A stretch of 31,952 nucleotides of DNA from IMG/VR virus record IMGVR_UViG_3300034374_010084, positions 1 to 31,952 of that record, one strand, 5' to 3'. The stretch comes from a virus. The number at the start of each line of letters is the position of its first letter. Position 1 is the stretch's first letter. The notes under the pieces were generated by a model, which was given only the letters and a program-made list of their open reading frames with translations, was not told where the DNA came from and ran no database searches. Positions 1 through 31,952 of this stretch are shown one piece after another. A program made the position numbers and the translations under genes.

Positions 1-127
1 CATCGTCGGATCTGTCGTCACTGTGGGCATGATCGGCGCCTCCTCGGCTCGGTTTTGGGCGAGTCAAACGACAGTCAGACGACAGTCACGCGACAGGCCA
101 TTTTCTAAGCCCCTGTTCTCACAGGGA
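1..127. repeat. Left copy of 127-bp terminal overlap
   Basis: Bases 1-127 are identical to bases 31826-31952. An exact overlap of 127 bp equals a common maximum assembler k-mer, so this most likely marks a circular assembly graph (circular or circularly permuted genome) and not a biological terminal repeat. Features near either end should be read across the join. Confidence 0.95.
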
Positions 128-188
128 AAAAGTGCCGTTCCAAACGACAGTCAAGCGACAGTCAAACGACAGAGCCCCAAAATGGGGC
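61..188. repeat. Iteron-like 11-bp repeats, two triplets with hairpins
   Basis: The core CGACAGTCA starts at 69, 80 and 91 (third copy degenerate) and again at 145, 156 and 167 (third copy degenerate), an exact 11-bp period in each triplet, with the triplets 76 bp apart. Between them lies a perfect 6-bp stem with a TCTC loop (111-126). Directly after the second triplet is a perfect 6-bp stem with a 3-nt loop (174-188). Phased direct repeats in a non-coding region are typical of replication-initiator binding sites or cooperative operators. The role as origin is an inference; read on the minus strand each unit contains TTGACTG, so control of the leftward operon is an alternative. Confidence 0.7.
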
Positions 189-536
189 GACTCCCTGGGT
201 GCGCGTATCCGTCAGATCACAGTGTGTCTGCACGCACCCAGGAGGCCAGAAAAACGACGATCGCAGCACAAAGCAGAAGACCGCGATCGTCACTGGGCAG
301 GGTGATCGTAACCGTCCACTAGTAATGAAGTGTGACTGCCCAGATGGGGGTGCCTGTCGCCCTGTAATGCTAGCTGCTGTGTACCGAACATCTCGCAGCC
401 CTGCTCCTGTAACCACTACCAGGAGGTCTGCTGTCTGTATCTATACAGGGCGACAGACTGAGGCGCTGGGTGGGAGCGATGCGACTCCCTGTGCCGTGAC
501 TGCTGACTGTTGCGTACGACACCCCAGCAGAAGTGA
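189..536. other. Non-coding control region with inverted repeats
   Basis: No open frame here has a convincing ribosome site plus start codon. Visible structure: a perfect 8-bp inverted repeat, acgatcgc (257-264) with gcgatcgt (283-290); another 8-bp pair, ctgggcag (293-300) with ctgcccag (336-343); a further CGACAGACT element at 451-459; and a perfect palindrome AGTGATCACT at 532-541 overlapping the end of the regulator gene. Two AGGAGG strings (240-245 and 421-426, plus strand) are not followed by start codons. Together with 61-188 this looks like an origin or regulatory region. Confidence 0.5.
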
Positions 537-743
537 TCACTCCTGATCAGCCTGATCAGGCTGTGGGAGGAGCTCGCCCGGCTCGACCTGTAGTGCGCGG
601 GCCAGCTTCAGCAGGGTAGAGACGTAGGTGTCACCACCATCCAACTCTATCCTGGCCAGCGTTCGCACTGGAACGCCCGCCTGACGTGCTAGCCAACGTT
701 GCGAGATACCTCGCGATTCTCTGATCTCTCGTGTTCGTAACAT
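537..743 (-). CDS. XRE/Cro-family HTH transcriptional regulator
   Basis: A 68-residue protein made almost entirely of one Cro/C1-type helix-turn-helix: residues about 3-58 show the family pattern LRTREIRESRGISQRWLAR, then QAGVPVRTLARIE as turn and recognition helix, then LLKLARALQVEPGELL. The ATG at 741-743 is preferred because the predicted leftward transcription start lies near 768, so an upstream in-frame start at 803 would fall outside the message; AGGAGG lies 11 nt before this ATG. It is divergent from the early operon and has TGACAC-type boxes in both promoters, so it is probably the repressor or Cro-like switch protein that also controls itself. There is no oligomerisation or protease domain, so it is not a full-length lambda CI type. 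The C-terminal tail DQADQ is encoded by a 9-bp tandem repeat (542-559). Confidence 0.85.
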   Translation of the reverse strand: MLRTREIRESRGISQRWLARQAGVPVRTLARIELDGGDTYVSTLLKLARALQVEPGELLPQPDQADQE

Positions 744-746
744 AAC

Positions 747-839
747 GTGTGACACCTCCTGACGTATGTGTATGATCATACTGTGGACTGTCGACCGTGT
801 CAACGTTTATTGTCAGTCGTGACACTTTTTTGTTGACAC
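747..839. promoter_or_regulatory. Candidate operator boxes (TGACAC) in divergent promoter region
   Basis: The heptamer [TG]TGACAC occurs at 749-755, 819-825 and 833-839 on the plus strand and, as its complement, at 797-803. Two of the copies coincide with the -35 elements of the divergent promoters and one overlaps the ribosome site of the regulator, where it forms the small palindrome GTGTGACAC (747-755). This placement suits a repressor that blocks both promoters and its own translation start. Binding by the adjacent XRE protein is inferred. Confidence 0.5.
775..803 (-). promoter_or_regulatory. Leftward promoter of the XRE regulator
   Basis: On the minus strand, TTGACA (complement of 798-803), a 17-bp spacer and TATGAT (complement of 775-780) make a near-consensus sigma70 promoter. 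Transcription would start near 768, upstream of the ATG at 743. It is back to back with the early promoter, with about 30 bp between the two -35 elements. Confidence 0.75.
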
Positions 840-861
840 ATGCTGCCACGAGTGGCATACT
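833..861 (+). promoter_or_regulatory. Rightward early promoter
   Basis: TTGACA (833-838), a 17-bp spacer and CATACT (856-861) give a strong sigma70-like promoter. Transcription would start near 868, about 48 nt before the first early gene. The -35 element is inside a TGACAC box, consistent with repression. Confidence 0.75.
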
Positions 862-874
862 CTAAACATGACAA

Positions 875-895
875 CGTGATCACACACTGATCACG
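875..895. promoter_or_regulatory. Inverted repeat in early leader, candidate operator
   Basis: CGTGATCA (875-882), a CACAC spacer, then TGATCACG (888-895) form a perfect 8-bp inverted repeat just downstream of the expected early transcription start. The GTGATCAC core also occurs as the palindrome at 532-541 at the far end of the regulator gene. It could be a repressor site or an RNA hairpin in the leader. Confidence 0.45.
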
Positions 896-915
896 CAACA
901 CACAGGAGACTAGAC

Positions 916-1140
916 ATGACCTCAACACACTCAACACTGATCGCCACCGTCGGCCCCTACGATCTGCGCCACAGCGATGGCACCCAAGATTGGCCTGGCT
1001 TCTCGACTGGAGGGCTGGCTCGCGGCTACTGGTTCGGTACCGACATGCACCGCGAGCACATCGCCTACGACCTCGACGCAGCCCTCACCGAAATTTGCGC
1101 CCAGGCCGACTTCCTGGGACTCACCGCTGAAATCTACTAA
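916..1140 (+). CDS. Early protein of unknown function (74 aa)
   Basis: First gene of the rightward early operon, with a clear ribosome site (ACAGGAGAC) upstream of the ATG. The protein is small, acidic and aromatic-rich (GYWFGTDMHREHIAYDLDAALTEI) with no recognised family, signal peptide or membrane segment. First position behind a repressible promoter fits an immediate early host-takeover or regulatory protein, but that rests on position only. Its leader and first codons resemble those of the next gene (an ACACAGGA-ACTA leader and a Thr/Asn/Leu-rich start), suggesting a duplicated 5-prime region. Confidence 0.7.
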   Translation: MTSTHSTLIATVGPYDLRHSDGTQDWPGFSTGGLARGYWFGTDMHREHIAYDLDAALTEICAQADFLGLTAEIY

Positions 1141-1150
1141 GCACCCAGAC

Positions 1151-1175
1151 GGAGGCGGCTCAGTCAGCCGCCTCC
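1151..1175 (+). terminator. Perfect 10-bp stem-loop between early genes
   Basis: GGAGGCGGCT (1151-1160), loop CAGTC, then AGCCGCCTCC (1166-1175) form a perfect GC-rich stem in the 57-bp gap between the first two early genes. No U-tract follows (TCAACAC), so it is not a complete intrinsic terminator. A partial attenuator or an mRNA-stabilising hairpin protecting the first cistron is more likely. Confidence 0.5.
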
Positions 1176-1197
1176 TCAACACACAGGAAACTAACCA

Positions 1198-1779
1198 ATG
1201 ACGACACCCAACACACTCAACCTCGACACTGTCTACACCGTCACCAGCGATCGCTACGGCCACTCGTTCACATTCACCGAGAGTGAGCTGCCCGCCATCG
1301 AGCGCCTGCTGGCGTCCATGTTCCCCGGCACCGAGCTGCACGACGTGGGCGGCTCGATCGTCGACGAAGACGGGCTCGAGTTTGCAGAGATTGCCTCGCC
1401 CGAGTGGCTGGCCTACGAGGCCAACCGCCAGCTCAAACGCGTCGACGCGCAAGTCACCGATGCCGTCGGCCCCCGTGACGACATCTACGCCGCACCCGGC
1501 ACCCACGACAGCACACTGATTCTCAGCGACGGCACCGCTACGGTCGAGGGCAACGCCGCCGAGATTATCCAGGCCCTCGAGGCGCTGCCCGTTCTGGCTG
1601 GCTGGCAGGCTGCTTGGGCAGCGCTGGCCGACTTTCCTCTGGCCTGCGACTGTGGATGCTGTAGCTGCTGCGGCTGCGACGACACGGACACCGACACCGA
1701 GCCTGAGCACTACGAGCCTAGCGAAGCCGAGCTCGAGCACTGGCAGGACATGTGCCACGAACAGTACACAGGAGCGTAA
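1198..1779 (+). CDS. Early protein with a dense cysteine cluster (193 aa)
   Basis: Not assignable to a known family. The start follows ACACAGGAAACTAACC. Residues 1-130 are an ordinary acidic globular sequence. Residues 150-160 carry seven cysteines in eleven positions (C150, C152, C154, C155, C157, C158, C160), followed directly by the acidic run DDTDTDTE; a further Cys (C186) is near the end. Such a cluster could bind zinc or another soft metal, or be an artefact of GC-rich repeats, but the frame is uninterrupted and flanked by real genes. The stop codon is 2 nt before the next start, so the two are translated together. Confidence 0.75.
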   Translation: MTTPNTLNLDTVYTVTSDRYGHSFTFTESELPAIERLLASMFPGTELHDVGGSIVDEDGLEFAEIASPEWLAYEANRQLKRVDAQVTDAVGPRDDIYAAPGTHDSTLILSDGTATVEGNAAEIIQALEALPVLAGWQAAWAALADFPLACDCGCCSCCGCDDTDTDTEPEHYEPSEAELEHWQDMCHEQYTGA

Positions 1780-1781
1780 CA

Positions 1782-2138
1782 GTGAGCGACACCAAACGCA
1801 CCCTAACCGAGATCGGCGCTGACCTTGCAGCGACAGCACGTCAGCGCCGTCTCGAGGGCCTCTCTGAGCTCGCCGTTGACCTCCCGATGGTCGCGCAGTG
1901 GCAGAACGAGGCAAACAGCGCTTACAGAACCTACCGCCAGCGTGAGCGCCAGGTGGAGGAGTGGCGCTCGTCACTCAGCCATGAGGAATACGATCTTCTC
2001 CAGAACCCGATCCGCCTGGGCGACACTGTCTACTGGATCGACGGCGCGCGCCTTCACAGTGTGAACGTTTACACCACCCCACGCCTCGAGGACGAGATCG
2101 CCGACCTTGAGCACTACCAGGAGACTGATAATGAGTAA
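1782..2138 (+). CDS. Early protein of unknown function, helical (118 aa)
   Basis: The GTG at 1782 is chosen over an in-frame ATG at 1752 because an AGGAG ribosome site ends 7 nt before it and the preceding gene stops at 1779. The sequence is charged and largely helical: residues 1-75 contain many Arg/Glu heptad-like stretches (YRTYRQRERQVEEWRSS), followed by a possible small beta unit (IRLGDTVYWIDGARLHSVNVYT) and an acidic tail. No family is recognised. It overlaps the ERF-type annealing gene by 8 nt, so a role in recombination or DNA metabolism is possible but unproven. Confidence 0.75.
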   Translation: MSDTKRTLTEIGADLAATARQRRLEGLSELAVDLPMVAQWQNEANSAYRTYRQRERQVEEWRSSLSHEEYDLLQNPIRLGDTVYWIDGARLHSVNVYTTPRLEDEIADLEHYQETDNE

Positions 2139-2958
2139 TACCCCCACACCCACACCAGCGCTCGCGGCAGCGCTGGCAAAAGCGCAGGCTGAGATCCGGC
2201 CTGCCCACATGGACCGCACAAACCCACACCTCCGCACGAAGTACGCTTCGCTGGCCAGCGTCCAGCAGGCAGCACGCCCGATTTTCGACCACGGCCTGTC
2301 CTACGTGCAGCTGCCCGACTATGACGGCCAGCTCGTGCGCCTCACCACCCGCCTCCAACACGAGAGCGGCGAGTTTATTGAGTTCACCACCTCGGCACCG
2401 CTGGCCCCTGGAAAACAGCAGATCCAGGCGCTCGGCAGCACCATCAGTTACCTGCGCCGCTACGCTCTCTCGAGCCTCCTCGGTATCGCCGCTGGTGACG
2501 ACGACGACGGCGAGTCCTACACCAAGCCCCACGAGGTTACGCGACGCCCACGCAGCACACCCAGTCAAATGGCCCAAAAAGTCACCGCTCAGCAGCGCCA
2601 AGCACCGACAGCCCCACCCCAGGAGCCCCAACGCAGCAAAAACCCGCTCGCGCACTACCACGCCACCACGAAGGACCTTGGGATCGAGGGCAACCCCAAG
2701 CGATGGCTGGTTGGAGGCGACACGCTGTCGAACGCTACACCTGAGACGCTCGAACGCATGGACGCGCTCGCGTTCGCACTGAAGCGTTGGGAGAAAAGCG
2801 GTCGACTGTCTGCTGTGCTCGAGCTCGCACAGCTCACCACAGCTGACGACCTCCGCGCGGCCTGGGCAGCGCTTCAGCCCGACGAGCAGGCACTGCTTGC
2901 GCCGTGCAAGGACTATCTGAAAACCGTACACGCCCAGACGGACGGAGAGACACGATGA
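2131..2958 (+). CDS. erf: ERF-family single-strand annealing protein
   Basis: 275 residues. The N-terminal half (about 1-130) has the ERF signature: NPHLRTKYASLASVQQAARP, then a GLSYVQLP segment, LTTRLQHESGEF, and the hallmark GSTISYLRRYALSSLLGIAAGDDDD block near residues 107-130. Residues about 135-170 are a Pro/Gln-rich linker and the remainder is a helical tail domain. ERF proteins bind single-stranded DNA and anneal complementary strands, in phages used for circularisation or recombination-dependent replication. The ATG at 2131 is chosen because AGGAG lies 6 nt upstream and it overlaps the previous stop by 8 nt; an in-frame ATG at 2107 lacks a ribosome site. The RusA resolvase in the minus-strand unit would complete the recombination pathway. 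Confidence 0.93.
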   Translation: MSNTPTPTPALAAALAKAQAEIRPAHMDRTNPHLRTKYASLASVQQAARPIFDHGLSYVQLPDYDGQLVRLTTRLQHESGEFIEFTTSAPLAPGKQQIQALGSTISYLRRYALSSLLGIAAGDDDDGESYTKPHEVTRRPRSTPSQMAQKVTAQQRQAPTAPPQEPQRSKNPLAHYHATTKDLGIEGNPKRWLVGGDTLSNATPETLERMDALAFALKRWEKSGRLSAVLELAQLTTADDLRAAWAALQPDEQALLAPCKDYLKTVHAQTDGETR

Positions 2959-3767
2959 CGAAACCCAGAGCTCTGAGACCTTTAGTGCCTAACAGCAACG
3001 TTGAGACGCTGTGCATGGCCATGTTTTGCGCCGGTGTCACCGAGACGTCTTACCCTGCTCATCCTGGGTTGACTGGCTTTGAGTTGGGAGAGCTCTCCCA
3101 ACTCACAACGGACCAGGCTACAAGCTCAGCTGCCTGGATGGCGCGTTGTGGCCGAGCAGTCATCACTACGCCTAGTAAACTATCGTATCGACGGTACGTG
3201 TTGAGCGCTGAGCAGACTGCTCAATGTGCCGCAACATTGCGTGGGCAAGGACGGCAGCGTCCAAAGGTTCCTCTCTCTGAGCAGATCATTAAATTCTTGG
3301 CTGGTGCCCGCCAGCTCACCAGCAGTGAGATCGTATCCTTAGCCACTAGCCTTGGCTGGGGGTCGGGCTCAGTTTACAATCTGCTCTCCAAGATGTGGAA
3401 GCAGGGAGAACTCCAACGATCTGGCCCATCTGGCTGCTACACCTACAGCTTGCCTACACAGCCAGCAGAGCACACCAAACCAGCAGAGACAGTCGAAGGT
3501 TCGACACCTGTCACTATTGAGAGCCACATCATTGAATTCTTGGCTGGCGGGCATCGGTTCACTAGCGGTGAGATTGCATCCTCGCTCGCCAGATTTGGCT
3601 TTGACTCGAGCTCAGTTCTTAGTCGTCTCACCAAGATGTGGCAGCAGGGAGAACTCCAACGATCTGGAGTGCCTGGCTACTACGCCTACAGCCTGCCAGC
3701 AGAGCCAGCAGAGACAGCAGAGCCAGCAGAGCACACCGAGCCAGCAGAGCCAGCAGAGACACGATGA
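2955..3767 (+). CDS. Protein of repeated winged-helix-like units with PAE tail
   Basis: 270 residues, coupled to the ERF gene by an ATGA overlap. Residues 106-166 and 187-247 are two clear copies of one unit: hydrophobic helix (QIIKFLAG / HIIEFLAG), LTSSEI / FTSGEI, a helix ending SKMWKQGELQRSG / TKMWQQGELQRSG, then a Tyr-rich wing (CYTYSLP / YYAYSLP). The pattern is that of a winged helix-turn-helix; residues about 15-84 may be a third, more diverged copy. At DNA level 24 bp are identical at 3401-3424 and 3644-3667, 243 bp apart, so the duplication is recent or under conversion. The last 25 residues are a PAE/PAEPAET repeat. It may bind DNA as a regulator or replication factor; no named family is assigned. 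Confidence 0.8.
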   Translation: MTKPRALRPLVPNSNVETLCMAMFCAGVTETSYPAHPGLTGFELGELSQLTTDQATSSAAWMARCGRAVITTPSKLSYRRYVLSAEQTAQCAATLRGQGRQRPKVPLSEQIIKFLAGARQLTSSEIVSLATSLGWGSGSVYNLLSKMWKQGELQRSGPSGCYTYSLPTQPAEHTKPAETVEGSTPVTIESHIIEFLAGGHRFTSGEIASSLARFGFDSSSVLSRLTKMWQQGELQRSGVPGYYAYSLPAEPAETAEPAEHTEPAEPAETR

Positions 3768-4486
3768 CACAGCGTCTTACCCAAGCTATCGCAAGCGCTG
3801 CGGTCATGTCGCGTGACGAAGTGTACGAGGCTGTTAGAGAGCAGCTGGCGCACAACCTGCGCGCCTGTGTCGTGCTAGACCTCGTCTACCACATGGGGCT
3901 GTATCTGACTGAGATCGCTCACCTTGCACAGTCCAACGTCTGCACATGGGACAACACGATTTTGATCGGTAGCCTCGAAGGCTGGGATCTGCTGTGGATG
4001 CCTGACGAAGTCGAGCGCAGCATGGGCGAGCTCCTGGCCAAACAGCCGGGCGACTACGTGATCCAGAACTACAAGGGCCAGCGCTGCACGACGCGATCCA
4101 TGCGACGCTGGATCAACCCACTGATCCACGCCCTGGATAGAGACCCTGGCATCTTTGGCCTCTGCTCGCTCGGGCACGTTGGCACCAAGCGCTCACTGGT
4201 GATCGAAAGCCGCAAAGCTTCACGCGAGCAGACTCGCCTCGTGTACTTCGTGCAGCGTCCAGACGGCGCAATTAAGATCGGGAAGACTGGCAACCTGAAG
4301 GCTAGGCTTCAGACGCTACAGAACCAACTCAACCTACCAGTCACGCTCCTGGCGACTGCACCAGGCTACACAGAGTTAGAGTACAAGCTCCACAAGCTTT
4401 TCGCTCACGCCAACCTGTGCGGTGAGTGGTTCCTGCCTGTGACTGAGCTGCGCGACTACATCGACGACCTACCGGCCAACACATAA
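3764..4486 (+). CDS. GIY-YIG-type (T5orf172/MUG113) domain protein
   Basis: 240 residues, starting in an ATGA overlap with the gene before it. The C-terminal domain (about 157-235) matches the T5orf172/MUG113 branch of GIY-YIG proteins: VYFVQ (160-164), IKIGKTGN (170-177), R181, the conserved Glu of TELEYKLH (near 204-210), and GEWF (220-223). Members are found in phages as nuclease or DNA-binding domains. The N-terminal part (about 30-150) resembles a tyrosine-recombinase catalytic core in outline: LDLVYHMGLYLTEIAHL looks like the LLYTGLRxSEL helix and LCSLGHVGTKR like HDLRHTFAT. If so, both catalytic arginines are missing and there is no clear nucleophilic tyrosine, so it could not recombine DNA. 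That resemblance is tentative; the C-terminal assignment is firm. It is the last gene of the early operon. Confidence 0.85.
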   Translation: MTQRLTQAIASAAVMSRDEVYEAVREQLAHNLRACVVLDLVYHMGLYLTEIAHLAQSNVCTWDNTILIGSLEGWDLLWMPDEVERSMGELLAKQPGDYVIQNYKGQRCTTRSMRRWINPLIHALDRDPGIFGLCSLGHVGTKRSLVIESRKASREQTRLVYFVQRPDGAIKIGKTGNLKARLQTLQNQLNLPVTLLATAPGYTELEYKLHKLFAHANLCGEWFLPVTELRDYIDDLPANT

Positions 4487-4490
4487 AACA

Positions 4491-4509
4491 GTGGACAGAT
4501 TAGGTCCAC
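4491..4509. terminator. Hairpin between convergent operons
   Basis: GTGGAC (4491-4496), a 7-nt loop and GTCCAC (4504-4509) form a perfect 6-bp stem in the 59-bp gap where the early and late units converge. Read on the minus strand it is followed by TGTTTTAT, a weak U-tract, so it best serves as the terminator of the long leftward unit. On the plus strand no U-run follows. Confidence 0.55.
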
Positions 4510-4545
4510 CCCCAACCTGTCACCCCCTGTCAGTGCTTACCAGTG

Positions 4546-4983
4546 CTAGTCAGCCTCCACCACGTCGATCTCGAGCGTGCCACCGTTCGCGATCCACGCC
4601 TCGTTCAGTTTTCGCCGACACGCCGCCCACTCGATGACCGCAATACACCCAGTGCTGGTGCCTGCCGCGTGGATCATGAACGGCCAATCGTCGAGGGCGA
4701 ACGTGCGCCGGTTGTAGGTGGCCATGTCGTCACGATCCACCGGAAAAATCCGCGCCATCGACAGTGTGTGGCCTTTCGGGTGTTTCCGCGACTCGATGGC
4801 CTCCACCATGCGCCACGTGATCGGCGGTGTCAGCCCCCCGTACTCCTTTGGGTCGAGCCGGTTTGCCGAGCCCGTGATCACTGACCACTCGCCCAGTACC
4901 TGGTCACCCTCGCTCACCAGTTGGATCTTGCCAGGGCCCTTGGGCTGGCTGCTGTCTCGTATCACCTGTGCGTAGATCATCAC
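4546..4983 (-). CDS. L,D-transpeptidase-fold (YkuD/DUF2778-like) protein, probable lysis enzyme
   Basis: 145 residues. The pattern EYGGLTPPITWRM (47-59) and the catalytic-type block FMIHAAGTSTGCIAV (102-116), with H105 and C113, match the YkuD/DUF2778 family, whose H-x-[ST]-x-GC motif holds the active-site cysteine. Cellular members cross-link or cut peptidoglycan peptides. Here it is the last gene of the minus-strand unit, directly after two membrane-protein genes, where a phage endolysin is expected, and no classical lysin is seen elsewhere. It therefore probably degrades or remodels the wall. No signal peptide is visible, so release would need the holin. Translation may start at GTG 4983 (8 nt after AGGAG) or the adjacent ATG 4980. 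Confidence 0.75.
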   Translation of the reverse strand: MMIYAQVIRDSSQPKGPGKIQLVSEGDQVLGEWSVITGSANRLDPKEYGGLTPPITWRMVEAIESRKHPKGHTLSMARIFPVDRDDMATYNRRTFALDDWPFMIHAAGTSTGCIAVIEWAACRRKLNEAWIANGGTLEIDVVEAD

Positions 4984-4984
4984 G

Positions 4985-5686
4985 TCACTCTCTCCTGAAC
5001 AGTTGGGGTGACGTCACCGCGACCACTGCGACTGTGATCGCCAGCACCGCCACGGTGGAGGTAACTGTCACCGCTACCACGAGCGGTGTGTGGTTTCGGT
5101 ACGCTGGCCGGGCTCGGAGCACGAGCACCTCGCGACGTAGGAGCATGATTTCTGCGTCTCTCGTCGCTACACGGCGGGCACAGCGTGCCTCTGCGTCGGC
5201 GAGCGTGCGCCGATTCTCGATTTTCTGTCGCTGGACCTTGGAGGCGCACTGGTTCAGCGCCTTCGTTAGCTGCTGGGTGGTAGTGAGTTTTTCAGCGTTC
5301 GCCGTTCCCAGGCTGGCACAGGCCCACCACAGAGCCACGAACGACACCCAGATCGGCGAATTTAGCTTCTCCCAGCGTGACAGCGCCTCCTGTGCGCCTG
5401 CCTCGATCTCCTCGTCCGTCTGGCCCACGTGCGGCTCCGTTACAGACTTTTCACGCTCAGAGAGTGCGCGTAGGTCTAGCTCAGCCTGTCGAGCGTTGCG
5501 CTCAATCTGCTCCTGCTCCACCTGCTCGGCCAGCGTCTGTGCCTGGCGCCGCTTCACGTAGTTTCGGATCATCTCGTCGCTGTCAGCCCTCGAGAGCCCC
5601 AGCCCACGAGGGCGAAAAATCGCGTAGAGCGACACTAGCGCACCCAGGACACACGAGCCCACGATCGCGTATAACTGCCAGCCCAT
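4985..5686 (-). CDS. Three-TM coiled-coil membrane protein of the lysis region
   Basis: 233 residues. The ATG at 5686 is used because GGGAGG lies 6 nt upstream and the previous gene stops at 5688; longer in-frame readings have an Arg-rich, unlikely N-terminus. Hydrophobic segments are at about 5-24, 111-127 and 201-224. Residues 40-80 and 138-195 are charged, heptad-like helices. Membrane anchors with long coiled coils between a holin candidate and a wall enzyme recall spanins, but the three-segment layout does not match a known spanin and no lipobox is certain, so the role is unassigned. Confidence 0.75.
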   Translation of the reverse strand: MGWQLYAIVGSCVLGALVSLYAIFRPRGLGLSRADSDEMIRNYVKRRQAQTLAEQVEQEQIERNARQAELDLRALSEREKSVTEPHVGQTDEEIEAGAQEALSRWEKLNSPIWVSFVALWWACASLGTANAEKLTTTQQLTKALNQCASKVQRQKIENRRTLADAEARCARRVATRDAEIMLLRREVLVLRARPAYRNHTPLVVAVTVTSTVAVLAITVAVVAVTSPQLFRRE

Positions 5687-5687
5687 C

Positions 5688-6005
5688 TCAGCCTCCCTTC
5701 GTCTTCGTTTTCGTCGGTGCCTTGGGCGCTTCGGGCGCTGGGCTCCGCTTTGTCTTCTCCTCGGCGAGCTTCCCCACAGACGCCTGGAATTTCTCGCCCA
5801 CCACCACAAGGCCACTCGCTGACATGTAGGTCACGACAAGCGTGATGAGCAAATACATCGCCGAGTCACCTTTCACGGTGCCAGCGTACACCAGATGGAC
5901 GCACGCCCCCGACACCACACAGGAAAACAGGAACGCGCAGACTTTCAGCCACTCGCTCGCGCTGGCCTGGCTGTCGCTGCGTATCAGATCTCTGAACCAC
6001 TGCAC
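5688..6005 (-). CDS. Putative two-TM holin
   Basis: 105 residues from GTG 6005, preceded by GGAGGAGG; upstream in-frame codons belong to the overlapping preceding gene. Two membrane segments (about 20-41 and 50-69) with a short soluble N-terminus, followed by a Lys/Pro/Ala-rich cytoplasmic-type tail (EEKTKRSPAPEAPKAPTKTKTKGG), fit a class II holin. It would form membrane lesions that admit the adjacent wall-degrading enzyme. Other small phage membrane proteins can look the same, so the assignment depends on its position in the lysis region. Confidence 0.6.
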   Translation of the reverse strand: MQWFRDLIRSDSQASASEWLKVCAFLFSCVVSGACVHLVYAGTVKGDSAMYLLITLVVTYMSASGLVVVGEKFQASVGKLAEEKTKRSPAPEAPKAPTKTKTKGG

Positions 6006-6006
6006 T

Positions 6007-6660
6007 CTACACCTCCTCCTGATTCGCCACGATTTGTGGAACGTGCGCGGCCACCTCGGCCGCGCACTCGTTGAGCACCTGTTGAACGGCAGGAGCGCGC
6101 CACGGGTCACCCTCACGCTCGCAAAAATGGAACGACAGGTAGTAGAGGAAGCGCCTCTCGGCGTCGACGAACACGGGACGCAACACAGCCACCTCCACGC
6201 CGTTCGCTTCGTAGTACACCCGCTGAGGGTCGCCTTTTGGCAGCTTCCTGACGGTGAGCTGTGAGCCCTCGCCGCTCCGAGCCATCGCGATCAGTCGCTC
6301 GCGTTTCTCGCTGCTGGCGAGCCGGATCGCCCGGAACAGGTGACGCGACGCCCGCTGCGCCTCTGCGGTGGCCTGCTCGGCTAGCACGGTGACGAACAAA
6401 TGCTCGTTTTCGTCGATTGGCCCGCCGTGATCGTGGCAGTACGCCAGAAGCACCCTACACAGCGAGGGAGTGCTGTGTAGTGCGGCTGACAGCGCTGAAC
6501 TGATCAGGAACGACGGTTGCACCGCGCTGAACACGCCAGAGGGTGACTGCTGGGGAGTGTAACCGCCGATCGGGCGGTCCTCTCGCGGTTTACGACGGAG
6601 AAGCCACCGGATCAGATCCAGGAGCTTTCCGACGACTGCCGCCCACGATGCCACGATCAT
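6007..6660 (-). CDS. Unknown protein with hydrophobic N-terminus (217 aa)
   Basis: No family is recognised. Residues 1-23 (MIVASWAAVVGKLLDLIRWLL) are hydrophobic to amphipathic and followed by RRKPRED, like an uncleaved membrane anchor. The rest is soluble: an alpha-helical stretch (about 50-125) and a section with aromatic beta-like strands (about 140-180). It sits between the adhesion-type tail proteins and the holin candidate and stops 1 nt after the holin start codon, so it could be a lysis accessory or a tail-associated protein. A GGGGGC ribosome site precedes the ATG. Confidence 0.65.
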   Translation of the reverse strand: MIVASWAAVVGKLLDLIRWLLRRKPREDRPIGGYTPQQSPSGVFSAVQPSFLISSALSAALHSTPSLCRVLLAYCHDHGGPIDENEHLFVTVLAEQATAEAQRASRHLFRAIRLASSEKRERLIAMARSGEGSQLTVRKLPKGDPQRVYYEANGVEVAVLRPVFVDAERRFLYYLSFHFCEREGDPWRAPAVQQVLNECAAEVAAHVPQIVANQEEV

Positions 6661-6671
6661 GTCAGTGCCCC

Positions 6672-7361
6672 CTACGCATTGGGTGGACCCCCGTCTGTAA
6701 GCGTCAAACGTGATATCTCGTAGGTGGCCTCCACCGTGCTGCCGTTGAATTTTCCGAGCTCGATGGTGAACTCAGCAGGAGCGAGCTGTCGTGTCACTGT
6801 GTGCGTGTCATAAGCCACAACATCAGTCCAGTCGTTGTGGCCGGGAACACTGCTTTGAGCGTTACTGCTACGCCGAACGTAGAGCTTGCGAGCGTTCCAG
6901 AAGCAGTCGACCCAGCACTCATCCAGGAAGATCTCTATGAATTGGTCATTTAGACCATTGGTGGAGACTCCCCAGAGCTCTTTTTTCGTGTTCGTGCCCA
7001 GGGCGAGGGCGCTAAAGATCTCAGTCTGGCCGTCTGTCCGACGAAACCCCACACTGAGGAAGGTCCCAAGGTTGGCGGTCGTGAGGCGTTTCACGTAGAA
7101 ACGCCAGTACCAGGGACGGACCCCGAAGACATTGCCGTTCCAGACCAGAGAGGGGCGCTGGTCCCCGCCTGCTGGGGCGTGGAGTCTGACTCTGTCTGAT
7201 ACGACGGTGATCGTCGAATCCGACGGAGTGGTAACCGTCCAGTCGCCGCCGATCGATGCGCCGGACAGCTCGTCGTCCATGACCAGTACAGGACCTGGCG
7301 TATAACCTCCGCTGCCGCCTGTGACGCTGCCATCTGTGAGTGTGTCGTTTGCGAAACCCAT
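6672..7361 (-). CDS. Tail-associated protein with lectin-like beta domain
   Basis: 229 residues. After a Gly-rich start (about 1-25), residues 28-225 form an all-beta pattern: LDDEL-type opening (MDDELSGASIGGDWTV), ITVVSDRVRLHA, WYWRFYVKR, FLSVGFRR, FIEIFLDE, ARKLYVRR, ending EATYEISRLTLTDG. This strand order resembles a concanavalin A/laminin G-type jelly-roll, common in phage tail appendages that bind surface sugars. Catalytic residues are not evident, so binding is more likely than hydrolysis. Its place downstream of the tail tip genes supports a receptor-binding or virion-decorating role. The fold is inferred from pattern only. Confidence 0.6.
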   Translation of the reverse strand: MGFANDTLTDGSVTGGSGGYTPGPVLVMDDELSGASIGGDWTVTTPSDSTITVVSDRVRLHAPAGGDQRPSLVWNGNVFGVRPWYWRFYVKRLTTANLGTFLSVGFRRTDGQTEIFSALALGTNTKKELWGVSTNGLNDQFIEIFLDECWVDCFWNARKLYVRRSSNAQSSVPGHNDWTDVVAYDTHTVTRQLAPAEFTIELGKFNGSTVEATYEISRLTLTDGGPPNA

Positions 7362-7372
7362 CGTGTGCCTCC

Positions 7373-7714
7373 TTACGCGCGGTGCGCTTCGAATTGCAGT
7401 CCGTACGCTTTCGCGCCCGAGGTGCCGCCAGTGATCGCCACGGTGAGCTTGTCGCCTGTCCTGAAGCTGCGCCCGCTGAGCGCTGCCCCGCTGGTCGCTG
7501 TCGACGTGTAGAGCGTGGCAGTGTGCGTCCCGTCGCCCTCAAAATCGATCGTGACAGTCAGCGTGTCGCCGCTCGGGAGCATCCACTGTAGATCCGAGAT
7601 TTTAGCGGGTGTGGTCAGCGTGAACACGTCGCTGATCGTGTTCGTGCCCGTCTCCTGGGTTGTGTGCTCGAAGGGCTGGTTCTCTCTCAGCCCTGTCACT
7701 GTGTAGTTCGCCAT
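7373..7714 (-). CDS. Small beta-rich virion protein (113 aa)
   Basis: Thr/Gly/Ser-rich with alternating hydrophobic residues throughout (NTISDVFTLTTPAKISDLQWMLPSG, LTVTIDFEGDGTHTATLYTSTA), consistent with a small beta-sandwich. No family is recognised. It starts with AGGAGACCACGACGATG, a start context shared by several genes here. Its position within the tail adhesion block suggests a tail appendage or fibre accessory; there is no direct evidence of function. Confidence 0.65.
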   Translation of the reverse strand: MANYTVTGLRENQPFEHTTQETGTNTISDVFTLTTPAKISDLQWMLPSGDTLTVTIDFEGDGTHTATLYTSTATSGAALSGRSFRTGDKLTVAITGGTSGAKAYGLQFEAHRA

Positions 7715-7729
7715 CGTCGTGGTCTCCTG

Positions 7730-8452
7730 TTAGGGCCTGGTGGCCGTGGTGTATAGCGTGGTTCCTGCGCTCTCGGGCTGCGAGAGCGAGCGTGTCTCTG
7801 CGACTGTGATCTGGTGAATGATGACGTACTGGCCGGTCGTTCCGAGCGCTTCGACGTCGATCTCGTTCACGCGGCCACCGCTGACCGGGATCGTGCTGTC
7901 GAACTCCTGGTAGCCTCCTGGTAGCGAGATCGTCGCGCTCACCTCGTTGCGCGTTCGGTTGTAGAAGCGCAGCGTCGTCGCCGACTGCGCTGTGACGAGC
8001 CCGAACACGCGGAATCTACACGGGTTCGAGCCTGCGCCCACTGCCGTGCTGTCACTGTCGACTCGTGGTGTCGCGTACGCCTGGATCATCGGTGGGAAGT
8101 CAACGAATCGCTTGTTGCTGCCGACGTCATAGGACTTATCCTGGCCGCCATCGATCGGTGTCCAGTAGTCTACAGAGTTATTGAACGCCCAGCGTAGACC
8201 CTCGCCCACCCCAATGTGCTGGCCGTGATCGGCGCAGTACTGGGCGTTTCGGGCCAGTGGCGTTCCCACATAGCAGTGCTCGTGAGGCAGGAACACCAGT
8301 TGGCCCGCGCCTGGCGCTGCGACACCTGTTAGGATCTCGTGTAGCCCGTGGCTCGTGGTGGCGATCTTGCCCATCACTACGGCTCTACCACGCTCGCCCG
8401 TCTGGGCGTTTGCGTGTCTGAGCATGCTCAGACTCCGTGATACGTCTCCCAC
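7730..8452 (-). CDS. Tail adhesion protein with one HxH module
   Basis: 240 residues from GTG 8452 (GGAGGTAGAGACA upstream). Residues about 35-75 (HGLHEILTGVAAPGAGQLVFLPHEH) are a diverged copy of the segment found twice in the next upstream gene, with HEH at 57-59 in place of HDH. The rest is beta-rich (about 110-240) with a closing segment VNEIDVEALGTTGQYVIIHQI like the ends of the modules in the neighbour. It is therefore a paralogous single-module protein, probably part of the same tail tip or fibre assembly. Histidine pairs could bind metal, as HxH motifs do in some phage fibres, but this is inference. Confidence 0.65.
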   Translation of the reverse strand: MGDVSRSLSMLRHANAQTGERGRAVVMGKIATTSHGLHEILTGVAAPGAGQLVFLPHEHCYVGTPLARNAQYCADHGQHIGVGEGLRWAFNNSVDYWTPIDGGQDKSYDVGSNKRFVDFPPMIQAYATPRVDSDSTAVGAGSNPCRFRVFGLVTAQSATTLRFYNRTRNEVSATISLPGGYQEFDSTIPVSGGRVNEIDVEALGTTGQYVIIHQITVAETRSLSQPESAGTTLYTTATRP

Positions 8453-8457
8453 TGTCT

Positions 8458-9873
8458 CTACCTCCGTTCCAGGTCGCTCGGCACTGCGAGCGGTGTGTCA
8501 CCGTTGCTGGCCTCGTACGTTCGGTTCGTTCCGTCACTCTCGCCAATCTCAAACAGCGACAGCCCCATCATGTCGACGTCAACGTTGTTGGTGCTGGTAC
8601 AGCGCACCTCTACAGCGTAGCGGTTGATCACGCCCGCTGTGCAGGGAATGCCTGACACAAACAGCGTTTCGTCACTGACACCGTTCCCCGTTGCAACCGC
8701 GCTGTGGTTGCCGGTGTTTATGTGGTACAGCCTGACCTCGATCGTCTCCGTTGGCTTTGCTTGGTGTCGAAAGTAGACGTAGCCCACCACGTACGGTGCC
8801 GACGTGGGCGGGTTGCCCGAGCTGTTGAAGTTGTAGGTGACATAGGTTAAGAACATCGGGTCTGTCGTCGCCGTACCTGCTGGTGTGCTCGCTGCTGTCG
8901 TCCTCCTGGCCCCTGCGCTTGCGTCGGTGTCCCAGTAGTACCAGACGTTCTGTGAGTGGGTGTGTACGGCCCAAAGTGGCGCTGTCGTGCGGTAGGTGCG
9001 TGCTGAGTAAACGCAGCCCATTGGAACGGAGCGGCCACCGTGACCCGCGCTGTAGTGGTCGTGACCAATAATCCGCTGTGAGCTTGCGCCTGGCGCTGCC
9101 CTGTCTGTGAGGAACTCGTAAAGAGCGTTGGCCCTCATCATGGCGCTGGTTATTGTGTAAACGTCGACCGGTGCGTCGTTCGCTACCAGCTCACTGTCAA
9201 GCACTGCGTTGGGGTACCTGTAGACTGTCTCCCCGCTGGGTTGTGGCACCATGTCGATCAGCCCTGTTTTCGGCTGGCTCTGCTGGTACGTCTCCCACAC
9301 CAGGATTGCAAAAATGTCGAGCTGGCACTCTTCGACCCGCTCTTGCTCAACAAGCGGTTCGACGACGAGGCCACCAAGCCCAAGCCAGTCGACTTGTGGT
9401 ATGCGTCCAGTGAACTGCACCCACACGGGCACGTCGTTTTCGTCCATGATACTGAGCACCTGCTCTGGGCCAGAGTTAAATTGGAGGTGCCAGTCGCACC
9501 CAGTCGCTCGGTAGCGAATCGCGACTAGATACGACTGGTTAGCGTTGGCGTTGAGCCCTGGGCTCGCGTTCATCCAACCCAGCCCGCTCGCGATCGTACC
9601 GACAGCAATTGGGTCAAAGACTTTGATCGCCGTGTGCCCGCCGTCTGCTGCCCAGCACAGCCCACGGATGATCGGCGCGCCGCCCTCGAAAGCGTGATCG
9701 TGCCCAAAATACTGCTGGCTCGTTGCGCCCGGTGCTGCGCGGTTTGCCGCTGCCTCGTCCAGTGCGTTGAGTTGGGCTAAAAGTTTTCGTCCCTCGCCCT
9801 GCTCAGCCTGCACGGGTGCGCCTGGTAGGATCTGCGCGTTCGGTATGCTGTCCCAGTCTCGCTCTGTCGCCAT
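8458..9873 (-). CDS. Two-module tail adhesion/fibre protein with HxH motifs
   Basis: 471 residues from ATG 9873, which overlaps the stop of the tail-tip gene (TAATG) and follows a GTGGGGG ribosome site; a GTG at 9885 is a weaker alternative. Two repeats are visible: residues about 33-70 (ALDEAAANRAAPGATSQQ, then GHDH at 57-60 and GG) and about 247-285 (ALYEFLTDRAAPGASSQ, then GHDH at 270-273 and GG), about 213 residues apart. Each is followed by a beta-rich domain ending in similar strands (CQLDIFAILVWE; NVDVDMMGLSLFE). It likely forms a receptor-binding or fibre structure downstream of the tail tip. No enzymatic motif is seen. Confidence 0.7.
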   Translation of the reverse strand: MATERDWDSIPNAQILPGAPVQAEQGEGRKLLAQLNALDEAAANRAAPGATSQQYFGHDHAFEGGAPIIRGLCWAADGGHTAIKVFDPIAVGTIASGLGWMNASPGLNANANQSYLVAIRYRATGCDWHLQFNSGPEQVLSIMDENDVPVWVQFTGRIPQVDWLGLGGLVVEPLVEQERVEECQLDIFAILVWETYQQSQPKTGLIDMVPQPSGETVYRYPNAVLDSELVANDAPVDVYTITSAMMRANALYEFLTDRAAPGASSQRIIGHDHYSAGHGGRSVPMGCVYSARTYRTTAPLWAVHTHSQNVWYYWDTDASAGARRTTAASTPAGTATTDPMFLTYVTYNFNSSGNPPTSAPYVVGYVYFRHQAKPTETIEVRLYHINTGNHSAVATGNGVSDETLFVSGIPCTAGVINRYAVEVRCTSTNNVDVDMMGLSLFEIGESDGTNRTYEASNGDTPLAVPSDLERR

Positions 9874-12293
9874 TAGGGCCCCCACTCGTAAGGATCGTCA
9901 CCACCTGTCAGAATCGGTTGTTCGTCAGCCCACCACAGAAAATAGGGTGTGCGCTGTGTCTGTCGGCTCCCACCGTCCACCGCTGCGTAATCGTCCAGCC
10001 TGATCAGGTCACCGGCTGCAAGCCACCCAGGCAGCGCGGCCACCTCGATCTCACGGGCGTTATAGTCGATCGCGCTGATCGTGGTGCTCACTGTCGTGGG
10101 TGTGCCTCCCAACGTCGACACGTCGATGATCTGGACGTTGTCGTTGGTCAAAAACCAATCTACGTCCTCCTGGCCATCGCGGCCAGGGCCCAGGATATCG
10201 CCGAGTGCCTCTTCGCGTGGCCTGCTTGGTGAAAAATATGTGTCGGCTGCGGGCTGTAGCGTGATCACTGAACCCGCTACGCTCTCCACCAGTGCGGCTG
10301 GGGCAAACAGCCCAACACGCCCCTGCTCTCGAAGCCTCAAAAGTCGCAGCGTGACTGCTTCACCGCTGGGTGAAAACTCTACCACCTCAAACCATGCCAG
10401 GTTCAGACCGGTGCTTCCTGTCTGCGTCGGTAGGTGTGGAATCGTCACCTGGATGAGCTGCCCCGGCTCGAGCACGTCGAGCTCGTTTTCAGGGATCTCA
10501 CAGGTGAGCATTGGCGTAGGCTGGCCGTACCGTAGCAACGTGGAGACGGCCAGGAATTGTGCAACGCCGATCGCTGACGCTGCCGGGTACAGTGCCGCTC
10601 TACCGCCCGACACTTCGGGGTAACTGCGTGGCCCGTGAACTGCGACACTCTCGCCCACAGAGTAGGTTGTAGTAACTCTGTCGCGCTCAAACTTCCAGGT
10701 CCACTGGTTATAAATGCGCCCCGTCTCGATGGCCCAAGTTGGCAGGCTGATCAGGTCGTCGACCGTGAGCGTGCGCTGGCTCGTACTGTCGGGGTAGAGG
10801 GCGTAATCGTGGCGTGCTGTGATTTGTCCAGACGTGCTGACGTAGATCCGTCCACCTGTCGCGTGTGCGAGCTCCTGGAGCGCTGATTTTGGCGAAACTG
10901 GCTCACGTAGCACCGCGGTGTGTGCGATTGAAAACGGACGGAGCGAGGCAAAACTGTCAACGTCGACGTCGGCCAGTGTAAGCCCTGCCCCGAATCCGCT
11001 GGGTAGGACGTCGTAGACGCCGTTGGTGCCGTCTCCTCTGTCGCTGAGCAGTAACTGAAGGACGAGATCGACGTGTGAGCCCGATTGAACGTAGACCTGT
11101 TGGACGGGTGACCCGTGCGCGTGGTCCTCCTGCTTCGTCGACACCTGTGCGCGAGTGAGTTGGGCAAACAGTTGTAGGTTGGGCGAGGTGACAGACGAGC
11201 CGACAGCCGGTGCTTTCCCCGTCGCTGCGTGGTAGACGTACCCCAGGTCGTTGATGTAGGTGACGGTGGTCGTCACGATCTCCGACGTCGCGCTGTCCGT
11301 GAATCGGATTGAGTCACCGACGCGGAACAGGCCACCGCCAGCGCCGAGCTGGTAGGATGGCCCGCGTGACGTGGTGAACACGTTGTTCACCACAGCCGAG
11401 ATCGCCGGGTACGCCGTTTGGCGATAGCTGATCACTTCGTCGTTCACTGCGATGGCTGCGTTCGTCACAGTGGCGAGGACCCCGGCTGCTGCCGTCGTGT
11501 CGCGCTGAAACGGTTCAGACTCGCGGTCGACGACGACAAACACGCTGGCCACTGTCTGGTCCTTCGGTATCGAACCCGCACCCACCAGGCCACGGCGTTT
11601 TTCGTCGCGCACGTTCGCGAACCTGAGACGGCCAGTGGCCCGCTGTCCTGCTGCAATCGTCTCCCTCTCGAGGTCCTGCGCGACTGAGATTAGCGACAGG
11701 ACAAACCCGGTGCCGTCGAACGACACGCCGTCAATGCGGCCCGATGCAATTGTGGTGAGCGCTGGCGCTGCTTCGGTGGGGTCGAAGATCCTGATCCACA
11801 CTTTTCGCCCGAACCACGTGGGGTTGTAGCCGTACACCGCTTGTGAACCGTTCACAGGCTTGACTGTCTCGCTGTGCTCCTGGGCTGTCGTCCCGTAGTA
11901 ACCGCGAGTACAGCCTGTGAACGCCGAGGCCGTCTTCGCACCGTACGCGATGGCCTCACGTCCCACCCAGATCACACCCGACGCAGCGAACAGGCTGGTG
12001 TCTGTCACGCTGACAGTGGTGGTCGTGCGGTTTATGTCGGCTGTCAGCGTCGTTCGTGGCTCGGTGAGCCTGCTCTGTAGGTAGGCGCTGACCTCGGTGA
12101 CACCGACGCTTAGCCCGCCGTTCTGGAAAGAGCCGTCGTAGGGGCTCACGCCCATGGTCATGATAGGTGGGGCAGTGATCACGGCCTCTACCAGAGTCTG
12201 TCCCCAACCTGGTGTCACCAGTGACCCTGCGCCCGTAAAAGCTACGCTCTCGCCCTCGATCTCGATCAGAAAGTCCCGTTGCTGCTGTGCCAT
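9873..12293 (-). CDS. Tail tip/hub protein (806 aa)
   Basis: A large protein directly after the tape measure and one other tail protein, where siphoviruses encode the hub or tail-associated protein. It is beta-rich and multi-domain: a short N-terminal strand region; a repeated-looking segment at about 75-150 (TLTADINRTTTTVSVTDTSLF); a hub-like central part (about 200-600) with conserved-looking YGQPTPMLTCEIPENELDVLEPGQLIQVTIP; and a C-terminal part with alternating strands. The block LNLAWFEVVEFSPSGEAVTLRLLRL resembles the end of gp27-like hub domains. No peptidase or lysozyme motif was recognised. Start at ATG 12293 with a weak GGAAGG site. Confidence 0.7.
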   Translation of the reverse strand: MAQQQRDFLIEIEGESVAFTGAGSLVTPGWGQTLVEAVITAPPIMTMGVSPYDGSFQNGGLSVGVTEVSAYLQSRLTEPRTTLTADINRTTTTVSVTDTSLFAASGVIWVGREAIAYGAKTASAFTGCTRGYYGTTAQEHSETVKPVNGSQAVYGYNPTWFGRKVWIRIFDPTEAAPALTTIASGRIDGVSFDGTGFVLSLISVAQDLERETIAAGQRATGRLRFANVRDEKRRGLVGAGSIPKDQTVASVFVVVDRESEPFQRDTTAAAGVLATVTNAAIAVNDEVISYRQTAYPAISAVVNNVFTTSRGPSYQLGAGGGLFRVGDSIRFTDSATSEIVTTTVTYINDLGYVYHAATGKAPAVGSSVTSPNLQLFAQLTRAQVSTKQEDHAHGSPVQQVYVQSGSHVDLVLQLLLSDRGDGTNGVYDVLPSGFGAGLTLADVDVDSFASLRPFSIAHTAVLREPVSPKSALQELAHATGGRIYVSTSGQITARHDYALYPDSTSQRTLTVDDLISLPTWAIETGRIYNQWTWKFERDRVTTTYSVGESVAVHGPRSYPEVSGGRAALYPAASAIGVAQFLAVSTLLRYGQPTPMLTCEIPENELDVLEPGQLIQVTIPHLPTQTGSTGLNLAWFEVVEFSPSGEAVTLRLLRLREQGRVGLFAPAALVESVAGSVITLQPAADTYFSPSRPREEALGDILGPGRDGQEDVDWFLTNDNVQIIDVSTLGGTPTTVSTTISAIDYNAREIEVAALPGWLAAGDLIRLDDYAAVDGGSRQTQRTPYFLWWADEQPILTGGDDPYEWGP

Positions 12294-12299
12294 CGTCGT

Positions 12300-13151
12300 C
12301 TACGCCTTCCAGAGTTTTGTCTCGATCGTCAGATCGAAATACGGGTAGCCAGGGAGGCGAGTTGGGGCCAGTGTGCTGAGCGAGTCGCCGAACAGGTGGC
12401 GCTCCTCGTAGTCGTCAGGCTGCGTCTTGTCGGCGATGTACCTGATTTTACTGCCGGTCTTCGCGTACGGCAGCCAGAACTGTGAGACGTACCGTTCACG
12501 GTCGTCGTCCGTCAGGAAATTTGTCTGGAGGACTCGCCGCTCTCTGTAGGCCACCTCGTTGGGTGCAATGGCCCCGGTGAAGTCACGCACGACAACACGC
12601 CCGCCAAGCGTCTCTACCTGAGACACACCGCTGGTGTAGCGCAGGTCGTCGCCTGCCACTACAGTGGTGTTCGTCACAGGGCCTTTCGGGTGCCAGCAAT
12701 TACATGGGATCGTGTCGCTGTCGAACGCGAGATCGTCGCCTGGGTATACCCCCGAGGCGTCAACGATCCAGCCGTAGTGGTTCGCTCCCTGCTCGCCCTC
12801 GTCCACGTCACCGCCGGTGAGAAGTTTGTCACTCTCGGCAGTCGAGGTCTTCAGGTAGAACCCCGCCAGCGTGCCGCCTGCTGCTGTGATCTGGATGCTG
12901 CTGTCCTCCACGTTCACGCTGTAGGAGCCGGAGTAGCCCGACGCTGCTGACTCGAGAGTGAGCGCGTTGGCGATTTGGTAGGCCAGACTCTCGCTGGCTG
13001 TCGCGCTGTACGGCCAGTAGGTGCCCGCTGGGACTGTAGTATCGAGGTTCAGCACGGTGGTCCCGTTGTCCTCGGCCCAGTCTAGCCGGTCGTTGCTGCC
13101 TGCTGTGATGGTGATCTGCCCCCAAAAATAGGGGATTGCGAGTGTCGGCAC
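12300..13151 (-). CDS. Tail tip-proximal protein (283 aa)
   Basis: Encoded between the tape measure and hub genes, the usual site of the distal tail protein. It starts with GTG sharing one base with the tape measure stop (TAGTG), so it is translationally coupled. The first ~110 residues are Thr/Ser/Ala-rich strands (ITITAGSNDRLDWAE, GTYWPYSATASESLAYQIANAL); the remainder contains NEVAYRERRVLQTNFLTDDDRERY and a long aromatic C-terminus. The sequence does not let me assign a specific Dit family; the call relies on gene order. Confidence 0.65.
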   Translation of the reverse strand: MPTLAIPYFWGQITITAGSNDRLDWAEDNGTTVLNLDTTVPAGTYWPYSATASESLAYQIANALTLESAASGYSGSYSVNVEDSSIQITAAGGTLAGFYLKTSTAESDKLLTGGDVDEGEQGANHYGWIVDASGVYPGDDLAFDSDTIPCNCWHPKGPVTNTTVVAGDDLRYTSGVSQVETLGGRVVVRDFTGAIAPNEVAYRERRVLQTNFLTDDDRERYVSQFWLPYAKTGSKIRYIADKTQPDDYEERHLFGDSLSTLAPTRLPGYPYFDLTIETKLWKA

Positions 13152-16093
13152 TAGCCCAGCCCTCCGATTTTGATCCCGGTGGCCCTGGCCTGCGCCTTAG
13201 CCCAGCGAGCCATCGAGCGATACTCGGCTGGCGCTGTATCGCGAGCCCGACGCCACGGCACCGAGTTAATGTTGTTGAAGATCACGATCTGACGTTCAGC
13301 CTCCTGAGGTGGCGTCTGGCCCGGTACGCTCGCTTGAAAGGTGCTGGATGGTGCCGTGCTAGTGCTAGACTGGCCCTGCCCACCCACGACGGCAGCGCCG
13401 CCCTTCAGAAGCCCACCAAGGACGCCTAAGCCTGCCGACGCTCCGAACAATCCCGCCGCTGTGGCCTGCCCACCTGGCACCACCAAGAAGCCCGCTGCTT
13501 TCGCTGCGAACACGGCAGCGAACGAGAGCGCCACGTCACCGAGCGCGCTCAAGATCGACTTTCCGAAGTTGGAGAGCGCCTGCTCTGGCTGCGTAATCAT
13601 GTCGGTGAAAATCGTGCTGAACGCTCCGCTGATCTTCTGGGCAAGCCCCAGGAACTGGTTCGCCGCGAGCTGCCCGAGCTCGGCTGTGGTGTTTCTCACC
13701 GAGTCACGGAGCGTCATGACAAACGCCCCTAGGCCAGTGCGCCGGTACTCCTCAAGCTGCACCTGCTGTCTCGTGACGTCGAGCTCCTGTTTCCTGAGGT
13801 CGACGGACGTCTTCAAAAACGTGATCTGCGCCGCCATGCGTTGGGCTTGCTGGCTGGCTGGGTTGAGCTGTCGGCGTTGTTTCTCAAGGCTAAGTCGCGT
13901 CGCCTCCTGCTCGGCAATCTGGGTTTGCAGGCTTCGCACCTGAGCCATCGCTGGTACCTCGCCGGGCTGGCCTGAAACACCCGCCTGGAGTCCTGCGATT
14001 CGTGCGCGCTGTTCGGTGAGTTGGCCTTTCCGCGTCAGTGCTTGGCGCTGCTGCTCGAGCCGGTACTGCTCCGCTGCAAGTTTGGCCTGGGCTGACTGGC
14101 TCAGAGCGATCTTGGCCTGCGTGTCGGCTCGTTGGTTCACAACTTTGCGTAGGTTGGTGGCCTCCTTGATCTGCTTCGCCAGGATCTTGCGGTCAGCGTC
14201 TGTCTGCGCCAGCTTTCGACGCGCAGTGAGTCGAGCGATCTCAATCTTGAGTAGCTCAGCTTGCGCCTCGAGATCTTTCATCGTCGCCAGGGCAGCATCA
14301 CCCCGGTCCCTGACGATGAAACCGTCCAGTTGCGCGAGTTTTTCACGGTCCGTGCGTAGCTGCTCTGTGGCGCTGGCCTCGGCTTGTGCGGCCTGGACAC
14401 GTTGGGACGCGAGAGACGCCCTCTCCTCCACCTTAGCGAGCTGAAGGGTGAGCTTGAGTAGCTTCTCTTGCTCCTTGGCCTCGGCCTTGACGATCTCGAG
14501 TGTGTTGAGAAGCGAGTTGATCTGGCGTGTGGCCAGATCGCTGCGCGACTTCTCGAGCACTGCAATCGTTCGGTTGATCGCTACCTCGGCCTGGCCCAGT
14601 GTCTTGCGCTTGTTGATGAGCTCGTTCTGTACCTGCTGTTCCTTGACCTGTGACTGACTCACCAGCAGGGCTGCGCGTAGGTTGTTGGTGCGCTGTTGCT
14701 CGCCTTTGATCATGTTGTCGAGGCCACCCAGCCCAGCCTCCATTGCCGACTTCACCAGGAACTGGGCTCGACGAGCGCTCTTGCTCGTAGCCTCTAGAAA
14801 GTTTGGCCCGAGCTGTGCGGTGAACTGCTTCGCAAGCTCGAGAGCCTGGGCCATGCCCGCAATAACTGGCCCGATGCCTGCCGCACCTTGTGCCGAGATC
14901 GCTGCCAATGCTGAACGCTCGAAATTTCGCAGTGCTGCTCGTGCTGCTCCCTGCCTGGCGATCTGCTCCTGCAATGCTTCGCTTTGTGCCTGTTGGCGTG
15001 CCTTGGCTTGAGCCTTGCGTCGTCGCTCTGCTGCCGCTGCTGCCCGGCCCTCTGCCGTGTACCGTTTTTTCACTGCCTCAAGCTCGGCCTCGAGCCGGTC
15101 CTCGAGAGCCTGCTGAGCTCGCTGCTGTCGCTGCTGCTCCGCTGCTGCTGCGTTTCGGAGCGTCGCGTCCAGCGCAGCCTGCCCCTTCGTGATCCGAACG
15201 TACAGTTGAGCCCAGCCCGTGGCTGACTTCTGTAGAAATCCGGTCACTGTGCTAGCCACGTCTCGGATCGGACCCTTCAAACCCTTCAGCGCGTCTGCGA
15301 AGTCCCTGATCGCTGGCATGAGATCCTTGACGATACCCTCACCGATGCTCCTGAGATCCTTCGCGATCTCGTCGAACGGGTTGGCCTTCCCGAGCTCGCC
15401 AAGGCTGCGCTCCATCGCTGCGCTGGCCCCGGTAAACTGTAGGAGCGCTTGGATACGCTGCCCCTGTCCAAGCGCTGCGCCTCCCTGTGCAGCCTGCTGG
15501 CGTAGCATCTGGTTCTGTAGCCCAGCCTGGGTCTTCACCTCGCCGGTGATTTTGGAGAGTGCGCCGAGCTCGCGTGCCGTGATCTGGCCTGTCTTCAGCC
15601 TCGCCTCGAGCGTTGCTTTCGATTCGCCCGTGACTGCGGCCAGTATGTTAACCAGGTGCGCGAATCGCTGGATCTCCTCCTGGCTCAACCCAAGCTGTGC
15701 GGCCTCTGTGGCTAGTGACAGCGCCTCAAACTGCGTCTTAACGTCGCTGAGCACGCCCTGGAGTTGGCTGGCGTCTTGTAGCGTGACGTTGAACAGTTTC
15801 GCGCTCGCCAGGGTGTCGAACTGCGTGTTGACACGGGCGACGATTGCCTGCATCGCCTTAAACGCACCGACACCCAGGGCCACTGCTGCGCCGACTTTCG
15901 CGACGGCCACAGCCGCCTTTGCAAAATTCTCCTTGGCTCGGGTGCCAGTGGCCTTGAACTCGTCCTTGAGCCCCTTGGTCTCCTTCTCGACCTTGTCGAC
16001 GGCCTTGCCCACTTTCTCAACCGAGCGTTCGGCCTGGGTGGAGTCGACCACCATCGTTATCTCGAGTTGCTCACCGCTGCCGAATGTTGCCAC
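13151..16093 (-). CDS. Tail tape measure protein
   Basis: The longest gene, 980 residues, following the tail chaperone frameshift pair, as in all siphoviruses. The N-terminus has the family pattern (EITMVVDSTQAERSVEKVGKAVDKVEKETKGL) and a hydrophobic segment near 65-85; the middle (about 330-780) is long charged coiled coil rich in Ala, Gln, Lys and Glu (RQLNPASQQAQRMAAQ region); C-terminal hydrophobic stretches occur near 865-915 (FLVVPGGQATAAGLFGASAGL). Tape measures set tail length at roughly 0.15 nm per residue, implying a tail near 150 nm. The start is GTG 16093 after AGGAGG with a 7-nt gap, and overlaps the chaperone extension by 23 nt. No murein hydrolase motif was recognised. Confidence 0.95.
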   Translation of the reverse strand: MATFGSGEQLEITMVVDSTQAERSVEKVGKAVDKVEKETKGLKDEFKATGTRAKENFAKAAVAVAKVGAAVALGVGAFKAMQAIVARVNTQFDTLASAKLFNVTLQDASQLQGVLSDVKTQFEALSLATEAAQLGLSQEEIQRFAHLVNILAAVTGESKATLEARLKTGQITARELGALSKITGEVKTQAGLQNQMLRQQAAQGGAALGQGQRIQALLQFTGASAAMERSLGELGKANPFDEIAKDLRSIGEGIVKDLMPAIRDFADALKGLKGPIRDVASTVTGFLQKSATGWAQLYVRITKGQAALDATLRNAAAAEQQRQQRAQQALEDRLEAELEAVKKRYTAEGRAAAAAERRRKAQAKARQQAQSEALQEQIARQGAARAALRNFERSALAAISAQGAAGIGPVIAGMAQALELAKQFTAQLGPNFLEATSKSARRAQFLVKSAMEAGLGGLDNMIKGEQQRTNNLRAALLVSQSQVKEQQVQNELINKRKTLGQAEVAINRTIAVLEKSRSDLATRQINSLLNTLEIVKAEAKEQEKLLKLTLQLAKVEERASLASQRVQAAQAEASATEQLRTDREKLAQLDGFIVRDRGDAALATMKDLEAQAELLKIEIARLTARRKLAQTDADRKILAKQIKEATNLRKVVNQRADTQAKIALSQSAQAKLAAEQYRLEQQRQALTRKGQLTEQRARIAGLQAGVSGQPGEVPAMAQVRSLQTQIAEQEATRLSLEKQRRQLNPASQQAQRMAAQITFLKTSVDLRKQELDVTRQQVQLEEYRRTGLGAFVMTLRDSVRNTTAELGQLAANQFLGLAQKISGAFSTIFTDMITQPEQALSNFGKSILSALGDVALSFAAVFAAKAAGFLVVPGGQATAAGLFGASAGLGVLGGLLKGGAAVVGGQGQSSTSTAPSSTFQASVPGQTPPQEAERQIVIFNNINSVPWRRARDTAPAEYRSMARWAKAQARATGIKIGGLG

Positions 16094-16888
16094 TGTCGGG
16101 CCTCCTGTCGTTCTGCTTCTTCATGTACCAGGATTCAGCCTCGCTGCTGGCGCTCTCGATCGCCTGCATGGCTCGCTGATAGTGTAGCGTCTCGTGCCTC
16201 AGCCCGCTGCCGTTGGGCGTGATGCCGTGTCGGTAGCTACCAAACAGGGCAAGCACAGCCTGGGTCCACGGGTGTCGGAGCAGTTTGAGCGGGCACCGAT
16301 TGATCACGGTGCCGCCCAGATCATACGTGAACCCCTGGCCCCAGGGCCCTGCACGACTGGGGCCTTCACAGCCCCATGCCGAGCGCAACGTCTGTGACGT
16401 TCGGCACTTCGCGCAGTCGTTACCGGGTCGCTGGATCTCCTGGACGTACGGCCAGAACGCAGCGGCCCTCAGTCGTTTCCCTCCTCCTCGCTCACCTGTG
16501 AGAGCTCCCACATCTGCTCGCCGATTTTACGCAGCGCCAGGCGTGGGAGGAGAGCGATGGCCGCTGCTGTCAGCCGAGTCAGTCCAGACGGAGCGATCTC
16601 GGTGCAGACAGACGGCCAGTCGTCCAGGTTCTCGACGTCGTCGATACATAGGCAGGCCAGCTCCACATGAGCGCGGGCCATCGCTGGCGCGATCTCAAAT
16701 CGGTTGTCACTCGGGTACTCGATCCCGCCGTCGTCGTCGAGTGTTAGGCCAGCGTGTTGGAACGCCTGCGCCGACTCCTCGGGCGTGGGGTAGTGACACC
16801 ACGCGATGATTGGGGCGTCTGGATCGCTGCTGTCGAAGTGGATCTGAGTGCGGCCACCGTAAAGCCGTGTAAGGTCGAAGCCTGCCAT
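16071..16888 (-). CDS. Tail assembly chaperone, -1 frameshift fusion product (G-T type)
   Basis: Produced when ribosomes slip -1 at 16475-16481 while reading the short chaperone (16469-16888), then continue in the overlapping frame to 16071. The fusion is about 272 residues: 138 from the first frame plus 134 from the second. The extension contains NDCAKCRTSQTLRSAWGCEGP, a Cys-containing stretch that may bind metal, and NRCPLKLL. It ends 23 nt inside the tape measure gene. Like lambda gpGT it should bind tape measure and tube subunits before polymerisation and be absent from the virion. The extension frame has no ribosome site of its own. Confidence 0.88.
16469..16888 (-). CDS. Tail assembly chaperone, short form (G type)
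   Basis: 139 residues, ending EEEGND then stop, immediately after the slippery heptamer. It starts at ATG 16888 with AGGAGG 7 nt upstream; a longer in-frame reading to 17056 would run back into the tail tube gene and is rejected. Features: a beta-rich N-terminus (IHFDSSDPDAPIIAWCHYPTPEE), an acidic middle, and a helical C-terminus (LTAAAIALLPRLALRKIGEQMWELSQ). No sequence family is assigned with certainty; the role comes from position between tube and tape measure and from the frameshift arrangement. Confidence 0.87.
   Translation of the reverse strand: MAGFDLTRLYGGRTQIHFDSSDPDAPIIAWCHYPTPEESAQAFQHAGLTLDDDGGIEYPSDNRFEIAPAMARAHVELACLCIDDVENLDDWPSVCTEIAPSGLTRLTAAAIALLPRLALRKIGEQMWELSQVSEEEGND
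16475..16481 (-). promoter_or_regulatory. Programmed -1 frameshift slippery site GGGAAAC
   Basis: On the minus strand the zero-frame codons are GAG GGA AAC GAC TGA, so G GGA AAC is a perfect X XXY YYZ slippery heptamer, 3 nt before the stop of the short chaperone. Slipping -1 enters the open frame that runs to 16071. Short downstream stems are possible (GGCC with GGCC; CTGG with CCAG), which could act as a stimulator. This matches the conserved frameshift in siphovirus tail chaperone genes. Confidence 0.9.
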
Positions 16889-16894
16889 GTGTGA

Positions 16895-16915
16895 ACCTCC
16901 TGGGGACGGGGAGTT
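16895..16915 (-). repeat. 21-bp leader repeat, copy 1 (other copy 20223-20243)
   Basis: The 21 bases here are identical to 20223-20243. Both lie immediately upstream of minus-strand starts (16888 and 20215) and each includes the AGGAGGT ribosome site with a preceding C/T-rich string. Duplicate leaders on structural genes could equalise expression or be a translation-control element. Confidence 0.7.
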
Positions 16916-16926
16916 GGGTGTTAGTG

Positions 16927-18321
16927 TTAGCCGCGAGCAATGCGCGCGGTAGTTGGTGTGGTGCTGGTCTGATCGTCGAAGAACTGGAACGTGGCATCCC
17001 AGTACTGGGTTGAACCAACGTCGGCCATTCCAATGGGGTCGCCGACTGTGGCCCATCCTTCAATCACGACGACAGCGCCAGCAGCGTTCCCGATCTGAAG
17101 CAGGAGTCGGGCCTTCGTGCCCGTCTTCTGCCACGTCTCGAGAGGCACCTTGTTTTTGTCACGGAACACGACTTGCAGTGTGCTGGCTCGCTCGCGCACA
17201 AAGTAGCGCACGCCGTTTGAGCAAGCGTCTCTGATCTCCTGGCGTCCGTGGCCCAGGTCGAAGCTGAAGCTGTTCAGACACATCTCGGTGGTGCCGAAGT
17301 AGGCTGACGCGACAGTGACGCCGATCGGGTTCTTCGCGAGCTGGGTGCCGTCGAGGGTCACAGCGTCTGTAACGAGCCACGTCTCACCGTCCCAGTCGAC
17401 TGCGAACAGTGCGATCTCGCCGAACGTTGCTGACATGCCGATGTTCAGGACACAGCCCGCAGCCTCGATGAGCTGGTCATCCTGAAGGAACAGCATGGTG
17501 ACGCTGCGGTGGCCAGTGTCGTCCGGTGTGGTGACCTCGAAGCCAAAGACTTCGTCGAGGTCGTCGGGTTCCTGGCTGGCTGCTGGTGTGACAGTGATGT
17601 TGTCGGGTGTCGATGCTGTGTCGACTGCTGTGACACGTCGCGCCTCGCCGTTACACATCACAATGTCGTTGACGCTGAAGCCCGAAGCGTCGGCTACGTC
17701 CCACCGTGTAGTGGTGCTGCTGCCGCCGCTGATCAGTGTGCCAGCGTACGAGTCTTGTGAGCCGAAGCAGGCCATGAGCTGACTGTACCGGTCGAGCGTG
17801 TAGGTGTCGCCGTTGCCCAACTCCTGTACGAGCCCCATGACCTCGACGTCGGTCGAGCCGTTGTTCAAGTTGATGCCCTTCACCGGGCTGGCCTTGTCGA
17901 GACCCAGCCGGTGGAAGTCGCGCTCGAGGTTCTCGGTGGTGGGTGCGATCGTGAAGTTGGACGCGGGCAGTGGGGCCAGTACCCAGATCACGTTACCCGA
18001 CGTCATAGCCGAACTCAGCGAACTGCCGAGGGTAAATGTCGCGGTGCCGCCTGACTCCGTGAAGTCGGTGATCGTGTGGAGGTCGCCCGCTGCTGAGCCG
18101 TCGACGACGTAGAGCTGACAGCCGTTAAACAGGTCGTCAGGTGCGTTTGCCAGTGCGGCGTCGTCGCGCCCTGATCCGCCAGTGCTCACAGTCACGCTAG
18201 TGCCGCTCCCTGTGGCCACTTCAAATTTTACGTTCTTGGTGCCCTGGCTGACCTCTGGTGTGAACGCCACCAGGCTTACCGCCTTCGACACGTTGGGGAA
18301 GCTACTCGTCGTTGTCGCCAT
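16927..18321 (-). CDS. Major tail tube protein
   Basis: 464 residues, located between the connector genes and the tail chaperones, where the tube subunit is encoded. The N-terminus (MATTTSSFPNVSKAVSLVAFTPEVSQGTKNVKFEVATG) and the mostly beta, Thr/Asp/Gly-rich body suit a tube protein. It is longer than a typical single-domain tube subunit (often 200-350), with an inserted region about 30-110 and another about 190-260 (TLISGGSSTTTRWDVADASGF, VTAVDTASTPDNITVTPAAS) that resemble surface-exposed domains. It starts at ATG 18321, inside the end of the preceding small gene. Confidence 0.72.
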   Translation of the reverse strand: MATTTSSFPNVSKAVSLVAFTPEVSQGTKNVKFEVATGSGTSVTVSTGGSGRDDAALANAPDDLFNGCQLYVVDGSAAGDLHTITDFTESGGTATFTLGSSLSSAMTSGNVIWVLAPLPASNFTIAPTTENLERDFHRLGLDKASPVKGINLNNGSTDVEVMGLVQELGNGDTYTLDRYSQLMACFGSQDSYAGTLISGGSSTTTRWDVADASGFSVNDIVMCNGEARRVTAVDTASTPDNITVTPAASQEPDDLDEVFGFEVTTPDDTGHRSVTMLFLQDDQLIEAAGCVLNIGMSATFGEIALFAVDWDGETWLVTDAVTLDGTQLAKNPIGVTVASAYFGTTEMCLNSFSFDLGHGRQEIRDACSNGVRYFVRERASTLQVVFRDKNKVPLETWQKTGTKARLLLQIGNAAGAVVVIEGWATVGDPIGMADVGSTQYWDATFQFFDDQTSTTPTTARIARG

Positions 18322-18457
18322 CGTCGTCTGACTCCTCGATCTCTACGGCCTCTTCGGGCTCGGGTGTTGGGGTAGGTGCCAGATCGTCGGCGGGTGCCGC
18401 TGGCTGCGTTGGTGTTGGTGCGGGCTGATCGTTCGGCCCTCGTCTGATCCTGCTCAT
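18302..18457 (-). CDS. Small acidic Pro-rich protein (51 aa)
   Basis: From ATG 18457 with AGGAG 8 nt upstream; the longer in-frame reading lacks a ribosome site and overlaps the previous gene further. Residues 1-9 are basic (SRIRRGPN), then Pro/Thr/Ala-rich (about 10-36), then a strongly acidic end (EEAVEIEESDDDGDNDE). It overlaps the tail tube start by 20 nt and the preceding stop is at 18463, so all three are coupled. Such disordered acidic peptides are found near phage structural genes as tethers or assembly aids; the function is unknown. Confidence 0.7.
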   Translation of the reverse strand: MSRIRRGPNDQPAPTPTQPAAPADDLAPTPTPEPEEAVEIEESDDDGDNDE

Positions 18458-18462
18458 CGCTG

Positions 18463-18876
18463 TTACTCCTGGTATCTGAGCTTGAAGCGCCACACCCACA
18501 GCCTCAGCCTCGGGTTGTTCGGCACGTCGACGCGCCGTGGCTCCTCGAAGTCGAAGACGAACCCGTAGGTGAGCCCGGTGTAGTGCAGGCTCTCGCGTAT
18601 TGCTCGCGCCCTGGTGTCGGCTGTGATCGTGCTGGCTGTCTGGTCGTTCCCCATCAGGGTGCTGACCTCGAGTTCAACCTGGCAGTACCAGGCGTTCGCG
18701 TTCAGCGAGAGCTCGGGCCAGGGGTTGCCGACAGAGTCCACCTTCAGCTTGTAGTGGCCGTCGATGCTCGTCTTAGAGGACGCGGCCAGTGTGAACTCGC
18801 GCTTGTCGGGGTCCTCAGTCAGCGACAGCCCATCGAGTCGAGCCTTCACCTCGGTTATGGCCTGCGTCAGACTCAC
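18463..18876 (-). CDS. Head-tail connector or tail terminator candidate (137 aa)
   Basis: Starts at GTG 18876 in a GTGA overlap with the connector gene, with GGGGAG upstream; the longer Arg-rich reading is a shadow of that gene. Helical N-terminus (SLTQAITEVKARLDGLSLTEDPDKREFTL) followed by strands (DGHYKLKVDS, AWYCQVELEVS, FVFDFEEPRRV, LRLWVWRFKLRYQE). Size and position immediately before the tail tube match tail terminator/completion proteins that cap the tube at the head end. No sequence signature confirms it. Confidence 0.65.
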   Translation of the reverse strand: MSLTQAITEVKARLDGLSLTEDPDKREFTLAASSKTSIDGHYKLKVDSVGNPWPELSLNANAWYCQVELEVSTLMGNDQTASTITADTRARAIRESLHYTGLTYGFVFDFEEPRRVDVPNNPRLRLWVWRFKLRYQE

Positions 18877-19559
18877 CGGATCAGCTCCCCAGCGCCGAAC
18901 ACGCCGTACTCTCGAGGATCTGGGTTGCGATCGTCGTCTCGGTTTAGACGGACGAACGACAGCGCCGTGTCGAGCGCCTGGAAGGCGAGCTCGCGATACT
19001 GCGTCGCTTTGAGCTCGTCCTCGGTGCCGACTGCCATCATGATCGCCCGGTGGATGTGGCTGACTGTCAGTAGCTCGCACGCACTGGCTAGCTGCTCCGG
19101 GTAGAGCAGATTGCCTGGGTACTCACCGAGCCGAGCGTAGAGGATGTTCCCGAGCTCGGTCCACGCGCCGTCGAGGTACGCGGCCAGCGTAGCGCCAGAC
19201 GGGAGCAGGTTGGTGAGGTACGGGTAGCGGCTTGCGAAGTCACTTTCGCTGATCGGACGCCTGAAGCGCCGAAGCACCACCTCGAAGTAGAAGTCTTCGA
19301 GCCGGGTGACTGCTGAGCCATCGACAAGGGACCACACCGCGCGATACCTGCCGAGCTCGAACGACGCCTCGGGCCAGGTACGCGAGTACGACGCCAGCGA
19401 GCCCGAGACTGTCACTGCTGTAGCAGGTACTATCTCGCTGCTGCCGTCGTCGTAAATCGTGATCGTGCCGCTGGCCAGCGTGATCTCAGCGCCGGTGTCG
19501 GGGTCGACGTGCCGGATCTGAAGTGTGCTCGTTCTGTCCTGTATCGCGACTGGGATCAT
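18873..19559 (-). CDS. Head-tail adaptor/connector protein
   Basis: 228 residues. Residues about 1-95 are beta-rich (DRTSTLQIRHVDPDTGAEITLASGTITIYDDGSS, typical of an immunoglobulin-like or barrel domain), and about 96-228 are helical (SESDFASRYPYLTNLLPSG, AYLDGAWTELGNILYARLGEYPGNLL, LTVSHIHRAIMMAVGTEDELKATQYRELAFQAL). The helical half is like gp6/gp15-type head-tail adaptors (DNA-exit ring below the portal), here with an N-terminal domain. Position downstream of the capsid and upstream of the tail genes agrees. Confidence 0.65.
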   Translation of the reverse strand: MIPVAIQDRTSTLQIRHVDPDTGAEITLASGTITIYDDGSSEIVPATAVTVSGSLASYSRTWPEASFELGRYRAVWSLVDGSAVTRLEDFYFEVVLRRFRRPISESDFASRYPYLTNLLPSGATLAAYLDGAWTELGNILYARLGEYPGNLLYPEQLASACELLTVSHIHRAIMMAVGTEDELKATQYRELAFQALDTALSFVRLNRDDDRNPDPREYGVFGAGELIR

Positions 19560-19567
19560 GGTTCACC

Positions 19568-20215
19568 TCACGCCAGTGGCCAGTCGAATTCAGCCGCCCA
19601 GCGACGGATCACCGGGCTTGGGTGCTGCTTCGATTTGGGGTAGAGCTGCTGTGACACCGCCTCGAGATCGCCGAGCTCCTCGTAGAGCTCGCGTGCCGCT
19701 CGGGCCTTCGCTGTCTCGCGGGGTGGTGTAGATTGGGTAGCCGCCAGTGGGTCGGCTGCGATGGGTGCGTTAGGTGCGGGCTGTTCGGCCTGCTCCTCGC
19801 TCACCTCTCGCAGTCGCCCACGCGCGGCTTCGTTCGCGGCATCCGGGCCATAACAGAGCAGCGCATGAATCGCACGATCAGCCGGTAAGAACGTGGCCTT
19901 CGTGATCGTGTCGAACTTGCGCTTGTTGCCCATGCTGCCGCGTTCCAGGTTGACTGGCTTCCCAGTCGGTTCGACACGAAACACACCACCCACACCGGGC
20001 CTGCCACGCTGAGGATCGCCCACCACGAACGAGACAAGCTCGGCCTGGTAGGGTTGGGGCAGTGCACAAATGTCAGTGGCTCGTAGCCTTGGTGACTCGG
20101 CCCACATCGCCATTATGGCCTCACGCTCCTGCTCGCCACGCATCTGGAAGAACGTGGGCCTGTCGTGAGGTCGTAGGGCGAGTAGATCGTCGAGTAAGCT
20201 GTCTAAGTGTCTCAT
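19568..20215 (-). CDS. Unknown structural-region protein (215 aa)
   Basis: Located between the decoration candidate and the adaptor. Helical N-terminus (LDSLLDDLLALRPHDRPTFFQMRGEQEREAIMAMWAE), a Gly/Pro/Arg-containing beta section around 68-100 (PGVGGVFRVEPTGKPVNL), a Pro/Ala-rich linker (about 143-165) and a helical end (ARELYEELGDLEAVSQQLYPKSKQHPSPVIRRWAAEFDWPLA). No family is recognised. Its leader carries the 21-bp repeat shared with the tail chaperone. It may be a head completion or morphogenesis protein, which is inference from position. Confidence 0.65.
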   Translation of the reverse strand: MRHLDSLLDDLLALRPHDRPTFFQMRGEQEREAIMAMWAESPRLRATDICALPQPYQAELVSFVVGDPQRGRPGVGGVFRVEPTGKPVNLERGSMGNKRKFDTITKATFLPADRAIHALLCYGPDAANEAARGRLREVSEEQAEQPAPNAPIAADPLAATQSTPPRETAKARAARELYEELGDLEAVSQQLYPKSKQHPSPVIRRWAAEFDWPLA

Positions 20216-20222
20216 GTCGGTT

Positions 20223-20243
20223 ACCTCCTGGGGACGGGGAGTT
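20223..20243 (-). repeat. 21-bp leader repeat, copy 2 (other copy 16895-16915)
   Basis: Identical to 16895-16915 and also placed just upstream of a minus-strand start, at 20215. A short 5-bp stem, GCGCC (20258-20262) with GGCGC (20267-20271), lies in the same gap but lacks a U-tract. Confidence 0.7.
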
Positions 20244-20275
20244 TAGGGTTGTTGAGTGCGCCGTGTGGCGCGTGC

Positions 20276-20593
20276 TTACGCTGTGGTGTTCTTCACCTTC
20301 ACGGTGAGATAGAACGTCTCGCCGCTGAGGTTGGTAGTGGCGCTGACCTCGGTGCCACCGCTAGCGTACGCGATGACCTTGTCGTTGTTGCCGTCGAACT
20401 CGCCGATGTAGCCACCTGTGGCCGACACGATGCAGTAGTCCATGTCTGCGGCAGCGACGCCGAGATCGGCTTCGATGTCGGCAGCGAAGCCACCGGTTGC
20501 GTAGCTGGCTGGGCCAGCGATAGAGCCACGGACCTCGGATCCGCCTGCTACCTGATCGCCGAGCTTGCGGCCTTTCAATACTGTGATCGCCAT
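20276..20593 (-). CDS. Small head protein, decoration candidate (105 aa)
   Basis: A Gly/Ala/Thr-rich beta protein (KGRKLGDQVAGGSEVRGSIAG, IVSATGGYIGEFDGNNDKVIAYASGG, ETFYLTVKVKNTTA) encoded right after the major capsid protein, where decoration or head-stabilising proteins are common. Ribosome site AGGAGTACTGATC before ATG 20593. No family match can be claimed. Confidence 0.65.
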   Translation of the reverse strand: MAITVLKGRKLGDQVAGGSEVRGSIAGPASYATGGFAADIEADLGVAAADMDYCIVSATGGYIGEFDGNNDKVIAYASGGTEVSATTNLSGETFYLTVKVKNTTA

Positions 20594-20618
20594 GATCAGT
20601 ACTCCTGTAGAGATAAAG

Positions 20619-20685
20619 GATCACGCGTCCCTGAGGAGAGTGACAGTCCGCAGAGTGACAGTGTCACAGAGCGACTCGCGTGATC
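20619..20685 (-). terminator. Long inverted repeat after the major capsid gene
   Basis: GATCACGCG (20619-20627) and CGCGTGATC (20677-20685) form a perfect 9-bp outer stem. Inside is the palindrome GTGACA-G-TGTCAC (20655-20667). In the minus-strand message the structure follows the capsid stop by about 15 nt and is followed by CTTTATCTC. It may be a partial terminator or a stabilising structure that raises capsid mRNA over downstream genes. Confidence 0.5.
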
Positions 20686-20700
20686 GTGTTGGGTGTGTTA

Positions 20701-21747
20701 TCAGGTCGCGAGGTTGATGATCGCGCCGAAGTTACGGGGGTTGGCACAGACGAGCTGACAGTAGGATTTCAGGAAGAGAGCCTTGCTGTCCTTCCCGGTC
20801 TCCACCTGCTCGATGCCAACGGGAACGCCCTCGTGAAGCACTTCCTGGTCGGGGTCGACGGGCATGGTGTCCTGGGGAGTGTGATCGAGGAAGTGGAGGC
20901 TGAGATCGTCCAGATTGCAAAACCATATCTCGTCGGTGGTAGCCGACTGACTGAGCGAGGGGATGATGTAGATCGGCAGGTCCACCAGGCCGTCGACGTA
21001 GCGAGGCTCGACGCTGGTTCCGCCCATGCCACCGGGGGTGTAGCGAATGTTGGAGGAGTAGAGCGCGGTGAACTTGGGCCACTGGGTAGAGGACATCCAG
21101 ATCTCGGAGTTAGGCCCAATGCCGTTGTTGTCGTAAAGCAATTTCGCGATCGTCTCGAGGTTGGAGGACGCCAGGCTTGCGCTGCTCGCGTCGTCGATCC
21201 GAGCCTGCCAGTAGGAGGAGGTCGACTGGTTGATGCCTGCGTAGGTGTTCGAGGTCGACATGAAGGCTTTCACGCCAGTGATCACCTTGCTGCTGTTCGC
21301 GGTGCCGTCGCCGCTGAGGTCCTTTTCGATCTGGCTGATCAGGGCCTTCAGCTTGGCTTGGAACTCGAAGTTGAGGGCGTTGACGTTGCCGCGAGCTGCT
21401 GCACGGGCGACGCGCACAAGGTTATCGAACTCCATGCTGATACCGTAGCGCTTCCAGGGAAGCGACGCGGTAGCGAACGAGGGAGCCACGCTGCTGGGGT
21501 AAGAGTCAGATCCGCCGTAGCTGGACGCGGTGAACGCGGTGGTGTGAACACCCCATTCTTTCGCGTAGCGGTCGCTGATGTCGTTGCTGCCGATCACGAC
21601 GCGGCCTTTGGCTGCGAGCCTGCCCATGATCGAGTTCTCGGGAATGAGCTGGTTGCCTGGACCGTACTCGGTGAACGCCTTCGCAATCACAGCGCCGTAC
21701 TTGTCCAGCAGGATCGCGCTCAAGTCAGTGAATGTCGTAGTTGCCAT
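20701..21747 (-). CDS. Major capsid protein
   Basis: 348 residues, following a separate scaffold gene and preceded by a good AGGAG site at ATG 21747. Capsid-like features include a helical N-terminus (FTDLSAILLDKYGAVIAKAFTEYGPGNQLIPENSIMG), a central long helix region (GISMEFDNLVRVARAAARGNVNALNFEFQAKLKALISQIEKDLSGDG, the spine-helix type) and a closing strand section (GIEQVETGKDSKALFLKSYCQLVCANPRNFGAIINL), as in HK97-fold capsids that lack a delta domain. The fold is inferred. The shell would be assembled on the Glu/Ala/Pro-rich scaffold. Confidence 0.85.
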   Translation of the reverse strand: MATTTFTDLSAILLDKYGAVIAKAFTEYGPGNQLIPENSIMGRLAAKGRVVIGSNDISDRYAKEWGVHTTAFTASSYGGSDSYPSSVAPSFATASLPWKRYGISMEFDNLVRVARAAARGNVNALNFEFQAKLKALISQIEKDLSGDGTANSSKVITGVKAFMSTSNTYAGINQSTSSYWQARIDDASSASLASSNLETIAKLLYDNNGIGPNSEIWMSSTQWPKFTALYSSNIRYTPGGMGGTSVEPRYVDGLVDLPIYIIPSLSQSATTDEIWFCNLDDLSLHFLDHTPQDTMPVDPDQEVLHEGVPVGIEQVETGKDSKALFLKSYCQLVCANPRNFGAIINLAT

Positions 21748-21786
21748 CTGGCCACTCCTGTAGTTTGCGTCCTGCTGTCAGGACAG

Positions 21787-22335
21787 TTAGAAACGCACGC
21801 CACGCACCGCCCGAGCGAACGCGGCTTCCGCGCTCTTCCAGTCGGTCGGCTGTGTCGTGCCGGGTGAGTTCATGTCAGTTCGTTTCACCGGTGGTGCCGG
21901 TGCTTTGGCCTCGTCGGCCTTGGGTGAGATCTTGCCGGCCTTCATGAGCGCCGTGTAAATTTTCGCCTGGGCGATCATGTCGTCGCCTGCCAGCGCCTCG
22001 ACCAGTGCGCGATCGTCGTCGCCTAGCGTGTCGAGATCGGCAGTGATTCGGGCCTTCAGCGCTTCCTCGGCTGGGTGTGGCTCGCTCGCGGGCTCGGCTG
22101 TTTCAACGGGTGCGGGCTCGGGTTGCGCCGGTTGGAGTCGTTCCAGTGCTGCTGCGACTGCTGCTGTGATCCGGGCGTCCAGGTCCTCGGGTGTTGCCTC
22201 GGTGGCTTCGGTAGCTTCGGGCTGCTGGGCCTTTGTGGCCTGCTCGATAGCCTGCTCAATCGGTGTGGCCTCGACTGCGGGTGCTTCGGTAGCTTCGGGT
22301 GCTGCGGGTGCCTCGATGGCTGGGGACGTTTCCAT
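21787..22335 (-). CDS. Scaffolding protein
   Basis: 182 residues, very rich in Glu, Ala, Pro and Thr, low complexity in residues 1-50 (EAPAAPEATEAPAVEATPIE), a helical middle (DLDARITAAVAAALERLQ; LKARITADLDTLGDDDRALVEALAGDDMIAQAKIYTALMKAGK) and a basic end (KSAEAAFARAVRGVRF). Internal disorder, a helical core and a basic C-terminus directly before the capsid gene are typical of phage internal scaffolds. Starts at ATG 22335, coupled by TGATG to the gene before. Confidence 0.8.
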   Translation of the reverse strand: METSPAIEAPAAPEATEAPAVEATPIEQAIEQATKAQQPEATEATEATPEDLDARITAAVAAALERLQPAQPEPAPVETAEPASEPHPAEEALKARITADLDTLGDDDRALVEALAGDDMIAQAKIYTALMKAGKISPKADEAKAPAPPVKRTDMNSPGTTQPTDWKSAEAAFARAVRGVRF

Positions 22336-22769
22336 CAGGTTCTCCTCTTTAGGGCTCGGGTGAGTGCGTCTGCCTGCACCGCTCGGAGCGTTCGCAGGTC
22401 GCGGGGTGAGACGCCAAACCAGGGCGAGATCCGCTGGTTCTGGCGGGCTTTCCTCTGGCTGGCTACGTCAGCAAATCGGATCACGACAGTGACACCAGTC
22501 TCGCTGGCGTTCAGCTCTTGGGTAAGTGAGCCCAGCATCCTGCCTGAGTAGGTGAGGTCGCGGTTGTCGACCTGTCGACCTGTCGCTGCCCGCTCGATTC
22601 GGTAGCTAGGGCTGTAGGGTGGCATCTTCTGGTCGTAGACGCCGAGCCCCTGGGCCACTCGCTGTCGCAGGTTTACGATCTGGGCCTGCCCGATCGCCTG
22701 CCCTACCTCGAGCGCGACGACGCTGAGGCGACTGTCGACGATCTGCTTGAGTTTGCTGCTGAGTGCCAT
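22335..22769 (-). CDS. Mu gpG-like virion morphogenesis protein
   Basis: 144 residues. The features SPSYRIERAATGRQVDNRDLTYSGRMLGSLTQ, FADVASQRKARQNQRISPWFGVSPRDLRTL and the basic C-terminus match the phage Mu gpG/HK97 gp10-like morphogenesis family, where a conserved 'tGxlldSl' region precedes a 'aR.fLGls..d' type ending. Such proteins help complete the tail or connector. It lies between the minor head protein and the scaffold, an early position for this family. Coupled to its neighbours (TAATG and TGATG). Confidence 0.65.
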   Translation of the reverse strand: MALSSKLKQIVDSRLSVVALEVGQAIGQAQIVNLRQRVAQGLGVYDQKMPPYSPSYRIERAATGRQVDNRDLTYSGRMLGSLTQELNASETGVTVVIRFADVASQRKARQNQRISPWFGVSPRDLRTLRAVQADALTRALKRRT

Positions 22770-23506
22770 TAGCCCCTCCTCGCTGCGCCCCAGGCGGCAT
22801 CGTTGTAGTCGCTGGCGGTGGCCAGGGTGAGCCCCTGCTCACGCACGATCGACTCGTTTACGGGGATCAGGCTGTGGCGACAGTTGTAGCCGCCACAGTA
22901 GACAGTAGGGTTAAGCCCCTGGGCGTTCGGTGTGTTGGCGAGCGCTGACTCTTCCACCACGAGCCCGGCCAGTGCGGCACAGTAGGGCCTCGCGGCTGCG
23001 TCGTCTGGCCCTGCGTACAAGTAGAGGATTGCGCCTGACTCGGTGACGAGCTGCGCGGCTTGCTTCGACACCTGGCGCTGTATGCCAGCTAGCCCGGTGT
23101 TGACGAGCGTGTTGATTTGGGGCACAGGAAGCAGCGCTGTGAGCGCCTGCTTCGAGATTTGGCCTGTCTGGTACAGCCTGAGTCCTGTGCGTAGGTTTGG
23201 CTCTGCTAGGCCAGCGAGGTGAGCCAGTGACCGCTGGGCGAACGACTGGCCCACGAGCACAGCCCGTCGACTGATCGGGCCAGTCAGGGCAGCGTCGATC
23301 TGGTAGGCTGAGCCGAACGCGGACAGCGTCTGATCGGCGGCACGTTTTAGCGTGCGGGTGGCGGCTGTGTAGATACCGCCAGCACGGAACGCCTCCACAA
23401 GAGACGCTCCACTGAGGAGGGCATCGAGCACTGCCGAGACGCGCCGTCCAGATAGGGCGAACGCGCCGGTGGTTAGAATCCTGTCGAGGACGCCTGGACT
23501 AATCAT
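22769..23506 (-). CDS. MuF-like minor head protein
   Basis: 245 residues. The C-terminal part (about 158-220) carries the F-like signature: LYLYAGPDDAAARPYC with Cys176, then CGGYNCRH with Cys204, Cys209 and His211, which could form a metal site. The N-terminal helical part (about 1-155) is the portal-associated region. In other phages this minor capsid protein binds the portal and is packaged in few copies. The gene directly follows the portal with an ATGA overlap, the standard order. Confidence 0.8.
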   Translation of the reverse strand: MISPGVLDRILTTGAFALSGRRVSAVLDALLSGASLVEAFRAGGIYTAATRTLKRAADQTLSAFGSAYQIDAALTGPISRRAVLVGQSFAQRSLAHLAGLAEPNLRTGLRLYQTGQISKQALTALLPVPQINTLVNTGLAGIQRQVSKQAAQLVTESGAILYLYAGPDDAAARPYCAALAGLVVEESALANTPNAQGLNPTVYCGGYNCRHSLIPVNESIVREQGLTLATASDYNDAAWGAARRG

Positions 23507-24816
23507 ACGCCCTCCTCCAAGTCGAGCGGGATCTCAAAGGAGGGCTGTGCTGCCGACTCCTCGAGGATCTCGAGCTCAATCTGCTCAATCTGCTGCTCGC
23601 TGCGGTCCGTCATCCGAAGCGCTTCGGAGCGGCTGACAATGCCGGCGCTGTACTGCTGGGTTGCGAGGTTGGACAGCTCCGCTGGATCGCGTCCGGGTCC
23701 TAGCTCGGGGTAGGTGATTTGGAGTGAGCCATCGGGCATAGCCGGGCCACCTTCGAGTGGCACAGTCACGGCAGCGACGCGCCACATCTCACGCTCCCAC
23801 AGTCGCCATAGCTGGCGCTGCTGCTCCCACTGTTCCTGGAGCCCGTAGAGTTTCAGCTTGAGGGCGTAGCCACTCTGGGCTTGCTCGGTGCCGCGTGCCA
23901 CTTCCGGTTTGATCCCGTACAGTTGGAGGATCGACTCGACCTTGGTGAGAAGGGCGTCCAGGTAGGCGGTGAGGTTCGCTTGCATGTCGAGAACCTGGGC
24001 TGACGCCGTCGGCCCTGACAGCAAAAGCGTGGAGCTCGGATCGCTTGCTAGCTTCGCCGTCTTCGAGCGGTCAGAGCCCTCGGTGCGGATGGCGAGCTGT
24101 TTAAACGACTGTAGGTGTCTGAGGTGGTGCCAGTCCGTCATGGCGACGCCGAGCTGTAGCGTGGCCTGGTGGAGCCCCTCAGCCTCGTGCCAGTGCCAGA
24201 ACGTAGCGCTGGGATACTGAGCGTGCGAGCAGACGTAGGGGATCACACCGTAAGGGTTGGCCCGCTCCTCGTTCGGTGTGCGGATCGTCCAGTCGCGGTT
24301 GAGCTCGTAGTGCTCGTCCCGCGTCCACACTGTGAACCCGATTACGTCACCCCGGCTGTTGGTGTCGCTGATCACGACAGCCTTCAGTTTCAGCCTGTCG
24401 AGTTGGTCGGGCACTGCCAGGAATCTGTCAGCCGGCACCACGTCCAGGAGGAGGCGGTCGCCAGCCCAGAACGGCCGTACGAGCGCCTCGCCCTGGTAGA
24501 ACGTCAGTTTGCACGCGAGGTCGAGAGCAAGATCAACCTCGGCCATTGGAGCCAGGAGTGTGTCGCCGATCATCCGGTGGACTGGGCGACTGTAGATTGC
24601 TGCGATCGTGTCTGTCGCCCAGCGGAGAATGTTCATGCTGGTATCGGCACGGCTCAGCAGCTTGTCGGCGTTCTGCGGCAGGAACTGCTTGAGCACCTCA
24701 TCACGAAGCTGCTCGTACCAGTCGTGCTGGTACACCTCACGCCTAGCGAGGCACTTGGTCCGGCGCTTCCTGCTGTAGCCCCATTCCTTCCGTAGATAGT
24801 CAAGATCCAGTGGCAT
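23503..24816 (-). CDS. Portal protein (SPP1 gp6-like)
   Basis: 437 residues between terminase and the MuF-like gene. Characteristic regions: N-terminal tail with KEWGYSRKRRTKCLARREVYQHDWYEQLRDEVLKQFLPQNAD, the wing/stem segment (about 65-210, with ADTSMNILRWATDTIAAIYSRP), and the tunnel region (about 265-350, SGPTASAQVLDMQANLTAYLDALLTKVESILQLYG then EQAQSGYALKLK), where one portal helix ends in 'sGyAlk'. Twelve copies would form the vertex ring for DNA packaging. The start at ATG 24816 is coupled by TGATG to TerL. Confidence 0.85.
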   Translation of the reverse strand: MPLDLDYLRKEWGYSRKRRTKCLARREVYQHDWYEQLRDEVLKQFLPQNADKLLSRADTSMNILRWATDTIAAIYSRPVHRMIGDTLLAPMAEVDLALDLACKLTFYQGEALVRPFWAGDRLLLDVVPADRFLAVPDQLDRLKLKAVVISDTNSRGDVIGFTVWTRDEHYELNRDWTIRTPNEERANPYGVIPYVCSHAQYPSATFWHWHEAEGLHQATLQLGVAMTDWHHLRHLQSFKQLAIRTEGSDRSKTAKLASDPSSTLLLSGPTASAQVLDMQANLTAYLDALLTKVESILQLYGIKPEVARGTEQAQSGYALKLKLYGLQEQWEQQRQLWRLWEREMWRVAAVTVPLEGGPAMPDGSLQITYPELGPGRDPAELSNLATQQYSAGIVSRSEALRMTDRSEQQIEQIELEILEESAAQPSFEIPLDLEEGV

Positions 24817-26147
24817 CAGAACACCTCTATCCCTCTGCCCACTGGGGCGATTAGATGGTTGACGCCGTAGCGCAGACAGTCGAGGACGTGATCGAGTTCC
24901 CCGTCTTTCCGGTAGGTGCGGCCCTCGCGCTTCTCGTCTTTCTCAGCCCGAGCGAACGCCCGGACGATGCCGCGAGGACTGGCCGATTTCTCCGACAGGT
25001 GCGAGTCAATGTACAGTTTCGGCGAGCCCTCCACAGGACGGAGAAGCGCCCGGAGGTGCTCAGTGCCGACACCAACGCTCCGCATGACTGGATCGTGGCT
25101 GTACTCGACACGGAAGCCCGCGCCCTCGAGCACCTCCACGTCTCGACGTCCCGTCTGTATGTCGCGGTTTGCCCCGGCTGGGTCGATGTACGCGACACCA
25201 GGAAGCCAACCCCGGCGCTGTAGGTCGTATCGGATTTCCCAGGCGAGCTGATAGGTGGGGCAGTCGTTCGGCAGGAACTCACCGACGATGTGGATGCACT
25301 CGGTGTTATCGCCGTGGATCGGACAGCGGCTGTCACGGTTGAACCCTTGCAGGTAGACGACAGCGGGCCTCCTCACACCGAGGTCGATCGCGAGATCCAC
25401 AGTAGCGTTCGTGCCGGGTGTCAGGCCAGGGCAACAGTGGATCGCGGTGTCGAACTCGGGGAACACTTGCCCTTCACCGATGCCCCACTCACCGCCAGCG
25501 TATTGACGGTAGAGCGCTTCGGAGTAGGAGCGCCTGAGCGCTGCGTCGTACTCGGCTGGAAGGTAGGGGTTGTCGGCTGTGCTGGCGTTGTGGTCGGCGT
25601 AGCCAGTTTTGGCCTCACCCCACACGTCGTACAGCCAGTTCATCGACGGGGTTGAAGTAACGACGATCGAACGGTGCTGAGCTGACGGAGCACGAACGCG
25701 AGCTATGAGAATCTGCCACGCCTCGCGGGACCAGTAGCGGCCCTCGTCACCCCACGCCCACGCGAGGTTTGCGCCTTCAAGCGTGTCAGGGCGGTCGGCG
25801 CTGCCGTAGTACACTCGAGAGCCGTTCACCAGTTGGAGGTAGCGTTCGGATTTGGCCTGGCGTGCGAGGAGTGGCTTGGGTAGGAGTTGGACAAACGTCC
25901 GAAGCGTGGTGCGGTGTAGGATGCCCCAGGTAGGAGCGACGATTAGCCCGTCGCATTGTGGGTTGGCGATGGCGAGCCGGATCGACTCGGCGGCACCGGC
26001 TAGAGTTTTCCCAGAGCCGACGCCACCACGGAGCAGCCGATAGGGCGTGCGGTCGTCGTGGAAGCGTCGCTGGTGGGGGAGAGGCTTATAGGGGATCGTG
26101 CAGTTGAGCACGGGCCTGGGTTGGAGTTGGGGTGCTGCGCTACTCAT
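24816..26147 (-). CDS. terL: Terminase large subunit
   Basis: 443 residues from ATG 26147, which overlaps the TerS stop by 8 nt; the 147-residue upstream extension in this frame is a shadow of terS. ATPase: Walker A GGVGSGKT (41-48) and Walker B with D134-E135 (AWAWGDE); a coupling-type segment IVVTSTPS (161-168). Nuclease (RNase H fold): D251/D255 (VDLAIDLG), D322 (IDPAG) and a late acidic pair in DGELDHVLDCLRYG. The enzyme packages DNA into the prohead through the portal and cuts concatemers. Length and order are normal for a phage TerL. Confidence 0.95.
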   Translation of the reverse strand: MSSAAPQLQPRPVLNCTIPYKPLPHQRRFHDDRTPYRLLRGGVGSGKTLAGAAESIRLAIANPQCDGLIVAPTWGILHRTTLRTFVQLLPKPLLARQAKSERYLQLVNGSRVYYGSADRPDTLEGANLAWAWGDEGRYWSREAWQILIARVRAPSAQHRSIVVTSTPSMNWLYDVWGEAKTGYADHNASTADNPYLPAEYDAALRRSYSEALYRQYAGGEWGIGEGQVFPEFDTAIHCCPGLTPGTNATVDLAIDLGVRRPAVVYLQGFNRDSRCPIHGDNTECIHIVGEFLPNDCPTYQLAWEIRYDLQRRGWLPGVAYIDPAGANRDIQTGRRDVEVLEGAGFRVEYSHDPVMRSVGVGTEHLRALLRPVEGSPKLYIDSHLSEKSASPRGIVRAFARAEKDEKREGRTYRKDGELDHVLDCLRYGVNHLIAPVGRGIEVF

Positions 26148-26583
26148 CGAACGACACCACGATCTGGGAGACGGTTGGCGTCTGGTCCTGCGGCTGTAGT
26201 CGCTGAATCGCAGCGGTGAGAGAGTTGAGGGCTTTCGTGAGGTCAGCCATTTCCTGGGCGTCGTCCAGGCTGGCGTCAACCTTAGAAATCGCTTTGAGGC
26301 TCGCGCGCTTAGCTCGTGTGACGATCTGCGTCGTGAGGTCGGCTGTCTGCTGCTGGGCTTGGCTGGCGATCCAGACGTCGAAGGCGGCAGCTCGGGCCAC
26401 CCAGTCATGTTGTCGGCTCCACTCTTGCCAGTGCCGAGGTCTTGCCGATTTTTTGCCGATGTCGTGGATCTGCTGATAGGCCAGATCGATCGAGCGCTGA
26501 GAGCCCAGGTGCAGGTATGCACAGAAAGCCTCGAAGGCTTTGGCCGTCTCGCCGTCTTGCCTGTGCCACTCACGCTGTCCCAT
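26140..26583 (-). CDS. terS: Terminase small subunit
   Basis: 147 residues from ATG 26583. The N-terminal half includes AKAFEAFCAYLHLGSQRSIDLAYQQIHD and RHWQEWSRQHDWVARAAAFD, the 'W..W...h.W..Ra.a.D' pattern of small terminases (phage terminase small subunit / DNA-packaging Nu1-like HTH). The C-terminal half is an acidic helical oligomerisation region ending with QIVVSFDE. It would recognise the packaging start site and load TerL. The region immediately upstream (26584-26663) contains inverted repeats. Confidence 0.8.
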   Translation of the reverse strand: MGQREWHRQDGETAKAFEAFCAYLHLGSQRSIDLAYQQIHDIGKKSARPRHWQEWSRQHDWVARAAAFDVWIASQAQQQTADLTTQIVTRAKRASLKAISKVDASLDDAQEMADLTKALNSLTAAIQRLQPQDQTPTVSQIVVSFDE

Positions 26584-26596
26584 GTCATGTGCCCTG

Positions 26597-26660
26597 TACC
26601 CTATGCTGGTAGGGTATACGTTGCACACCACAGCATGTGGCGTCAAGTTTTTTTTAGCCT
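26597..26660. promoter_or_regulatory. Inverted repeats upstream of terminase genes
   Basis: The 80-bp gap before terS is the only sizeable non-coding stretch in this part of the minus-strand unit. It contains TACCCTA (26597-26603) with TAGGGTA (26610-26616), and CCACA-GCA-TGTGG (26628-26640). On the minus strand an A-tract is followed by TTGACG, but the nearest -10-like TATACC is 22 bp away, so a sigma70 promoter is doubtful. Possibilities are a late promoter, a regulator site or a packaging signal; none is proven. Confidence 0.35.
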
Positions 26661-26663
26661 GGG

Positions 26664-26933
26664 CTAAAACTGGAACGTGTGTTGGTCACGTGGGCTTGGT
26701 CTGCGCTCGAGGTCGTAACGGACGTACCATCCGAAGGTGCGGTCCTCCCACACCACGAGGTAACGCGGGATCGTGGGGCAGCGAGATCGGCGCGGTGCTT
26801 TCGGAGTGAACGTCTCCTGGACAACGCCGTTCAGACACTTGCCACCCGGAGTGAACGGACGCCGCGAGCGCACACGATCGCCAGGCTGAAACGCCTCGGA
26901 TTGCTGACGCTGGAACAGGTACTCGGCGATCAT
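26664..26933 (-). CDS. Small basic protein upstream of terminase (89 aa)
   Basis: Starts at ATG 26933 in an ATGA overlap with the methyltransferase stop, so it is read in the same message. The sequence FQPGDRVRSRRPFTPGGKCLNGVVQE then IPRYLVVWEDRTFGWYVRYDLER alternates hydrophobic and polar residues as in small SH3-like or KOW-like barrels (PGDRV..G.V...FLVVW..G....V..). The family is not certain. It could bind nucleic acid or partner with the methyltransferase; function unknown. Confidence 0.7.
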   Translation of the reverse strand: MIAEYLFQRQQSEAFQPGDRVRSRRPFTPGGKCLNGVVQETFTPKAPRRSRCPTIPRYLVVWEDRTFGWYVRYDLERRPSPRDQHTFQF

Positions 26934-28426
26934 GAGCCACCTCCAAAGAGCGAGAGCTGACCGGGCAGCACGTCCGGGGCTTTTTTGGCTGGGCGGTTGG
27001 CTGGCCGCTGTGACCAGTGCGCGATGCGAGCCTGTGCGATCTCGAGATACTCGGGCTCGCGCTCGATGCCGACGAAGTCAAACCCTTCCAGAGCGGCTGC
27101 GATGCCCGTGGTGCCGCTGCCCATAAACGGGTCAAGCACGGTGCTTCCTGGTGGGGTGACGAGTCGGACGAGGTAGCGCATCAGGGCGATCGGCTTCACG
27201 GTCGGGTGTATGTTTCGGCGCGGTGTCTGATCTCGCTGGTAGGCGGTGTCGTTGGGTGCAGTGCGTCCGTCGCTGACAGTCGCAGGCTCTCGATGTTTTA
27301 AGCCTGCCGATCGCTCGGCCTGGGAGGCCTTGGCGCAGTAGAAGAACCGGGCCGCGCTGCCGCCGTTGTCGTTATGACCTCTCAGGCTGTTGCTTGATTC
27401 GTTGCGCCCGCTGCCTTCGATCTCCGAGAACGGAGATCGACCCATAGTCCCCTTCATTCTAGCTCGCCCCTTCTCCGCCGCAGGGAACATCCGCACCACC
27501 TCGTCGCTGCCGTCGTGGATCAGGTTGGCAGGCCATCGGCCAGACACTGACCCCACCCGGCACCCGTCCACGTTGATCGCGCCGGTGCCGAACTGCTGAA
27601 CGTTGGCTGCGACAGTGCCGATCAGCGGCTTACGTGCCACGGTGATTGGCTCGAGCGCAGGCTTTAGGGCAGTGCCCCAGCCCTCCCACTGTTTCGCGGC
27701 TTCGGTGGCGGGGGCGGTGATGTCCCATGTTTCATAGACGGTAGTGGCTCCCATCATTGGCAACGCCGACTTTCCAGCGGTGCTGCGTGCCTTAGTGTCT
27801 GACCCCACCACCTCGCGCTCCTGCCAAGCCTTGCCCGGTTGCCCTTTGGGGGTGTTGAGCGTGTAGATCAATTCGCGGATGTCGTCGGGCACGTCGCTAA
27901 GCGTCACACCAAGGATTTGGAGGAGTGGCGGGATCTGCTCTATCGTTGGGACACTCGGCTGACTGCCCGAACTGGTCCAATGGCCAGCCATGCCATTGAA
28001 GCCGAACGCAAGATCGATCTCGCGATTGGTGACGTTGGCCGCGTCACGCGTACGCCGTATCCACTCGGTGACGCGATAAACCTGGGCTTGGTCGTGTCGC
28101 TGCCGGTCGATCGCCTTCGACACGTCAAGCGACTTTGGGAAGCCGGATCCGTACACCCACGCGATCATGTCTCGGATCTCGAAGCCCGCGTCCTCGATGT
28201 TTACGCACATCCGGTGTTGGGTTCGAGTCCCAGCGAACGCCAGTAGGTGCCCGCCCGGTTTCAGAACGCGGAACACCTCGCGCCACAGGTCTACGCTTGG
28301 AACGTCGTAGTCCCAGCGTTTACCCATGAACGCAAGCCCGTACGGTGGATCAGTCACCACGGAGTCGATCGACTCAGCAGGCAGCGATTGCAGCACATGC
28401 AGGCTGTCGCCTAGTAGTAGCCTCAT
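26930..28426 (-). CDS. DNA adenine/cytosine-N4 methyltransferase, beta class, with clamp-binding-type tail
   Basis: 498 residues. Catalytic motif IV DPPY at 26-29 near the N-terminus, and AdoMet motif I DPFMGSG at 432-438 near the C-terminus: the beta-class order of amino methyltransferases (N6-adenine or N4-cytosine). Motif X-like HPTVKPIALM lies before motif I. A segment near 113-175 (VYRVTEWIRRTRDAANVTNREIDL) inside the enzyme looks helix-turn-helix-like and may recognise DNA. The protein ends QLSLFGGGS: QLSLF (490-494) fits the bacterial beta sliding clamp-binding consensus QL[SD]LF. It could protect phage DNA from host restriction at the replication fork. No restriction enzyme partner is encoded nearby. 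The target is unknown. Confidence 0.93.
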   Translation of the reverse strand: MRLLLGDSLHVLQSLPAESIDSVVTDPPYGLAFMGKRWDYDVPSVDLWREVFRVLKPGGHLLAFAGTRTQHRMCVNIEDAGFEIRDMIAWVYGSGFPKSLDVSKAIDRQRHDQAQVYRVTEWIRRTRDAANVTNREIDLAFGFNGMAGHWTSSGSQPSVPTIEQIPPLLQILGVTLSDVPDDIRELIYTLNTPKGQPGKAWQEREVVGSDTKARSTAGKSALPMMGATTVYETWDITAPATEAAKQWEGWGTALKPALEPITVARKPLIGTVAANVQQFGTGAINVDGCRVGSVSGRWPANLIHDGSDEVVRMFPAAEKGRARMKGTMGRSPFSEIEGSGRNESSNSLRGHNDNGGSAARFFYCAKASQAERSAGLKHREPATVSDGRTAPNDTAYQRDQTPRRNIHPTVKPIALMRYLVRLVTPPGSTVLDPFMGSGTTGIAAALEGFDFVGIEREPEYLEIAQARIAHWSQRPANRPAKKAPDVLPGQLSLFGGGS

Positions 28427-28530
28427 GGCAGCACCGCGATCACGAGCGTGAACAGCACGATCGTAGCCACGAGGACGAACGCGAGAGCGATCAGGAAAAT
28501 CGCTGCTGTCGTCTCACTCAGTCGGTTCAC
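28423..28530 (-). CDS. Tiny single-TM protein (35 aa)
   Basis: Read here directly: from GTG 28530, with GAGGAGG 7 nt upstream, the frame encodes VNRLSETTAAIFLIALAF, continues VLVATIVLFTLVIAVLP and stops at 28423, with ATGA overlap into the methyltransferase. It is one hydrophobic transmembrane helix with a short polar N-terminus. The ribosome site and couplings on both sides are strong. The start region duplicates that of the next gene upstream. Role unknown; possibly a membrane peptide acting early. Confidence 0.65.
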   Translation of the reverse strand: MNRLSETTAAIFLIALAFVLVATIVLFTLVIAVLP

Positions 28531-28702
28531 TGTCGGCCTCCTCTGTCTCAGTGTGCCGCATGTTAAACGCGGCCAGCCTGAGCTTGGTCGCCGCGTAGTA
28601 CAACTGCCTGTGCTCTAAGAGAAACTTCGTTTCGTCGACCTCCTCTAGCAGCGCTAACACCTGTCGGTGTACGTCGGCGACTCGGTCACTCAGTCGGTTC
28701 AC
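28514..28702 (-). CDS. Small helical protein, duplicate B (62 aa)
   Basis: From GTG 28702. Almost entirely helical and charged (RLSDRVADVHRQVLALLEEVDETKFLLEHRQLYYAATKLRLAAFNM), ending in the acidic EADSEPTE. Its start overlaps the end of duplicate A and its end overlaps the 35-residue TM gene; in both overlaps the message is the same GAACCGACTGAGTGA. No family recognised. Confidence 0.75.
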   Translation of the reverse strand: MNRLSDRVADVHRQVLALLEEVDETKFLLEHRQLYYAATKLRLAAFNMRHTETEEADSEPTE

Positions 28703-28880
28703 GGCTGGCCTCCTCCCTCTCGAGTTTCAGCGCTTGGTTCGCGAGGTCGCCGATCGTTCGTCGCACGACTAGGACGCGGTGAGCTGCCCGGAGCGTTCCG
28801 ACTCCGATCAGTTGGTGGTAGATCTGCTGTAGCTCGCGAGCCTCTCGGTGTAGTCGCTGGCTCAGTTTTTCGGGTGTCAC
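28686..28880 (-). CDS. Small helical protein, duplicate A (64 aa)
   Basis: From GTG 28880 in a GTGA overlap with RusA, with GGAGG upstream; the longer reading is a shadow of RusA. Helical (TPEKLSQRLHREARELQQIYHQLIG, then LRAAHRVLVVRRTIGDLANQALKLEREEA), ending REPTE. It shares with duplicate B its length, helical pattern and C-terminus, so the two appear to be tandem paralogues 172 bp apart. Function unknown; neighbours suggest a DNA-metabolism accessory. Confidence 0.75.
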   Translation of the reverse strand: MTPEKLSQRLHREARELQQIYHQLIGVGTLRAAHRVLVVRRTIGDLANQALKLEREEASREPTE

Positions 28881-29251
28881 GGTAGCACCTCCACGGTGAC
28901 GAGGGCGAAGCCTCGCTTGTTGGGGTCGAGGCTGCACCGTGTCAGGTGGAGTTCGTCGACCTGTTCGTCGTCCAGCCAGACGCCCGCTCTCGTCAGGGCA
29001 TCCAGCACGCATTTCGTCCGGTTGTCTATGTCCCATTTTCGCCGGTTGGGTGGGTGGAGTCGGATCGAGACGCGCACCCGCTCCTCACACACGACAGGCC
29101 AGGAAGAGCAAAGCTGGTCGTGGATGGACTCCACGGCAGCGGTGTACCACTGATTTCCTTTCGCGGTCAGGTAGGTGCGACGGTTGCCACGCTTCCAGAT
29201 GTGATTCACGGTGGGTGGCCAGGGCAGCCCAAGCTCGAGACGTTTCGTCAT
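28877..29251 (-). CDS. rusA: RusA-family Holliday junction resolvase
   Basis: 124 residues, the normal size of the family. The catalytic block RRKWDIDNRTKCVLDALTRAG (residues 71-90) then VWLDDEQVDELHL gives the RusA metal site: D74, D76, K80 and D95, equivalent to the conserved DxDN...K...DD pattern. The N-terminal WPPTVNHIWKR and C-terminal beta strands also fit. It resolves four-way junctions as a dimer, here probably recombination or replication intermediates made with the ERF protein, before packaging. Starts at ATG 29251 with GGAGG 6 nt upstream, overlapping the previous stop (ATGA). Confidence 0.95.
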   Translation of the reverse strand: MTKRLELGLPWPPTVNHIWKRGNRRTYLTAKGNQWYTAAVESIHDQLCSSWPVVCEERVRVSIRLHPPNRRKWDIDNRTKCVLDALTRAGVWLDDEQVDELHLTRCSLDPNKRGFALVTVEVLP

Positions 29252-29445
29252 CGTCGACCTCCTAAAACGCCAGCAGCGAGTTCAGCCTGGTGGTGCTGTC
29301 TCGCTGCTGCGCCTCCGCTCCGCCTGTTCACCGCTACTGGACCGCCGCAAACTACACGAGTAGCGGCCAGCCGAACAGGGCGTGTGACACAGGAGAAGGG
29401 GGCCAGTGTACGCCAGGAGTCTGTGAGTGTCCAGTGTGCTGTCAT
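29248..29445 (-). CDS. Small basic protein of unknown function (65 aa)
   Basis: Starts at ATG 29445 in an ATGA overlap with the HTH gene and stops in an ATGA overlap with rusA; GGGGGC precedes the start. The last codons (GGRR then stop) are encoded by the rusA ribosome site, exactly as the 58-aa gene two upstream ends on the next ribosome site. It is Arg/Ala-rich with several Cys and no recognised domain. The composition is that of a poorly conserved reading frame, so coding is likely from the junctions but less sure than its neighbours. Confidence 0.45.
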   Translation of the reverse strand: MTAHWTLTDSWRTLAPFSCVTRPVRLAATRVVCGGPVAVNRRSGGAAARQHHQAELAAGVLGGRR

Positions 29446-29642
29446 TGTGGCCCCCTGGCTGTGCTGGTGTAGCCACGAAACAACCAGTAGCGTCCGTCGA
29501 TCCAGTGCGCTGGGACGTGCCGTTCACCGGCCTCCACACGGGTATAGAATGACTCTGCGAGCCCGAGACGTTCGGCCATTGTGCGGGCGTCGATCCCTTG
29601 CTCGTGTCGGATCCGTCGTAATTCTGCTGGTGTGAGTTTCAT
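29442..29642 (-). CDS. Small XRE-like HTH regulator
   Basis: 66 residues from ATG 29642 with AGGAGG 6 nt upstream. Residues 1-47 have an HTH pattern (LTPAELRRIRHEQGIDARTMAERLGLAESFYTRVEAGERHVPAHW), similar to phage Cro/XRE and antitoxin-like domains; the rest is short and polar. The gene is in the middle of the replication part of the leftward unit, so it may be a second regulator of phage genes distinct from that at 537-743. Coupled by ATGA overlaps on both sides. Confidence 0.75.
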   Translation of the reverse strand: MKLTPAELRRIRHEQGIDARTMAERLGLAESFYTRVEAGERHVPAHWIDGRYWLFRGYTSTARGPQ

Positions 29643-29815
29643 CGTCGACCTCCTCTTTTCGCGTTCGCCACCTTCCACAGTGTGCCCGGCTGTGGGTTCG
29701 GCTTGCGGGTATGGCGGGTGAGCTGCCCGCTCTCGGTGCGGAACCAGTAGTCCAGCACCATGCACCCACGGCGCTGGCAGTAGCGTACCTCTGTCTTGAC
29801 GTGCTGCTGTGTCAC
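29639..29815 (-). CDS. Small basic protein (58 aa)
   Basis: Read here directly: from GTG 29815 (AGAGGAGAGACACA upstream) to a stop at 29639 that overlaps the ATG of the HTH gene. It contains YCQRRGCMVLDYWFRTESGQ and ends in basic KRGGRR. The two Cys close together (CQRRGC) with aromatic residues could be a zinc ribbon half, but there is no second pair. Function unknown. Confidence 0.65.
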   Translation of the reverse strand: MTQQHVKTEVRYCQRRGCMVLDYWFRTESGQLTRHTRKPNPQPGTLWKVANAKRGGRR

Positions 29816-29827
29816 TGTGTCTCTCCT

Positions 29828-31132
29828 CTAACTAAATGTCTGTCGTGTGCGGTCGAATCGGATGTAGGCCTCGGCGGGTGCTTGGCCTTGTCGCTGTTTA
29901 TCAATGAGCACCATCTCCTGGCCGTCCTCCTCGTGTAGAAAAAGGATCGCGTCGGCGTCCTGCTCGAGCTGGCCCGTCTCTCGAAGGTCGGCCTTCGTGG
30001 GCCTGGGGTTGGGGTTACTCCTCGACACTCTCTTCTCGATCCCACGGTTCATCTGGCAGAGGAGAAGCACGGGGATCGAGAGTTCCTTGGCGAGTGCCTT
30101 GAGCTGACGGGAACAGTCAGCCAGCTCCTGCTCGCGGCTGTGGTACTCGCCCACTCCGCTGAGGAGCTGAAAATAGTCTACGATCAGGAGGTTGAGTGGC
30201 TTCTTGCGGTGCCACTGTCGCACCTGGGCCCGGATCTCTCCGATCGTCTGCTCGGCGCTGTCGTCCAGGCATAGATCCCAGCCCGCCATCCGTTCAGTGG
30301 CTCGTGTGAGGCTGTCGTATCGGCTGACGTCGATCCCGCGTTCGCGGCGCATGTCGGCTGTCGAAACACCTGACATGCTCGAGAGCCACCGCATGGCGAG
30401 TTGGGTAGACGCCATCTCGAGCGAGACAAACCCGACACGCCCGCCCTCACTGAGGAGATGGCGTGCCCACTGCAACGCGAACGCGGTTTTTCCCTGACCT
30501 GGCCGTGCAGCGAGCACCACGAGATCGGGAGGTAGCACCACGAGGAGCTTGTCGAGTTGGGCGAGTCCCGATTTGACTAGCCCGGCGGCGCCGTACTGGT
30601 ACTCTTTGATTGCGTCCCAGGTGGCGCCCAGGATCGTGTGCATGGTCTGGGGCTCGGCGGGTGCTCGGTTGGCCTCCTCCTCTGCGGCCTGGGTCAGCAG
30701 GTCGAGAGCGTGGCTCGCGGTGAGTGCAGACGTGACGTCGTGGTGTACGCGAGCCGTAGCCAGCCACACCGAGCGACGCCGAAACGCGTCTTCCACTAGG
30801 CCGGCGTAGTAGGTAGGCCCGATCGCGGTGACGTGGTCAGAGAGTTCCGTCACGTACGGCAGGCCACCAAGATTATCGATCCACTGGGCAGCGACGGTGA
30901 CCACCGTTCCCAGGTCGATCGAGCCGTGCTCGCGGTGCGCGGCAGCCATCGCCCTCCAGACGTACTGGTGCCTAAAGTCGTAGAAATGCTCGGGTGTGAG
31001 CCTGTCGCTGAGCTCGGGCCAGTGCTCGGGCTGTAGCAGTAGCCCCCCTAGCACGTGCCGCTCAGCCTCGACGGCGCTGGGCGGCTCTAGCTTCAGGTGC
31101 GAAATTTCGCGATCTGCTGTTCGAGTAGCCAC
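29828..31132 (-). CDS. dnaB: DnaB-like replicative helicase
   Basis: 434 residues, the length of a phage DnaB-family helicase. The N-terminal domain (about 17-135) has the DnaB opening EPPSAVEAERHVLGGLLLQPEHW. The C-terminal RecA-like domain has Walker A ARPGQGKT (209-216), Walker B LLIVDYFQLL with D319, SVSLEM-type segment (FVSLEM, 235-240) and an arginine finger-type region (QMNRGIEKRV, about 362-371). It would unwind DNA at the phage fork, ring-shaped as a hexamer. GTG 31132 is the start, after GAGGAGG; it overlaps the initiator gene by 40 nt, a large but ribosome-site-supported overlap. Confidence 0.93.
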   Translation of the reverse strand: MATRTADREISHLKLEPPSAVEAERHVLGGLLLQPEHWPELSDRLTPEHFYDFRHQYVWRAMAAAHREHGSIDLGTVVTVAAQWIDNLGGLPYVTELSDHVTAIGPTYYAGLVEDAFRRRSVWLATARVHHDVTSALTASHALDLLTQAAEEEANRAPAEPQTMHTILGATWDAIKEYQYGAAGLVKSGLAQLDKLLVVLPPDLVVLAARPGQGKTAFALQWARHLLSEGGRVGFVSLEMASTQLAMRWLSSMSGVSTADMRRERGIDVSRYDSLTRATERMAGWDLCLDDSAEQTIGEIRAQVRQWHRKKPLNLLIVDYFQLLSGVGEYHSREQELADCSRQLKALAKELSIPVLLLCQMNRGIEKRVSRSNPNPRPTKADLRETGQLEQDADAILFLHEEDGQEMVLIDKQRQGQAPAEAYIRFDRTRQTFS

Positions 31133-31707
31133 TCTATGTCCTCCTCTGTGTGGGTGTGGTGTGTCGCTCTGTGGGTTGGTGTGTCGCTGGCTGGCTCGGG
31201 TGCTCGCTCAGGAGCTCGAGCGTGGGGCTTCAGCTCGCCCTCGCGGGTGAGGAGCTGCGCGACGTAGCCCCAAGGAAATCGGGCGCGGTGGATTGCCTCC
31301 CAGATCTCCGGGCTAATCTCGCTGGGCTGTGTGCGTGCGAGAAACACCTGGAGTCTGTCACGGACTGCCGATTTTACGCGCTGCGGTGCGCTCCGCTGAT
31401 GTGGTGCGAGCGCCTGAACCCAGCGGGCTGGCACCTCAACCGATCGGTGCTGGGTTTTCGGTGCGGGTGGCCTGGTGACTGCGGCTCGGTAGCAGTACGA
31501 ACGCGGGCCAGCGCTGACGCGCTCGAGCAATCCGAGCTCCACTAGCCCCTTCAGGGCGCGCTGTAGCGAGCGAGCCGAGCCCGCGAAAATCGAGGTCAGC
31601 GCCTGGGTGGTGGTGTCAGCGTTCGGAGCTGACCACACATACAGGGCTATCGCAAACTGCTGATCGCTCAGTGTGCCTGCTGTGTAGAGTGCTGCTAGTC
31701 GTTTCAT
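31093..31707 (-). CDS. Putative replication initiator with winged-helix domain
   Basis: 204 residues from ATG 31707 with GAGGTAGCG upstream; an in-frame start at 31755 lacks support. Residues about 1-85 look like a winged helix (TLSDQQFAIALYVWSA, then TTTQALTSIFAGSARSLQRALKGLVELGLLERVSAGPRSYCYR), a common fold in phage replication initiators. The rest includes a helical region (LAPHQRSAPQRVKSAVRDRLQVFLARTQPSEISPEIWEAIHRARFPWGYVAQLL) and an acidic C-terminal helix. Its place next to DnaB and to the repeat-rich control region suggests it recognises the origin and loads the helicase. The same fold also occurs in regulators, so this is inference. Confidence 0.65.
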   Translation of the reverse strand: MKRLAALYTAGTLSDQQFAIALYVWSAPNADTTTQALTSIFAGSARSLQRALKGLVELGLLERVSAGPRSYCYRAAVTRPPAPKTQHRSVEVPARWVQALAPHQRSAPQRVKSAVRDRLQVFLARTQPSEISPEIWEAIHRARFPWGYVAQLLTREGELKPHARAPERAPEPASDTPTHRATHHTHTEEDIEWLLEQQIAKFRT

Positions 31708-31714
31708 CGCTACC

Positions 31715-31855
31715 TCAATCTGGGTGTGCGCGACCGCCAGGGAGCAGTCGCACACCCTTAGATCTACTCTCTCCGTAGGAGAGAGTCTTCTTTAGAACAT
31801 CGCAAGTCTTAGGCCAAGATCGGGCCATCGTCGGATCTGTCGTCACTGTGGGCAT
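31715..31855 (-). CDS. Small leader ORF spanning the genome join (46 aa)
   Basis: Read here directly. From ATG 31855, whose ribosome site (GAGGAGG, 8-nt gap) lies in the duplicated end, the frame encodes MPTVTTDPTMARSWPKTCDV, continues with a Lys/Ser/Arg-rich part and ends GGRAHPD at 31715, 7 nt before the initiator start. In a circular genome it is the first gene of the leftward unit. The same region forms two inverted repeats, so it may be a leader peptide or a real small basic protein; there is no recognisable family. Confidence 0.5.
   Translation of the reverse strand: MPTVTTDPTMARSWPKTCDVLKKTLSYGESRSKGVRLLPGGRAHPD
31722..31786. promoter_or_regulatory. Two inverted repeats at the head of the leftward unit
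   Basis: GGGTGTGCG (31722-31730) and CGCACACCC (31749-31757) form a perfect 9-bp pair with an 18-nt spacer. ACTCTCTCC (31766-31774), loop GTA and GGAGAGAGT (31778-31786) form a perfect 9-bp hairpin. They lie inside the small leader ORF, upstream of the initiator gene, and could act as RNA structures in an attenuation-like leader or as DNA sites. On the plus strand the second hairpin is followed by CTTCTTT, a weak terminator shape. Confidence 0.55.
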
Positions 31856-31952
31856 GATCGGCGCCTCCTCGGCTCGGTTTTGGGCGAGTCAAACGACAGT
31901 CAGACGACAGTCACGCGACAGGCCATTTTCTAAGCCCCTGTTCTCACAGGGA
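31826..31952. repeat. Right copy of 127-bp terminal overlap
   Basis: Exact duplicate of bases 1-127, the circular overlap of the assembly. It includes the first iteron triplet and the ribosome site and start codon of the small leader ORF. Confidence 0.95.

Follow-up and report, generated by a model that had tools for sequence, protein, structure and literature searches.

Two triplets of short direct repeats, spaced at exactly 11 bp and located in the largest non-coding gap of a circular phage genome, are on balance likely to be iterons, belonging to a phage origin of theta type and bound by the product of a candidate initiator gene at 31093-31707. The exact spacing of the repeats, the selection on their cores, their site in the largest gap, with initiator-like and helicase genes next to it, and the position of that gap at an extremum of GC skew all support this reading. 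The window (the whole stretch of DNA analysed, 31,952 nucleotides) carries an exact 127-bp terminal repeat, so that the contig represents a 31,825-bp unit in which positions 1-127 are the same as 31826-31952, and triplet 1 appears again at 31887-31921 via this terminal duplication. The gap is 654 bp long, and its features are listed in Table 1 together with the neighbouring genes.

Table 1. Features of the non-coding gap and of the genes beside it
Feature	Position	Strand	Description
Repeat triplet 1	62..96	+	AGTCA-nn-CGACAG x3; cores at 69, 80, 91; period 11 bp; no indel in five relatives
Repeat triplet 2	141..172	+	Cores at 145, 156, 167; period 11 bp
Single inverted CGACAG (+ strand CTGTCG), possible outlying site	12..17	-	Columns 13-17 invariant in six aligned sequences
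Short inverted repeat CCCTG/CAGGG between triplets	111..126
Inverted repeat GCCCCA/TGGGGC after triplet 2	174..188
Four perfect inverted repeats	194-203/233-242, 256-264/283-291, 293-300/336-343, 354-366/444-456		Fill rest of gap, 194..456
AT-rich stretch, candidate unwinding element, between initiator gene and array	31758..31825
Candidate replication initiator, 204 aa, winged-helix-like	31093..31707	-	Alternative GTG start at 31755 possible
DnaB-type replicative helicase, overlaps initiator gene end	29828..31132	-	Pfam DnaB_C 3.9e-62; phrog_19 4.1e-80
Cro/CI-like HTH regulator	537..743	-	HTH_3 4.6e-11

The repeat array

The sequence-only reading had described six copies of a 9-mer, CGACAGTCA, at exact 11-bp intervals. 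The six starts and the spacing are correct, but the 9-mer is complete only at 69, 80, 145 and 156, and the third copy in each triplet is CGACAGGCC or CGACAGAGC. AGTCA-nn-CGACAG, counted from 62, fits the array better as a unit than the 9-mer does. The triplet block is itself a 76-bp tandem duplication. The copies had also been placed on nearly one face of the helix, which is true within a triplet, where the phasing is good (11 bp overshoots a 10.5-bp turn by 17 degrees), but not between the triplets, which are 76 bp or 7.24 turns apart, about a quarter turn off.

The array is not due to chance. Counted genome-wide, CGACAGTCA has 6 matches against 0.47 expected, two of them stemming from the terminal duplication, and none of 100 shuffles reaches 6. 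An unbiased scan over lags 5-44 gave the tracts at 62-96 and 141-172 scores of 16.5 and 16.0, the top two lag-11 scores in the genome, against maxima of 9.5 at lag 11 and 13.5 at any lag in 20 random genomes. Higher scores were obtained only at 3695-3752, for a 9-bp tandem repeat in coding DNA and its multiples; this repeat, of Glu-Pro-Ala type, is stronger than any other short tandem repeat in the genome. In the gap, CGACAG is found 9 times against 1.4 expected (P=1.5e-5), with single copies outside the triplets at 12 (minus), 354 (minus) and 451 (plus). An Rfam search gave no match, and no paper naming a CGACAG-type repeat was found in the literature searched.

Conservation in relatives

Conservation of the repeats, one of the checks proposed in the sequence-only reading, was examined in five IMG/VR sequences (L006, L007, L008, L020 and L023). 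All are close relatives and incomplete, with candidate initiator proteins 88-98% identical, and conservation is known only from relatives in which this protein is 88-100% identical. The check came out positive: the repeats are kept more than the surrounding DNA, and all six copies are in phase and indel-free in all five relatives, with a single-letter change in three copies. Mismatches affect 3 of 180 core positions (1.7%) against 50 of 375 non-core positions (13%) within and between the arrays, with a P value of 2e-6 that is only indicative because the compared sequences are related. The alignment argues that the cores are conserved by selection. The block of triplet 2 opens with GCGAGTCA, as that of triplet 1 does, in four of the five relatives (not L008).

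The hairpins flanking the triplets are short. The one between the triplets is real and is kept in the relatives, with one G-U variant in L007; the one after triplet 2 is perfect here, but a deletion and a weaker stem are found in all five relatives. Minus-strand RNA from 1-540 folds better than shuffles (z=-3.9), and the six sequences do not differ in the stem 194-203/233-242. The 29-bp loop of this 10-bp inverted repeat (194-242) is inverted in L007 (102-150) relative to the window and the four other relatives, 27 of its 29 letters matching the reverse complement of the window loop. Recombination or template switching is a possible cause of this inversion.

Neighbouring genes and regulatory sites

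Leftward of the gap are the overlapping genes for the candidate initiator and the DnaB helicase, and rightward the Cro/CI-like regulator, beyond which an early operon encoding an ERF recombinase runs rightward. The array had been said to lie next to initiator and helicase genes, of which the initiator has sub-threshold family matches only. The best weak matches of the 31093-31707 product, none of which passes a family cut-off, are to O-like and other families of replication initiation (phrog_391, O-like initiation, E=0.0044; phrog_270, E=0.012) and to MarR_2 (0.006) and HTH_36 (0.029). Its predicted structure has the HHHEE order of a winged helix at low confidence (mean pLDDT 52). Foldseek searches with this low-confidence model gave no match at E<=0.001; the weak matches were MarR-like proteins and some viral replisome organizers. 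No distant relatives of the candidate initiator were found in phage or plasmid records or by profile. No helicase loader was identified, P-type or otherwise, and the gap contains no DnaA box. The AT-rich stretch is one of six in the genome where a 40-bp window reaches an AT content of at least 0.6 (genome mean 0.38).

The array could instead be an operator and not an origin, a protein on the phased cores controlling the leftward initiator-helicase operon, in whose leader the array is located. It is indeed upstream of that operon and downstream of a promoter-like site at 803-775, and arrays upstream of initiator genes are often autoregulatory. We consider this alternative unlikely, although worth keeping in view. 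A promoter-like site near the array was not found, and an operator would leave the skew extremum unexplained. Moreover, six TGATCA palindromes cluster round the gene of the Cro/CI-like regulator (534, 544, 553, 773, 877 and 888) against 0.17 expected (P=3e-8). They lie at its own promoter, where one overlaps facing -10 elements, and at gene ends; most persist in relatives carrying the other regulator allele. By their sequence and position these palindromes, rather than the phased repeats, seem the likelier operators of the regulator, which is thus a poor candidate binder of the array. The array was rejected as a Cro/CI operator, in which palindromic sites would overlap the regulated promoter: its copies are direct repeats without palindromic symmetry, no promoter-like site accompanies them, and the TGATCA sites fit better. 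Operator and origin roles of the array may coexist.

The regulator gene, compared with L006, L020 and L023, exists as two divergent alleles with nearly identical flanks, a pattern that suggests module exchange.

GC skew

After detrending, the cumulative GC skew is highest at 630, on a plateau that takes in the gap, and lowest at 16,539. The extremes are 15,909 bp apart, where half the genome is 15,912 bp, and the amplitude of 507 compares with a maximum of 371 in 2000 permutations. AT skew tracks gene direction and turns at about 4.5 and 31.8 kb, whereas GC skew does not track it. At fourfold-degenerate sites the coding-strand skew is -0.28 in rightward genes, +0.06 in leftward genes from 4.5 to 16.5 kb and -0.16 in leftward genes from 16.5 to 31.7 kb. 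The skew therefore flips among genes of the same direction, and neither gene direction nor protein composition accounts for the switch at 16.5 kb; the pattern needs a replication-linked component.

The skew check that had been proposed thus places the gap at one extremum, opposite the other, but with a polarity reversed against the usual rule, by which the leading strand is G-rich and the maximum of the cumulative skew is the terminus. The skew consequently supports a replication switch point, not an origin by itself. Among in-gene phased arrays of other phages with enough flank (n=23), five switch in the usual way and none in the polarity of the window. The earlier label of candidate origin is partly upheld by the conserved repeats and the skew extremum, and weakened by the reversed polarity and by conservation seen only in close relatives.

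Taken by the usual rule, the polarity would make the gap a replication terminus, a fork-arrest site or a packaging site, with the origin near 16.5 kb. In other phages, some intergenic phased triplets adjoin terminase genes. We regard this alternative as improbable, more so than the operator. The minimum at 16.5 kb is among structural genes, with no strong repeat around it, while the initiator-like and helicase genes sit at 0 kb. For packaging, pac and cos sites would be in or at a small terminase gene, which is not where the array was found; the terminase genes end at about 26.6 kb, leaving about 5.3 kb to the array, and the large terminase gene (24816-26588) is several kb off.

Phased arrays in other genomes

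Viral contigs were collected in which CGACAG, GACAGC or CAACGG occurs three times at intervals of 11 bp. They contained 67 phased stretches of CGACAG, 87 of its reversed form, which still contains GACAG and so is no neutral control, and 86 of the neutral hexamer CAACGG. The frequency claim for CGACAG as a shared iteron sequence was rejected, as CAACGG with equal phasing is as frequent. A spacing of 10 bp is rarer (24 stretches), and one of ten ORFs covering such stretches is an initiator gene. At 11 bp, the covering genes are DnaD-like, O-like or primosomal in at least 12 of 39 cases for CGACAG, at least 32 of 53 for GACAGC and at least 18 of 50 for CAACGG, counts that are lower bounds (largest single family) from sets that include related sequences. 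Most of the in-gene arrays lie 340-400 nt from the start of the gene, at about half its length, comparable to the position of the lambda iterons in the middle of O. On these counts, initiator genes appear to be marked by the phasing and not by the sequence of the repeats.

In-gene phased triplets of several sequences occur in many unrelated phages (for example L041, L043, L059 and L060), in some followed by AT-rich repeats.

The array had been proposed to define a new initiator-site pair. This is too strong, because iterons usually differ from one replicon to the next and phage initiator genes often contain 11-bp-phased arrays, of several sequences; the array is probably an origin that has its own sequence but belongs to a general kind already known. 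The closer comparison is with intergenic triplets in other phages, and there no excess of initiator families was found among 76 neighbouring ORFs at 27 loci, with terminase, primase and other genes alongside. The analogy therefore backs the origin reading less for an intergenic array. Tentatively, and with the balance somewhat against it, a phasing of exactly 11 bp among at least three short direct repeats, of any sequence, may be a general mark of phage origins with winged-helix initiators (DnaD-like, O-like or primosomal), one wing per turn. The window would then be a rarer case, its array outside the gene and its initiator diverged beyond what present families recognise.

Where cellular genomes carry exact CGACAGTCA triplets, these mostly belong to repeats dispersed between genes in Bacteroidales, and the one in viral contig L022 is in an unrelated structural-gene context. 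Dispersed intergenic 11-bp repeats of ACCCGACAGTC type, several per genome, were seen in Bacteroidales of the Paludibacteraceae (L272, L277, L281, L283, L284 and others). Such repeats between genes, and the duplication of the triplet block at 76 bp, are what a neutral minisatellite might look like, but in all five close relatives the cores are kept while the spacers vary, and copy number and phase are fixed, which makes a minisatellite very unlikely.

Comparison with known systems

The array resembles lambda ori and its lambdoid relatives in having an array of initiator sites, an AT-rich neighbour, and initiator and helicase functions alongside (the sites and the initiator being candidates here). 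The lambda iterons are about 19 bp, have inverted repeats and are located in the middle of gene O (PMC5043065, PMC7466680), whereas the 11-bp direct repeats of the window are outside the gene, none of the best lag-11 tracts falls inside 31093-31707, and no P-type loader was found in the window. The in-gene arrays of L041, L043, L044, L059 and L060 have the same period, at least three copies, sometimes a CGACAG core, and a replication gene; they differ in being inside the gene, about half-way along, where the array in the window is upstream.

The iterons of iteron plasmids are as a rule direct repeats in helical phase (PMC5043065), and in P1, RK2, F and R6K they are beside the initiator gene, as they are here beside a candidate one. 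The plasmid unit is about 20 bp, against 11 bp in two triplets here, and plasmid origins have DnaA boxes (PMC5043065), of which there are none near the array. The PLE satellite of Vibrio cholerae has a RepA initiator with a DnaD-related N-terminal fold and origin repeats in a non-coding region (PMC7145576). The repeats of the window are likewise non-coding, but those of PLE are semi-palindromic, and there is no apparent sequence kinship between the two. Least probable of all is a partition centromere bound by a ParR-like protein: parC of plasmid R1 does have ParR-bound 11-bp direct repeats in two groups, resembling the array, but no ParM, ParA, TubZ or ribbon-helix-helix gene, and thus no linked parM/parR, was seen among the 30 products scanned with Pfam, many of which had no match at all.

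Proposed mechanism and significance

Starting from the repeats, their conservation and their position, we infer with moderate confidence how the iteron origin would work. The winged-helix protein encoded at 31093-31707 would bind one CGACAG core per DNA turn, and two groups of three initiator molecules would wrap or bend the array segment. The resulting strain would open the AT-rich stretch at 31758-31825, where the phage's own DnaB helicase would be loaded. Two forks would then leave the origin and meet near 16.5 kb.

If true, this fixes the origin and the probable initiator for an uncultivated phage group without a close relative among the phage records searched, and it provides a short DNA segment and one protein for the study of binding, phasing and helicase loading. 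The wider pattern, in which many unrelated phages have 11-bp-phased arrays midway through their initiator genes, would locate phage origins from sequence in a simple way. If phasing is a general mark, origins would be readable from the genomes of uncultivated phages.
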